Shown here: positions 1 through 64,000 of the stretch, piece by piece
How positions within the stretch are numbered: position 1 is the first letter of the stretch
How the letters are laid out: each line of letters starts with the position of its first letter
NCBI GenBank assembly: GCA_902512305.1
Contig: CABXIU010000004.1
Coordinates: forward strand, 62,001-126,000
Source: an uncultured Gammaproteobacteria bacterium
GTDB lineage: Bacteria; Pseudomonadota; Gammaproteobacteria; PS1; Pseudothioglobaceae
Reading direction: 5' to 3'
DNA: 64,000 nt
The notes under the pieces: model-generated
Database searches by the model: none
Seen by the model: the letters and a program-made list of their open reading frames with translations, nothing else
Told to the model about the DNA's origin: nothing
Program-made: the position numbers and the translations under genes

Positions 1-414
1 GCAGCAATTTATGGTGTAGTTGAAAGCGGAGGCCTGATTGGCTCCAAAACTTCACTCCCATTATGGATATTATTAGTTGGAGGCTCTGGAATAGCTGTTG
101 GACTAATAACTTATGGCCATAGAGTCATTGCAACTATTGGTACTGGAATTACCCAACTTACTCCATCTCGTGGTTTTGCCGCAACATTGGCTGCTGCTGC
201 AACGGTAGTCATAGCTTCTGGAACTGGAATCCCTGTTTCAACAACACAAGTACTAGTTGGAGCTGTATTGGGTGTAGGCCTTGCTCGTGGTATGGCAGCA
301 TTAGATACACGGGTTATAAATAAGATATTTTTATCGTGGATTGTTACCCTTCCAGCAGGTGCACTCATGTCAATTATATTTTTCTTTATTCTTAAAAGTA
401 TTTTTGGTTCTTAA
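1..414 (+). CDS. pitA: Inorganic phosphate transporter, PiT family (C-terminal part)
   Basis: Open at the left edge: only the last 137 residues are present, read in frame 1. They are almost wholly hydrophobic, with at least three membrane segments, and contain the PiT-family C-terminal repeat region (SRGFAATLAAA, then a TGIPVSTTQ motif followed by a glycine-rich helix). PiT proteins are inner-membrane symporters taking up phosphate with a cation. The stop is followed after 24 nt by the BolA-family gene on the same strand. The family is clear from the TGIPVSTTQ motif; whether the cation is a proton or sodium cannot be told from this fragment. Confidence 0.85.
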   Translation, partial: AAIYGVVESGGLIGSKTSLPLWILLVGGSGIAVGLITYGHRVIATIGTGITQLTPSRGFAATLAAAATVVIASGTGIPVSTTQVLVGAVLGVGLARGMAALDTRVINKIFLSWIVTLPAGALMSIIFFFILKSIFGS

Positions 415-438
415 ATTAACAACTTAATTAGAATTATT

Positions 439-666
439 GTGACATTAGAAGAAGTACAAAAAAAACTTGAATTAGGCATTGAAAACTCTGAAGTTAGTAT
501 GGAGGGAGATGGTTGTAACTGTTCAGCAGTTATCGTTTCGCCAGTCTTTGAAGGATTGTCTCTACTTCAAAGGCAAAGATTGGTATTAGGTCTAGTCAAG
601 GATGAAATAAAGAGTGGAGAGCTTCATGCTCTAAGCGTTAAAACATTTACCCCTGCAGAGAGATAG
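439..666 (+). CDS. ibaG: BolA/IbaG-family protein
   Basis: 75 residues with a GTG start. The whole protein is one BolA fold: an N-terminal helix, a [11 protein letters not shown] strand, the helix after [11 protein letters not shown], and the terminal SVKTFTPAE motif. This layout is closer to IbaG than to BolA proper. Family members pair with monothiol glutaredoxins to handle [2Fe-2S] clusters. The CNC at the first strand is a possible extra metal-ligand pair but was not compared against a family alignment. The promoter for rpmE appears to start inside the 3' end of this gene. Confidence 0.85.
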
Positions 667-674
667 TATATAAT
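646..674 (+). promoter_or_regulatory. Predicted sigma70 promoter of rpmE
   Basis: TTTACC (646-651), 17 nt, then a perfect TATAAT (669-674), followed directly by TCCCCTTC. The C-rich stretch after the -10 resembles those of the rRNA, rpmB and rpsP promoters in this window. The transcript would have only about a 30-nt leader. Confidence 0.55.
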
Positions 675-710
675 TCCCCTTCTTTTAGAAACTTGAAGAT
701 AAAAAAAGCT

Positions 711-923
711 ATGCAAACAGATATTCATCCTTCATACGAAACTATAAAAGTTGTGTGCAGTTGCGGTAACTCATTCGAGACGCGCTCAACTTCAAGTAAA
801 GACGAAATTCATCTTGACGTTTGTTCAAGCTGCCACCCTTTCTATACAGGAAAGCAGAAGATTGTGGATACTGCTGGTCGTGTTGAAAAATTTAAATCAC
901 GTTACGGCGCTTTCAAACGTTAA
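711..923 (+). CDS. rpmE: 50S ribosomal protein bL31
   Basis: 70 residues from the ATG. It is the zinc-binding type of L31: a CSCGN motif near residue 17 and [12 protein letters not shown] about 20 residues later supply four cysteines. An in-frame TTG lies 18 nt upstream, but [10 protein letters not shown] aligns with the usual family N-terminus, so the ATG was chosen. The protein sits in the central protuberance of the 50S subunit and bridges to 30S. It is monocistronic, with its own promoter upstream and a strong hairpin terminator 20 nt after the stop. Confidence 0.93.
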
Positions 924-943
924 TTTCAAATTGCGATCCACTT

Positions 944-967
944 AAAGCCACAAATGTGGCTTTTTTT
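944..967 (+). terminator. Rho-independent terminator after rpmE
   Basis: Perfect 9-bp stem AAAGCCACA / TGTGGCTTT with a 2-nt loop, running into a T tract. Confidence 0.85.
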
Positions 968-1032
968 GTGTCAGAAGGAAACTAAAGAAAAGCCTTAAAA
1001 TTGATATAATCAACTATTTTTGAGATTACATA

Positions 1033-2073
1033 ATGGCATTTGACTACATTAATGCACTGTTAAAGAAAGAGGTCACTCGAACTCCGATTTGGGTAATGAG
1101 ACAGGCAGGAAGATACTTACCAGAATATCGAGCCACTCGAAAAAAAGCAGGCGATTTTTTAACACTTTGCAAGTCAAGTGATTTAGCCTGCGAAGTTACT
1201 CTTCAACCATTAGACCGTTTTGACTTAGATGCGGCGATTCTTTTTTCAGATATCTTAACTATTCCTGATGCAATGGGCCTTGGGCTTCATTTTGTGGAGG
1301 GCGAGGGACCAAAGTTTACTCATCCTATTAAAAGTCTTGCAGAAATTGAGCAATTAGCAAAACCTGATGTATCTCAAGAACTGTCTTATGTCAGTGAGGC
1401 AGTCTCTGTTATTAAGAAAAACCTAAGGGGTAGGGTTCCACTCATTGGTTTTTCAGGAAGTCCATGGACGCTGGCTACCTATATGATTGAAGGCGGGTCC
1501 AGCAAGACTTTTTCAAAAGTAAAAGGTTTTATGTATGAGAATCCAAAGCATATGCACCTACTTCTTGATGTGCTAGCAGATACAATTATTGATTATTTGA
1601 ATTCACAAATAGAGGCAGGAGCTGATTCTGTTATGATTTTTGACACTTGGGGCGGTCTTTTGAATAAAGAGCGATATGAAAGCTTTTCGTTAAGATATAT
1701 GTCAAAAATAGTTGATGGGATCAGGCGAGACTATGAGGGAAAAATAGTTCCTGTCACTCTTTTTACAAAAGGTGGGTCGGCTTGGCTTGAGCAAATTGCA
1801 GCAAGTGGTTGTGATGCTGTTGGAATTGATTGGACAGTCGAAATTGGAGAAGCAGAGAGGCGAATTGGGAGTCAGGTTGCATTGCAGGGCAATCTCGATC
1901 CATCAGTGCTCAATGCATCACCAGAGGCCATAAAAACTGAGGCTTACAAAATCTTAGATCAGTTTCAGGGCTCAACTGGACATGTGTTTAACCTAGGCCA
2001 TGGAATTACACCAGAGGTTAACCCTGAGAATATGAAGGTCTTAGTTGATGCTGTGCACTCCTATTCAAAATAA
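1033..2073 (+). CDS. hemE: Uroporphyrinogen decarboxylase
   Basis: 346 residues, the normal family length. Cytoplasmic enzyme of heme synthesis that removes four carboxyls from uroporphyrinogen III to give coproporphyrinogen III. The N-terminal signature [16 protein letters not shown] carries the substrate-binding arginines. Further family blocks are [13 protein letters not shown], the [13 protein letters not shown] segment and the C-terminal [22 protein letters not shown] lies 23 nt before the ATG, though without a good -35. The next gene, trpA, is 66 nt downstream on the same strand but in an unrelated pathway. Confidence 0.96.
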
Positions 2074-2139
2074 AAAATCAGTTAAATAGGTTACTAGTTT
2101 CACTATGATAAAATTAATTTAAATAATCAAAATAATAAT

Positions 2140-2940
2140 ATGTCGCGTATCTTTAATATTTTTAATAAATTAGATGAAGCTAATCAAACAGCTTTTATCC
2201 CATTCATTACTGCTGGTGATGGTGGTTTAGATAATTGTGAAGCCCTTGTTTTTACTTTGGCAGAAAGTGGGGCTGATATTATTGAATTAGGCATGCCTTT
2301 TTCAGACCCGATGGCTGATGGTCCTGTCATTGCTAAATCACATGAAAGAGCTGTTGCTGATGGTATTGATTTGAACGATGTTTTTGCCATTGTCGAAAGA
2401 TTTCGGGAGCATAATCAGACTACTGGTATCGTTTTAATGGGTTATACAAATCCAATTGAAGTTTACGGATATAAAGATTTTGCAATGAGAGCTGATGAAG
2501 CTGGAGTAGATGGAATTCTAGTTGTAGACATGCCGCCTGAAGAGGCTTCAGAGCTTAAACAAGAACTGGATAAATTAAATATTGATTTAATCTTTTTAGT
2601 TGCGCCGACAACCACTGATGAACGATTGGAGCATATTTCAAAAATAGCGAGCGGCTACATTTATTATGTTTCTCTAAAAGGAGTGACAGGTGCAGGCAAT
2701 CTAGATGTTGATTCAGTCAACTATCACCTTGAGAGGATGAGAAATTATATAAAGTTGCCTGTTGGAGTTGGTTTTGGAATTAAAGATGCTCAAACAGCGA
2801 AACAGGTTGGAGAAAATGCTGATGCAGTTATAGTTGGAAGTGCTCTCGTTTCTATAGTTGAAGAACTCTCATCTGATAAGGATAAAATGGTTACAAAAAT
2901 TGGCAATATAGCTAAAGAGATCTCAAGTGCGATTACTTAA
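2140..2940 (+). CDS. trpA: Tryptophan synthase alpha chain
   Basis: 266 residues, full length. A TIM-barrel enzyme that cleaves indole-3-glycerol phosphate to indole and glyceraldehyde 3-phosphate; the indole passes to TrpB. The catalytic glutamate and aspartate are in IIELGMPFSDPMADG, the flexible loop is SLKGVTGAG, and the phosphate-binding strand is VGFGIKDA. trpB is not adjacent, unlike in most trp operons, so the partner must be outside this window. accD follows after 12 nt, an order common in gammaproteobacteria. Confidence 0.95.
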   Translation: MSRIFNIFNKLDEANQTAFIPFITAGDGGLDNCEALVFTLAESGADIIELGMPFSDPMADGPVIAKSHERAVADGIDLNDVFAIVERFREHNQTTGIVLMGYTNPIEVYGYKDFAMRADEAGVDGILVVDMPPEEASELKQELDKLNIDLIFLVAPTTTDERLEHISKIASGYIYYVSLKGVTGAGNLDVDSVNYHLERMRNYIKLPVGVGFGIKDAQTAKQVGENADAVIVGSALVSIVEELSSDKDKMVTKIGNIAKEISSAIT

Positions 2941-2952
2941 CTAAGGTAGAGT

Positions 2953-3804
2953 ATGAGTTGGTTAGAAAAAATAATGCCATCTATTGGCAAGAACGCAAAA
3001 AAAAACATACCAGAAGGCATTTGGAGTAAATGCCCGGAATGTAATAGAGTTCTATATCAAGAAGAGTTAGAGCGCAAGCTCTATGTTTGCCCAAAGTGTA
3101 ACCATCATCTAAGGATTTCCGCTAGAAAGCGAATTGAGAGTTTTCTTGATATGGAAAATCAGGTTGAGATAGCAGCAAATATTCAATCAGCGGACCCTTT
3201 GAAGTTTAAAGATCAAAAAAAATACAAAGATCGTTATCAAGATGCTCAAAAACTTACCAAAGAAAAAGACGCATTAGTTGTTAAAAGTGGTTTTTTAAAA
3301 GGCATGCCAGTATTAACAGCAGCTTTTGATTTTAGCTTTATGGGCGGCTCAATGGGTTCAGTTGTTGGTGAAAAGTTTGTTAGAGCAGCCAACTTAGCTA
3401 TTAAAAACAATCATCCTTTTGTATGTTTTTCTGCGAGTGGAGGTGCACGTATGCAAGAAGGGTTGTTTTCTTTAATGCAAATGTCTAAAACATCCCTGGC
3501 TGTCAAACTGATGGCTGATAATAAAATTCCTTTTATTTCAGTTTTAACGGATCCCACTATGGGCGGAGTTTCTGCAAGTCTTGCTATGCTTGGTGACATT
3601 CAAATTGCTGAGCCTAATGCAAGAATTGGTTTTGCGGGTGCGAGGGTTGTTGAACAAACAGTAAGAGAGGAATTGCCTGAAGGATTCCAAAGGAGTGAGT
3701 TCTTGCTGGAGAAGGGCGCTATTGATATGATTGTTCATCGTTCAGAATTGCGTAATAAAATCTTTCAATTGCTATCAGCACTTCATACTGAATCAGTAGG
3801 CTAA
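2953..3804 (+). CDS. accD: Acetyl-CoA carboxylase carboxyltransferase subunit beta
   Basis: 283 residues. With AccA it forms the carboxyltransferase half of acetyl-CoA carboxylase, the first step of fatty acid synthesis. The N-terminal zinc ribbon uses Cys27, Cys30, Cys46 and Cys49 (CPEC and CPKC). The carboxyltransferase core carries [11 protein letters not shown] and [12 protein letters not shown], which form the oxyanion hole and CoA site. It follows trpA by 12 nt and is probably cotranscribed. folC, often next to accD in relatives, lies far away here (about 42 kb). Confidence 0.95.
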
Positions 3805-3830
3805 CTTTTTATACTATTAAGACTTAGATT

Positions 3831-4760
3831 TTGAAAATATATTTGGCTAATCCTAGAGGTTTTTGTGCTGGAGTCGACCGAGCTATTGAGATAGTTGAGC
3901 GAGCCATTGAAAAGCATGGCCCACCCATATATGTTAGACATGAGGTTGTCCATAATAAATTTGTGGTTAATAATCTTAAAAATAAAGGTGCTATCTTTGT
4001 TGATGAGATCTCTCAAGTTCCACAAGGAAATGTAGTTATTTATAGTGCCCATGGTGTTTCAAAGGCTGTCAGACAAGAGGCGAATAATATTTCTGCAGTT
4101 ATCTATGATGCAACTTGTCCACTAGTGACTAAGGTTCACAAAGAAGTCATACGTCGTCAAAAAAATAATCATCAGGTGATTCTTATTGGTCACGCTGGGC
4201 ACCCTGAGGTAGAGGGCACTCTTGGTCAGTCTTCAGAGTCAAAAAAGGTAACTTTGATTGAATCAGTTGATGATATCAAGGATTTAAATATCTCAAAGGA
4301 CAAAGATATTTCATACACTACTCAAACCACACTGTCGGTCGATGACACGATTGAAATTATAGATGCCTTACAAAATAAATTTCCTAATATACAATCTCCT
4401 AAGAAGAGTGATATTTGCTATGCAACACAAAATCGTCAAGACTCAGTCAAAGAGGTGGTCAAACAAGCGGAAATACTCATAGTTATTGGCTCCAAAAACT
4501 CTTCAAACTCAAATCGCTTAAAAGAAATTGCTGACAATCAAGGTAAGCCCGCGTATTTAATCGATGGTTCAGATGATATTGATGATCAATGGCTTAATGA
4601 TGTTGCATCAGTTGGTATAACGGCTGGCGCTTCAGCGCCTGAGATTTTGGTTCAAGAAGTGGTTAGTTATTTAATGTTAAATGGCGGTAAAGAAATTATT
4701 GAAGTAGATGGCGCAGTAGAATCTGTAAAATTTCCAGTGCCATCCTCATTAAAGAGTTAA
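3831..4760 (+). CDS. ispH: 4-hydroxy-3-methylbut-2-enyl diphosphate reductase
   Basis: 309 residues from a TTG start; the first residues (MKIYLANPRGFCAGV) match the family start, so the rare codon is accepted. It is the last enzyme of the MEP isoprenoid pathway, reducing HMBPP to IPP and DMAPP with a [4Fe-4S] cluster. The three cluster cysteines are visible as Cys12 (GFCAG), Cys96 (DATCPLV) and Cys196 (DICYATQ). The catalytic-site SNSNRL and the C-terminal GASAPE motif are intact. Confidence 0.95.
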   Translation: MKIYLANPRGFCAGVDRAIEIVERAIEKHGPPIYVRHEVVHNKFVVNNLKNKGAIFVDEISQVPQGNVVIYSAHGVSKAVRQEANNISAVIYDATCPLVTKVHKEVIRRQKNNHQVILIGHAGHPEVEGTLGQSSESKKVTLIESVDDIKDLNISKDKDISYTTQTTLSVDDTIEIIDALQNKFPNIQSPKKSDICYATQNRQDSVKEVVKQAEILIVIGSKNSSNSNRLKEIADNQGKPAYLIDGSDDIDDQWLNDVASVGITAGASAPEILVQEVVSYLMLNGGKEIIEVDGAVESVKFPVPSSLKS

Positions 4761-4790
4761 GGTTCGTTTAATACTAGAAAAATTAAAATA

Positions 4791-5792
4791 ATGAAAAAAT
4801 ATGATATTTATGGAATAGGCGCAGCAATTGTTGATACTGAGGTTGTAGTTACTGAATCTTTTATTAAAGAAAATGAAATTGGCAAAGGGCTCATGACTCT
4901 TGTGGATGCAGAGCGCCAAAAATATCTGATTGACTCCCTTACCACTCAGCGCGTTCCTGTAAAGATGAGTTGCGGTGGTTCAGCATGTAACTCAGTGGTT
5001 GCTGCGAGCATGTTTGGATCTTCCGCCTTTTTTTCGGGCAAAGTAGCTGATGACGAAGTGGGTGATTTTTTTGTTAAAGATCTTAAAAAATCTGGAGTTG
5101 ATTTTCATCAAGTAGGCTCATCAAGTGGAGTTACTGGGAAGTGTCTGGTGATGGTTACTCCTGATGCTGAAAGAAGCATGAATACAAATTTGGGGGCAAG
5201 CCTCGAGCTCAGTTATCGCGAGGTTGATGAAAAAGCATTAGCTAATTCTGAATGGTTATATATTGAAGGTTACGTTGTAACTGATGAACAGAGGACAAAG
5301 GTTGCAAGAGATGCGATGAAGTTTGCAAAACAAAATGGCGTTAAGACTTCCTTAAGTCTTTCGGATCCTTTTGTAGTAGAAGTGTTTTCAGAAAATATGA
5401 AAAGTATTATCGGTGATGAAGGCCTTGATTTGATTTTTTGTAATGGAGATGAAGCCAGAAGCTTTACAGATACTCATACTATAGAGGCAGCTGTAGAAGG
5501 ATTAAAAAAATATGCTAAGAATTTTGTGATTACTAGAGGTCCCGGGGGCTCGTTAGTATTTGATGGAACTAATCTAATCCATACTGATGGTGTTACTGCA
5601 AGTGCTGTTGATACAAATGGCGCGGGTGATATGTTTGCTGGTGCATTTTTACATGCACTGAGTAAGGGGAAAGGTTTTTCTTGGGCTGCGGACTTTGCAA
5701 ATGCTGCTTCCTCAAGAGTGGTTAGTCAATTCGGCCCTAGAATTAAGTCTATTGAGTACATTAGTCTTAAGCAGCAATTCAATCTAAGATAG
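4791..5792 (+). CDS. PfkB-family sugar/nucleoside kinase
   Basis: 333 residues. The ribokinase-fold signatures are the N-terminal glycine pair in SCGGSACNSVVAA and the ATP/anion-hole motif DTNGAGDMFAGAF, whose Asp is the catalytic base. The protein is of the COG0524 type often labelled adenosine kinase or sugar kinase. The neighbours (ispH upstream by 30 nt, mfd convergent) give no clue, so the substrate is left open. Kinase activity is well supported by the motifs; the substrate is not. Confidence 0.85.
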   Translation: MKKYDIYGIGAAIVDTEVVVTESFIKENEIGKGLMTLVDAERQKYLIDSLTTQRVPVKMSCGGSACNSVVAASMFGSSAFFSGKVADDEVGDFFVKDLKKSGVDFHQVGSSSGVTGKCLVMVTPDAERSMNTNLGASLELSYREVDEKALANSEWLYIEGYVVTDEQRTKVARDAMKFAKQNGVKTSLSLSDPFVVEVFSENMKSIIGDEGLDLIFCNGDEARSFTDTHTIEAAVEGLKKYAKNFVITRGPGGSLVFDGTNLIHTDGVTASAVDTNGAGDMFAGAFLHALSKGKGFSWAADFANAASSRVVSQFGPRIKSIEYISLKQQFNLR

Positions 5793-5836
5793 TAATTAAA
5801 GTTTAGTTTTTGATTTTCTATGCTTCTTGACTCTGA

Positions 5837-8800
5837 TTAAATTATATTGGATAGAACTTTACTAATCCTTTTAATACGAGAAAAATCAGCCTCCATCTCT
5901 TCTTTAAGAACCAAAATACTCTGATTCTTAAGTTGAAACTGTTGAGGTTTTGTTTGGATGAGATGAATAATTTTTGATGTATTAATCATGCTCTTATCTT
6001 TTAAAGTAATTTCCGCCTTATCATCATAGATATTAATTTTATGAATTCCTATTTCCATGGAATAGTTTTTTAATGATGAGGATTCGAATAAATTATTGGT
6101 TGGATCTGGAAGAGACCCAAAGCGATCAATCATTTCAATTTTAAGTTCTTTGAGCTCATCTTCACTCACTGCACCAGCAATTCTTTTATAGAGAATTAAG
6201 CGTTCATGAACATCTGGCAAATAGGCCTCAGGAATTATGCAGGGAATACCAGGATTAATTTCTACCTCCTCCAAAGATGTGTCTATTATATTAAGTTTGG
6301 AATTATTTTTAATGGCGTGAACGGTTCGTTTTAATAAATCGTGGTAGAGGTTAAAACCTATTTCAGAGATCTTACCACTCTGATTTTCACCTAGCAAGTC
6401 ACCTGCACCTCTAATTTCAAGGTCATGATTTGCGAGCATAAAGCCAGCTCCAAGTTCTTCGAGTGAGGCAATTGCATCAAGCCTCTTTCTAGCATTTGCA
6501 GTAATTGATTGATGAGATTTAATCACAAGGTATGCATACGCTTTGTGATGAGAGCGTCCGACCCTGCCACGCAGTTGGTGGAGCTGAGCAAGGCCAAAAT
6601 TTTGTGCATTATTAATAATAATGGTATTTGCACTAGGAATGTCAATTCCAGTTTCGATGATTGTAGTGCATACTAATATCTGAAAACGCCGGTGATAAAA
6701 ATCAGTCATTATTTGTTCAAGTTCTTTACTCGGCATTTGCCCATGAGCAATCCTGATTGTTGAATTTGGCATTAGATTTTTTAATGAGGCTGCCATATTA
6801 TCAATGGTGTCGATGTCATTATGTACTACAAAGATTTGACCGGCTCTATGAAGCTCTCTAGAGAAAGCCTCGGTGATAGTGTTATCATCCCATTCATCAA
6901 CAAAGGTCTGTATTGCGGTTCTTTTTGCTGGAGGCGAGGCGATGATTGATAGTTCCCTTAAAGATCCAAGTGCCATGTTAAGTGAGCGAGGAATTGGTGT
7001 TGCTGTCATGGTTAATATATCACTTTGTCCACGAATCTTTTTTAGTGAATCCTTTTGTTTAACCCCAAATCGATGCTCCTCATCAATAATAATCAAGCCA
7101 AGATTTTGATATTGAATTCCACCCTGAATGAGTTTATGAGTTCCAACTACAATGTCAATTTTGCCTTGCTTGAGATCTGATCGGATTTGAGTTTGTTCTT
7201 TAGCACTTTGAAATCTAGATAAAGACTTAATAACAACAGGAAATTTAGAGAACCGATCTGTAAATGTTTTATAATGCTGATTAGCAAGGAGTGTTGTTGG
7301 CACTAAAATTGCTACTTGCTTTCCAGACTCTACTGCTAAAAAAGCAGCTCTCATTGCAATTTCAGTTTTACCAAACCCTACATCCCCACAAACTAAACGA
7401 TCCATTGGCTTTTCAGATTGCATATCTAATAAAACATCATTCATTGTTTTAAGTTGATCAGGAGTTTCTTCAAATGCAAAACTCGATACAAAAGAACTAT
7501 AAGAATCATTAGGACTAGGAAATGAAAATCCTTTTTGTGACTCTCTCTTTGCATAAATTTCTAATAGCTCAGCAGCAACATCATAAAGAGACTCAGCAGC
7601 TTTTCTTTTTGCCTTTGTCCATTGCTGACTTCCTAATTTGTGCAGAGGCGCATAATCTGAATTTACACCTGTGTACCTTGAGATGAGATTTAAGTTTGTT
7701 ATTGGAACCATGAGTTTTGAGCCATTGGCATATTCTAGAGAGAGAAAATCTTGTTGATTTTCATCGAAACTTCGACTGACAAGACCAAGATAGCGACCTA
7801 CACCGTAATGTTCATGGACAACTGGATCGCCCAGCTGAATTTCAACTAGACTTTTGATTGCCTCATCAAAGTCTTTATGCTTTGCGCGGCGTCTACGTTG
7901 CTGTTTAACAGCATCTTTTCCAAATAAATTATTTTCAGTAATAATTGCTATTTTTTCAAAAATAACACCTTCGCTTAAGCTTGCACTTGTAATACAGAGT
8001 TTAGAGTCTTGGTTGAGAAAGTCAGACCAGTTGACGCAATCAGTTGCACAAAGCTCATAGGAAGATAGCAAATCAGTCAGCACATTTTTTCTTCCTTCAG
8101 ACTCGCAAACTATTAGAACTCTCCCTTGAAAATTTTCTATAAAATTGACTAATTTATTGAGAGGTTTCTTGGCTTCAGCTTCAATTTTAAGAGGAGGGAG
8201 AATTGAAGATTTAAAGTCTAAACCTTCTCGACTATCTACTTTGGATGTTTGGATTTGTATCTGCTTTTTTTTATTAAGAGCAGTAAAAAAATCATTACTA
8301 TTTAAGAAGACTTTATTGATTGTAAGTGGAAGCCTTTCTAGTGATTTTTTACAATATTCAAATCGTTCTAACAATTCATCATTTTGAATAGTAACTATCT
8401 CAGTTAATCCTTTTTGATAAACAATTACTGAATCATTTGGGATATAGTTAAACAATGTATCAGTTCTATTAAAAAATAATGGTAAGTAGAACTCAATTCC
8501 TCCAGGATAGCGACCCTCGCTCACTTCAGTGAAAATAAAGCCGTCAGTGTTTCCAAATTCAGATAAATAGTTTTCTTTAAATATATGAGTGCTATCTTTG
8601 TCAGAAGCAAACTCTCTAGCAGGCAAAAGTTTAATCTCTTTAATAACCTCAATAGATCTTTGAGAAGAGGAATTGAAGGATCGGATTGAATCAATTTCAT
8701 TGTCAAAAAGATCAATTCTATATGGATTTTTCGCACCCATTGGGTATAAGTCTATTAGCGCACCTTTTAATGAAAATTCACCTTGCTCCATGACGGTGGT

Positions 8801-9268
8801 TGCTCTTCGATATCCTATTTTTATTAGGTTTTCAATAAATGAATCAATCTCAAGGCTTTGATTGGTTTCTAGGTACAGGCTGTACTTATAAATAAAATCC
8901 TTTGGACATAATTTTTGTGAAATTGCTTCAATTGTAGTTACAACAATTCCAGAATCAATAGAAGATAATTTTGCTAGGGTATTAAGTCTTGAAGAAACAA
9001 TATCTGGGTGAGGCGAGAGGTTGTCAAAAGCTAAAACTTCCCAACTAGCAAAATTAAGAATTTCTATGGATTTTTTAAAAAAGGAAAGTGATTTATTAAT
9101 TTCATCATAATGTTTTATATCTCTTGCAATATATAAAACAACGCCTTTGTTGGATTCTGCAAACTCTATAAGTGCAAGTGCTTCAGAGGAGCCAAATAAA
9201 GAGCCCCAATAATTCTTTTTTAAGTCAGATGAAATTGACTTAGATTTTTCAGGATAAACTATGCTCAT
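5837..9268 (-). CDS. mfd: Transcription-repair coupling factor
   Basis: 1143 residues, full length. It displaces RNA polymerase stalled at DNA lesions and recruits UvrA. The N-terminal third is the UvrB-like region. The RNA-polymerase-interacting domain follows near residues 480-560 (DPVVHEHYGVGRYLG). The RecG-like motor has Walker A GDVGFGKTE, the DEEHRFG box and the RGRVGRS helicase motif VI. The C-terminal TRCF domain (NPGIPCIIPEAYLPD) is present. Its start overlaps the stop of the maf gene by 4 nt, so the two form an operon. Confidence 0.96.
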   Translation of the reverse strand: MSIVYPEKSKSISSDLKKNYWGSLFGSSEALALIEFAESNKGVVLYIARDIKHYDEINKSLSFFKKSIEILNFASWEVLAFDNLSPHPDIVSSRLNTLAKLSSIDSGIVVTTIEAISQKLCPKDFIYKYSLYLETNQSLEIDSFIENLIKIGYRRATTVMEQGEFSLKGALIDLYPMGAKNPYRIDLFDNEIDSIRSFNSSSQRSIEVIKEIKLLPAREFASDKDSTHIFKENYLSEFGNTDGFIFTEVSEGRYPGGIEFYLPLFFNRTDTLFNYIPNDSVIVYQKGLTEIVTIQNDELLERFEYCKKSLERLPLTINKVFLNSNDFFTALNKKKQIQIQTSKVDSREGLDFKSSILPPLKIEAEAKKPLNKLVNFIENFQGRVLIVCESEGRKNVLTDLLSSYELCATDCVNWSDFLNQDSKLCITSASLSEGVIFEKIAIITENNLFGKDAVKQQRRRRAKHKDFDEAIKSLVEIQLGDPVVHEHYGVGRYLGLVSRSFDENQQDFLSLEYANGSKLMVPITNLNLISRYTGVNSDYAPLHKLGSQQWTKAKRKAAESLYDVAAELLEIYAKRESQKGFSFPSPNDSYSSFVSSFAFEETPDQLKTMNDVLLDMQSEKPMDRLVCGDVGFGKTEIAMRAAFLAVESGKQVAILVPTTLLANQHYKTFTDRFSKFPVVIKSLSRFQSAKEQTQIRSDLKQGKIDIVVGTHKLIQGGIQYQNLGLIIIDEEHRFGVKQKDSLKKIRGQSDILTMTATPIPRSLNMALGSLRELSIIASPPAKRTAIQTFVDEWDDNTITEAFSRELHRAGQIFVVHNDIDTIDNMAASLKNLMPNSTIRIAHGQMPSKELEQIMTDFYHRRFQILVCTTIIETGIDIPSANTIIINNAQNFGLAQLHQLRGRVGRSHHKAYAYLVIKSHQSITANARKRLDAIASLEELGAGFMLANHDLEIRGAGDLLGENQSGKISEIGFNLYHDLLKRTVHAIKNNSKLNIIDTSLEEVEINPGIPCIIPEAYLPDVHERLILYKRIAGAVSEDELKELKIEMIDRFGSLPDPTNNLFESSSLKNYSMEIGIHKINIYDDKAEITLKDKSMINTSKIIHLIQTKPQQFQLKNQSILVLKEEMEADFSRIKRISKVLSNII

Positions 9269-9855
9269 AGGACTTGAACATCTTCCTTAGCAAGCATATC
9301 GATTAAGCGGATTGAGGGTAAACCAATAAGGCTGTTTGGATCATTGCCTTCCATTTGGCTAAGCAGTTCAGCCCCTAAGCCTTCTGATTTGAAGCTGCCA
9401 GCACAGTTTAGGACGTCTTCTTTAGATAAATAATTTAATATTTGATTATCTGAGAGTATCTTAAATGTAACTTTGAAATGTTCTACATGGAGCTGAGTAT
9501 GTTGAGTATTTGTGTTCATTAAAACCAGTCCTGTAAGAAAATTTACCGTTTTTCCAGAGCTTTCCTTAAGTTGCAAGAAGGCATTTTCATTACTACCTGG
9601 CTTAGTTAAAATGACATCATCTTCATTCTCTCCACTATCTAAAGTGGCAACTTGGTCTGAGGCAATAATTAGACCAGAATGAGATTTTGAGACAGCCAAA
9701 GCTTTTTCTTTTGACAGGCGGCTAACCAAATCAATAGGCGATTCGTTTGCTTTTCTTGCCTCATTTATTTCTGGGTTGACAACTTTAAAGGTAAGTCCTA
9801 GATTATCAAGAATAGCTTTTCTGAATGGTGATGATGAGGCTAGAATGAGTAACAC
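9265..9855 (-). CDS. yceF: Maf/YceF-type nucleotide pyrophosphatase
   Basis: 196 residues from a GTG start. Family marks are the N-terminal ILASSSPFRKAIL, the catalytic SDQ in IIASDQVATLD, and the C-terminal CAGSFKSEGLG with GNDPNSLIGLP. These fit the YceF branch, which hydrolyses 7-methyl-GTP, rather than the YhdE dTTP/UTP branch, whose motifs differ. It probably acts as a house-cleaning enzyme against modified nucleotides. It is translationally coupled to mfd (4-nt overlap) and divergent from folA with a 56-nt gap. Confidence 0.9.
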   Translation of the reverse strand: MLLILASSSPFRKAILDNLGLTFKVVNPEINEARKANESPIDLVSRLSKEKALAVSKSHSGLIIASDQVATLDSGENEDDVILTKPGSNENAFLQLKESSGKTVNFLTGLVLMNTNTQHTQLHVEHFKVTFKILSDNQILNYLSKEDVLNCAGSFKSEGLGAELLSQMEGNDPNSLIGLPSIRLIDMLAKEDVQVL

Positions 9856-9911
9856 TAAGAGATTAAAAATTGTAAAATAATCTAATATTTTACTTCAATC
9901 AGGCTGAATTA

Positions 9912-10400
9912 ATGCGCTTATCAATAGTAGTGGCAATGGATGACAACCGTCTGATTGGTAATAACAATCAACTTCCGTGGCACCTTCCAGCTGACTTGGC
10001 TTATTTTAAGAAACTGACTACGGGAAAGTCTTTATTAATGGGAAGAAAAACCTATGATTCAATTGGAAGGCCACTACCAAATCGTCGAAATATAGTGATA
10101 ACTCGTAATTCAAAAATCTCAATACCTGGATGTGAGATCGTTTCGAGCGTTGAGAAGGCACTTATTCTAACAAAAGACGAGAAGGAGGTAATGGTGATTG
10201 GCGGTGCTAGTTTATGTGAGCAGCTTCTTCCCCAAGTAAATCGACTTTACATTACAAAGATTGATGGAGAATTTGAAGGGGATATTTATTTTCCACAATA
10301 TGATGATTTAAATTGGCGCCAAGTGAGCAGTGAATCACATCCAAAAGATATTGCAAACGCTTATTCGCACCACTTTATTGTTTTAGATAGGGTTCTATGA
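9912..10400 (+). CDS. folA: Dihydrofolate reductase
   Basis: 162 residues, normal length. It reduces dihydrofolate to tetrahydrofolate with NADPH. Visible marks are the N-terminal IVVAMDDNRLIGNNNQLPWHL (Met20 loop and substrate site), the GRKTYDSIGRPLPNR cofactor motif and MVIGGASL. The 3' end overlaps the small lipoprotein gene by 4 nt (ATGA), indicating coupled translation. Confidence 0.96.
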   Translation: MRLSIVVAMDDNRLIGNNNQLPWHLPADLAYFKKLTTGKSLLMGRKTYDSIGRPLPNRRNIVITRNSKISIPGCEIVSSVEKALILTKDEKEVMVIGGASLCEQLLPQVNRLYITKIDGEFEGDIYFPQYDDLNWRQVSSESHPKDIANAYSHHFIVLDRVL

Positions 10401-10579
10401 AAACATTATTCACATTAAGCTTAGTGTTCTTATTCCTATCTGGATGTGTTCTTACTAAGGTTGTTACTGTTCCAATGAGAGTAACTGGGGCAGTAGTTTC
10501 AGTAATACCTGTCGTCGGAGATGGGGTTGATAGTGTCCTAGGTGCTAGCGCCGATGTAATCGACTCGATTCCTATTTAA
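10397..10579 (+). CDS. Small lipoprotein (NF038104-like)
   Basis: 60 residues. A signal peptide of about 16 residues ends in the lipobox LSGC, so Cys17 would be acylated. The mature part (about 44 residues) begins with VLTKVVTVPMRVTG and is rich in valine, glycine and aspartate. It resembles a short conserved lipoprotein family of unknown function (recognised as NF038104-like from the VVTVPMRVTG segment). It is coupled to folA by a 4-nt overlap, and its stop codon shares the tetranucleotide TTAA with the stop of gltB on the other strand. Confidence 0.7.
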   Translation: MKTLFTLSLVFLFLSGCVLTKVVTVPMRVTGAVVSVIPVVGDGVDSVLGASADVIDSIPI

Positions 10580-13500
10580 ATAGCTTTAAGGTGCTTCTTG
10601 TCGCGAGTAGCAAGAACTTCTTTCAAAGCTATTGGCATAACCTTAACAAAATGAATAATTTCTTCATCCCAGTTATCTAGTATCTTCTTAGCGATTTTTG
10701 AACCTGTATGTCGGAAATGCTTTTTTGTAAGATCATGAAGTTCATTAAGTGATTCTTTATCCATTGGGTCAAAATCAATCATTGCAGAATTTGCTCTTCC
10801 CTTAAGTGTTTGATTTGGGTTATATACATAGGCAATGCCCCCACTCATGCCTGCACCAAAATTTCGCCCTACTTCACCTAGAATGATAGCTCTTCCACCA
10901 GTCATATATTCACATCCATGATCGCCAATGCCTTCAACAACCGCAATCAAACCAGAGTTTCGAACACAGAATCGCTCAGCAACTTGACCAGAAAGATATA
11001 ATTCACCGCCAGTTGCACCATAACCACAAACATTTCCAGCAATGATTTCATTTTCAGAGGAATAGGTTGAGTCCTTAGGTGGGAAGACAATAACACGGCC
11101 ACCCGAGAGCCCTTTGCCAACATAATCATTTGCATCTCCTTCTACAGAGAGGGTGATTCCTTGAGCGAGAAAGGCTCCAAAAGATTGACCAGCCGATCCT
11201 TTAAAATTAATTTGAATTGAACTATCTTTAAGATTATTACCATTCCTTGATTTGACAACATGGGATGAAAGCATTGCTCCAACCGCTCTATCAACATTAG
11301 ATATGCCGGAATCAAATTTAATTCTTGTATTGTTTTCAATGGCCTCTTTGGATTTTTCAATTAAATCAAGATCTAGTTGTTCTTCAAGTTGATGATCTTG
11401 CTTTATGCTTTGATAGGTGCCCGCATCTCTATAAAGATTTTCTGCAGGTGTAAGTATTGCACTGAGATCAATGGAGTCTTGTTTCCAATGATTAATAGCC
11501 TTATTCATCTCGAGCATATCTACTCTTCCAACCATATCTGTTAGATTAGAAAAGCCAAGTTTAGCCATAATAGCTCTTAATTCTTCAGCAACCATAAACA
11601 AATAATTAACGACATGCTCAGGTTTTCCGGTGAATTTTTTGCGTAATACTTTGTCTTGGGTGGCAATGCCAACAGGACAGGTATTCAAGTGGCATTTACG
11701 CATCATAATACAGCCAAGTGTAATGAGTGGAGCTGTCGAAAAACCAAATTCTTCTGCACCTAATAAGGCAGCAATTGCAACATCTCTTCCAGTTTTCAGT
11801 TGTCCATCAGTTTGAATCACAACTCTGGAGCGAAGGTCATTCATTACAAGAGTCTGGTGAGTTTCAGCAACACCAAGCTCCCAAGGAAGTCCAGCATGTT
11901 TAATTGAGGTTAAAGGTGAGGCTCCAGTTCCTCCATCATGTCCAGCAATAACTATGTGATCAGATTTGGCTTTAGTGACGCCAGCAGCGACTGTGCCAAC
12001 TCCAACTTCCGAGACAAGTTTGACGCTGATACGGGCATCTGGATTTGAGCGCTTAAGATCAAAAATAAGTTGGGATAGATCTTCGATAGAATAAATATCA
12101 TGATGTGGTGGTGGGCTGATGAGCCCTACTCCTGCCGTCGAGCATCGAATTTTTGCAATTCCTTCATCAACTTTTCCGCCCGGAAGTTCGCCGCCTTCTC
12201 CTGGCTTGGCTCCTTGAGATACCTTTATTTGAAGTTCATCAGCATTATTAAGATAATCAATCGTAACACCAAATCTACCTGAAGCTACTTGCTTAATAGC
12301 GCTTCGTCTTGAATCACCGTTATCATCTGGAGTCCAGCGTTTCGAATCTTCACCACCTTCGCCAGTATTGGATTTTCCACCTATACGATTCATTGCTATT
12401 GCAAGTGATTCATGAGATTCAGCTGAGATTGAACCAAAACTCATTGCCCCAGTAACAAATCTTTTGACTATTTCTTTAGCAGGTTCAACATGTTCAATAT
12501 CAATAGAATTTCCATCTTTGAAAGACATCAGTCCACGAAGCGTGCAGTTTCTAGTCCCTTCTTCATCAGACTTCTTAGAAAATTCCCAATATGCATTTTG
12601 ATCATTGCCTCTAGCAGCCTGCTGCAATGAAGTAATTGTTTGTGGTTCCCACATATGCTTCTCACCACCACTTCTCCAGTGGTAATGCCCAAGATTGTCT
12701 AGTGATTTTGTCAAAAATGCTTTTTTATGCTGTGCTTCAGACTCTTTCTGAATGACATCAAATCCGACTCCACTGATTCGACTGGCGGTTTCAAAAAAGC
12801 ATTTATCCATAACTTCATCTGCAAGACCAACAGCCTCAAAAATTTGAGCTCCTTTGTATGAAGCAAGGGTCGAAATACCCATTTTTGCCATTACTTTTAG
12901 CATTCCTTTGGCAATAGCTTTTCGATATGAATTAACAACAGCAACATCGTCATCTAGATTAATTAGTTTGTCTCTTCTAGCTTGCCACAATGCTTCAAAC
13001 GCCAAATATGGATTAACAGCATCAGCACCAAATCCAGTCAAAACGCAAAAATGATGAACCTCTCGCGCTTCTCCTGTTTCTAATATGATGCCAACTTGTG
13101 TACGTTTATGATTAGCTACTAAATGTCTATGAACCGCAGAGGATGCAAGAAGAGAGCTGATAGCATTCCGAGTAGAGTTTAATTTCCTGTCTGACAAAAT
13201 GACAAGACTATGCCCATCTTGAATTGCCTGAGTACTCTGTTCGCATATTGAGTCAAGCATATGACTTAGATTATGATTGCCATTAGTCTCATATGTAATA
13301 TCTATTGTCTTGCTTGTCCAGCCTCTATGGTCGCATTGTTTAAGTGCAGCCATTTCCTCATTCGTTAGGATGGGATGGTCAATCACTAATCGATTAGCAT
13401 TTTCCTCTTTGTTACTAAGCAAGTTACCTTCAGGTCCTATAGAGCAACTTAATGACATGACAACTTCTTCTCTGATCGAATCGATCGCAGGGTTTGTTAC

Positions 13501-15093
13501 CTGAGCAAAGAGTTGCTTAAAGTAGTCATAAATAATTCTTGACTGATCAGAAAGACAAGCCAGAGCAGTGTCATTTCCCATTGATCCAACCGGATCCCTT
13601 AGTTCAATAACAAGGGGAAGCAACATAAACTGAAGAGTTTCAGTGCTATAACCAAATGCTTTGAGTCGGCTTATTAACGTATTAGGATAAAAGCCTTTAG
13701 AATCGCCATATATCTTAAGGTCTATTAACCTAATTTTTTGTTTATTTAGCCACTCACCATAAGGGTTTTTGGTGGCAAAGCTATTTTTAATTTGATTGTC
13801 ATCAATGAGTTGACCTTTGTTAAAGTCAACTAGAAACATTTTCCCAGGTCTAAGCCTTCCTTTAGTTTTTACATTGCTTGTTGCGACGTCAACAACACCG
13901 ACCTCTGATGCCATAATAACCCTATCATCATGCGTCAAATAGTAGCGAGATGGTCTTAGGCCATTTCTATCAAGAACAGCTCCAATATAACGTCCATCAG
14001 TAAATGCGATAGATGCTGGACCATCCCAAGGTTCCATCACATTTGAAAAGTATTCATAAAAGGCTTTTTTCTCAGAGCTCATCTCAGTATCATTCTGCCA
14101 AGCCTCAGGCACCATCATCAATACAGCCTCTTGAAGAGACCTTCCATTCATTAATAAAAACTCTAGAACATTATCAAAACTTCCAGAGTCAGAAACTTCA
14201 GTTTCAATGACAGGAAGGGTTTTGGATAGATTGTCACCAAAGACATCACTTTCTAAAACACCTTCTCGTGCTCTCATCCAATTATAATTTCCTTGACGAG
14301 TGTTGATTTCACCGTTATGCGCCATAAATCGACATGGCTGCGCTCTATCCCAGGATGGAAATGTGTTGGTAGAGAAGCGTGAGTGGACCATTGCTAAATA
14401 AGTACTAAATTTCTTGTTACTAAGGTCAGTATAGAAGTCTAATAATTGAGACCCCATTAACATACCCTTATAAATAATTACTCTTGTAGATAAACTACAG
14501 ACGTAGAAGTGCAAGGCTTGAGAAATAGATTCATCTGTTCGAATTATTTTAGAAATATTTTTTCGAATGATATATAGAGAGCCTTCAAAAGCCTCCTGAT
14601 CCATATTTTTGGAGTTTTCAATAATTAGTTGTTTGATTTCAGGTTGCGATTCACGAGCCGTGTCACCTACATTTGCTTTTTTTGAGTCAACAGGGACATC
14701 TCTCCAACCAATTAAAGATTGACCCTCGTCTTTGATTATTTTTTCAATTATTGAGATGCAGTAATCTCTCTCTTTAGGTTTTTGAGGTAAGAAAACATTG
14801 CCAACACCATAATTTCCTGCTTTGATTTCAACTCCAAAAAGCTTTTTTATTTCTTCTGAAAAAAAGTCATGAGGTATGTCGGTTAGTATTCCAGCACCAT
14901 CACCAGTATTGGCTTCACATCCACAAGCACCTCGATGATCCATTCTCGTTAGCATCTCGAGTGCATCTTGGGTAATTTGATGAGAAGATTTACTTTTCAG
15001 ATTGGCAATAAAGCCAACCCCACAGTTTTCTTTCTCGTTATTTGGGTGGTAGAGCCCACGCGCTTTTGGCAATTGTAATTGCTTTTTTTTCAT
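10576..15093 (-). CDS. gltB: Glutamate synthase (NADPH) large subunit
   Basis: 1505 residues. It makes glutamate from glutamine and 2-oxoglutarate. The N-terminal glutaminase domain has its nucleophile at Cys24 (ENCGVGF) after a short propeptide. The central and FMN-binding synthase domains follow (GGKSNTGEGGED and PGEGGELPGGKV). The 3Fe-4S motif is CIMMRKCHLNTCPVG, and the C-terminal beta-helix domain is glycine rich (GYGATGGELYLSGQVAERF). The small subunit gene gltD, usually next door, is absent from both sides. Confidence 0.95.
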   Translation of the reverse strand: MKKKQLQLPKARGLYHPNNEKENCGVGFIANLKSKSSHQITQDALEMLTRMDHRGACGCEANTGDGAGILTDIPHDFFSEEIKKLFGVEIKAGNYGVGNVFLPQKPKERDYCISIIEKIIKDEGQSLIGWRDVPVDSKKANVGDTARESQPEIKQLIIENSKNMDQEAFEGSLYIIRKNISKIIRTDESISQALHFYVCSLSTRVIIYKGMLMGSQLLDFYTDLSNKKFSTYLAMVHSRFSTNTFPSWDRAQPCRFMAHNGEINTRQGNYNWMRAREGVLESDVFGDNLSKTLPVIETEVSDSGSFDNVLEFLLMNGRSLQEAVLMMVPEAWQNDTEMSSEKKAFYEYFSNVMEPWDGPASIAFTDGRYIGAVLDRNGLRPSRYYLTHDDRVIMASEVGVVDVATSNVKTKGRLRPGKMFLVDFNKGQLIDDNQIKNSFATKNPYGEWLNKQKIRLIDLKIYGDSKGFYPNTLISRLKAFGYSTETLQFMLLPLVIELRDPVGSMGNDTALACLSDQSRIIYDYFKQLFAQVTNPAIDSIREEVVMSLSCSIGPEGNLLSNKEENANRLVIDHPILTNEEMAALKQCDHRGWTSKTIDITYETNGNHNLSHMLDSICEQSTQAIQDGHSLVILSDRKLNSTRNAISSLLASSAVHRHLVANHKRTQVGIILETGEAREVHHFCVLTGFGADAVNPYLAFEALWQARRDKLINLDDDVAVVNSYRKAIAKGMLKVMAKMGISTLASYKGAQIFEAVGLADEVMDKCFFETASRISGVGFDVIQKESEAQHKKAFLTKSLDNLGHYHWRSGGEKHMWEPQTITSLQQAARGNDQNAYWEFSKKSDEEGTRNCTLRGLMSFKDGNSIDIEHVEPAKEIVKRFVTGAMSFGSISAESHESLAIAMNRIGGKSNTGEGGEDSKRWTPDDNGDSRRSAIKQVASGRFGVTIDYLNNADELQIKVSQGAKPGEGGELPGGKVDEGIAKIRCSTAGVGLISPPPHHDIYSIEDLSQLIFDLKRSNPDARISVKLVSEVGVGTVAAGVTKAKSDHIVIAGHDGGTGASPLTSIKHAGLPWELGVAETHQTLVMNDLRSRVVIQTDGQLKTGRDVAIAALLGAEEFGFSTAPLITLGCIMMRKCHLNTCPVGIATQDKVLRKKFTGKPEHVVNYLFMVAEELRAIMAKLGFSNLTDMVGRVDMLEMNKAINHWKQDSIDLSAILTPAENLYRDAGTYQSIKQDHQLEEQLDLDLIEKSKEAIENNTRIKFDSGISNVDRAVGAMLSSHVVKSRNGNNLKDSSIQINFKGSAGQSFGAFLAQGITLSVEGDANDYVGKGLSGGRVIVFPPKDSTYSSENEIIAGNVCGYGATGGELYLSGQVAERFCVRNSGLIAVVEGIGDHGCEYMTGGRAIILGEVGRNFGAGMSGGIAYVYNPNQTLKGRANSAMIDFDPMDKESLNELHDLTKKHFRHTGSKIAKKILDNWDEEIIHFVKVMPIALKEVLATRDKKHLKAI

Positions 15094-15180
15094 AAATATT
15101 GAGCCTAAAACGAATCCGAACTAACCATATATAATACCTTATTTTTTTACTATTTTAGAGGTCAAATTTATCGACTTTTA

Positions 15181-15209
15181 TTGTTATAGCAGGGATTTTA
15201 AGGTAGAAT
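15181..15209 (+). promoter_or_regulatory. Predicted promoter of yaaA
   Basis: TTGTTA (15181-15186), 17 nt, TAGAAT (15204-15209), 21 nt before the yaaA ATG, in the 137-nt gap between divergent gltB and yaaA. A separate TATAAT-like stretch near 15130 could serve gltB on the other strand. Confidence 0.45.
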
Positions 15210-15230
15210 TATTTTCATTTTGAGACGCAT

Positions 15231-15983
15231 ATGTTGGCAATAATTTCACCTTCAAAAACGCAAGATTTTTCTGAGTGCAATATTGATATTTTTTCTCAAA
15301 CTAGGCAATTAGAAAGCTCAAATGAGTTAATAGGAATTCTTAAAAGCAAAAGCAAGTCGCAAATTTCAAAACTGATGTCCCTGAGTGAAAAATTATCTGA
15401 ATTGAATTTTGATCGATTTCAGAAGTTTAAATTACCATTTACACTTGATAACGCAAAACAGGCAATTCTTGCTTTTAAGGGTGACGTTTATAATGGCATT
15501 AATGCTCCTGATTTATCGAGTGAAGATTTAGAATTTGCTCAAAGCAAAGTCAGAATGCTTTCTGGCCTTTATGGGGTTGTCAGGCCTCTTGATTTGATAC
15601 AGCCATATCGTCTAGAAATGGGAACGAAGCTCAGTAATGCAAAAGGGCCTAATCTTTATGATTATTGGGGTACAGAAATAAGTAACGTTCTTAATGAAGA
15701 CGAGCCAGATTTAATTATTAATCTTGCATCCAACGAATACTTTAAAGCGATAGATAAAAATACACTTAAAGCTAATATCCTAGACATTGTTTTCAAAGAA
15801 AAAAAAGGTGAGACCTATAAGGTTATAGGTATTTATGCAAAAAGAGCTAGAGGATTGATGATCAATTACATTATCAGGAATAGGTTAGAAAATCCAGAAG
15901 CCTTAAAAGATTTTTCAGATGAAGGTTACCGTTTTGACAGAGATTTATCAAGTGATTCATCTTGGGTTTATTTGAGAGGTTAA
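15231..15983 (+). CDS. yaaA: Peroxide stress protein YaaA (DUF328)
   Basis: 250 residues, full length. Family marks are the N-terminal IISPSKTQDF, the GDVYNGINA and LSGLYGVVRPLDLIQPYRLEMG blocks, and the C-terminal GYRFDRDLSS. In E. coli YaaA binds DNA and lowers free iron during peroxide stress. It is divergent from gltB and followed by a glutaredoxin gene 95 nt downstream, which fits a redox theme, but a shared operon is not proven. Confidence 0.9.
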   Translation: MLAIISPSKTQDFSECNIDIFSQTRQLESSNELIGILKSKSKSQISKLMSLSEKLSELNFDRFQKFKLPFTLDNAKQAILAFKGDVYNGINAPDLSSEDLEFAQSKVRMLSGLYGVVRPLDLIQPYRLEMGTKLSNAKGPNLYDYWGTEISNVLNEDEPDLIINLASNEYFKAIDKNTLKANILDIVFKEKKGETYKVIGIYAKRARGLMINYIIRNRLENPEALKDFSDEGYRFDRDLSSDSSWVYLRG

Positions 15984-16078
15984 AAGCAACAATATTTTTT
16001 TCTTAACTATGCAATCTCCTTTAAATTATCATACTGGTATCATTCTCACTGAAAAATTGACTGCACGTTTACACGAAT

Positions 16079-16345
16079 ATGATTAAAGTATATACGTCTC
16101 ATTCCTGTTTTTACTGCACTAGGGCAAAAAATTATTTAGATAACCTAGATATAGAATATGAAACACTTAATATCCAAGAGGATAGTAATGCACGAGATTT
16201 TTTTGTCAAATCAGGCTTTAGGACAGTTCCTCAGATTTTCGTTAATGACACTTTGCTTTGTAAAGGAGGGTCTGACGGTTTAGTGCAAATGAGTAAAGAG
16301 GATATTCAAGATAAATTTCTTGAGATTACTGGATCTCCACTTTAG
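16079..16345 (+). CDS. grxC: Glutaredoxin (GrxC type)
   Basis: 88 residues, a single thioredoxin fold. The dithiol active site CFYC lies at residues 10-13, the cis-proline segment is GFRTVPQIFVND, and the glutathione-binding end is GGSDGL. It reduces protein disulfides and glutathione mixed disulfides in the cytoplasm. gshA, needed to make its cofactor, is about 1 kb away. Its stop shares TTAG with the stop of the convergent Nudix gene. Confidence 0.93.
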   Translation: MIKVYTSHSCFYCTRAKNYLDNLDIEYETLNIQEDSNARDFFVKSGFRTVPQIFVNDTLLCKGGSDGLVQMSKEDIQDKFLEITGSPL

Positions 16346-17274
16346 GCACCTCTAATCCCTGCAATGCCTTGCGCACCAATACTTAAAGCTTTATCCATAG
16401 AATCTTTATTCATTCCCCCAAGCAAATAAATAGGCACTTTACATTCGCCGATAATCTCTGATGCTTTTTCCCAGCCTAAGATCTGAGTCTTTGGATGTGA
16501 AAGTGTCTTATTAATTGGTGAGAGACTAATATAATCCACTGAAATTTTTTCAGCATGTTTTGCTTCTATCAAGCTATGAGCTGAAGCTCCCAAAAGTTTA
16601 TCATCTGGAAATTCTCTCGTTGAAGTTACCATTAATTCAGCACTTGTTAGATGCCACCCATCACAAGGCTCATCAAAAACCATATGAGGAATATTCAGTA
16701 TAAGCTTTGCTTGATTTAATTGACATAATTTATTAAATTTATCAATGTAGATCTTATCGAGTTGAGATTTACTTCTTAGTTGTATTATTTTTGTTCCGCC
16801 AGAGAGGCGTTGATTGCACTCCTCAAAAACAGCATTAGAATTATGATTGTCAGGAGTAATCCAATAGCTCTTTGGAAGAGAAAGTCTCTTGATAATTTTC
16901 CACATTGTTGGCAAAAGCTTGTATTCTTTAAATTTCTCAATGCTGCACCATGAAAAATCTTGTCCCTCTTTGCCAACTGGGGTGCCAGAATATTTATCAA
17001 TTACATAGATTGACAGATCAATTATCCTTTTAGGATATTGCTGTTGAATTGTTTGAATAAGGCTAAATTTTTCAATTTTAATTCCTATTTCTTCAAATAG
17101 CTCTCTACTTAGAGCGCTAGAAAGATCTTCATTATTTTCTACTTTGCCACCAGGAAGCTCCCAATAGCCAGACATAAATTGATTTTTCTTACGCCTAGAA
17201 ATAAATATTTCTTTGGAGTTATTATGAACCACCCCAACTACAACTTTAATGATGTTATTTGTTTGCTGCATCAA
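16342..17274 (-). CDS. Nudix (MutT-like) hydrolase fused to a thiamine-phosphate-synthase-like domain
   Basis: 310 residues in two domains. Residues 1-130 are a MutT-type Nudix hydrolase with the box GGKVENNEDLSSALSRELFEE (REL-EE core intact), expected to clean 8-oxo-dGTP from the nucleotide pool. Residues 135-310 have a ThiE-like barrel (GGTKIIQLRSK, DGWHLTSAELM, GASAHSL, ISLSPINKT, PIYLLGGMN). This MutT-ThiE fusion is a known gammaproteobacterial arrangement. Whether the ThiE half still makes thiamine phosphate is unclear. It is convergent with grxC, sharing a 4-nt stop overlap. Confidence 0.88.
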   Translation of the reverse strand: MMQQTNNIIKVVVGVVHNNSKEIFISRRKKNQFMSGYWELPGGKVENNEDLSSALSRELFEEIGIKIEKFSLIQTIQQQYPKRIIDLSIYVIDKYSGTPVGKEGQDFSWCSIEKFKEYKLLPTMWKIIKRLSLPKSYWITPDNHNSNAVFEECNQRLSGGTKIIQLRSKSQLDKIYIDKFNKLCQLNQAKLILNIPHMVFDEPCDGWHLTSAELMVTSTREFPDDKLLGASAHSLIEAKHAEKISVDYISLSPINKTLSHPKTQILGWEKASEIIGECKVPIYLLGGMNKDSMDKALSIGAQGIAGIRGA

Positions 17275-17368
17275 TATTCATATGTATTCATTCAATAGAT
17301 ATCTTTCTATTATCTCCGCTATGATGTGACCGAGGTAAAATAAGTATTTTAATATTTGAGATTAGAAA

Positions 17369-18931
17369 GTGAGTCTTTACGAAAAAATTAATTCACTTCA
17401 TTCTTTTAAAGATAGTTTAGCTGAGAATCTAATTGGAATAGAAAAAGAGGGGCTGCGCGTGGCTGAAGATGGGAGTATTGCGCAATCGCCCCATCCAGGA
17501 AGCTATGGTTCTGCATTGACTCATCCTGAAATTACGACAGACTTTAGTGAAGCTTTGGTTGAAATAGTAACGTGTCCAACTAAAGGCGCTAAAAACGTAA
17601 TAGATGAGTTATCCAAAATAAATCACTACATTTATCATCACTTGCCACATACTGAGCGCTTCTGGCCTGCCAGTATGCCTTGCATCTTAAGAGGAAAAAC
17701 CAATATTCCTATAGCTTATTATGGCGAGTCTAATCTCGGAAAAATGAAGACTGTTTATCGCCGCGGCCTTGCAAATCGTTATGGAAGTGTTATGCAAGCA
17801 ATAGCAGGTATTCATTTTAATTATTCATTTTCATTAGAATTTTGGGAGTCTTATCGTCAAGTTATAGCGCCACAAAGTAAAGTTGATTCTAAACGATTTA
17901 TAAGTCATCACTATATGGGCTTAACTAGAAATGTTCTCAGATATGGCTGGTTAGTAACTTATTTATTTGGAGCATCCGCCACGGTTTGTAAATCGTTTAT
18001 GCATGATTACCATGATCACAATTTAGAAGAATTTGATGATAATACTTTTTATCTTCCTTATGCAACTTCTTTAAGAATGGGTGATATTGGATATCAAAAT
18101 TCTCAAGAGGATAAGAAAGGAGTAAAGGCCAACTACAATAGTTTGCGTCAATATATATATAGCCTAAGAGTTGCAATGCAAACTAGTTGTGAGGATTTTG
18201 AAGCAATTGGCGTTAAAAAAAATGAAGAGTATCTTCAACTAAATACGAATATCCTTCAGATTGCCAATGAGTACTATTCTTCAGTAAGACCAAAGCCTAT
18301 AATCAATGGAAGTGATAGACCATTAGGTGCGCTTTTGAATAGCGGTGTTGGTTATATAGAATTAAGATCGCTTGATGTTAACCCCCTGATGAAGGATGGA
18401 ATTGACGAGGAGCAAGTTCAATTTCTTGAATCATTCATGTTGTATTGTCTATTAGAGGATTCTCCAACAGTTTCAACCTCAGAGATAAATGAAATAGATA
18501 TTAATGCCAACTTAGTTGCTCACAGAGGAAGGGAGCCTGGACTTTATCTAAATTGCCATGGTGAAGACTTAAAGTTAAAGAGTTGGGGGGAGTCTTTACT
18601 AAATAAAATTAATGATTGTGCAATTCTTTTAAGTAAAAATCATCAGAAATCAGTTAAAAAAATCTCACGTAGGATTAATGATCCTGATTTAACACCATCT
18701 GCTCTCATGCTCAACCAAATGAAACATGATGAAAAAGGTTTTTTTGAATATACGGACCAGTTCAGTCGAAAATATCAAAAACTCTACAAAGATTTAAAAA
18801 TAAGTGATGATTATTTCTCAGAGCTCGACAAACTAACAAAACTTTCAAATCAAAGGCAGTTGGAGATAGAGTCTGATGACAGAGTACGTTTTGATCAATT
18901 TTTAGAAGAATATTTCTCAAGTGACTCATAA
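17369..18931 (+). CDS. gshA: Glutamate-cysteine ligase
   Basis: 520 residues from a GTG start, close to the 518 of E. coli GshA. It makes gamma-glutamylcysteine, the first step of glutathione synthesis. Family marks are GIEKEGLRV near the start (ATP/metal site), TDFSEALVEIVT, GIHFNYSFS, RNVLRYGWLVTYLFGASA and YIELRSLDVNP. The 3' end overlaps mnmE by 11 nt. gshB is not in the window. Confidence 0.95.
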   Translation: MSLYEKINSLHSFKDSLAENLIGIEKEGLRVAEDGSIAQSPHPGSYGSALTHPEITTDFSEALVEIVTCPTKGAKNVIDELSKINHYIYHHLPHTERFWPASMPCILRGKTNIPIAYYGESNLGKMKTVYRRGLANRYGSVMQAIAGIHFNYSFSLEFWESYRQVIAPQSKVDSKRFISHHYMGLTRNVLRYGWLVTYLFGASATVCKSFMHDYHDHNLEEFDDNTFYLPYATSLRMGDIGYQNSQEDKKGVKANYNSLRQYIYSLRVAMQTSCEDFEAIGVKKNEEYLQLNTNILQIANEYYSSVRPKPIINGSDRPLGALLNSGVGYIELRSLDVNPLMKDGIDEEQVQFLESFMLYCLLEDSPTVSTSEINEIDINANLVAHRGREPGLYLNCHGEDLKLKSWGESLLNKINDCAILLSKNHQKSVKKISRRINDPDLTPSALMLNQMKHDEKGFFEYTDQFSRKYQKLYKDLKISDDYFSELDKLTKLSNQRQLEIESDDRVRFDQFLEEYFSSDS

Positions 18932-20264
18932 AGTAGAAACAATCTGTGCCCTTGCCTCAGCATTAGGCCAAAGTGGTATTGGCATTGCTAGAGTTTCTGG
19001 ACCACTTGCTAAGTCTGTTTCTGAGAAGATCTTACAGAAGGAATTACAATCTAGATACGCATATTACGGAGCTTTTTATGACAATGACAATAATGTTATT
19101 GACAAAGGTGTAGCTATTTTTTTTCCTGGTCCAGGCTCCTATACTGGCGAGGATGTCGTTGAGTTTCAAGGACATGGAGGTATGAGTGTTTTAAGAAAGG
19201 TTATAGAGACTATCATGGCGTCTGATATTCGACTTGCTGAACCTGGCGAGTTTACTAAAAGAGCATTCTTGAATGGCAAAATGGATTTAATTCAGGCTGA
19301 GGCCGTTCAAGACTTGATTCAATCAAACTCAGAGGAGTCAGCATTAAGTGCAGTTAGATCCTTGACCGGAGAGTTTTCAGAAAAAATTAATCAAATACTT
19401 TCTGAATTAATTTCATTAAGAGTTTTTGTAGAGGCTACTATTGATTTTTCTGACGAAGAAATTGATTATTTAGAGTCTCATGAGGTATCAAGTAAACTCC
19501 ACCTTCTTAAGGAATCACTGCAAAATATTCTTGAAACCGCGAACCAAGGTGCAATTCTTAGAGACGGTATTCATGTGGCAATTGCTGGAAAGCCCAATGC
19601 AGGTAAGTCAAGTTTGCTTAATTCACTAACAAAACAATCCAGCGCAATTGTTACAGATATTGCAGGAACCACAAGGGACGTTCTCAAAGAAACTATTCAT
19701 GTAGATGGGATGCCTATCCATATAATAGATACGGCTGGCCTTCATAATAGTGAGAATGTAATAGAACAAGAAGGTATAAGAAGGGCACATAACGAAATCA
19801 ATAATGCTGATGTTGTATTGCTTGTTTATGAATCGACTGATTCTATAGTTGATTTATCGATTTTGCCTGATTCAGTCAAAAATAAACCAACAATATTAGT
19901 AAGAAATAAAATTGACCTCGTTAATCAAAAACCTTTAGTTCAAAAAAATAACAATCTTTTGGAAATTGCTATCTCTGCAAAAAATAGAGAGGGAATTGAT
20001 TCAGTTCGTGCCGCACTTTCTGATTTTGCAGGTTTAAATTCAAGCATTGAGGGAGTTTTTTTAGCGCGAAAAAGACACATTGATGCAATAAAAGAAACGC
20101 TTAATTTTATTAGCTATGCTATAAATCAATTGAATGAGGGATCGAGTGAGTTGGTTGCTGAAGATCTTCGTCAGGCAGGCATCCAACTTGGTCAAATTAC
20201 AGGTGAATTTTCATCGGACGATTTATTAGGTGAAATCTTCTCTTCTTTTTGTATTGGGAAATAG
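18921..20264 (+). CDS. mnmE: tRNA uridine-5-carboxymethylaminomethyl modification GTPase
   Basis: 447 residues from a GTG start inside the end of gshA. With MnmG it modifies the wobble uridine of several tRNAs. The order is an N-terminal formyl-THF-binding domain (ICALASALGQSGIGIARVSG), a helical domain, a G domain with GKPNAGKSS (P-loop), DIAGTTRD (G2), DTAGLH (G3) and NKID (G4), and the C-terminal CIGK whose Cys444 is the conserved CxGK cysteine. It is the last protein gene before the rRNA operon. Confidence 0.96.
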   Translation: MTHKVETICALASALGQSGIGIARVSGPLAKSVSEKILQKELQSRYAYYGAFYDNDNNVIDKGVAIFFPGPGSYTGEDVVEFQGHGGMSVLRKVIETIMASDIRLAEPGEFTKRAFLNGKMDLIQAEAVQDLIQSNSEESALSAVRSLTGEFSEKINQILSELISLRVFVEATIDFSDEEIDYLESHEVSSKLHLLKESLQNILETANQGAILRDGIHVAIAGKPNAGKSSLLNSLTKQSSAIVTDIAGTTRDVLKETIHVDGMPIHIIDTAGLHNSENVIEQEGIRRAHNEINNADVVLLVYESTDSIVDLSILPDSVKNKPTILVRNKIDLVNQKPLVQKNNNLLEIAISAKNREGIDSVRAALSDFAGLNSSIEGVFLARKRHIDAIKETLNFISYAINQLNEGSSELVAEDLRQAGIQLGQITGEFSSDDLLGEIFSSFCIGK

Positions 20265-20625
20265 AGTAGAATTACTGATTTTGAGAGAAAAAAATAGGAA
20301 GTTGATGACCTCGCTATTTCTCTCTATATTGTTGATTTAAATCACTATTTTATGTAAGACTCTTATTATATTTTTTGTGCTTTAAACTTTATTTAATAAA
20401 AAGTAGCAATATAGCTTGACGCTAGGATTTGAGCCTGTATAATTTCCCGCTTTCACCGCACAAAACGATCTTTTTTTGAGTGGTAGTTCTTTAACAATTT
20501 ATCAAGCAACTTGTGTGGGCACTCGTGCAAGAAATTGTGCAGTGCACATAAAAAACAAAAGCAGATAAGCTTTTAAAAAAATTGAACTATTGGTAATTTT
20601 GCCATGTGTTCTAAAAAGTCAGATT
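20265..20625 (+). promoter_or_regulatory. rRNA operon promoter and leader
   Basis: This 361-nt gap has no protein gene. It holds TTGACG (20416-20421), 16 nt, TATAAT (20438-20443) and then TTCCCGC, a C-rich discriminator typical of growth-rate-controlled rRNA promoters. A boxA antitermination element (TTCTTTAACA) lies at about 20487-20496. The segment 20502-20528 can pair with 22172-22198 beyond the 16S gene, forming the RNase III-type processing stem. An FNR-like palindrome at 20332-20345 was noted but not claimed. Confidence 0.75.
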
Positions 20626-22165
<1,540 letters not shown>

Positions 22166-22256
22166 AGAAAAGCATGAGTGTTCACACAAGTTGTTTGATA
22201 ATAATAAAGTAAGAGAAAAAAGACCAATAACCCAAAGTCAATCTATTTGATATTAA

Positions 22257-22333
<77 letters not shown>

Positions 22334-22357
22334 TTTTCTGGGTTATTAGTTTTAATT

Positions 22358-22433
22358 GGGGCTATAGCTCAGCTGGGAGAGCGCCTGGTTTGCATCCAGG
22401 AGGTCAGCAGTTCGATCCTGCTTAGCTCCACCA
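22358..22433 (+). tRNA. alaT: tRNA-Ala (TGC)
   Basis: 76 nt with encoded CCA. The acceptor GGGGCTA pairs with TAGCTCC (one G-U pair), the anticodon loop is TTTGCAT (TGC), and the T loop is GTTCGATCC. It is 24 nt after tRNA-Ile in the rRNA spacer. Confidence 0.97.
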
Positions 22434-22762
22434 TTTTTCTCATGTGAAAACTTAAATAAGATTTTATTTACAGTTTTATTTAAGTTTTTATACCCTTTCT
22501 TGCATTTGCTGGATTGGAGGCTCTTTAACAATTTGGATATGAAGTAAAGTTTGTTAAATACAATACAACGTATAAGTAGATATATGTAATGTTATCGAAG
22601 GTGTATTGCATTGACACAACAATTTCAAAAAATATGGATTCTCAATGATAGATTTATTTCTATCTTTGAAAATTGAAATCACCGATTGTATTGAAAGATA
22701 TGATTTGTGACTTCACAAGGTGAAATACGAAACCATTTAACCCAGATACTTTGGGGTTATAT
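22434..22762 (+). other. 16S-23S spacer with boxA and processing stems
   Basis: There is no gene in these 329 nt. A perfect 12-bp hairpin has arms 22447-22458 and 22477-22488. A second boxA (CTCTTTAACA, 22521-22530) leads into an arm at 22527-22552 that pairs with 25707-25731. TTGACACAACAA (22611-22622) pairs exactly with 25678-25689. These long-range stems enclose the 23S gene and would be cut by RNase III during maturation. Confidence 0.75.
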
Positions 22763-25652
<2,890 letters not shown>

Positions 25653-25800
25653 ATAACACCCAAGATATTTGGAGATGTTGTTGTGTCAACAGGCAATATG
25701 CCTTATAAACTTTACTTTATCCAATTTGTTATATACCTCTTGGTATAAAAACTTTTTAATTCATTTGAGTTAGGTTTCGACTTAGTTCAAGTAAGCAGTT

Positions 25801-25920
25801 TGCTTAGTGATAATAGCAAGTGTGACCCACCTGATCCCATACCGAACTCAGAAGTGAAACCACTTAGCGCCGATGGTAGTTTGGGGTCTCCCCATGTGAG
25901 AGTAGGACATTGCTAGGCTT
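25801..25920 (+). rRNA. rrf: 5S ribosomal RNA
   Basis: About 120 nt. It contains the conserved CCGAACTCAGAAGTGAAAC and GATGGTAGT segments, and the 5' TGCTTAGTG can pair with the 3' end. It closes the operon, followed at once by a terminator. Confidence 0.95.
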
Positions 25921-25926
25921 TTATTC

Positions 25927-25965
25927 AAAATACCCCGACCTTTTGTAAGGCGGGGTATTTTTTTT
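25927..25965 (+). terminator. Rho-independent terminator of the rRNA operon
   Basis: The stem AAAATACCCCG pairs with CGGGGTATTTT around an inner loop, with a run of T after it. It lies 6 nt after the 5S gene. Confidence 0.9.
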
Positions 25966-25992
25966 CTAGCTATATTCAAGTAAAATTAATTT

Positions 25993-26934
25993 ATGACTAA
26001 TAGAGTGGATGTGACAAATGTTGCAAAAGGAATTAATGTTATTGATTCTGGTTACTATAGTAAAGACTTTGCAGCGATATACCTTCTTAGGCAAAGAAAT
26101 AAGGTCGCTATTATTGAAACTGGTAGTAATTTTAGTGTCCCTCTTGTTGAAAAAGCAATTATTGAAGATGGTCTAAGCTTTTCTGACGTTGCCTATATTA
26201 TTCCAACACATGTCCATCTTGATCATGCGGGTGGTGCTGGGGAGCTGATGAGGCGATGCCAAAATGCAACTTTAGTAGTTCATCCAAGTGGTTCTCGACA
26301 TTTGATTGATCCAAGTAAACTTGTTGCAGGAGCTATGGCGGTTTATGGGGAGAAAAAATTCAGAGAATATTATGGTGAAATTATTCCGATAGATTCAGAC
26401 AGAGTGATTGAGGCGGAAGATAATTTTATTTTGGATTTTGACGGAAGAGTGCTTAAATTTATTGATACCCCAGGACACGCTAGACATCATTTTTGTGTTT
26501 GGGATAAAGAGACAAAGTCAATGTTTACGGGCGATACTTTTGGAATCTCGTATCGTGACCTTGATCATCAAAATGATGTGTATGTTTTACCAAGTACAAG
26601 TCCCGTTCAGTTTGATCCAGAGGCATTAATTCAAAGCATTAATCGAATAATGGAGTTCAAGCCAGAACGAGTCTGCTTAACTCACTTTTCAGCTATTAAA
26701 CCAACTCAGAGAGTCGTAAATCAACTAATAGATGGTATTAACTTTGTAAGTAATCTAGCAAAAAAATATGCAACAACGAATGAGGCTGAATCGATTATTT
26801 ATAACGAAATGATGGAATACTTTTTAAATGGATTAAATAAGATAGGGTTTAGTAATGATGACTTTTCTAAAAATAGACTGAAGCTTGATGTGCAAATCAA
26901 TACTCAAGGTCTAATCTACTGGCAAAGCAAATAG
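25993..26934 (+). CDS. MBL-fold metallo-hydrolase
   Basis: 313 residues. The metallo-beta-lactamase zinc motif is intact as THVHLDHAGG near residues 72-81, with further ligands in DTPGHARHHF and FTGDTFG. The C-terminal third (after LTHFSAI) is mostly helical. It is cytoplasmic by lack of a signal peptide. Substrate unknown; the fold covers glyoxalase II, lactonases and many other hydrolases. The RND exporter gene starts 32 nt downstream on the same strand, so the enzyme may be cotranscribed with that module. Confidence 0.85.
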   Translation: MTNRVDVTNVAKGINVIDSGYYSKDFAAIYLLRQRNKVAIIETGSNFSVPLVEKAIIEDGLSFSDVAYIIPTHVHLDHAGGAGELMRRCQNATLVVHPSGSRHLIDPSKLVAGAMAVYGEKKFREYYGEIIPIDSDRVIEAEDNFILDFDGRVLKFIDTPGHARHHFCVWDKETKSMFTGDTFGISYRDLDHQNDVYVLPSTSPVQFDPEALIQSINRIMEFKPERVCLTHFSAIKPTQRVVNQLIDGINFVSNLAKKYATTNEAESIIYNEMMEYFLNGLNKIGFSNDDFSKNRLKLDVQINTQGLIYWQSK

Positions 26935-26966
26935 ATATAATAACCTTCTAGTTTCAAAAAATAACC

Positions 26967-29663
26967 ATGAAGAATCTATTACTTTATCTCAATAAGTATT
27001 TTGCGAAGGTACCCGGACAACTTATTCCATATCGCAAAACAGTTCTCATACTAGCCCTGCTCTCAACCATTTTTATGGGATATGGCGCCTCTCGCTTTGT
27101 CTTAGATACTTCATTTAGTGTGTGGTTTAGTGAGTCCGATCCAGCAATTGATGCTTTAGATGAGTTCCGTGACCAGTTTGGTAGTGATGACGGTCTATTT
27201 ATTGTTTATGAAGCAAAAGATGGCGATGTCTTTTCAAATAAATCTTTAACGTTGATCTCTGAAATTACTGAAATTCTTGATAATTATGAAACAATAAGCG
27301 ATGTAGAGTGGCTTGAAAGATTTAATTTAACACCAGAAGTTGTTGAATCTCTCACCCATATAAAGCGTGTTCAGTCTCTGTCAAATATACGAATTCAAAA
27401 AAATGAAGATGATGTTTTAAGTTCGCCTCGTCTGGTCCCTAAAAATATTCCAAGCGACATTAAGAAGCTAAATGAAATCAGCTCTGAGGCTGATGACCAG
27501 CCTAGTTTGTTGCTGTTTATGTTTTCAAAAGATCATCGTTATGGTGCCATTTCTATCAATACCGATTTTGGCGCTATTCCAGTAGTTCAAGAGTCTGACG
27601 ATGAGACTTCTCTTTTTTCTGACGATGACTGGAGTGATGATTTTGATGCTAGCATGGATGACGGTGTAATTATTGAAAGAATTGAATTTCAGCCTGATGA
27701 GCCTGCCCTTTATTTTCCATTTATTAAGGTTATAACTGCAATCACTGACCAGCCAAAAATGACTGAACACTTCAACTTTTATCCCATTGGCAACTCTGCA
27801 ATGATTGCTTTGGCTTGGGAAACAATGATTCAAGCAGCATTTCTATTAGTAGGGATGGTAGTAATCATTAACCTCTTGCTTTGGACTTTGTTTCGCTCCG
27901 CAAGTGCCGTTGTGCTTCCTCAGCTCGCAATAGGACTGAGTATATTATTTGTAATTGGCGGGCTCAGTTGGTTGAATTTGGCATCGACTACTCTCATTGC
28001 TCTAACAGTAATGCTTGTTATTGCTGTAGGTGTTGCTGATTGTGTTCATGTCATGAGCTCTTATCTATTCTTTAGACGGGATGGTAAAAAGCATGATGAA
28101 GCATTATCAAAAGCTTATGGTAAGACAGGAGTTCCAATTCTCTTAACAACCATTACAACGATGGCGGGTATGTCCTCACTAGCTGTAACTGGAATGCCGA
28201 TGTTCGTTCAATTTGGACTGTCTTCTGCAGCAGGTGTCTTTTTTGCTTTCTTATACACCATATATTTACTACCAGTTTTGTTAAATTACTGGCATCCAAT
28301 GCAAGTCAAAAAAATAAGTCAATCAGATGAAAACAGAAAATCTAGCATTAAGTCAGTAGCATTATTTATGAAATCTAAGGCATTAAGTGTCCTATGCTTT
28401 TTTGCTAAACCTTTAATGAGAGGAGCAAAAAAAGTTGGCCTAGTTTGGTTAGTCAGTGCAGACTGGCTTCAGCCTTTACTAGACAAGATACCAGCTTTTG
28501 TAGAGCGCTTTAGATATTTGATAGCTGTTGTATTTTTCGGTGGATTTTTTGTCTGTTTGTATGGCGCAACACAAGTAAAAATTGACTCTAATTTGGTTGA
28601 GCTTTATTCTGACGATGTGCCGATTGTTCAGGCATATGACATTGTTGATGACAATATGATGGGAACTGGAAATATGGTCATTGTAGTTGATACTGCTAAA
28701 TCTGATGGAATAATGGATCCTGATGTATTAACCGCTATGGATAGACTTCAGAATAAAATTGAAGCAAACTACAGTGATTATATTATCCGAACAAATTCTC
28801 TAGCTGACCTCGTCAAAGATACTCACGCAATAATGCAAAGCTCAGAAGAATTCAGAACTATTCCTGACAGTCAGATTGCGGTATCTCAACTGCTTTACTT
28901 GTTTAATAGCTCGAATCCTGAAGAGCGAAGAGCTCTTGTGAGTGATGATTTTAGTAAGAGTCATATTAGTGTCCAGCTCAGAAATGCAGGTTCAAACGAA
29001 TATAAAGAGTTTTTCAAAGAGATTCAAAAAGATATCAATAGTGAATTTAACAAGCTAACAGCAAGCTATCCAGAGATTGAGGTTCAAATAACTGGCTCAT
29101 TTGCACTGATGATGAGGCTTGCAGATAAGATTAGTAAGAACCAATTTAAGAGTCTAGCAATAGCTGCTGTTGTGATTAGCCTTCTTTTGATGCTGACTCT
29201 TGGCTCGTTACAGGCCGGTGTGATGTCGATTATTCCTAACTTAATTCCAGCAACATTGGCATTTGGATTAATGGGGCTTTTTGAAATTCCTCTGGATACT
29301 GATACATTAATGATTGCACCATTAATTATTGGTATAGCGGTCGACGATACCATTCACTTTATAAGTCACTACAGAATGTCGCTTGCTCAAAATCACAATA
29401 TGAAGTTTGCTTTGGTTGAGACCATTAAAGAGGTTGGACAGGCGGTAACATTTACAACACTGATATTAGGTTGTGGGTTTTTTATGTTAACCTTTAGCGA
29501 CTATTTAGGCTTGGCTAAAATAGGCGGCTTTGGCTCCCTGGCAATTTTTGTAGCATTGCTATGTGACTTGTTGTTTTTCCCAGCCCTTATAATGATATTT
29601 AGGCCAAAATTTGGTCAGAAAGATGTTGAAGATAATTTAAATTTTATAGAGGTTGCAAAATGA
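26967..29663 (+). CDS. RND/MMPL-superfamily transporter (HAE3-like)
   Basis: 898 residues with two halves, each a membrane helix, a large periplasmic loop and five more helices. The SSD/MMPL-like cores are around residues 285-430 and 730-880; VADCVHVMSSYLFF and VDDTIHFISHYRM mark the equivalent helices. The first loop carries an acidic patch (residues 209-232, with SDDDWSDDFD). HAE3 proteins move hydrophobic molecules or lipids out of the inner membrane. The LolA-like carrier gene overlaps the 3' end by 4 nt, so a lipid or hydrophobe export role is likely. The cargo is unknown. Confidence 0.85.
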   Translation: MKNLLLYLNKYFAKVPGQLIPYRKTVLILALLSTIFMGYGASRFVLDTSFSVWFSESDPAIDALDEFRDQFGSDDGLFIVYEAKDGDVFSNKSLTLISEITEILDNYETISDVEWLERFNLTPEVVESLTHIKRVQSLSNIRIQKNEDDVLSSPRLVPKNIPSDIKKLNEISSEADDQPSLLLFMFSKDHRYGAISINTDFGAIPVVQESDDETSLFSDDDWSDDFDASMDDGVIIERIEFQPDEPALYFPFIKVITAITDQPKMTEHFNFYPIGNSAMIALAWETMIQAAFLLVGMVVIINLLLWTLFRSASAVVLPQLAIGLSILFVIGGLSWLNLASTTLIALTVMLVIAVGVADCVHVMSSYLFFRRDGKKHDEALSKAYGKTGVPILLTTITTMAGMSSLAVTGMPMFVQFGLSSAAGVFFAFLYTIYLLPVLLNYWHPMQVKKISQSDENRKSSIKSVALFMKSKALSVLCFFAKPLMRGAKKVGLVWLVSADWLQPLLDKIPAFVERFRYLIAVVFFGGFFVCLYGATQVKIDSNLVELYSDDVPIVQAYDIVDDNMMGTGNMVIVVDTAKSDGIMDPDVLTAMDRLQNKIEANYSDYIIRTNSLADLVKDTHAIMQSSEEFRTIPDSQIAVSQLLYLFNSSNPEERRALVSDDFSKSHISVQLRNAGSNEYKEFFKEIQKDINSEFNKLTASYPEIEVQITGSFALMMRLADKISKNQFKSLAIAAVVISLLLMLTLGSLQAGVMSIIPNLIPATLAFGLMGLFEIPLDTDTLMIAPLIIGIAVDDTIHFISHYRMSLAQNHNMKFALVETIKEVGQAVTFTTLILGCGFFMLTFSDYLGLAKIGGFGSLAIFVALLCDLLFFPALIMIFRPKFGQKDVEDNLNFIEVAK

Positions 29664-30580
29664 ATAAACCAGTAATAAATGATTTGAATTTAAAACTACC
29701 ATTAGTTTTTTTAAGTATTTGTTTGGCATTCGTCAGTCCAACTATCATTGCAGATACTGATCTTAGTGCTATAGAGATCATGGAGAGAGTTGACGAAGAA
29801 TCTCGCAAATCAACAGACTCTGCTTTTACAAGAATGAAATTAACTACTTGTAAATATGGCAAAAAGGATGGAAAGATTAAGTGCGCTGAAAAACCGCGCG
29901 TTAAGTTAGTAGAGAGTGCACAAATTAATACCGGTGAAGATAATAAAGATAGCAAGAGTATCGCAATCATTCTTGAGCCCGCAAGTGAAAAGGGAATCGG
30001 CATGCTCTCTTATAGCTATGATGATAGTGACAGAGATAATGAGACATGGTTATATTTGTCTGCACTCGGCAAGGTTAAGAGGATAAGTGTTAGAAACAGT
30101 GATGATGAAGAAACAGAGTCTGCTAGTATTTTTGGAACTGAAATGACAACTGAGGATCAAGAGACTGGAAAGCTCGATGATTACACCTATGAATTATTAG
30201 AGCAAGGTAAGTTCAGAGGTCGAGATGTTGCGGTTATTGAGTCGACGCCAAAGCCTCATCGACTCAGTAAAAGTAGTTATGGAAAAACCCAGAGTTGGAT
30301 TGATACTGAGAGATTTATAAGCTTAAAGATTCAAATGTTTGATAAGTACAATAACCCCATCAAAAAACTTGAGGTTGGCAAGGTGGAAAAAATTAATGAT
30401 GTTTGGATGGGGAGAAGTTTGACATTTTTTAATACTGTCAGTAACAGATTAACCAACATGAAACTCGAAGCTATTAACTTTGACATGGATATACAAGAGG
30501 GCTTTTTAACACAGAGAGCTTTAACAGATCAGGCTTTCAGAGAGAAATACCTGAAAGACCTTCGTAAGCAGGCCAAGTAA
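29660..30580 (+). CDS. LolA-like periplasmic outer-membrane lipoprotein-sorting protein
   Basis: 306 residues. An N-terminal hydrophobic stretch (LVFLSICLAFVSP) ends near IIA-DTD, a likely signal peptidase I site, so the mature protein is periplasmic. The rest fits the LolA-like family often encoded next to RND/MMPL exporters (ETWLYLSALGKVKRIS, FGTEMT, KTQSWIDTERFISLK, TFFNTVSNR). LolA-type folds shield lipids or acyl chains in a concave beta sheet. Start overlaps the RND stop; the beta-barrel gene follows 11 nt later. It likely shuttles a hydrophobic cargo between the exporter and the outer membrane. Confidence 0.8.
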   Translation: MNKPVINDLNLKLPLVFLSICLAFVSPTIIADTDLSAIEIMERVDEESRKSTDSAFTRMKLTTCKYGKKDGKIKCAEKPRVKLVESAQINTGEDNKDSKSIAIILEPASEKGIGMLSYSYDDSDRDNETWLYLSALGKVKRISVRNSDDEETESASIFGTEMTTEDQETGKLDDYTYELLEQGKFRGRDVAVIESTPKPHRLSKSSYGKTQSWIDTERFISLKIQMFDKYNNPIKKLEVGKVEKINDVWMGRSLTFFNTVSNRLTNMKLEAINFDMDIQEGFLTQRALTDQAFREKYLKDLRKQAK

Positions 30581-30591
30581 ACATTAATAGG

Positions 30592-31860
30592 ATGTTGAGT
30601 CTAACTTATAGACAATTAATTTTATTAATATTTTGCCTTGCCTTAGGCTGGAATGTGAATTCAGAAGATTCATTTTTTGATGATGAGATTGTTTTTGATG
30701 AGTCTGAGCAAGAGCTTGATGAATGGTCTGATGATAGCGATATATTTGGCGAAGATAGCTCTCTTACAGAGAAATCATTTGCTTGGCTTGACCTTGGCGT
30801 TGCTCAGAAATGGGGCTTTAATCCCGCAAGTCATTACAGCACAACTAAAGAAAGAACTGAAATAACTTTTGGTACTAGCGGCTCAGTTTCAGATTCAGGA
30901 TATGGAGAGGTTGAACTAAAAGCAACAAAATATTGGCCAAGTGACAGTAATTATTCGACCGAAAAACACGATTTAGAGGTTGAGAAGGCCTTTTTGCAGT
31001 TTAGTTTTGATGATTGGAGTTCTAAATTAGGGAAATATACAATTGGTTGGGGTGAGTTAGAAGGTGGCGCACTTGACGTAGTAAACCCATCTGGAGGATT
31101 AACGGACCCATCTATGATTCCTCAGTGGTTTATGAGTACCACTCAATATTTTGATAACAGCGATTTAAGTTTTTTTTACAACACCAATCCAACAGTTTCT
31201 AAGAGCAAACTTCTTATTCTAAAAAATGATTCCTATGACGAGTTTGGAATGCGATATGGAATAAGTCGTGAAGGGAGTGATATAGCATTATATTTAGGCC
31301 AACTTGTTCCTAACGATGCACTCACAAATCTTACTGATGGCTTAGCTTATGCAACCCCCTATCAATTATTGGGTTTTGCTATGAATAAGGCATTTGATGA
31401 GTATTTACTTAAGTTTGATATAGCTTATAAGCATAACTTACAGCAAAACAGAACTGGGCAATTCATAAAATTAGATAGGATTGACTGGGACTTGGCCTTT
31501 GATATTCAGAAAAATGATAGGCAGTGGTTATTTTCTATTAACTCACAGTATCTTTTAGATTATGCCAATGACTATTTAACGCCAACATTATTAGGCAGTG
31601 TCAGTGCAAAAAGGAACAGTATGAATTACATGGCAAGTGTCGGTGATAAGTTTGGAGATTCTGACTGGAAATGGGGATTATCTAATGTAATAGCCTCAAA
31701 CAATGATCTATCCCTTAGTTCAGCTACTTTAGACTGGGATATTAATGATCAGTGGAAGGCGTCATTTAGCGGCACATATATCGATGCCAAAGATAATCGT
31801 GCATTTGCAATATTAGATGACTATCAGCGAGTTAATTTAGAAGTTAAATATCAGTATTAA
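30592..31860 (+). CDS. Predicted outer-membrane beta-barrel protein (DUF1302-like context)
   Basis: 422 residues. A signal peptide (about residues 1-24) is followed by a very acidic linker (residues 25-59, with ELDEWSDDSD). After that come alternating amphipathic strands ending in the aromatic C-terminus VKYQY, typical of outer-membrane barrels recognised by BamA. No close family was recognised with certainty; the operon context and length suggest the DUF1302-type partners of RND/LolA-like modules. The acidic linker echoes the acidic patch of the RND protein two genes upstream. Confidence 0.7.
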   Translation: MLSLTYRQLILLIFCLALGWNVNSEDSFFDDEIVFDESEQELDEWSDDSDIFGEDSSLTEKSFAWLDLGVAQKWGFNPASHYSTTKERTEITFGTSGSVSDSGYGEVELKATKYWPSDSNYSTEKHDLEVEKAFLQFSFDDWSSKLGKYTIGWGELEGGALDVVNPSGGLTDPSMIPQWFMSTTQYFDNSDLSFFYNTNPTVSKSKLLILKNDSYDEFGMRYGISREGSDIALYLGQLVPNDALTNLTDGLAYATPYQLLGFAMNKAFDEYLLKFDIAYKHNLQQNRTGQFIKLDRIDWDLAFDIQKNDRQWLFSINSQYLLDYANDYLTPTLLGSVSAKRNSMNYMASVGDKFGDSDWKWGLSNVIASNNDLSLSSATLDWDINDQWKASFSGTYIDAKDNRAFAILDDYQRVNLEVKYQY

Positions 31861-31966
31861 GGCGCATGAGATACAAGTCATTTCAAAAAAAACTAGTACT
31901 AGCTTTAAATCATTCCTTTAGATTGGTACATAGTATAATTTAGGCATAATAATTTAACTTAGTATC

Positions 31967-33262
31967 ATGCTAGAGAGCAAGCTTTTAAGAGGAAATATCG
32001 ATTTTGTTGTTGAGCAACTAAAAAGGCGAAATTTTTCCTTTGATGTTAAAGAATTCAATGAGCTCGAGGATCAAAGAAAAACAATCCAAGTTCAAACTCA
32101 AGATTTACAAAATTTACGAAACACCAAATCAAAATCTATTGGCCAGGCAAAGGCCAGTGGAGATAATATTGAGCCACTTTTGGAAGAAGTTTCAGAGCTT
32201 GGCGAAAAACTTGATAATGCCAAAGCTCAGTTGCAGGAGATACAGTCAAAGATTAGCGAGATAGTTCTATCAATGCCTAATATTCCTCATTCATCTGTTC
32301 CAGAAGGGAATACTGAAGATGAAAATGAGGAGGTCTTTAGTTGGCCTTTATCCGGACCAACTCAGTTTGATTTTGAGCCTAAGGACCATGTTGATTTAGG
32401 CGAAATGTATGGAATGAATTTTGCAGCAGCAGCTAAGATTTCTGGCTCAAGATTTGTTGTAATGACTGGAAGGCTGGCAAAGCTTCAGAGGGCTATAACT
32501 CAGTTTATGTTGGATCATCACACTGAAAAAAATGATTACAAAGAGACTTATGCGCCCTATCTAGTTAACGCAGATTCTTTGATGGGTACAGGAAATTTAC
32601 CCAAATTTGAAGCAGATTTATTTAAAACCCATCTTCATGGCGAAGAGGGAGAAGCTAAGGCGCTTTATTTAATTCCTACAGCTGAGGTCCCAGTAACAAA
32701 TATTGTTCGTGAATCGATTGTAAATGAATCTGATTTACCACTAAAATTTGTTGCACACACGCCATGTTTTAGATCAGAAGCTGGCTCTTATGGCAAAGAT
32801 ACACGAGGTTTAATTCGACAACATCAGTTTGAAAAAGTCGAGTTGGTTCAAATCTCTAGACCTAAAGAATCCTATGATATTCTTGAGGAATTAACCAATG
32901 ATGCTGAGGGTATTTTGCAGTTATTAGAACTTCCTTATCGTAAAGTGGTTCTTTGTACTGGAGATCTTGGTTTTTCATCAGCTAAAACTTATGACCTTGA
33001 GGTTTGGTTGCCAGGGCAAAATGCCTATCGTGAGATTTCATCTTGCTCTTGTTTTGAATCGTTTCAGGCAAGGAGAATGCAACTTCGATGGAAAAATCCT
33101 GAGACAAATGAATCTGAGTTTTTACATACTTTAAACGGTTCCGGGCTAGCAGTGGGCAGAACATTGGTAGCAGTGATTGAAAATTATCAAAATGATGATG
33201 GAAGCATAACTATACCAAAAGTCCTACAGAGCTACATGGGCGGGCTAACTAAGATAAAATAA
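31967..33262 (+). CDS. serS: Seryl-tRNA synthetase
   Basis: 431 residues. The N-terminal antiparallel coiled coil (residues about 25-105) binds the tRNA-Ser long arm. The class II core follows: motif 2 [21 protein letters not shown] and motif 3 [17 protein letters not shown]. It charges tRNA-Ser; the matching tRNA-Ser(TGA) is in this window. A TATAAT lies at 31934-31939 but has no convincing -35. yajC starts 27 nt downstream. Confidence 0.96.
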
Positions 33263-33289
33263 CCCCTTTATTATTTTTTGGAGTGAAAG

Positions 33290-33586
33290 ATGAATCTACC
33301 ACCAGAAATTTTTCTGATTGCAATGTTTGTGCTGATGTATTTTTTATTAATCAGACCACAACAAAAAAGAGCTAAAGACCACAAAAACCTATTGAAAGAA
33401 TTAAAGAAAGGTGACGAGGTCGTTACCAATGGTGGAGTCATAGGAAAAATTACAGCTGTTGATGAATCCTTTGCAGAGATAGAAGTGTCCTCAGGTGTTT
33501 CTATGAAGATTCAAAAACAAGGAATCAATCAAAAAATGCCAAAGGGGAGTGTGAAGCCGATGACTAAGTCAAAGACTAAATCATAA
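33290..33586 (+). CDS. yajC: Preprotein translocase accessory subunit YajC
   Basis: 98 residues. One N-terminal membrane helix (IFLIAMFVLMYFLL) is followed by the family motif IRPQQKRAKDHKNLL and a small soluble domain (GDEVVTNGGVIGKI). GGAG lies 8 nt before the ATG. YajC belongs to the SecDF-YajC complex; the yajC-secD-secF order is standard. Confidence 0.95.
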   Translation: MNLPPEIFLIAMFVLMYFLLIRPQQKRAKDHKNLLKELKKGDEVVTNGGVIGKITAVDESFAEIEVSSGVSMKIQKQGINQKMPKGSVKPMTKSKTKS

Positions 33587-33626
33587 GCATCCGATTAAGT
33601 AGAATAACTATAGTTAATAACCAAAT

Positions 33627-35474
33627 ATGAACCATTACGCAGCCTGGAAAAATATTCTTATCGTGTTTTTCCTATTTATTTTAGGTCTCTATGCCTTGCC
33701 AAATCTTTATGGTTCAGATTTGGCGATTCAGATTTCTGGAACAGGTGACTATGATGTAAATCAGAGAGATTTAGACAAAATAAACGACACTCTGTTAGAT
33801 AATGAGGTCGACTTTAAATCTATCTCTTTTGAAAATGAAAATATATTAGTACGGTTTAGTGATTCTCAATCACAATTATCTTCCAAAGCAATCTTGAAGG
33901 ATTCGCTCACCAGAAATTATGTGGTTGCTCTAAATTTAGCACCATCAATACCTCAGTGGCTTTCAGGGGTGGGTGGTAAAGCAATGTCTTTAGGGCTAGA
34001 TCTTAGAGGTGGGGTTCATTTCCTACTTGAGGTAGATATGGAAGCAGTCACTAAAATGGCGGTAGATCGCTATTACAATGAATTGAGAGCAGCACTTCGA
34101 AAAGATAAGCTTTATAAGAAAATTCGTAAAGAGGAGAATCTACTTATTGTAAGTTTTAAAAGTGAAGAGCTCAAGAATGAAGCTAAAAAAGTCATTAAAA
34201 AAGATTTACCTGACCTAGTTATTGTAGAAGGAAGTGAGCTTGAGCTTGAGTTGGGCTTAGAAATTTCAGCAAGTGCTCAATCTGCTGCAAAACTTAGCGC
34301 ATTGAAACAAAACATTACGACATTGAGAAATCGTGTAAATGAGTTAGGTGTTGCTGAGCCAATTATTCAACAACAAGGAACAGAGAGAATTGTTGTTCAG
34401 CTCCCTGGTGTTCAGGATACTGCTAGAGCAAAAGAAATATTAGGAGCGGTTGCGACTATAGAATTTAGAATGGTCGATGAAAAAAATGATGTCCAAACTG
34501 CAATCCAGTCAGGGAAGACACCTGCAGGCTCAAAAATCTATAAGTTCAAGGACGGGCGACCTTTACTTTTGAAAACTAACGTTATCACTACTGGAGAAAA
34601 TATAGTTGATGCTTCTTCCAGTATGGATGAAAACAATCAGCCTAGCGTTAGTATTGTTCTTGATAGTCCAGGTGGGCGGTCAATGCTGGATACTACCAAG
34701 GAATTTTTAGGTTATAGAATGGCTGTTGTCTTTATCGAAAACCAAGTTGAAACAATCATGGAAGATGGCGTAGCTATTAAGAAGCGTAGCAAGACTCAAG
34801 ATATTATTAATGCTGCAACGATTCAAGGAACGTTCTCAAATCGTTTTCAAATCACTGGTTTAGATAGTGCTAGAGAGGCAACAAACCTTGCGCTTCTTTT
34901 GCGAGCCGGCTCTCTTTCAGCGCCTGTTGAGATTATTGAAGAGCGAACAATTGGCCCTAGTCTGGGCGCAGATAATATTCAGAAAGGACTCATTTCAGTG
35001 CTTGTTGGTTTTGCTTTGGTGCTTCTCTTTATGGGGTGGCGTTATCGCGTTTTTGGTTTGGTTGCAAATCTAGCCTTGACTCTTAACTTAATAACAATTA
35101 TTTCTATTTTATCGTTAATTCAGGCCACACTGACTCTTCCAGGAATAGCAGGAATTGTTCTAACGGTGGGTATGGCAGTTGATGCTAACGTATTAATTTT
35201 TGAGCGAATTAAAGAAGAGATGCACTCAAATAAGAATATTCAAAAAGCAATATCATTAGGCTATGAAAAAGCTTTACTAACAATTGCAGATGCAAATATT
35301 ACGACACTCATTGCCTCAATTGTCTTATTTAGCTTTGGTACTGGACCCATTAAAGGTTTTGCCGTAACTCTGACTATTGGAATTATTACATCAATGTTTA
35401 CAGCAATTATTTTTTCTAGAGCAATTATAAATTTAATCTATGGCGGTAAAAAAGTTGAGGAGTTGGCAATATGA
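33627..35474 (+). CDS. secD: Protein translocase subunit SecD
   Basis: 615 residues, the same length as in E. coli. It has an N-terminal membrane helix, the periplasmic P1 domain (LGLDLRGGVHFLLEVD), and a C-terminal block of five helices with GLDSAREATNLALLLRAGSL and the conserved VGMAVDANVLIFERIKEE. With SecF it uses the proton-motive force to pull proteins through SecYEG. Its stop overlaps the secF start by 4 nt. Confidence 0.96.
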   Translation: MNHYAAWKNILIVFFLFILGLYALPNLYGSDLAIQISGTGDYDVNQRDLDKINDTLLDNEVDFKSISFENENILVRFSDSQSQLSSKAILKDSLTRNYVVALNLAPSIPQWLSGVGGKAMSLGLDLRGGVHFLLEVDMEAVTKMAVDRYYNELRAALRKDKLYKKIRKEENLLIVSFKSEELKNEAKKVIKKDLPDLVIVEGSELELELGLEISASAQSAAKLSALKQNITTLRNRVNELGVAEPIIQQQGTERIVVQLPGVQDTARAKEILGAVATIEFRMVDEKNDVQTAIQSGKTPAGSKIYKFKDGRPLLLKTNVITTGENIVDASSSMDENNQPSVSIVLDSPGGRSMLDTTKEFLGYRMAVVFIENQVETIMEDGVAIKKRSKTQDIINAATIQGTFSNRFQITGLDSAREATNLALLLRAGSLSAPVEIIEERTIGPSLGADNIQKGLISVLVGFALVLLFMGWRYRVFGLVANLALTLNLITIISILSLIQATLTLPGIAGIVLTVGMAVDANVLIFERIKEEMHSNKNIQKAISLGYEKALLTIADANITTLIASIVLFSFGTGPIKGFAVTLTIGIITSMFTAIIFSRAIINLIYGGKKVEELAI

Positions 35475-36397
35475 GTCTCAGATCTTTAAATATTCCAGTC
35501 ATTGATTTTGTTGGCAAGCGTAAATTTGCACTGATTTTTTCTGCAATTTTATTGGTTATCTCTATAGCCTCTTTAGGCTTACAAGGCTTAAAGTTTGGTA
35601 TCGACTTTACGGGCGGAACTTTAATTGAGTTGGGTTATGAGAAAACTGCTGATCTTGAAATCATAAGATCAAAACTTGCGACTGCTGAATACGAAGGCGC
35701 TAATGTACAATATTTTGGTTCAGATACTGAAGTACTTATTCAGCTTGAACCTCAAGCTACATCAAGCGCAAAGTTAAGTTCATCAATTATAAGAATGCTT
35801 GGTGAAGGTATAGATGTTCGAAGAGTGGAATTCGTAGGTCCAAAGGTAGGTGAAGAGCTTACTAATGATGGCGGACTTGCAATGCTCTATGCAATAATTG
35901 GCATATTGATCTACGTGGCATTTCGATTTGAATATCGATTTGCTTTGGGGTCAATTGCAGCCATAATCCATGATGTAATTATTACACTAGGCGTTTTTTC
36001 AATTATTCAGATTGAATTTGACTTGACCGTTTTAGCTGCTATTCTTGCAGTAATTGGTTACTCTTTGAATGATACGATTGTTGTCTTTGACAGGATTCGT
36101 GAAAACTTTCTTGCAACTCGTCATATTGAGCCTGAACCTATTGTCAATGAGGCGCTGAATCAGACTTTATCAAGAACACTGATGACATCACTCACAACTT
36201 TACTTGTTCTTTTTGCCTTGTTTTATTTAGGCGGCGAGGTTATAAATAGTTTTGCGGGGGCGCTAATTATTGGGGTAATTATTGGTACCTATTCTTCTAT
36301 CTATGTCGCAAGTTCAATGATTCTCGCGCTAGGAATTTCTAAAGAAGATATGTTGCCTTCAGAAAAAGAGAAAAAAGAGATTGATGCTAGACCTTAG
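35471..36397 (+). CDS. secF: Protein translocase subunit SecF
   Basis: 308 residues with six membrane helices. Family motifs are [12 protein letters not shown] after the first helix, GPKVGEEL, and [16 protein letters not shown] in the central helices. It is coupled to secD. Its stop codon shares TTAG with the stop of the convergent fabB. Confidence 0.96.
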
Positions 36398-37623
36398 TTA
36401 GTTTTTTCGATAAATTTTTCAAAAACAAGGCAAGCATTAGTTCCACCAAATCCAAAACTATTTGAAAGTATTCGGTTCAGTTGTACACTTTTTGTCTCTC
36501 TCACAATAGGCATTCCAGATGCCTCGTTGTCAAGGTTTTCAATGTTTACGGATTCAGCAACAAAATCATTTTGAAGCATTAATAGTGAGTAGATAGACTC
36601 ATTCACTCCTGCTGCGCCTAAAGCATGACCTGACAAAGATTTCGTTGAGCCTATAAGTGGAATTGAACTATCACCAAAGACTTCTTTAATTGCCCCTAGC
36701 TCTTTGACATCTCCTACAGGGGTTGATGTACCATGAGCGTTGATATAGTCAATGGGGCCATTAACGCCAGTAATCGCAATTTCCATACATCTTTTTGCTC
36801 CCTCACCAGAGGGCGCAACCATGTCATATCCATCTGAGGTTGCTCCATAACCTACAAGCTCAGCAATAATTTTTGCTCCTCGAGCTTGCGCATGATCTAA
36901 AGACTCAAGAACTAAGGCTCCTCCTCCACCTGAAATAACAAATCCATCTCTATCAGCATCAAAAGCACGTGAGGCTTTATTAGGTGTGTCATTGTATTTT
37001 GAAGATAGAGCTCCCATTGCATCAAACAGCATAGTTAAAGACCAGTCTAGTTCTTCACCTCCGCCAGCAAAAACAACATCTTGTTTGCCAAGTTGGATTT
37101 GCTCCATTGCATTACCAATGCAGTGGGCACTAGTCGAGCAAGCCGAGCTAATAGAATAGTTAATGCCTTTTATTTTAAATAGAGTAGAAAGACATGCAGA
37201 AGTAGTTGAGCCCATTGTTCTTGGAACACGATAGGGACCCACTCTTTTAATACCTCTTTCTCTTAAGATATCAGCTGACTCAACAATATTTTGGTTTGAA
37301 GCACCTCCAGAGCCCATAATTAACCCAGTTCTTTCATGCGAAATCATTTCAGGGCTTAGTCCAGATTCTTTAATCGCTTCATCTAATGCAGTTGCGTTAT
37401 AAATTGCTGCATCTGCCATAAATCTTAGCATTTTTCGATCAATTATTTCACTAGTGTCAATTTCTGGAATGGAGCCGTGAACATGCGATCTTAGGCCCAT
37501 CTCTTTGTATATTTCACTATACTCAATGCCAGATTTTGCTGATTTTAGGGATTTCAGTACATCCAGCTTGTTTGCACCTAAGCTACTAACAATTCCCATG
37601 CCTGTTACAACGACTCTTTTCAT
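36394..37623 (-). CDS. fabB: 3-oxoacyl-ACP synthase I
   Basis: 409 residues. A condensing enzyme of fatty acid synthesis needed for unsaturated chains. The Cys-His-His triad is visible: Cys162 (SSACSTSAH), the [11 protein letters not shown] histidine and the [10 protein letters not shown] histidine. The start overlaps the fabA stop by one base (TGATG), so the two genes form the usual fabAB unit. Confidence 0.96.
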
Positions 37624-38135
37624 CAGAAGGCTGAAGTGTCAGTAAATAAGCCAACTTTTAAATTTGTGGCTTCATAGATTGTCTTGCCATCAACCTCCAT
37701 AGTCGCATCAGCAATACCCATGTAAAGTTTTCTTGCAATAACACGTGAAAGGCTTACGTTATAAGTAATCATTTTGTTTGTTGGCAACACTTGACCTGTA
37801 AACTTGATCTGCCCTGATCCTAGAGCACGACCTCTGCCAGGGCCACCTAACCAGCCTAGATAAAACCCAACTAACTGCCACATGGCATCAACACCCAAGC
37901 AACCAGGCATTACAGGGTCTTCATTAAAGTGACAATCAAAAAACCATAAATCTTTGCTTATATCAAGCTCAGCAGTCATTCCGCCCTTTCCATAGTCGCC
38001 AGCATTTTCACTAATATTTGTTATACGATCAAACATTAGCATTGGTGGCTGTGGAAGTTGCGCATTTCCAGGACCAAATAGTTCCCCTTTTCCACATTGG
38101 ATTAAATCTTCATAGGAATAGCTGTTTTGCTTCAT
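37623..38135 (-). CDS. fabA: 3-hydroxydecanoyl-ACP dehydratase/isomerase
   Basis: 170 residues, a hot-dog fold. The catalytic His69 and Asp83 fall in [21 protein letters not shown]. It dehydrates 3-hydroxydecanoyl-ACP and isomerises the product to the cis-3 form, starting unsaturated fatty acid synthesis with FabB. It is first in the fabAB operon; metZ lies 63 nt upstream on the same strand. Confidence 0.96.
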
Positions 38136-38173
38136 AAGGTCTGTTAAATCAAGTTCTGAATAAATTTTAACAT

Positions 38174-38199
38174 AGTTGAATTGAGCTAAAAATTCAACT
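38174..38199 (-). terminator. Hairpin between metZ and fabA
   Basis: A perfect 9-bp inverted repeat AGTTGAATT / AATTCAACT lies directly after the metZ stop, with an 8-nt loop. It lacks a clean T tract on the minus strand, so termination may be weak; it could instead be a partial attenuator or RNA-end stabiliser. Confidence 0.4.
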
Positions 38200-39353
38200 T
38201 AAGGCTTTAGATCAGCAATAATATCTTCAATATTTTCTAATCCAACAGAGATACGGACAAGGTTTTCTGAAATACACGACTGTCTTTTTTCTTCGTCAGT
38301 CAGTCTGACATGAGTCGTTGTCGATGGATGAGTAATCGTTGTTTTAGCATCACCTAAGTTTGCAGTAATTGATATCATTTTTGTATTATTAATAAGTCTA
38401 AATGCTTCTTTTTTGCCGCCTTTTACCTCAAACGAGACAATACCTCCATAACCTGTTTGTTGCTTTTTAGCAGTTTCGTGATGAGGATGATTTTGAAGCC
38501 CTATATAGTAAACCTTGTCAACAAATGCTTGGCTCTCGAGCCAGTTTGCAAGTTTCATAGCACTTTCACTGTGTTCTTTAATTCTTAGGCTAAGCGTTTC
38601 TAGACCTTTAAGGACAACCCAAGCATTGAAAGCACTTAATGTTGGTCCAGTGCTTCTGGTAAATGAACTTATTTCATCAATAATCGACCCTTTTCCTGCA
38701 ACAGCTCCAGCAAGGCATCTTCCTTGCCCATCAATATATTTTGTGGCTGAATGGAGGACAAGATCAGCTCCGAGCGATAAGGGTCTTTGAAGTGCAGGCG
38801 TCATGATACAATTATCAACCGCAAGAATAATATCGTTTTTCTTTGAAATAGTTGATAGTTGTTTAATATTTACAACTTCGCCCAAAGGATTCGAAGGTGT
38901 TTCTAAGAGAAATAACTTAGTATTTTTTTGAACACTTTTCTTCCACGCATCTAAGTCCGGTAGATCGACAAAAGTAACTTTTATTCCAAATTTTGCAATA
39001 ATATTGTTGAGAAGAACGATGGTCGTGCCAAACATGCTGCGAGATGCCACCATGTGTTCCCCCGGTTTGAGTATCGTCATGATAGTTGCAAAGATAGCAG
39101 ACATTCCACTCGCGGTAGCCTGACACTTTTCAGCACCTTCTAAGGCGGCTAGTTTATTTTGAAAAGATTCAACTGTTGGATTGGTAAATCTAGAGTAGAT
39201 ATTGCCTTTATTGCTATCAAAACGCTCAGCAGCTTGCTCAGCAGTGTCAAATCGAAAGCTCGAGGTTAAAAAAATTGCAGTTGAGTGCTCTTGTTCATTG
39301 GAAGAATGTTGACCTTCACGTACTGATTTTGTTTTAAAACTGCTATTTTTCAT
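38199..39353 (-). CDS. metZ: O-succinylhomoserine sulfhydrylase
   Basis: 384 residues, a PLP enzyme of the Cys/Met metabolism family. The PLP lysine is in HSATKYIDGQGRCLAG, which with the cvpA-purF-metZ order points to MetZ rather than cystathionine gamma-synthase. It makes homocysteine directly from O-succinylhomoserine and sulfide. The product is also the acceptor needed by the betaine-homocysteine-methyltransferase-like protein at 49.9 kb. It follows purF by 11 nt. Confidence 0.9.
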   Translation of the reverse strand: MKNSSFKTKSVREGQHSSNEQEHSTAIFLTSSFRFDTAEQAAERFDSNKGNIYSRFTNPTVESFQNKLAALEGAEKCQATASGMSAIFATIMTILKPGEHMVASRSMFGTTIVLLNNIIAKFGIKVTFVDLPDLDAWKKSVQKNTKLFLLETPSNPLGEVVNIKQLSTISKKNDIILAVDNCIMTPALQRPLSLGADLVLHSATKYIDGQGRCLAGAVAGKGSIIDEISSFTRSTGPTLSAFNAWVVLKGLETLSLRIKEHSESAMKLANWLESQAFVDKVYYIGLQNHPHHETAKKQQTGYGGIVSFEVKGGKKEAFRLINNTKMISITANLGDAKTTITHPSTTTHVRLTDEEKRQSCISENLVRISVGLENIEDIIADLKP

Positions 39354-39364
39354 AATTTTGCTTG

Positions 39365-40882
39365 CTAGTCAGCATCATTGTAAATCAATTCAGAGCTTTC
39401 ATTGGTGCTACTAATTTCTTTTGCCTTGTCAGATCTGATTGCTTCAAGATTATCAAGGTAGGGCTTATCAATATCATTGGTAAGGTAGTTGCCATCAAAG
39501 CATGAACAATCAAAAGCTTTGATTTTTGGATTACCTTGTTTGACAGACCAAATTAAGTCATCAAGATTTTGATAAATTAATTTATCAGATCCTATGGCTT
39601 CACAAATTTCATCTGTGGTTTTTTCATGGGCAATGAATTCATTCTTACTTGCCATGTCAATGCCGTATACGTTGGGGTATCGGACAGGAGGGGCTGCAGA
39701 GGCGAAGAATACTTTTTTTGCACCTGCTGATCTTGCCATCTGAACAATCTCCTTGCTAGTGGTTCCGCGCACAATTGAATCATCCACAAGAAGTACATTT
39801 TTGTCTTTAAATTCTAGTTCTATTGCGCTTAATTTTTGACGTACCGATTTTTTTCTTTGTTTCTGTCCTGGCATGATGAATGTTCTTGCAATATAACGAT
39901 TTTTAATGAATCCTTCTCGATACTTTATGTCTAATTCGTTAGCTAATTGAAGCGCCGCAGTTCTTGAGGTATCAGGAACAGGTATAACTACATCTATTTT
40001 TTCGTCAGGCCAGTTGGACTTTATTTTATCTGCAAGCTTTTCGCCCATTCTTAGGCGAGATTTGTACACTGAGATGTTGTCAATAATTGAGTCAGGTCTT
40101 GCAAAATAAACAAATTCAAAAATACAAGGTGATAGCCTTGGATATTCTGAGCATTGATAGGAATGAACTTGCCCATTTCGGTCTATCACAATAGCTTCTC
40201 CAGGTGTGACATCACGAGTTATTTTATATCCTAGGGCTGTCAGAGCAACGCTTTCTGAGGTCAACATATATTTGGTGCCCTCTTTGGTTGTTCTCTCTCC
40301 AAGTATTAGTGGACGAATTCCATTGGGATCTCTAAATCCAAATATTCCATAACCAGGTATCATTCCAATGGCAGCATATGCACCCTTCACTCTTTGGTGG
40401 AGTTTGGTTACAGCCCTAAAGATATCATGCTCATTAATCCTATGTTTCTGTTCTTCCGCAATTTCACTAGCCAATATATTAAGTAATATTTCTGAATCTG
40501 AATTGGTATTAATATGTCGAAGATCTTGCTCAAAGATTTCTTGAGCCAGAGTGTTTGCATTAGTCAAGTTTCCATTATGTGCAAACGCAATTCCGTAAGG
40601 CGAGTTAACATAAAAGGGCTGAGCTTCAGCCTCGGAAGCACTTCCTGCAGTAGGATAGCGAATATGACCAATACCCATATCTCCAATAAGTTTTTCCATA
40701 TGCTTTGTCCTAAATACATTACGAACCAGGCCATTACCCTTTCGCATATAGAATCGGCCTTTATTAGCAGTCGTTATTCCTGCAGCATCTTGGCCTCGAT
40801 GCTGAATGATTGTTAGTGCATCATAGATGTAGAGACCGACATCTTTTTTTGTTGTTGAGAGGATTCCAATAATTCCGCACAT
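39365..40882 (-). CDS. purF: Amidophosphoribosyltransferase
   Basis: 505 residues. First committed step of purine synthesis. The N-terminal glutaminase uses Cys2 (MCGIIGIL) after Met removal. The PRPP-binding motif in the C-terminal domain is VLLVDDSIVRGTTS. It is 5 nt from cvpA, a standard pairing. Confidence 0.96.
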   Translation of the reverse strand: MCGIIGILSTTKKDVGLYIYDALTIIQHRGQDAAGITTANKGRFYMRKGNGLVRNVFRTKHMEKLIGDMGIGHIRYPTAGSASEAEAQPFYVNSPYGIAFAHNGNLTNANTLAQEIFEQDLRHINTNSDSEILLNILASEIAEEQKHRINEHDIFRAVTKLHQRVKGAYAAIGMIPGYGIFGFRDPNGIRPLILGERTTKEGTKYMLTSESVALTALGYKITRDVTPGEAIVIDRNGQVHSYQCSEYPRLSPCIFEFVYFARPDSIIDNISVYKSRLRMGEKLADKIKSNWPDEKIDVVIPVPDTSRTAALQLANELDIKYREGFIKNRYIARTFIMPGQKQRKKSVRQKLSAIELEFKDKNVLLVDDSIVRGTTSKEIVQMARSAGAKKVFFASAAPPVRYPNVYGIDMASKNEFIAHEKTTDEICEAIGSDKLIYQNLDDLIWSVKQGNPKIKAFDCSCFDGNYLTNDIDKPYLDNLEAIRSDKAKEISSTNESSELIYNDAD

Positions 40883-40887
40883 TGCTT

Positions 40888-41784
40888 TTATTCCTTTAAA
40901 ATTTCACTTTCTATAAACTCGACAACAACATCGCCAGGCTCTAGATCAACGAATAGTAGGTGTTTTGACAAAACTGGTTTAATGTCAACAGACCAATCTT
41001 GAAATGTTCTAAGAGCTCCAGTAGTTTCTACCCAGGCATGGTTTTGAGTAATCCAAGCCATACTTTGAAGAATAAGAACGGCAATTAAGACGAACGTACC
41101 TCCCTTAAATAGACCTAATATAGATCCAAAAAATTTATTTTTTAGCCCAACAATATTTCTTGCATTAATCAAAATATCCAGAACACTCAGTGCTCTTAAT
41201 ATACCCTCATATGCGGGTGTCATCAGGGAAGGATTTTCTGTATCAACCTTAATATTAAGAAGCTTTGATAGTCCGATCATAGCAATAATAAGAATAGCAA
41301 AGAGCAAAACGAATGATACAAAGTTTCTAAGCGATTGATTTGAGATGAGGGATTCAAATGTATTAACATCAGAAATCACTCCTAAATAGTTATAACTAAT
41401 TACCGCAACAATTAAAGTTATAATAATATTTGCGAAGGGCCGATTGAGTTCACTAGGATTTTGATTGTTTGATGAGGCGCCGGCAATTCTATATAGGCCT
41501 TTTTTAATAAGCCATATACTCAGAAATATTCCACCAAAAGATAACGCATATGTGGATTGACTATCACTACTAATCCAGCTATTCAGAAAAGTTTTAGCAA
41601 ACGTTTCATAGTAAAGCCAAGCTACGACAATAGCAATAATAACAAAAATAAAACTAATGACTTCCTTTGCCAGTCCCTGAATAAAGCCACGAACTACAAA
41701 TATAATGAGAATAATTAGGGTAAGCCAATCTGACCAAGCCAGTAAACTGATAGCACTCCAAACATTGTCAAAAAAATTGCCCAT
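40888..41784 (-). CDS. cvpA: CvpA-family inner-membrane protein
   Basis: 298 residues from an ATG that has GGGAG just upstream; a TTG 24 nt earlier is in frame but lacks such a site. The N-terminal domain has about four membrane helices with the CvpA motif WSDWLTLIILIIFVVRGFIQG. It is longer than typical CvpA (about 160-200 residues) because of extra helices and a soluble tail (from about residue 240). CvpA is linked to colicin V production and envelope homeostasis. First gene of the cvpA-purF-metZ operon. Confidence 0.85.
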   Translation of the reverse strand: MGNFFDNVWSAISLLAWSDWLTLIILIIFVVRGFIQGLAKEVISFIFVIIAIVVAWLYYETFAKTFLNSWISSDSQSTYALSFGGIFLSIWLIKKGLYRIAGASSNNQNPSELNRPFANIIITLIVAVISYNYLGVISDVNTFESLISNQSLRNFVSFVLLFAILIIAMIGLSKLLNIKVDTENPSLMTPAYEGILRALSVLDILINARNIVGLKNKFFGSILGLFKGGTFVLIAVLILQSMAWITQNHAWVETTGALRTFQDWSVDIKPVLSKHLLFVDLEPGDVVVEFIESEILKE

Positions 41785-41859
41785 GAGCTCCCTGATAGAT
41801 AGGTTCAATTTTACAGCAGTTTCTTAAGCTTTGTCATTCTCTACTATGACTAATAATGA

Positions 41860-43056
41860 TTACATTTTATCGACAATCAAGGTCGCATCAGCAATGGTAT
41901 AAAAAGAGCCAAAAATAACCACTCTTTCTATATTTTTCATTTCTAATGATTTTTTAATTGCACTATTCATATCATCACAAATTGTTGTTAAATTCGGTTC
42001 GGAAAATTTTTTCTTGAGTTCTTTTGACTTAATCGCCCTTTCTGAGGAAAGGGGGACCAAATACCAATGTTTAATTGTATCTGATGCCAGGTTAACCATA
42101 TCGATGATATTTTTATCAACCAGTGCTGAAAAAATAGCTACCGTTTTCATAGGAGATTCGGAGAGGGCATCTACTAGCGTTTTAACTGCAGCAGGGTTAT
42201 GTGCGACATCAAGAATAATTGTTTTCTCACCAATATACCTTTTTTCAAAGCGTGCTTTTATTCTTGCATTCTTAATGCCATCAGTAATCATTTGACTTGA
42301 TACTGGAAATTTATCCATAAAGCTTTCAACAGCCTTGATGGCAACTGCAGCATTTAGTCTTTGATGAGCACCATCTAGCCCTATTTCGTCTTGGTAGCCT
42401 TTTGAAACGAAAGTGATAGGTGTGTCAATTTCTTTGGCATAAGATAACAAGCTTTGTGGTGGGTCTTGATCACCACAAATACAGGGCCTTAAGGTTCTCA
42501 TGATGCCTGCTTTTTCCCTACCAATGGCCTCTCTCGTATCACCCAGATATTCTGTATGATCAATTGCAATATTCGTGATCACGCTTATGTCGCTATCGAC
42601 AACATTGACGGAGTCGAGTCTACCTCCAAGACCAACCTCTAGAATCGCAAGATCGATATTCGCTTTGGCAAATATGATCAATGCTGCAAGTGTTGAAAAT
42701 TCAAAGTAAGTCAGTTCTACTTCTAGTCTTTTTGTTTCAATCAGCTCAAATGCATTAATGATTTCTTCATCAGAAACATCGACTCCGTTAATTGCGTAAC
42801 GTTCGTTATATTTCAATAAGTGTGGTGACATTGAGCGGCCAATTTTGTATTTGGATTGGCGGTATATGCTATCAATAAAAGAGACAGTGGAGCCTTTACC
42901 ATTGGTTCCTCCTACAGTTATAACTCGAAACGGGACACCATTTGGGAAAAGCCTATCGTAGACGATTTGAACTCGGTCAAGACCTAAAACAATCGTTTCT
43001 TCCATTAAATTTTCTTGCCAATTTAACCAATCATCAAGGGTGCGTTTGTTTTGCAT
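41860..43056 (-). CDS. folC: Bifunctional folylpolyglutamate/dihydrofolate synthase
   Basis: 398 residues, a Mur-ligase fold. The P-loop is GGTNGKGSTVSF and the metal/ATP region LEVGLGGRLDSVN; the second domain has LDVAHNPAA. It adds glutamate to dihydropteroate and folates. It is 75 nt upstream of the cvpA start on the same strand. DedD, often between them, is missing. It is slightly shorter than E. coli FolC (422). Confidence 0.94.
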   Translation of the reverse strand: MQNKRTLDDWLNWQENLMEETIVLGLDRVQIVYDRLFPNGVPFRVITVGGTNGKGSTVSFIDSIYRQSKYKIGRSMSPHLLKYNERYAINGVDVSDEEIINAFELIETKRLEVELTYFEFSTLAALIIFAKANIDLAILEVGLGGRLDSVNVVDSDISVITNIAIDHTEYLGDTREAIGREKAGIMRTLRPCICGDQDPPQSLLSYAKEIDTPITFVSKGYQDEIGLDGAHQRLNAAVAIKAVESFMDKFPVSSQMITDGIKNARIKARFEKRYIGEKTIILDVAHNPAAVKTLVDALSESPMKTVAIFSALVDKNIIDMVNLASDTIKHWYLVPLSSERAIKSKELKKKFSEPNLTTICDDMNSAIKKSLEMKNIERVVIFGSFYTIADATLIVDKM

Positions 43057-43090
43057 GGTGGGGCTAAATTATGTTTGAAAGCTTTGAAAT

Positions 43091-43543
43091 TTATTTATCT
43101 TCCCAAAACTCGCCTTCGATGGTATCTTCTTTCTTGCTTTTTGATTCAGCCGCTCCAGATTTATGGATAAATACTGAACTTCTAGGCCTAAAGACTCGCT
43201 CCGCATTTTTTTCAAGGAAGTGGTTGATAAAGTAGCGCCTACTCCAAGGCATGAGGCCGAGCAATCCAAGGGCATCTGTAAGAAAGCCAGGTGTAAGCAA
43301 AAGTATTCCAGAAACCAGTATCACAACCCCTTCAAGCATTTCTATTGCTGGCGTTCTTCCTTCTGCCATGCTTTGTTGGGCTTTCGCCATTGTAGACCAG
43401 CCCTGTTGTCTTAGAAGGCTTGAGCCAATAAATGCAGTAATGATAACAAGTAGGACTGTTGAGAGCCCACCTATAGCTTGACCAACACTGACCAATAAAT
43501 AGATTTCAGCAAGAGTAACGACAACAAATATAGGAAATAACAT
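43091..43543 (-). CDS. fxsA: FxsA-family membrane protein
   Basis: 150 residues. Two or three hydrophobic segments near the N-terminus, then the family motif RQQGWSTMAKAQQSMAEGRTPA and GILLLTPGFLTDALGL. FxsA overexpression blocks phage T7 exclusion in E. coli; its normal role is unknown. An AGGGAGG site overlaps the end of trmB and sits 4 nt before the start, showing coupling with that gene. Confidence 0.88.
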   Translation of the reverse strand: MLFPIFVVVTLAEIYLLVSVGQAIGGLSTVLLVIITAFIGSSLLRQQGWSTMAKAQQSMAEGRTPAIEMLEGVVILVSGILLLTPGFLTDALGLLGLMPWSRRYFINHFLEKNAERVFRPRSSVFIHKSGAAESKSKKEDTIEGEFWEDK

Positions 43544-44239
43544 TTAACCTCCCTTTATGTTTGTAAAAATAATGTCCCAAACACCGTGACCCAATTTTTG
43601 ACCTCTATTTTCAAATTTTGTCAACGGCCTATATTCAGGTCTTAAAGAATATCTATGGGCGCCAGCACAATTTTTAAAGTATGGATGAGACTCTAACGTT
43701 TCCATAATATGCTCCGCGTAATTCTCCCAGTCAGTTGCTATATGAACAATTCCATGATCTTTAAGTTTTTTTGATAGTAGATCTAAAAAACTCATTTGTA
43801 TAATTCTACGCTTATGGTGTCTCTTTTTGTGCCAAGGATCAGGAAAAAATAGTTGAAAATTAGAAATACTACTGTCAAGGATATTATTCTCAAGAACTTC
43901 AACAGCATCCTCTTTAATGACCTTAAGATTATTGATGCTTTTCTTGCTGGCCTCGTTCACAACTCGTCCAACCCCTGCCTCATAGACCTCGATGCCTAAA
44001 AAATTTTGGCCAGGCTGTCGAATTGCCATCTCTATGAGGCTGTCCCCATTTCCAAAACCAACCTCAAGGGTAATGTCGTTTTGATTTAAATAAATTTCTT
44101 CAAAATTCAGGCTACTCTTATCAACATCAATTCCGTAATCACTCCAAAGCTCATTGAGTCCTAAAGATTGACCCTTGGAGAGTCTTCCTGATCGTTTAAC
44201 AAAGCTTTGGATTTTACGAAGTTGTTTTGCTTTTGTCAT
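43544..44239 (-). CDS. trmB: tRNA (guanine-N7-)-methyltransferase
   Basis: 231 residues. A SAM-binding Rossmann fold with VGFGNGDSLIEMA, then the family motif FPDPWHKKRHHKRR used in catalysis and tRNA binding. It methylates G46 in tRNA variable loops. Its start overlaps the xthA stop by 4 nt. Confidence 0.95.
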   Translation of the reverse strand: MTKAKQLRKIQSFVKRSGRLSKGQSLGLNELWSDYGIDVDKSSLNFEEIYLNQNDITLEVGFGNGDSLIEMAIRQPGQNFLGIEVYEAGVGRVVNEASKKSINNLKVIKEDAVEVLENNILDSSISNFQLFFPDPWHKKRHHKRRIIQMSFLDLLSKKLKDHGIVHIATDWENYAEHIMETLESHPYFKNCAGAHRYSLRPEYRPLTKFENRGQKLGHGVWDIIFTNIKGG

Positions 44240-45000
44240 AGTTTGTAATCAATTATCAATGGAGAGTGGTCTGAAAATCGCTCCTCTTTATAAATCTCAC
44301 ATGAATGTGCAAGTCCAGCAAGGTTTGCACTGACCACCTGATAATCAAGCCTCCATCCGGTATTGTTTAACCAGGCCTGACCCCTGTTCGACCACCAGGT
44401 GTACTGGAACTCTTCTTTGTTAATCTCTCTGAATGCATCTATATACCCAACCTTATCGTAAAGTATATCGAGCCAGGCCCGCTCCTCTGGAAGAAATCCT
44501 GAGTTCTTTTGATTCGATCGCCAATTTTTTAAATCAATTTTTTTATGAGCGATATTCCAATCACCACAAATGATATATTTTCTTTTGTCTACTTTTAATT
44601 CTTTCAAATAAGGCAAAAAACGCTCATAGATAAACTCCATTTTTAAGGCTTGCCTTTCTTCTTTTGATGAGCCAGATGGCAGATAGATGGACAGAACACT
44701 CAGATCACCAAAGTCCGCCTGGATAATCCTGCCTTCTGAATTCATGTCATTCCAGGGGCTGAATGAAATCCTGTCTGGTTTTGATTTGCAGTAGAGCCCA
44801 GTGCCGCTGTAACCTTTGCGCTCAGCACTGTGATAATAAGTATGCATATTTAAGGGATAAAATCGCTCATCAAGTTGATCTTCTTGAGCTTTTATCTCTT
44901 GGAGACATACAACGTCGGCATTTTGTTTTTTTAACCAGACAAAGAAGCCTTTTCTTTCAGCAGCCCTAATTCCATTAACATTAATTGTTATAATTCTCAT
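44236..45000 (-). CDS. xthA: Exodeoxyribonuclease III
   Basis: 254 residues from the ATG of MRIITINVNGIRAAE, the family start; another ATG lies 9 nt upstream (45009) and cannot be excluded. AP endonuclease and 3'-5' exonuclease. Motifs: NVNGIRAA, CLQEIKAQ (metal-binding Glu), SGTGLYCK, GDWNIAH and SDHSPLIIDY (catalytic Asp-His). Operon xthA-trmB-fxsA; divergent from pyrE with a gap of about 30 nt. Confidence 0.94.
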   Translation of the reverse strand: MRIITINVNGIRAAERKGFFVWLKKQNADVVCLQEIKAQEDQLDERFYPLNMHTYYHSAERKGYSGTGLYCKSKPDRISFSPWNDMNSEGRIIQADFGDLSVLSIYLPSGSSKEERQALKMEFIYERFLPYLKELKVDKRKYIICGDWNIAHKKIDLKNWRSNQKNSGFLPEERAWLDILYDKVGYIDAFREINKEEFQYTWWSNRGQAWLNNTGWRLDYQVVSANLAGLAHSCEIYKEERFSDHSPLIIDYKL

Positions 45001-45031
45001 TACACCCATTTTAATTGCTTAGGAATATTTG

Positions 45032-45673
45032 ATGGAACAGTATCAAAAGGATTTTGTCGACTTCACGCTAGAGACAGGCGTATTAAAATTTGGTGAATTT
45101 ACTCTTAAATCTGGAAGAGTAAGTCCGTATTTTTTTAATGCTGGTCTCTTCAACACAGGGAGTCATTTATCTGAGCTTGGAAAATTTTATGCCCAGGCAA
45201 TTGAGGCGAGTAATCTAAAGTTTGATGTTTTGTTCGGTCCTGCCTACAAGGGAATTCCTTTAGCCGCTGCTGCATCAATTGCACTTAATGATAGGTTCAA
45301 GATAAATATTCCATACAGCTTTAATAGAAAAGAGGCAAAAGACCATGGCGAGGGTGGGAGTATAGTTGGACATCCGCTAGAGGGCGATATTCTTATCATT
45401 GATGACGTTATTACAGCGGGCACTGCCATTCATGAAGCACAAGAAATTATTCAAAGTTGTGGTGCCAATGCAAAGGGTGTAATTGTTGCACTTGATCGTC
45501 AAGAAAAAGGAAAGGGAGAGCTCTCTGCTATACAAGAGGTTGAACAGATTTTTGGAATTACAGTATTGAGCATCATCAATCTCTCGCACATCATTGACTA
45601 TTTGAGGTCGAGCAATGACTCACAGGTCTTAACTGATATAGAGAGCTACAGGTCGCAGTATGGGATAAGCTAA
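45032..45673 (+). CDS. pyrE: Orotate phosphoribosyltransferase
   Basis: 213 residues, the E. coli length, starting at an ATG with AGGA 7 nt upstream. A TTG overlapping the codon before it is unlikely. Converts orotate and PRPP to OMP. Motifs: [29 protein letters not shown], and the PRPP loop [12 protein letters not shown]. Confidence 0.96.
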
Positions 45674-45678
45674 TCTAA

Positions 45679-46119
45679 TTAAGAGTCGACTGGCTCGACA
45701 ATGAAGGTAGCAGATTCGACATCAATTATTTTAACGGTTTGCCCAACACTCAATTCAGAGCCATTCGCGAACCAGATCGAACTTCCTATCTTGACCTTGG
45801 TGGTCCCATCCTCAATTGAGCTGACCTTGCACTCTTTTCCGATATAGGTTTTTGCTTTCTCGTGCAGTTCATCGTCAACTGTTTTGACCGGGTAGTATCG
45901 TTTTGAAAGGTAGGTTGTAGCTAAAGAGAGTGCAACAAAGATGAGAAGTTGTATTGGCCATGCAGTATCTGGCATAAGGTAGAAAAAGATACTGACAGTA
46001 ATGGCTGATGTCCCAATCCAGAGCAGAAAGACTGTCCACAAAAAAAGCTCAAGGATGATAAGCGAAAGCCCTAGAACTAGCCAATGCATAAAGTTTAAAT
46101 TTTCAAATAGCATCTCCAT
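45679..46119 (-). CDS. NfeD-family membrane protein
   Basis: 146 residues. Two or three membrane helices (LVLGLSLIILELFLWTVFLLW, then PIQLLIFVALSLATTY) and a C-terminal OB-fold domain (YIGKECKVSSIEDG, VGQTVKIIDV). NfeD proteins usually pair with an SPFH/stomatin protein, and no such gene is adjacent here. Convergent with pyrE, 5 nt apart. Confidence 0.82.
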   Translation of the reverse strand: MEMLFENLNFMHWLVLGLSLIILELFLWTVFLLWIGTSAITVSIFFYLMPDTAWPIQLLIFVALSLATTYLSKRYYPVKTVDDELHEKAKTYIGKECKVSSIEDGTTKVKIGSSIWFANGSELSVGQTVKIIDVESATFIVEPVDS

Positions 46120-46209
46120 AGCGATAATTTTATATTCTTTCTAATCAACCATTAAATTTTTCTTTATTTTTTCTTGAGTTTGGTTCATAATGCGTTTTGG
46201 AGGCTTCAT

Positions 46210-47085
46210 ATGCAAGACAATAAAGGTTTGATTGACCAGTTTCATAGGGATGGCTATCTCTTTTTTGAAAATGCCATTACTAGCGAACAACTGGCATCAC
46301 TTAACTCTGAGCTGGCCAAGTGGGTTGATGAGAGCAAAAAACATAAAGAGCCTTTTGGCAGAATCATGGACGGCAGACCTCGATTTGATCTCGAGCCAAC
46401 AACACACTCCCCTGAAACACCTGCGGTTAGAAGGATCACTTCTCCGGCAGAGATTTCTGATGTATGCCTTGATGTTGTAAAAGATAATAACGCACTGGAT
46501 CTGGTTGTTGAGATCTTTGGTCCAAATATCACTCACTTGGGCAACAAAATAAATCTCAAGTTGCCTGGCGCTGGAACTGAAGTAAAGTTCCACCAAGACT
46601 TTCCTTTTGAACCACATTCAAATGAGGATATTATGACTGTCCTGTATTTTTTGGATGACGTGACTTTAGACAATGGACCATTGGAGGTTGTCCCTGGCAC
46701 ACATAACGGACCGCTCCACTCTCATTGGCAAAACGGTGTTTTCACAGGGGCAGTTGATGAAAAGGTTATGGAATCAAACAAGGATAAGGCTGTAAGCTGC
46801 ACTGGAAAGGCGGGCTCGGCTTGTCTTATGCATTCAAAATTGTTGCATGGTTCAGCATCAAACCGCTCTTCAATGCCGAGATCTCTATTCATAATAACCT
46901 ATAAAGCTGAGGATGCAGTTGCTCTATCACCAAACCACCTCCCTAGCGATCTCGTTGGAATGGTTGTCAGGGGGAAAGAAACTGGAACGGTTAGGTGCAC
47001 AAGTTATAGTGTTGAGTTGCCAGAGTACCCTAAAGAGGTTTCATTTTTTGGGCAGCAATCCAAAAGTAAAAATACGGCAATGTAG
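46210..47085 (+). CDS. Phytanoyl-CoA dioxygenase (PhyH)-family Fe(II)/2-oxoglutarate oxygenase
   Basis: 291 residues from the ATG preceded by a strong TTTTGGAGG site 6 nt upstream; an in-frame TTG at 46174 has no such site. The double-stranded beta helix shows the metal triad HQD (KFHQDFPFEP) and the distal His (LLHGSASN), with a nearby Arg as a 2-oxoglutarate anchor. Substrate unknown. It sits 30 nt before the TmpA-like gene. Since PhnY, the 2-aminoethylphosphonate hydroxylase, is also a PhyH-family enzyme, a phosphonate or related osmolyte substrate is a reasonable guess but not shown. Confidence 0.85.
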   Translation: MQDNKGLIDQFHRDGYLFFENAITSEQLASLNSELAKWVDESKKHKEPFGRIMDGRPRFDLEPTTHSPETPAVRRITSPAEISDVCLDVVKDNNALDLVVEIFGPNITHLGNKINLKLPGAGTEVKFHQDFPFEPHSNEDIMTVLYFLDDVTLDNGPLEVVPGTHNGPLHSHWQNGVFTGAVDEKVMESNKDKAVSCTGKAGSACLMHSKLLHGSASNRSSMPRSLFIITYKAEDAVALSPNHLPSDLVGMVVRGKETGTVRCTSYSVELPEYPKEVSFFGQQSKSKNTAM

Positions 47086-47167
47086 AGTTATTTTGAACTG
47101 TTAAGGCTTTATTTATGAAGGGGATATAATCGATTTAATCAATAAAATTTCTATAGTTGATGACGAG

Positions 47168-48262
47168 TTGGTTATCGACTGGAAGGACGGAAAAAAAAGT
47201 TTACTCTATAGCTACTGGCTAAGAGACCACTGCCAAATGCCTGAATCAAGAAACTTAGATAATGGGCAAAGACTATTCAGCGTTAAAGATTTACCCTCTA
47301 GTATATCTATTGAAAAAGCTTACAAGGATGACCAGGGAAATGTCTGTGTGCTGTTTCAACCTGAAAATCACTTGTCAGTCTTTTCACAAGAATGGCTTCG
47401 TTTTAATTGCTATGATTTAAACAACCACTTCGAAGATAGGAGCGAAAAGATAAAAAAGCTCTGGCAAAAAAATAGTTTTGAGAATGGATTGCCACTAATT
47501 GACTATGATTCAATGACCAAGGATGATACAAAATTAAAAGCGCTTTGTTCCTTGAGGGATATAGGTTTCTTTGTTTTAACAGGTGTCCCGACAGTTAAAG
47601 GTCAAGTATTAAAAGTGACCAGTGAAATGGGATACACTCGGGAGACAAACTACGGGGCTTTGTTTGAAGTAAGAACTGAAGTTAAGCCAAATAATCTTGC
47701 TTATACTAATCTTGGTCTTGGTTCTCATACCGACAATCCTTATCGAGATCCTGTTCCAACTGTCCAGTTGTTGCATTGCCTTGAAAGCTCAACTAAAGGT
47801 GGAGATTCAATCTTGGTCGATGGATTTAAAGCTGCCTCAATTCTTCGAGAAGAAAGTAGTGAAAACTTCCCAATATTAACAAACAATTGGATTAATTTTC
47901 GTTTCTCTGATGATAATACTGACCTTCGTTCAAGGGTCCCGATGATTGAGTTAAATGATAAAAATGAAATTATTAAAGTTAGATATAACAATCGTTCAAT
48001 CGATACGATTAATTTACCAAAAGATAAAATGAGGGCTTTTTATAAAGCCTATCGTCACTGGAGTGAGATCATTGAGAGAGACGAATTAAAAGTTCAATTT
48101 AAGCTCTCAGAGGGCGATTTAATGCTCTTTGATAATACTCGAGTTATGCATGCAAGAACTGAATTTTCTCAAACTGGAAAGCGTCATCTGCAGGGCGCCT
48201 ATATGGACCTTGATGGACTCTATAGTTTACTCAACACTTTAGAAAACAAAAATAATGACTAA
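47168..48262 (+). CDS. tmpA: TmpA-like Fe(II)/2OG oxygenase (gamma-butyrobetaine dioxygenase family)
   Basis: 364 residues from TTG. The N-terminal domain is GBBH-like (LLYSYWLRDHC), the C-terminal TauD/CAS domain has the HxD pair in GSHTDNPYRDP, the distal His in NTRVMHAR and the Arg after GKRHLQGAY. The HD oxygenase gene overlaps by 8 nt. That pairing is the hallmark of TmpA, which hydroxylates 2-(trimethylammonio)ethylphosphonate at C1, not of carnitine synthesis. The same frame stays open and family-like back to 47105 without ATG, GTG or TTG; an ATG at 47115 with AAGG 8 nt upstream is one base out of frame across a G4 run (47120-47123). The true start is therefore uncertain. Confidence 0.78.
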   Translation: MVIDWKDGKKSLLYSYWLRDHCQMPESRNLDNGQRLFSVKDLPSSISIEKAYKDDQGNVCVLFQPENHLSVFSQEWLRFNCYDLNNHFEDRSEKIKKLWQKNSFENGLPLIDYDSMTKDDTKLKALCSLRDIGFFVLTGVPTVKGQVLKVTSEMGYTRETNYGALFEVRTEVKPNNLAYTNLGLGSHTDNPYRDPVPTVQLLHCLESSTKGGDSILVDGFKAASILREESSENFPILTNNWINFRFSDDNTDLRSRVPMIELNDKNEIIKVRYNNRSIDTINLPKDKMRAFYKAYRHWSEIIERDELKVQFKLSEGDLMLFDNTRVMHARTEFSQTGKRHLQGAYMDLDGLYSLLNTLENKNND

Positions 48263-48818
48263 GATCACTTCGAAAAATATTGTAGATCTTATTGAAGACA
48301 TTTTTCTTCGAAGAGGGGCTGAATCATACTTAGGTGAGCAGGTCACGATGGCACAGCATATGCTTCAAACTGCTCAATGCGCTGAAGAAGCGGGTGCAGA
48401 TAACAGTCAAATAGTGGCAGCCCTTCTTCATGATATAGGTCATTATAAAAATGAAATTCCTGAAACATCATTGGCAAAGGGTGTTAACAATTATCATGAA
48501 GAGGCTGGCGCTAATTTTCTTGAGGAATATTTCTCAGCTTCTGTCGTAGAACCGATTCGTCAGCATGTTGCAGCAAAACGTTATTTATGTGCAGTTAAAT
48601 CAGATTATTTTGAGCGTCTTTCTGCTGCATCGGTTCACACTCTCAACCTTCAGGGCGGACCCATGAATGACAAAGAAATAGAAGAATTTGAAAAAAATGA
48701 TTATTTAGATCACTGCATAAATTTAAGATATTGGGATGAAGAAGGGAAAGACCCAGAAAAAAACCACCCGCCATTTTCTTACTATCGCCCATTAATTGAC
48801 TCTCTAGTAAAAGGCTAA
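48255..48818 (+). CDS. tmpB: TmpB/PhnZ-type HD-domain mixed-valent diiron oxygenase
   Basis: 187 residues, close to PhnZ (about 190). The set of metal and gating residues known for PhnZ is present at nearly the same positions: Tyr25, Glu28, His35, His59-Asp60 (LLHDIGH), His81, His104 and Asp161 (LRYWDEEG). Such enzymes use O2 to cleave the C-P bond of a 1-hydroxyphosphonate. TmpB turns 1-hydroxy-2-(trimethylammonio)ethylphosphonate into glycine betaine and phosphate; PhnZ makes glycine from the amino analogue. The TmpA-like partner and betaine genes nearby favour TmpB. Substrate choice remains inference. Confidence 0.82.
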   Translation: MTKITSKNIVDLIEDIFLRRGAESYLGEQVTMAQHMLQTAQCAEEAGADNSQIVAALLHDIGHYKNEIPETSLAKGVNNYHEEAGANFLEEYFSASVVEPIRQHVAAKRYLCAVKSDYFERLSAASVHTLNLQGGPMNDKEIEEFEKNDYLDHCINLRYWDEEGKDPEKNHPPFSYYRPLIDSLVKG

Positions 48819-48860
48819 TTTTTCAATTTAGTTATCAATTAGACTCATCTAAAAGAGTAA

Positions 48861-48969
48861 GATTAAGTCCATATACAACAAACCTTGAGGTATATATAAT
48901 ATGCCAGAGTGTTATATAGTGCTTAATGTAAGCAATATTTAATAATTATAGAAAATAATGGACTTAATC
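48861..48969 (+). promoter_or_regulatory. Possible structured leader upstream of the AroQ-like gene
   Basis: A perfect 12-bp inverted repeat GATTAAGTCCAT (48861-48872) / ATGGACTTAATC (48958-48969) closes an 85-nt interior. Inside are two more hairpins: ATATAC/GTATAT around 48871-48896 and GCTTA-ATG-TAAGC at 48921-48933. The 3' arm covers the only GGA near the ATG at 48975, so pairing could block the ribosome. It may be a cis-regulatory RNA. A TATAAT at 48895-48900 could instead start transcription inside it, which would break the model. Confidence 0.4.
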
Positions 48970-48974
48970 AATAA

Positions 48975-49442
48975 ATGAGTAATGGTAAATTATTAATAAT
49001 TAATGGACCTGGATTATCCGATCTAAGTGAGCTTAATGAGACAGTTCATGATGGTCTATCTTTAGCTGATGTAAAGCAAAAATGCATCAAGACTTGTGAA
49101 GGATTTGGTCTGGAGGTCGATTTTCGCCAAAATGATGATGAATCTGAGTTATTGAGTGGTTTAATTAATGATATTAATAATTTTGATGCTTTCATAATTA
49201 ATCCAGCTGGATTTGCAGAATCATCATTTATAGATTATGAAGCTTTTAGCACAGCAATAAATAAAATTACTAATCAAAGTAAGCCAGTTATTGAAGTTCG
49301 TATAGAAAATATCTTTAAGCCGGATATTAGTAGGCCTTTGCGGGGAGTTGAAAGTGGCGGCGTAGGCTTTGTCAGCGGGCTTGGTCAGTATGGTTATGTA
49401 CTGGCTATTCAGTCAATTAACAAAAAACTAAGTAATAAGTAA
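48975..49442 (+). CDS. Degenerate AroQ-like (type II dehydroquinase) paralogue
   Basis: 155 residues with the flavodoxin-like type II dehydroquinase fold. The N-terminal LLIINGPGLSDL and the C-terminal GVGFVSGLGQYGYVLAIQ line up with the AroQ protein encoded directly after it. The catalytic loop with its Arg and Tyr is absent. The His after the INAAAY motif is Glu82 here, and the second catalytic His is Arg109. It is therefore unlikely to dehydrate dehydroquinate; it may be a non-catalytic subunit or have a new function. Its stop TAA is followed by the aroQ ATG with no gap. Confidence 0.72.
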   Translation: MSNGKLLIINGPGLSDLSELNETVHDGLSLADVKQKCIKTCEGFGLEVDFRQNDDESELLSGLINDINNFDAFIINPAGFAESSFIDYEAFSTAINKITNQSKPVIEVRIENIFKPDISRPLRGVESGGVGFVSGLGQYGYVLAIQSINKKLSNK

Positions 49443-49886
49443 ATGAATATATACGTAATAAATGGTCCAAACATAAACCTTTTGGGTGCTCGTGAGCCTG
49501 AAATTTATGGCAAGGAAACTATAGAAGGTATTGCTAAAGATTGCCAAGAAAAGGCATCAAAAGATGGCCATGTTGTTAAATTTATGCAGTCTAATTATGA
49601 AGGTGAGATTGTTGAATGGATTCAAGATGCAATCATTCAAAAAGTAGATGCAATTGTTATAAATGCTGCTGCCTATACCCACACATCAATTGCGATTCAT
49701 GATGCATTAAAGTCATATTCAGGATATAAAGTCGAGTTACACATTTCAAATCCACATTTACGTGAGTCATTTCGCCATGTTTCTTTTATTTCTTCGGCGG
49801 TTGATTCTGTTGTAGCTGGCCTTGGGGCAGATGGCTACAGCCATGTTATAGAGTTATTGTCTGAATTGCCTATCAAAGTAGACTAG
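49443..49886 (+). CDS. aroQ: 3-dehydroquinate dehydratase, type II
   Basis: 147 residues. All known catalytic positions can be seen: Arg17 and Tyr22 in LGAREPEIYG, Asn74, His80 in INAAAYTHTS, Asp87, His100 in ELHISNPH and Arg111. It converts 3-dehydroquinate to 3-dehydroshikimate in the shikimate pathway, or in reverse for quinate breakdown. It is translated right after its degenerate paralogue. Its stop shares CTAG with the stop of the convergent methyltransferase gene. No other shikimate gene is near. Confidence 0.93.
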   Translation: MNIYVINGPNINLLGAREPEIYGKETIEGIAKDCQEKASKDGHVVKFMQSNYEGEIVEWIQDAIIQKVDAIVINAAAYTHTSIAIHDALKSYSGYKVELHISNPHLRESFRHVSFISSAVDSVVAGLGADGYSHVIELLSELPIKVD

Positions 49887-50782
49887 CTAAATAGTTTTTT
49901 GTTCATTAAGTCAATATGTTCAGTATGAACTCCACAGCAACCACCAATGAAGCTTACACCTTGATATTTCCATTTTGCAGAATATTCACAGTATTCTTGA
50001 GCTGAAATGACATTATTAAAAGTCCATTCTCCATTCACTGATTTACCTGAATGAGCATAAACCCCAGTCAAACCCTTCCATTGACTTTGAAGAATTTCTA
50101 AACATCGGTCAACGAACTCAACCTCGGTATGCATAATATTAATTACATCTGGATTATAAGATTTAATTACATCTATAACATTTTCAAGCTTTTCCCCATC
50201 TCGCAAACACATCTGATTTGATGCGTTAGGTTCACACGTTAGTCCAATCCAAAGAGGGAGTCCTGAAGATTGAGCAGCTTCAATAGTTGTAACCATTTGT
50301 TCGATGTCAATCATCATTTCGAGCATAATAAAGTCTGCTCCGGCATCTCTCATGATTTGCGCTTGTTCAGTCACAGATAGCTTTAGCTCTTCTAGTGAGG
50401 GTTTATTACCGGTCCATGTCCAATATGAGATTCCTCCAGCAACAAGAACTTTATCATTTTTTAACTCCTCTTTTGCCTGAATGACAAGCTCAACACCCCT
50501 CCTATTCAAAGCTTCAAAGTTATTTTCTTGTTTTGCGTCAGTGAGTGCATGTTTGGTGGTAGCAAAAGTATTACTGATGACAATTTCGGCTCCCAAATCA
50601 ATGTAGTCTTTATGAATTTGCTTGACAATTTCTGGATGGCTTAATGCGCCTCCTCCATTCCAAGCATTATCGAGTTGTGGAACGCCTCTTCGTTCTACTT
50701 CGGTTCCAGTAGCGCCATCTATTAGGATACATTCTCCATTCTGAGCTCTTTTTATTAATTTACTATATTGATTCATAGCCAT
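49883..50782 (-). CDS. Homocysteine S-methyltransferase-family protein (betaine-homocysteine type candidate)
   Basis: 299 residues, a TIM barrel. N-terminal LIDGATGTEVERRG and EIVISNTFATT match the family, and the GGCCGVHTEHI motif gives Cys282-Cys283 as zinc ligands. The usual first zinc cysteine (in a GVNC-type strand end) appears replaced in VINIMHTEVEF. The family moves a methyl from betaine or S-methylmethionine to homocysteine. The gene follows the dimethylglycine-dehydrogenase-like gene by 14 nt on the same strand, which suggests glycine betaine as donor. That substrate is inference. Confidence 0.75.
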   Translation of the reverse strand: MAMNQYSKLIKRAQNGECILIDGATGTEVERRGVPQLDNAWNGGGALSHPEIVKQIHKDYIDLGAEIVISNTFATTKHALTDAKQENNFEALNRRGVELVIQAKEELKNDKVLVAGGISYWTWTGNKPSLEELKLSVTEQAQIMRDAGADFIMLEMMIDIEQMVTTIEAAQSSGLPLWIGLTCEPNASNQMCLRDGEKLENVIDVIKSYNPDVINIMHTEVEFVDRCLEILQSQWKGLTGVYAHSGKSVNGEWTFNNVISAQEYCEYSAKWKYQGVSFIGGCCGVHTEHIDLMNKKLFS

Positions 50783-50796
50783 CTTTGACTCATACG

Positions 50797-53232
50797 TTAT
50801 ACTAATATTCTACTATAGCTTTCATCGTAAGGGCTAAATGGGATAACTTCTGCAGAGATCAATTCCCCTAATAAATCCAAATTCAGCTGAGTTCCTATTT
50901 TTGATTTTTCAGGATTTACAAATGCATATGCAAGGTTTAAATTAACTCTGTGTCCCCATTCGCCAGATGTTATTGTGCCAATTACACTTCCATCCTCCAT
51001 AAGCGAGGCTCCGCCGTATGCAGGGGCATGTTTGCAAGCTACTTTTAGACAGACAAGTTTTTGATTTGGGCTTTTTTTAATTCGATTTTTTAATGCCTCT
51101 TTACCAATAAAGTTATCTTTCTTTAGATTCACAAAGCGGTCAAGGCCGGTTTCAAAAGGATCAAACTCAGTTATTAAATCTGACTTCCATCCCAAAAACC
51201 CTTTTTCCATTCTCATGGACTCTACAGCTCTAGACCCAAAGAGCTTCATTCCAAACTCTTCTCCTGCTTCAGTGAGTTCTAAGTATGCAGCATATAGAGA
51301 TTCATTGGGTACATGCACTTCATAAGCGAGCTCACCAGAGAAACTAACTGACATTATGGTGGCCGGAGAAAAGCCAATGAAACATTCTCTTACGCTGAGC
51401 CATGGAAATGACTCCTTGCTCCAATCTTCGCGACTACATTTGGAGAGGACTTCTCTCGCTTTTGGTCCAGCTAAAAGAAGTATTGTTTGGTCATTTGTTA
51501 GGCTTTTGATTGCAACATCTTCATCATCTTTTAAGTTCTGATTTAGCCAATCCATATCGTGAAACTCAGAGGCGGCAGCGGAACCATACCACATTCTTTT
51601 TGGGCCACGGTCTGAAGCTGGAATATTGGATATAGTGGCTTCACTTTTTATCATTCCGAAGTCATTCAGAAGGTAACCTAAGCCAACTCGACCTGACTTC
51701 TGGGTAATGTTGCCACAAAACATTCGGTCAACAAAACTGTTGGCATCTGAGCCAGTAATTTCAAATCGATTAAAGCCATTCACTTCAGTAAGCCCTACAT
51801 TATTTTGGACATTTTTTACTTCGTTTGCCACAACATCAAATGCCTCATCAAAGTGAAACGAGAGAGAAGGGTGGAAGTCTTTTGAGGGCTTAATATATTC
51901 AACACGCTCCCATCCATTAATCACAGTAAATTCAGCATTTTTATTTGCCATGACTGGTGTTAGAGGAGTAGTTTTGGCAGGGCGAGCAGCCGGACGATGT
52001 TCGTGTGGAAAGTGAAAACGAAATTCGTTTTGATAATCTTCAATGGCTTTTAGAGAGGTCATTTCTACATTAGCGTGTGCAGTAAATCTTCGCGGGTCAA
52101 GACACCATGTGTCATAGCATGCTTCACCATGAACAATCTGTTGAGCGAGTAACCAGCCATGTCCGCCACCTTCACCAAGGCCTGCTCTTAATCCAATGAT
52201 GCAAAAGGCATTTTCTTTTCCAGGTATTTTCCCAACCAGTGGCACCCCATCGATTGTGTAAGTAATTGGGCCATTAATTATGCTTCTTATTCCAGCATTC
52301 ATTAAGACTGGCATTCGAGCAAATGCACCATCTAAAACATCGGTAACTCTTTCTAAATCATCTGGACAAAGGGCATTTACAAAGTTTGGATCAATTCCAT
52401 CCATTCCCCATGGTTTGCAATTTTGCTCGTAAAATCCAAGAAGAAGTCCATCCTTATCTTGTCGACAATAATAATCAGATATTGGGCATCTTAAAAGAGG
52501 CATTCGGTGGCCTGCATCGATAATTTCTTGAATATCTTCTGTCAGAAAATACTGATGTTCCATTGAAGCTACAGGGTGGTGAACGCCCATCATTGCACCC
52601 ACTTCATTGACCCTGTATCCGCAGGCGTTAACGATAACATCGCAATCAATATCACCACTTTCTGTAGTTACTTTCCAGGTGCCATCTTGGTATTGTTCTA
52701 GAGCGATTACAGGAGTGTTTGTGTAGACCTCAGCTCCAGCTTGCCTAGCCCTTCGACATAAGGAGTGACACAACTGATATGGGTCTATATCTCCATCAAG
52801 CGGATCCCATAATCCACCAATTAAATTATCAGTTGAAATTAATGGATGCCGTCTTTGACATTCCTTAGCATCAATGACTTCAAAATCAACATCCATGCCT
52901 CGAGCCATTGAAGCGAAATGGCGGTATCCCTGTATTTGCTCTTTTGTATTTGCAAGCCTGATTCCCCCATCACCATGATTGTAGTTGATTGGATGATTCG
53001 GGTCATCAGCCAATTCCTTGTATAGATTAATGGAGTGTGTTTTTAAACCAACCATTGTTTGGTTCATTCCAAAATTCGTTACCTGGGCAGCAGAGTGCCA
53101 AGTAGTACCGCTGGTTAGATCATTACGCTCAAGAAGTACAACGTCAGACCAGCCCTCTTGAGTCAGATGATACAAGGTTGAGCAGCCTGCAATTCCTCCA
53201 CCAATAACTACAACCTTTGTTCTTGTTTTCAT
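50797..53232 (-). CDS. Dimethylglycine/sarcosine dehydrogenase-like flavoprotein
   Basis: 811 residues in the DMGDH layout. Residues 1-370 are a DAO-type FAD domain with GGGIAGCSTLYHL and SGTTWHSA; His46 is at the position where DMGDH attaches FAD covalently. An FAO_M linker follows, then from about residue 430 an aminomethyltransferase (GCV_T) domain for tetrahydrofolate, with a GCV_T C-terminal part (residues about 700-811). Such enzymes oxidatively demethylate dimethylglycine or sarcosine and pass the one-carbon unit to folate. It lies upstream of the methyltransferase gene in one operon and likely handles its product. Confidence 0.88.
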   Translation of the reverse strand: MKTRTKVVVIGGGIAGCSTLYHLTQEGWSDVVLLERNDLTSGTTWHSAAQVTNFGMNQTMVGLKTHSINLYKELADDPNHPINYNHGDGGIRLANTKEQIQGYRHFASMARGMDVDFEVIDAKECQRRHPLISTDNLIGGLWDPLDGDIDPYQLCHSLCRRARQAGAEVYTNTPVIALEQYQDGTWKVTTESGDIDCDVIVNACGYRVNEVGAMMGVHHPVASMEHQYFLTEDIQEIIDAGHRMPLLRCPISDYYCRQDKDGLLLGFYEQNCKPWGMDGIDPNFVNALCPDDLERVTDVLDGAFARMPVLMNAGIRSIINGPITYTIDGVPLVGKIPGKENAFCIIGLRAGLGEGGGHGWLLAQQIVHGEACYDTWCLDPRRFTAHANVEMTSLKAIEDYQNEFRFHFPHEHRPAARPAKTTPLTPVMANKNAEFTVINGWERVEYIKPSKDFHPSLSFHFDEAFDVVANEVKNVQNNVGLTEVNGFNRFEITGSDANSFVDRMFCGNITQKSGRVGLGYLLNDFGMIKSEATISNIPASDRGPKRMWYGSAAASEFHDMDWLNQNLKDDEDVAIKSLTNDQTILLLAGPKAREVLSKCSREDWSKESFPWLSVRECFIGFSPATIMSVSFSGELAYEVHVPNESLYAAYLELTEAGEEFGMKLFGSRAVESMRMEKGFLGWKSDLITEFDPFETGLDRFVNLKKDNFIGKEALKNRIKKSPNQKLVCLKVACKHAPAYGGASLMEDGSVIGTITSGEWGHRVNLNLAYAFVNPEKSKIGTQLNLDLLGELISAEVIPFSPYDESYSRILV

Positions 53233-53240
53233 TTGACTTC

Positions 53241-53816
53241 CTAATAGTAAAACTCTATGGTTGAGACTGAAACATCAGAAACATAATCTTTACCGTAGGC
53301 AACAATCCCAAAGCTTCTAATATTTTTAGCATCCAAAGTGGAATTGGTTGACCACTTACGTTCGAATTTATTGAAAGGTAGATCGATAATTTGCCACTCT
53401 GAATCAGCTTTAAATGTAGCCGAATAATAGTCAGATGGAGACCAATTCTCATTAGTTCGGATATGAATATAGTAAGTCTCACCATTGCCTCTTACATTGA
53501 GACGAACGCCTTGGAGATTATTGCCATTCTTTTCAGAGTTTGCAAATGATACTCCAGCACGCAACTGAATGAAACCACCATTGTTTGAAGTACTAACATT
53601 CCCAGTGAGTCTTGCATAATACATTTCTCCTTCTTTCTCAAGATCAACCTGGCCATCGGAAACTCCACCCATTACTCGATCACTAACATATTGCCAGTAT
53701 TTACCACTATCAGCATTAAATGGAAAGCTAAGATTTTCTTCAGTCGCAAAAATATTTGAACTAAGTGTTAAAGTAATGAATAGAGCCAGAAATGAGACTA
53801 GCAGTCGTTTTTTCAT
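53241..53816 (-). CDS. Secreted CIA30-family protein
   Basis: 191 residues. The signal peptide is KKRLLVSFLALFITLTLSS with cleavage near IFA-TEE. The remainder is a CIA30/NDUFAF1-like beta-sandwich: WQYVSDRVMGGVSDGQ, NVSTSNNGGFIQLR, GVRLNVRGNGETYYIHIRT and FGIVAYGKD. The eukaryotic relatives assist complex I assembly, whereas bacterial forms with signal peptides have no settled role. The 8-nt gap to the DMGDH-like gene downstream suggests one transcript, so it may be the first gene of the betaine operon. Confidence 0.82.
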   Translation of the reverse strand: MKKRLLVSFLALFITLTLSSNIFATEENLSFPFNADSGKYWQYVSDRVMGGVSDGQVDLEKEGEMYYARLTGNVSTSNNGGFIQLRAGVSFANSEKNGNNLQGVRLNVRGNGETYYIHIRTNENWSPSDYYSATFKADSEWQIIDLPFNKFERKWSTNSTLDAKNIRSFGIVAYGKDYVSDVSVSTIEFYY

Positions 53817-53927
53817 GCCATGATTATATCAACTTCAAACTGATATAAATAGAAGCTCAAGTTTTGTTAAATTTTTGAGAGATGCAGGGAATCTAGATTT
53901 TGTTAGAGCTCATTTAGTTAGAAAAAA

Positions 53928-54395
53928 CTACATCTGTGATTGAGTATAGTTTTCAATACCAATTTTTTTAATTAATCCGAGTTGTATTTCGAGCCAATAT
54001 GCATGATCTTCTTCTGTGTCTTTAAGTTGATCTCTTAAGATAGCTCTTGTAATAAAATCTTGTTCTTCTTCACAAAGCTTTATCGCTTCTTTGAGATCCT
54101 TAACGACTTTGTATTCAAGTGCTAAATCATTTTCTAAGCATGATACAACATCTGAACCTATGTTTATTTCGTCTTGAATAGATAAATCAGGGGTTACTTC
54201 TAGAAATAGTAAGCGCTTAATAATTTGATCTGCATGACCTGTTTCTTCTTCCATTTCATGATTAAGTCTTTCATGTAGTTTCGTTAAGCCCCAATCATCA
54301 TAAATTCTAGAGTGAGCAAAATATTGATCGCGCGCAGCTAATTCGCCTTTAAGTAAGTATTGAAGTTTCTTGATAACTTTAGCACTTCCCTTCAT
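53928..54395 (-). CDS. bfr: Bacterioferritin, ferroxidase-type subunit
   Basis: 155 residues, the standard four-helix ferritin-like length. Ferroxidase ligands are all present: Glu18, Glu51, His54, Glu94, Glu128 and His131 (EEDH). The heme-binding Met52 of E. coli Bfr is Thr here, so this subunit should oxidise iron but not bind heme by itself. The other bacterioferritin lies 14 nt upstream and has the opposite pattern. Together they would form mixed 24-mers storing iron. Likely Fur controlled through the shared upstream region. Confidence 0.9.
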
Positions 54396-54409
54396 AAATT
54401 ACCTCCATA

Positions 54410-54874
54410 TTAAATAATTGATTGATGATAGTTTTCCGATCCAAGTTTGATATCAAGTTCGATTTGTGTTTCAAAGAAGTCAATACGTTCTTCACAATCC
54501 TCAAGACATTCTTTTAGATGGTCACGAGTTATATAGTCTTTTTCAGTTTCAGATTCTGCAATTCCATTCTGAAGAACACTACGAAAAGCTTCTTCCATTG
54601 ATAGGTTGCTTTGAAGAATTTCAACAACATTTTCTCCAATCCTGAGATTTCCCAAGTCTTGAAGATTAGGCAAGCCTTCTAAAAACAATATTCTCTGAAT
54701 TAAAGAATCTGCATCCTTCATTGTCTGAATAGAATACTTATAATTTTTTTCTCCAAGATCATTGAACCCCCAATCATTAAGCATTCTGGCATGCAAAAAG
54801 TATTGATTAATCATGGTCAGTGAAGCTTTTAGAACTTGATTAAGAGTTTTATTGATAGAGTTTTTAATTTTCAT
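54410..54874 (-). CDS. Bacterioferritin, heme-binding-type subunit
   Basis: 154 residues. It keeps Met52 (IQTMKDADS), the axial heme ligand, and the ILFLEGLPNLQDL motif. The ferroxidase ligands are mostly lost: Glu18 is Ser, Glu51 is Thr, His54 is Asp, and the last His is Ile131. So it is probably a structural and heme-carrying subunit that works with the neighbouring subunit. First gene of the pair, divergent from bfd with a Fur box between. Confidence 0.88.
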   Translation of the reverse strand: MKIKNSINKTLNQVLKASLTMINQYFLHARMLNDWGFNDLGEKNYKYSIQTMKDADSLIQRILFLEGLPNLQDLGNLRIGENVVEILQSNLSMEEAFRSVLQNGIAESETEKDYITRDHLKECLEDCEERIDFFETQIELDIKLGSENYHQSII

Positions 54875-54913
54875 TTCTATGCCTTTATTATTGACAGATT
54901 TTATTTAAATACC

Positions 54914-54932
54914 TATAATGATAATCATTCGC
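54914..54932. promoter_or_regulatory. Fur box between bacterioferritin genes and bfd
   Basis: TATAATGATAATCATTCGC matches the 19-bp Fur consensus at 16 of 19 positions. It is 21 nt before the bfd ATG and 39 nt before the start of the divergent bacterioferritin gene, so it could govern both. Confidence 0.8.
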
Positions 54933-54953
54933 GTTTATTAAGATATTTTCATT

Positions 54954-55175
54954 ATGTACGTATGTATTTGCAATGCAGTTACTGAAAGAGAAATACAAGA
55001 AGCTATTAATCAAGGTTCTAATTCTCTTGAAGATTTAAAGCAAGAACTTCAGGTTGGAGATTCATGCGGCAGTTGCATTTCTTGTGCTAAAGATATACTT
55101 AATAAATCAACATCGGCAAAAGCTCTTCAAGTTTCCAATATTAGTTTCGATCAGTCTCCGTTTGCATTAGCTTAA
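54954..55175 (+). CDS. bfd: Bacterioferritin-associated ferredoxin
   Basis: 73 residues. The [2Fe-2S] cysteines are Cys4, Cys6, Cys38 and Cys41 (CICNAVTE and CGSC). Bfd binds bacterioferritin near its heme and passes electrons to release stored iron. The C-terminal tail after about residue 55 is not part of the fold. Repression by Fur would switch it on when iron is low, fitting an iron-release role. Confidence 0.94.
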   Translation: MYVCICNAVTEREIQEAINQGSNSLEDLKQELQVGDSCGSCISCAKDILNKSTSAKALQVSNISFDQSPFALA

Positions 55176-55199
55176 TGTCTATTTATAATACTGAATTAT

Positions 55200-55316
55200 A
55201 AATACATATTCTTCTTATATAGTATTATAAAATTAATTAAAATTAAACATTCTTCTGATATATTGTGTATATTGAAGAATATATGTATTTATTTTCTGTA
55301 AATGATTATCATTAAT
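55200..55316. promoter_or_regulatory. Orphan Fur-like box with inverted repeats
   Basis: GTAAATGATTATCATTAAT (55298-55316) matches the Fur consensus at 14 of 19 positions and has a palindromic AATGAT core. It lies between the convergent ends of bfd and the cytochrome gene, where no protein promoter is expected. Beside it AAATACATATTCTTC (55200 onward) and GAAGAATATATGTATTT (55274-55290) form an imperfect inverted repeat, with an alternative ATTCTTC/GAAGAAT hairpin. Confidence 0.4.
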
Positions 55317-55343
55317 AAATGCAAGTGTTTATTGTTTGAAAGT

Positions 55344-55862
55344 TCAATCTGAATTGTTTTCTTTCCATAATGGCACCATTGAAGCCCAGACCCCATCTTT
55401 TTTTAATCGGTGATAAATTGCTGCTAAAAAATGGATACCTATAAGCCAGTAGAGAAGTGACGCTGATAATTCATGAGCGTCAATTACTACGTTGATTAAA
55501 ATCCCATCTTTTAAGCCCAGCCAAAATAACAAGGCAATAATTAATCCAGAGAAGGGAATAGCTGCAAGACATATGTACATTCCAGAATGAACCACTTTAG
55601 CTGCAAATTTTTGTGATTTAGGCGTGTACTCTGGGAGTGAAGATTGTTGTGTTTTTCTCATATAAAAATAACGAATAGTAAGCAATGACAAAAATGTTAA
55701 AGCAAACAATACTTCGAACTTTAATAGACTATTGTCTTCTAATTGATTAATGTTATCTATTTGCTTGATTAAGCCATAAATAAATATAAGCACAAAACCC
55801 CAATGCATCAATTTAGCTAAAAAACTATACTTTGGTTTATTGCTAACGCTTGAAATATCCAT
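55344..55862 (-). CDS. cybB: Cytochrome b561-type membrane protein
   Basis: 172 residues with four membrane helices. Histidines in helices (LMHWGFVL, VVHSGMY, DAHELSASLLYW and IGIHFLAAIYHR) are placed as in E. coli-type cytochrome b561, which binds two b hemes and passes electrons between quinone and acceptors. Function in this organism is unknown. The nearby secreted protein starts upstream on the same strand, 38 nt away. Confidence 0.83.
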   Translation of the reverse strand: MDISSVSNKPKYSFLAKLMHWGFVLIFIYGLIKQIDNINQLEDNSLLKFEVLFALTFLSLLTIRYFYMRKTQQSSLPEYTPKSQKFAAKVVHSGMYICLAAIPFSGLIIALLFWLGLKDGILINVVIDAHELSASLLYWLIGIHFLAAIYHRLKKDGVWASMVPLWKENNSD

Positions 55863-55900
55863 ATAGAACTTAAGTCCAAATCCTGCCTTATGTGCGAGGG

Positions 55901-56623
55901 TTAACGATTACAGGATGCACCAGGTTCTTGTTTTCCTTCACTACAACCATCTGTAGCATAGTATGAGGGAATAGGTGCATCAACGCCTGGATTTTCTTTC
56001 GCATAAGCACCTCCTAGTCGTTTTATTTTTTCTTTTTGTTCACTTCCTGATTCGGTTTGCCAGTAAGGGTCAGTTTCGTCAATAACCCAGAAATTAGAAC
56101 CTTCTTGAATTTTCCAGCCAGGTCTATAATCTTTATGCTCAGTTGGATCGGGTATAGGCGGTGGATTAGGGTCAGGAGGTAATGGCACTGGAACCTCTTC
56201 ATTTTTTGGTGGCATTGCTGGTAGTGGCTCAAAATATGGATTAATAGCAATTAATTCCAGTATTAATTCGGTTCTGTTTAGAAGTTTACCATCAACGTCA
56301 TAAATCGCTACCATAGACGAACCATTTGCTTTAACGATTAGTTCTAACTCATTAGCTATTAATCCATATTTTTCAAGCCACATCTCTTCAATTTTTTTTG
56401 GATTTATTGGTTCTGGTAAGCTTTCTTCAGGCGGAGGATTAATCACAATACCGCCAGAACAACTTATATCTCTTGTTTTTACTTCATCAATTATATAAGA
56501 AGGAGGTAATGGATTTTCCATCCAACCACAAAGTGCATCATCAGGCCAGTCATCAAGATAATCGGCAGAAGAGAGATTAGTTAGGCCAATAGCTAGTAGT
56601 AGGAATAGAAAGCGTTCTTTCAT
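55901..56623 (-). CDS. Proline-rich secreted protein of unknown function
   Basis: 240 residues. A signal peptide (RFLFLLLAIGLTNLSS) is followed by a mature protein with four cysteines, in two parts: near residues 32 and 55, and near the C-terminus (DGCSEGK, ASCNR). The middle holds a proline-rich stretch (PVPLPPDPNPPPIPDP, about residues 145-160). No family was recognised. Likely periplasmic or surface exposed. The upstream tRNA-Ser gene is on the same strand. Confidence 0.6.
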   Translation of the reverse strand: MKERFLFLLLAIGLTNLSSADYLDDWPDDALCGWMENPLPPSYIIDEVKTRDISCSGGIVINPPPEESLPEPINPKKIEEMWLEKYGLIANELELIVKANGSSMVAIYDVDGKLLNRTELILELIAINPYFEPLPAMPPKNEEVPVPLPPDPNPPPIPDPTEHKDYRPGWKIQEGSNFWVIDETDPYWQTESGSEQKEKIKRLGGAYAKENPGVDAPIPSYYATDGCSEGKQEPGASCNR

Positions 56624-56712
56624 ACAGTCGTTGAATCACAGTTTGAGATTAATTATAAAACCATAAGGGACTAAAGTCCAAATATTGTTTGATTTGAAGT
56701 GGAGGGGTTTGA

Positions 56713-56802
56713 TGGTGGAGGGACAGGGATTCGAACCCTGGAAGGGTATTAGCCCTTGCTGGTTTTCAAGACCAGTGCATTCAACCGCTCTGCCATCCCT
56801 CC
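56713..56802 (-). tRNA. serT: tRNA-Ser (TGA)
   Basis: 90 nt with encoded CCA. The acceptor GGAGGGA pairs with TCCCTCC, the anticodon loop is CTTGAAA (TGA), and the long variable arm AAGGGC...ACCCTT is that of tRNA-Ser. The discriminator base is A, where most bacterial tRNA-Ser have G. Confidence 0.95.
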
Positions 56803-56870
56803 AAAAGATTGGTATGATACAGTTTTTATCAATAAAGTAAATGAAATTTATCTAAAAAAACCGCAGTTTT

Positions 56871-56881
56871 TTGCGTATAAT
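56871..56881 (+). promoter_or_regulatory. Predicted extended -10 promoter of rpmB
   Basis: TTGCGTATAAT, an extended -10 element (TGCG plus TATAAT at 56876-56881) without a clear -35, followed by TCACCC. It lies 34 nt before the rpmB ATG. Confidence 0.5.
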
Positions 56882-56915
56882 TCACCCTTTTTAAAAATTT
56901 CATTTGGTAGTCGTT

Positions 56916-57152
56916 ATGTCAAAAGTATGCCAAGTAACTGGTAAGAGACCTGTAAGTGGAAATAATGTTTCCCATGCTAACAATAAAACGCGTCGTCGTT
57001 TTTATCCTAACCTTCATACTCATCGTTTTTGGGTGGAGAATGAAAATCGTTTTGTTAAGTTAAAATTATCTGCAAGAGGCCTTAGGGTGATTGATAAAAA
57101 GGGTATTGACGTGGTATTAGAAGAGATCCGTGGTCGCGGTGAAAAGGTATAA
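56916..57152 (+). CDS. rpmB: 50S ribosomal protein bL28
   Basis: 78 residues, the same length as in E. coli, starting at the ATG of [20 protein letters not shown]. An upstream in-frame TTG would add four residues and is rejected. Blocks [13 protein letters not shown] and [14 protein letters not shown] are typical. rpmG follows 10 nt later. Confidence 0.96.
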
Positions 57153-57162
57153 GGGGTAGTAT

Positions 57163-57318
57163 ATGAGAGAAAAAATCAAATTAGTTTCTTCAGCTGACAC
57201 TGGACACTACTATACAACAACTAAAAATAAAAGAATTCACCCAGATAAAGTCGAGGTAAAAAAATTCGATCCCGTTGTTAGAAAACACGTGATGTATAAA
57301 GAAGCTAAGATTAAGTAA
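57163..57318 (+). CDS. rpmG: 50S ribosomal protein bL33
   Basis: 51 residues: [17 protein letters not shown] at the start and [17 protein letters not shown] at the end, standard for the cysteine-free form. GGGG lies about 7 nt before the ATG. It forms the usual rpmB-rpmG pair and is followed by a terminator. Confidence 0.95.
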
Positions 57319-57335
57319 TTCTTTTGATAGAATAA

Positions 57336-57362
57336 AAAAAGCCGCTTTATGCGGCTTTTTTA
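57336..57362 (+). terminator. Rho-independent terminator after rpmG
   Basis: AAAAAGCCGC / GCGGCTTTTT stem with a 5-nt loop (TTTAT) and a T tract. As its flanks are A- and T-rich it could also work for acnB in the other direction. Confidence 0.9.
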
Positions 57363-57373
57363 ATGTTCATTTG

Positions 57374-59932
57374 TTAACTTTCGAGGATTACTTCAAGGGG
57401 AACATTTGAAGAAGATTCTTGGTAATCTGCGATTTGATTAAAGTTAAGATATTGATAAATTTCACCGGATAAAGGTTCAATATCTTTCATTAAGGATAGG
57501 TACTCTTCAGGGGTAGGAATATAGCCTAACTTTGCAGAGATTGCCGCTACTTCAGCAGATGCCAAAAAGACATTACTGTTATCACCCAGTCGATTTGGAA
57601 AATTTCTTGTAGATGTTGAAACGACTGAGGCGCCTTCTTCAACCCTAGCTTGGTTTCCCATGCACAAAGAACACCCGGGAACCTCAGTTCTCTCTGTAAG
57701 GCGCTCAAACGTGTCATAAATTCCTTCAGCTCTTAATTGCTTTTCATCCATTCTTGTAGGAGGAACTATCCATAAAACAGTATTAAGTTCAGTCTTGTCT
57801 TTGAGTAGCTGAGCTGCGGCTCTAAAGTGTCCAATATTTGTCATACAAGACCCAATGAAGACCTCATCGATAGATGTTTTAGCAACCGATGAAAGGAGCC
57901 TGACATCATCTGGATCATTAGGGCACGCCAATATTGGTTCTTTAATTTCATTAAGATTTATTTCAATAACTTCTGCATACTCACAGTCTTCATCAGCTTC
58001 AAGAAGTTCGGGGTTTGCAAGCCACTTTTTCATGTCCTGTATTCTCTTTGCAATGGTTTTTTTGTCATCATAGCCAGAGTCAATCATAGAGCCTAGAAGT
58101 GTAATATTAGAGTTTAGATATTCTTTAATTGGCTCTTTATTAAGCTTGACGGTGCATCCATTAGCTGACCTTTCTGCTGTTGCATCAGCAAGCTCGAAGG
58201 CTTGCTCAACTTTCAGATCTCCAAGGCCTTCAATTTCTAGAACTCGACCAGAAAATACATTTTTTTTATTAGATTTATCGACAGTTAGCAATCCTTTTTG
58301 GATAGCAACATAAGGAATTGCGTTGACAAGATCTCTTAGTGTGATGCCAGGTTGCATTTCACCTTTAAATCTAACTAGTACTGATTCAGGCATGTCTAAT
58401 GGTAAAACGCCAATGGATGCGCCAAATGCAACTAGACCAGAACCAGCAGGAAAACTGATTCCTATTGGAAAGCGAGTATGAGAATCTCCACCAGTTCCAA
58501 CGGCATCAGGTAACAACATACGATTTAACCAAGAGTGAATAATGCCGTCTCCTGGTTTGAGTGATACACCACCTCGAGAATGCATGAAGTCTGGAAGTGT
58601 GTGTTGCAATTCAAGATCAATCGGTTTTGGATAAGCAGCTGTATGACAAAAACTCTGCATGACTAGGTCTGCAGAAAATCCTAAGCAAGCCAACTCTTTT
58701 AGCTCGTCACGAGTCATTGCTCCTGTTGTATCTTGAGAACCAACAGTACTCATACGAGGTTCACAATAAGTTCCAGGCCTAATGCCTTTAACCCCACAGG
58801 CTTTACCAACAATTTTTTGAGCTAGTGTAAATCCTAATGAGCTATTCTTAGGATCAACAGGACGAAGGAAAACATCACTAACCTTTAGACCAAGATCAGC
58901 TCTTGTTTTGTCAGTGAGACCTCTGCCTATAATGAGCGGAATTCTTCCTCCTGCACGAACTTCGTCAGGCATTGTGCTTGGAGCTAGATCAAACTTAGAA
59001 ACAACCTTTCCAGATGAATCTTTGATGACTCCATCGAAAGGGTGTATTGTAATTTCATCACCCATCTTAAGTCCTGAAACGTCGCACTGAATTGGAAGCG
59101 CTCCAGAATCTTCAGCCGTATTGAAAAATATTGGTGCAATTTTTCCACCAAGAACTATTCCTCCACTATTTTTATTTGGGATATAGTCTATTGATTCTCC
59201 CATATGCCATAAAACTGAGTTGATAGCTGATTTTCTTGAAGATCCGGTACCTACAACATCTCCAACATAAGCCAAAGGAAGGCCTTTTTGTTTGAGTTCG
59301 GCAATTTTTTCAAGGGGCTTGTCCATTTTTTTGATAAGCATTGCCTTTGCATGAAGAGGAATGTCGGGGCGTGACCAAGCTTCGGTAGCTGGAGAAAGAT
59401 CGTCTGTATTGGTTTCACCATCGACACGAAAAACAGTCACTTGAATGCTTTCTGGCAAGGGATCTTTCGAGGTGAACCATTCGGCATCAGCCCAAGAGCC
59501 AACAATTTTTTTTGCGTAGTCATTATTTACTGATTTATCTACAATGCTTTGATAAGCCTCATAAATAAGTATTGTATGAGATAGTGCTTCACAAGCCGCT
59601 TCAGCAGTTTCTTTGTCATCAAGAAGGTCGATTAAAGATGCAATACTATATCCACCAAGCATTGTTCCTAATAAGAAAGTGGCGTGTTTTTTGGAGATGG
59701 CTTCACAAGCCTCATCACCTTTAGCAATACTAGTTAGGAAACTAGCTTTAACATATGCAGCCTCATCAACGCCTGGTGGGACTCTATGCGTTAGTAGTTC
59801 AAGATAAAAATCGTCATCACCCCCATCAATAAGGCTTTCAACAACAGATTTAGTTTGTTTAGCATTAAGTGCTAGCGGAGGTAAATTGTTTTTCTCTCTC
59901 TCGTTGAGATGTTTTAAATATGTTCCTTTCAT
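57374..59932 (-). CDS. acnB: Aconitate hydratase B
   Basis: 852 residues (E. coli AcnB 865). TCA-cycle enzyme interconverting citrate and isocitrate. It has the AcnB order: a HEAT-like N-terminal domain, a swivel domain ([13 protein letters not shown]), and the [4Fe-4S] core with [13 protein letters not shown] and CSLCMGNQ supplying the three cysteines. It could also act as an RNA-binding protein when the cluster is lost, as in E. coli. Divergent from purB, with a 241-nt AT-rich gap. Confidence 0.95.
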
Positions 59933-60148
59933 TGATATTAACTGCTTATTGCTTATTTTAAACTAAGAGTATAATTTTATCGTTTTTAATGTAATTGATT
60001 AAAATTATTCATTTAATCATTCATATTATGATTTGAATTCTCATTTTATTCTTTTATACTAATTGCTACAAATTATATCTTTTTTATTAATTAATCACGT
60101 ATAATATTCTTAAAATTGACTTTAATAGTCTAATTTAGGAATAAATGA

Positions 60149-61748
<1,600 letters not shown>

Positions 61749-61750
61749 AA

Positions 61751-61766
61751 CTGATATAATTTCCCG
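61751..61766 (+). promoter_or_regulatory. Predicted extended -10 promoter of rpsP
   Basis: CTGATATAAT (61751-61760), an extended -10, is followed by TTCCCGCC, the same discriminator as the rRNA operon promoter. It starts within 3 nt of the purB stop. AAGGAG lies 9 nt before the rpsP ATG. Confidence 0.55.
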
Positions 61767-61804
61767 CCTTAATAATTTAACAATCTAAAAGGAGCAAAAA
61801 ACCC

Positions 61805-62323
61805 ATGGTTAAGATTAGACTAGCCCGAGGTGGAGCCAAGAAAAACCCTTTTTATTCGATTGTAGCAACAGACTCTAGAAAGAGAAGAGACAGTGGTTAC
61901 ATAGAGCGTATTGGATATTTTAATCCTGTCGCTCGCGGACAAGAAGTCAGGCTTCAACTTGAAGAAGACAGACTGTCACATTGGATTTCACAAGGAGCAC
62001 AGATTTCAGATCGTGTTAAGCAACTTGTGAAAGAATATAGAGACCCTTCTATTCGTGAAAAACAATTAGCAAAGCAAGCAGTAAAGGCCGATGAAAAGGC
62101 CAAAAAGATTGCAGCAGAAGAAAAAGCAAAGGCAGACTTAGAAGCTAAAGAAGCCAAAGAAGCAGCAGCAGCCGCAGCCGAAGAAGCCGTAGCCGAAGCT
62201 CCAGCCGAAGAAGCCGTAGCCGAAGCTCCAGCCGAAGAAGCCGCAGCCGAAGCTCCAGCCGAAGAAGCCGCAGCCGAAGCTCCAGTAGAGGACAAGCCAG
62301 CGGACGAGCCTGAAGAAAAATAA
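61805..62323 (+). CDS. rpsP: 30S ribosomal protein bS16 with a long repetitive tail
   Basis: 172 residues; usual length is about 82-90. Residues 1-80 are a normal S16 ([45 protein letters not shown]). The rest is a charged helix ([19 protein letters not shown]) followed by four 9-residue repeats EEA(V/A)AEAPA and an acidic end. The tail is probably disordered and surface exposed. It starts the rpsP-rimM pair. Confidence 0.93.
62180..62287 (+). repeat. Four tandem 27-nt repeats inside rpsP
   Basis: Four copies of GAAGAAGCC G(T/C)A GCC GAAGCTCCAGCC at 62180, 62207, 62234 and 62261, each encoding EEA(V/A)AEAPA. Copies differ only by T/C at one position and at the last codon, so copy number could change by slippage while keeping the frame. 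Confidence 0.95.
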
Positions 62324-62327
62324 TTCG

Positions 62328-62846
62328 GTGTCAACAACACCTCATTCAAACGATAAAAAGCTATTAGTCGGAAAGATTAATGGCTTTTTTGGTTTACAAG
62401 GCTGGGTAAAGGTATTCTCATTTACTGAACCTAGGTCTAACATTCTTAATTATTCACCCTGGTCAATTAAAGTTGATGGGGGTTTCCATACAATTGATAT
62501 CACAAACGGACGCGAACAGTCCAAAACGATTGTTGCTCATATTGAAGGAATAGATAGTCGCGAGGACTCTCAAAAATTCATTGGTAAAGATGTTTATATA
62601 GACAAAGAACAATTGCCTGAACTGAAAGAGAGTGAATATTATTGGTACGAGCTCATTGGATTTGATGTAATAAATAAAGATCAAGAAAAGCTTGGAATGG
62701 TCGATTACTTTGTTGAAACAGGTGCAAATAATGTATTAGTAGTAAAAGGGATAAAAGAACACTGGATTCCCTATATTGAACCATTTTTAATTTCTATTGA
62801 TTCTAACAATAAAGAAATTTTGGTTGACTGGGACAAAGATTTTTAA
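62328..62846 (+). CDS. rimM: Ribosome maturation factor RimM
   Basis: 172 residues from a GTG that lies 4 nt after the rpsP stop. N-terminal domain VGKINGFFGLQGWVKVFSFTEP, linker YYWYELIGFDV, and PRC-barrel domain with GANNVLVVKGIKEHWIPYIEPFL. It assists 16S/30S maturation around S19. trmD and rplS, which normally follow, are not here. Confidence 0.93.
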   Translation: MSTTPHSNDKKLLVGKINGFFGLQGWVKVFSFTEPRSNILNYSPWSIKVDGGFHTIDITNGREQSKTIVAHIEGIDSREDSQKFIGKDVYIDKEQLPELKESEYYWYELIGFDVINKDQEKLGMVDYFVETGANNVLVVKGIKEHWIPYIEPFLISIDSNNKEILVDWDKDF

Positions 62847-62875
62847 GCAGAAATTAAAAAAATCTAAGTTTAACT

Positions 62876-62910
62876 GTTCTAGTTAGGTACACTTGTTGGT
62901 GAACTAGAAC
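62876..62910 (+). other. Inverted repeat between rimM and the SulP gene
   Basis: GTTCTAGTT (62876-62884) and AACTAGAAC (62902-62910) form a perfect 9-bp stem with a 17-nt loop and no T tract. It may be a weak attenuator or a protein-binding site. Confidence 0.35.
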
Positions 62911-62931
62911 TTAACTTCAGAAACATACTTC

Positions 62932-64000
62932 ATGATTTGGATAACAAGACTATTTCCGTTTTTGTTATGGATTAAAGACCTTAGTAAACCAAAAACCATC
63001 AAAGCCGATATTGTGGCAGGTGCAACTGTTGCATTCGTTTTAATTCCTCAGTCAATGGCCTATGCGCAACTAGCCGGACTAGGGCCTCAATACGGCCTTT
63101 ATGCTTCGTTTCTGCCTGTATTGATTGGTGCTATGATGGGATCATCAAGACAACTCTCAACAGGGCCAGTTGCCGTAGTTTCATTGTTAACAGCGGCAGC
63201 ACTTGGTGAAATAGTAACTGATCCATCGAGTTATGCTGTTTATGCTGCTTTGCTAGCTTTAATTGTTGGGATATTTCAATTTTCTCTAGGTATTCTTCGA
63301 TTAGGTTTTGTAATTAACTTCTTATCTCTTCCTGTGGTAACTGGTTTTACAAATGCAGCAGCAATTATTATTGGAGCCTCTCAGCTCCCTAAAGTATTTG
63401 GAATTAGAGTTATTAACTCAAACGACTCTGATTGGGAAACTGCATGCCAACCATTAACAATCATTGAACGAATTGAAAATGTTGATGTCAATGGACTTCA
63501 TACTATTTGTAATGCAGATCAAAGTTATGAGACATTAGCAAGACTTTTTCAGGCAGCTGCCTCAAATACCCATCTGCCAACCTTGGTTATGGCTATATCT
63601 GGCGTACTAGGAATTATCATTTTTCAGCGTTTTTTTCCTAGATTGCCTGCTATCTTGTCAGTTGCAGTTCTTTCAACAGCTGCATCATTCTTGATTGATT
63701 ATCAAGCAATGGGAGGATCAATAGTCAATTCAATTAATATTGATGGTTTGTTTAGTTTTAAATTGCCAAGTTTTGATTTTAATGCTGTTGGCACTTTGTT
63801 TATTTACGCTATTACAATATCATTAATTGGATTTATGGAAGCTATCTCAGTTGCTAAATCAATGGCCGCAACAACTAAACAGCGTTTAGATGTCAACCAA
63901 GAGTTAATCGGTCAGGGATTGTCCAATGTGACTTCAAGCTTCTTTCAAGGCTATGCCGTTTCAGGTTCTTTTTCTCGTTCGGCAGTTAATTTGACTTCAG
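62932..64000 (+). CDS. SulP-family anion transporter (N-terminal part)
   Basis: 356 residues to the right edge; the gene continues beyond. It has multiple membrane helices with the family signature VAFVLIPQSMAYAQLAGLGPQYGLY and, later, EAISVAKSMA and QGLSNVTSSFFQGYAVSGSFSRSAV. An extra hydrophilic loop of about 45 residues (after IRVINSNDSDW) carries two cysteines. SulP proteins carry sulfate, bicarbonate or other anions; the STAS domain, expected at the C-terminus, is outside the window. Confidence 0.9.
   Translation, partial: MIWITRLFPFLLWIKDLSKPKTIKADIVAGATVAFVLIPQSMAYAQLAGLGPQYGLYASFLPVLIGAMMGSSRQLSTGPVAVVSLLTAAALGEIVTDPSSYAVYAALLALIVGIFQFSLGILRLGFVINFLSLPVVTGFTNAAAIIIGASQLPKVFGIRVINSNDSDWETACQPLTIIERIENVDVNGLHTICNADQSYETLARLFQAAASNTHLPTLVMAISGVLGIIIFQRFFPRLPAILSVAVLSTAASFLIDYQAMGGSIVNSINIDGLFSFKLPSFDFNAVGTLFIYAITISLIGFMEAISVAKSMAATTKQRLDVNQELIGQGLSNVTSSFFQGYAVSGSFSRSAVNLTS

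What the first reader, a model, noticed from the sequence alone, without database searches (positions are those of the whole stretch)
46210..53232. Candidate methylphosphonate-betaine utilisation cluster: TmpA/TmpB-like oxygenases next to betaine and dimethylglycine genes
Seen: a GBBH-like 2OG oxygenase gene overlaps by 8 nt a PhnZ/TmpB-type HD oxygenase with its full ligand set. Established: TmpA/TmpB (described from Leisingera caerulea) turn 2-(trimethylammonio)ethylphosphonate into glycine betaine and phosphate. On the opposite strand, 1-4 kb away, are a DMGDH-like flavoprotein and a homocysteine methyltransferase-family protein that could remove the betaine methyls. Inference: one locus supplies phosphate, methionine methyl groups, C1-folate and sarcosine/glycine from a methylated phosphonate. 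Coupling of C-P cleavage with betaine catabolism in one place would be new to me.
Basis: partly seen in the sequence, partly recalled or inferred. Interest (0 to 1): 0.85.

Follow-up and report, generated by a model that had tools for sequence, protein, structure and literature searches.

The report
TmpAB phosphonate locus with betaine-gene cassette
This stretch of a small marine bacterium's genome (SUP05 clade) carries the two enzymes predicted to turn a methylated phosphonate into phosphate and glycine betaine, next to an optional gene pair that may strip methyl groups off the betaine; the phosphonate enzymes are well supported, the coupling is plausible but only inferred.

Summary
A PhyH dioxygenase, a TmpA homologue and a TmpB homologue (8-nt overlap) lie on + at 46.2-48.8 kb. 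A homocysteine methyltransferase-family gene (HMT) and a DMGDH-family flavoprotein lie on - at 49.9-53.2 kb. The genus is Pseudothioglobus (SUP05/arctic96BD-19). TmpA passes the NCBIfam TmpA cut-off and keeps the three phosphonate-binding residues, including the Arg that human GBBH lacks. TmpB has all diiron ligands and the YxxE loop and falls in a supported TmpB clade that excludes PhnZ, although it scores under the NCBIfam cut-off. tmpB occurs in 24 of 29 genomes of the genus, including cultured strain PS1; three species have TmpA and TmpB fused.

The betaine half is weaker. HMT/DMGDH is an optional cassette: at 21 resolved tmp loci both are present in 6, one in 4, neither in 11. HMT is not the genus's BHMT, which is encoded elsewhere. 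Several paralogues are closer to mammalian DMGDH than this flavoprotein. In favour of coupling, its orthologues sit beside an MttB-like gene whose best PDB match is glycine betaine methyltransferase, and once beside tmpAB and carnitine genes. Verdict: a new member of the TmpAB pathway with a plausible, facultative link to betaine demethylation.

The parts
46210..47085 (+). PhyH-family Fe(II)/2OG dioxygenase, first gene of the putative tmp operon (a TTG start at 46174 is also possible); substrate unknown
   Evidence: Pfam PhyH 100 bits; weak to EctD and methylphosphonate hydroxylase models; conserved 5' of tmpA in most of the genus but absent beside the fused loci
47168..48262 (+). TmpA homologue: predicted 2-(trimethylammonio)ethylphosphonate (TMAEP) hydroxylase. 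Start codon uncertain: homologues extend about 18 aa further upstream in frame
   Evidence: NF049936 TmpA 424 bits (cut-off 400), TIGR02409 GBBH 488 (cut-off 415); PDB 6npb TmpA E 3e-94 against GBBH 1e-56; N176, N275, R276 match TmpA N187, N287, R288
48255..48818 (+). TmpB homologue: predicted HD-domain mixed-valent diiron oxygenase cleaving the C-P bond to glycine betaine and phosphate
   Evidence: best model NF049941 TmpB 260 bits (cut-off 300, not reached); PDB 6npa E 4e-55 against PhnZ 5e-34; ligands and YxxE invariant; inside the TmpB clade 99/92
48975..49442 (+). Degenerate type II dehydroquinase-like protein, conserved in the locus, probably not catalytic
   Evidence: Pfam DHquinase_II 68 bits; lacks the Tyr- and His-containing motifs of the intact neighbour
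49443..49886 (+). Intact AroQ, 3-dehydroquinate dehydratase (housekeeping)
   Evidence: NF003806 195 bits, cut-off 171
49883..50782 (-). HMT: homocysteine S-methyltransferase-family protein, methyl donor unknown; candidate betaine demethylase
   Evidence: Pfam S-methyl_trans 170 bits; below every NCBIfam equivalog cut-off, BHMT model only 80 of 338; no homologue at 1e-40 in 397 other Pseudomonadota genomes
50797..53232 (-). DMGDH-family flavoprotein with folate-binding GcvT domains; candidate dimethylglycine dehydrogenase, 14 nt upstream of HMT
   Evidence: DAO+FAO_M+GCV_T+GCV_T_C; PDB DMGDH 517 bits over the full length; 72-75% identical orthologues in 11 genomes of another class
53241..53816 (-). 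CIA30-domain protein marking the outer edge of the optional HMT/DMGDH cassette
   Evidence: Pfam CIA30 100 bits; directly adjoins AroQ where the cassette is missing (L033, L040, L045, L049-L051)

Best explanation
The tmp operon encodes the TmpA/TmpB pathway: TmpA (Fe/2OG) hydroxylates TMAEP at C1, and TmpB (diiron HD oxygenase) cleaves the C-P bond to give glycine betaine and phosphate (inferred by homology; about 0.85). Some species also carry a convergent HMT-DMGDH cassette at the same site. Its most likely role is to demethylate the betaine: HMT moves one methyl to homocysteine, giving dimethylglycine and methionine, and the flavoprotein oxidises dimethylglycine (and possibly sarcosine) with transfer of the C1 unit to tetrahydrofolate (about 0.45). 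Where the cassette is missing, the betaine can go to the BHMT encoded elsewhere or serve as an osmolyte. The coupling is thus facultative and not a shared operon.
For: TmpA and TmpB models and PDB matches; diagnostic residues, with Arg at the R288 position in all 70 TmpA-type sequences next to or like TmpA and Ala in human GBBH; TmpB tree; single-ORF TmpA-TmpB fusions in three species of the genus and in Streptomyces/Kitasatospora. For coupling: cassette at the same site in divergent species; the DMGDH orthologue directly followed by an MttB-like gene in G001 and G019, beside it in 5 of 11 genomes of another class, and that gene's best PDB match is glycine betaine methyltransferase; Hyphomicrobiales locus L063 holds MttB-like, the DMGDH orthologue (60%), TmpA, TmpB, BKACE and carnitine 3-dehydrogenase within 15 kb; betaine-type ABC binding proteins in the genome.
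Against: TmpA also passes the GBBH equivalog cut-off and TmpB misses its own. Neither cassette gene adjoins tmpAB at 11 of 21 resolved loci. In complete PS1 the DMGDH orthologue is about 410 kb away and there is no HMT orthologue. HMT is not BHMT; a true BHMT (459 bits, cut-off 338) is elsewhere. Several paralogues match mammalian DMGDH better than the window protein. No activity data.
Confidence: 0.6

Rival explanations
1. tmpAB is a stand-alone TMAEP pathway; HMT and the flavoprotein are unrelated neighbours that happen to share an insertion-prone site (for example acting on other N- or S-methyl compounds).
For: Separate convergent transcripts; cassette missing at 11 of 21 loci; many DMGDH paralogues in the genome; in 44 tmpB loci of other taxa the commonest neighbour besides tmpA is a LysR regulator, and a full-length DMGDH-family gene lies near only four.
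Against: The same orthologue is beside tmpAB in eight genomes of the genus and, independently, in a Hyphomicrobiales genome with carnitine/betaine genes; MttB-like partner elsewhere.
Confidence: 0.4
2. The 2OG oxygenase is a gamma-butyrobetaine hydroxylase of carnitine metabolism and the HD protein only a neighbour.
For: Passes TIGR02409 (488, cut-off 415).
Against: PDB TmpA 319 bits against GBBH 195; Arg at the phosphonate site where GBBH has Ala; overlapping and elsewhere fused partner TmpB.
Confidence: 0.06
3. The flavoprotein acts on N-methylated aminophosphonates rather than on dimethylglycine, as FAD enzymes PbfC/PbfD do.
For: Pbf enzymes oxidise methylated AEP (PMC10590968); a DMGDH paralogue shares an operon-like cluster with tmpB and AEP genes in Sneathiella (the AEP genes were recognised by eye from sequence, not by a family search).
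Against: The paper reports that no FAD enzyme is known to act on quaternary amines such as TMAEP; the Sneathiella protein is a 30% paralogue; the orthologue's MttB-like partner points to betaine.
Confidence: 0.1

Closest known systems
TmpA/TmpB of Leisingera caerulea (Rajakovich 2019; summarised in PMC10574752)
   Same: Family models, active-site residues, paired genes, phylogeny of TmpB
   Different: About 45% and 51% identity; preceded by PhyH; optional HMT-DMGDH cassette; fused in some relatives
PhnY*/PhnZ (AEP pathway) and GmPhnY/GmPhnZ (methylphosphonate)
   Same: 2OG hydroxylase plus HD diiron oxygenase logic
   Different: The hydroxylase partner is GBBH/TauD-type; the HD protein falls outside PhnZ in the tree
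PhoF (fungal PhnY-PhnZ fusion; PMC10574752)
   Same: Hydroxylase and C-P oxygenase in one chain, as in the fused TmpA-TmpB of relatives
   Different: The fusion here is of TmpA- and TmpB-type domains; the window itself has separate genes
BHMT plus DMGDH betaine demethylation
   Same: A homocysteine methyltransferase-family protein beside a DMGDH-family flavoprotein
   Different: HMT falls far below the BHMT model and the genus has a separate BHMT

Membership tests
TmpA | Score above the NCBIfam TmpA equivalog cut-off | tested here: met
   424.1 bits, cut-off 400
TmpA | Phosphonate-binding N187, N287, R288 | tested here: met
   N176, N275, R276
TmpA | Adjacent TmpB partner | tested here: met
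   8-nt overlap; conserved and sometimes fused
TmpA | Hydroxylates TMAEP | not testable with these tools
   needs enzyme assay
TmpB | Six diiron ligands and the YxxE loop | tested here: met
   invariant with 6npa and PhnZ
TmpB | Groups with TmpB and not PhnZ | tested here: met
   clade 99/92 with L. caerulea TmpB; PhnZ outside, on a long branch
TmpB | Score above the NCBIfam TmpB equivalog cut-off (an annotation threshold, not a defining trait) | tested here: not met
   260.5 bits, cut-off 300; still the best model
GBBH | Score above the NCBIfam GBBH cut-off | tested here: met
   488 bits, cut-off 415
GBBH | GBBH-type substrate site without the phosphonate Arg | tested here: not met
   Arg at that position; human GBBH has Ala
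BHMT | Score above the NCBIfam BHMT cut-off | tested here: not met
   80 bits, cut-off 338; another protein of the genus scores 459
DMGDH | Domain order DAO-FAO_M-GCV_T-GCV_T_C with similarity over the full length | tested here: met
DMGDH | Closest to mammalian DMGDH among the paralogues | tested here: not met
   493 bits; paralogues of the genus reach 525-565
DMGDH | Oxidises dimethylglycine | not testable with these tools
   needs enzyme assay

The most novel reading that the evidence does not exclude
The locus is a facultative module that takes TMAEP all the way to phosphate, methionine methyl, C1-folate and sarcosine. In it a genus-restricted homocysteine methyltransferase is a second, non-BHMT type of betaine demethylase, standing in for the MttB-like enzyme that partners the same flavoprotein elsewhere; in sister species TmpA and TmpB have fused into one C-P cleaving enzyme.
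Probability: 0.3. Interest if true: 0.65.

Novelty: new member of a known kind. Interest (0 to 1): 0.42.

Why it matters
Pseudothioglobus (SUP05/arctic96BD-19) is widespread in the ocean. If right, most of its species can draw phosphate and glycine betaine from a methylated phosphonate, and in some species the carbon and methyl groups are routed onward. The cultured strain Ca. Thioglobus singularis PS1 carries tmpAB, so the prediction can be tested directly. The fused TmpA-TmpB enzymes would be a natural test of whether the hydroxylated intermediate is channelled.

Tried and rejected
GBBH/carnitine reading: rejected on residues and partner. PhnY/PhnZ reading: the HD protein is outside PhnZ. 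HMT as BHMT: rejected by model scores. A PHO box near the operon: none; 1 match in the window against 6 expected by chance. PhnD-type binding protein in this genome: none. Structure prediction of the 433-aa protein that follows tmpB in some relatives failed (pLDDT 38), and a profile search of PDB gave nothing. The original TmpA/TmpB paper is not held, so its own neighbourhood analysis could not be read. Only three papers in the held library mention TmpA, TmpB and phosphonate.

Full report
Observation. All named genes are present at the stated places. The tmp half is PhyH-tmpA-tmpB-aroQ2-aroQ on +, and HMT and the DMGDH-family gene follow tail to tail on -. The genome is a 1.48-Mb assembly, 89.6% complete. 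Another genome of the same genus is a single contig of 1,714,148 bp, the published length of Ca. Thioglobus singularis PS1 (PMC4616169), so the genus is Pseudothioglobus of the SUP05/arctic96BD-19 clade (inference from that match; taxonomy).

TmpA and TmpB. The 2OG oxygenase passes both the TmpA and the GBBH NCBIfam cut-offs but matches the solved TmpA far better than GBBH. PMC9296572 reports that TmpA holds the phosphonate with N187, N287 and R288, whereas human GBBH uses two Asn. The window protein has all three; Arg at that position is present in all 70 TmpA-type proteins examined, while human GBBH has Ala. N287 itself varies in a few other TmpA-type proteins. The HD protein has H35, H59, D60, H81, H104, D161 and Y25xxE28, the motif described for PhnZ and TmpB (PMC8177086). 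It misses the NCBIfam TmpB cut-off but that is its best model. In a 100-sequence tree the genus's proteins, with one from a sister genus, form one clade (99/98) inside a supported clade (99/92) with L. caerulea TmpB, mostly from loci with an adjacent tmpA; PhnZ lies outside (bootstrap not fully settled, PhnZ branch long).

Distribution and fusions. tmpB was found in 24 of 29 genomes of the genus, one other genome of the family, and otherwise sparsely in the class. In G019, G001 and G026 TmpA and TmpB are one ORF of 569-587 aa at a different genomic site. Fused ORFs also occur in Streptomyces pseudovenezuelae and a Kitasatospora. These fusions support that the two proteins act together. The known precedent is PhoF, a fungal PhnY-PhnZ fusion (PMC10574752).

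The betaine half. At 21 resolved tmp loci of the group, HMT and DMGDH are both present in 6 (G000, G003, G013, G021, G027, G007), DMGDH alone in 2 (G028, G002), HMT in 2 (G020; G017 with only a short DMGDH remnant) and neither in 11. Without the cassette, CIA30 often directly adjoins AroQ, so this is an insertion/deletion at one site. In PS1 the DMGDH orthologue is elsewhere. HMT is genus-restricted in the genomes searched and not BHMT; the genus's BHMT model match is in another locus beside a glutamine-synthetase-like gene. The flavoprotein belongs to a family with many copies per genome, several closer to mammalian DMGDH, so its substrate cannot be read from similarity alone.

Evidence that still favours coupling. 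The same flavoprotein orthologue is directly followed by an MttB-like gene in G001 and G019, and in 5 of 11 genomes of an unnamed family of another class it lies beside an MttB-like gene about 60% identical. That MttB-like protein matches solved glycine betaine methyltransferase best (203 bits against 163 for trimethylamine methyltransferase). In Hyphomicrobiales isolate OFTM307 (L063) the orthologue (60%) lies with the MttB-like gene, tmpA, tmpB, a BKACE and a carnitine 3-dehydrogenase. A first-demethylase plus DMGDH-family arrangement is common in the genus: in G000, G005 and G028 two MttB genes each lie within 100 nt of a DMGDH-family gene. By analogy HMT may replace MttB here; this is inference.

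Conclusion. The pair is a credible TmpAB (about 0.85). The integrated betaine route is plausible and facultative (about 0.45), not shown. I file the pair as new members of the TmpAB pathway.

Noticed in passing
L053:8813-10564, L044:9664-11373, L047:9729-11492; L095:8492-10558, L108:8942-10537: TmpA and TmpB fused into one ORF in three Pseudothioglobus species and, separately, in Streptomyces/Kitasatospora.
   Followed up: partly
L038:2594-3892, L036:6353-7651, L042:10312-11610, L053:10592-11893: A 432-433-aa protein directly follows tmpB in six genomes of two genera; only a weak match to methylcobalamin:CoM methyltransferase (9e-5); fold unknown.
   Followed up: partly
G000:C15:10323-14317, G000:C6:30101-34000, G005:C1:92780-96781 and 193220-197115: Recurrent adjacent pairs of a non-pyrrolysine MttB-like methyltransferase and a DMGDH-family flavoprotein in a marine genus with about 5 MttB and more than 10 DMGDH-family genes per genome.
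   Followed up: partly
window 48975-49442: A degenerate type II dehydroquinase conserved beside the intact AroQ across the genus; it has lost the catalytic-motif residues yet is retained.
   Followed up: partly
window 47100-47168: tmpA has no ATG: coding similarity to homologues continues about 18 aa upstream of the TTG at 47168, so the start codon is unusual or the annotated start is wrong.
   Followed up: no
L067:7513-10577, L070:7497-10576: In Sneathiella a DMGDH-family gene sits directly before tmpB without tmpA, next to genes that look like AEP degradation.
   Followed up: no
window 53928-54874: Two divergent bacterioferritin-like genes in tandem.
   Followed up: no
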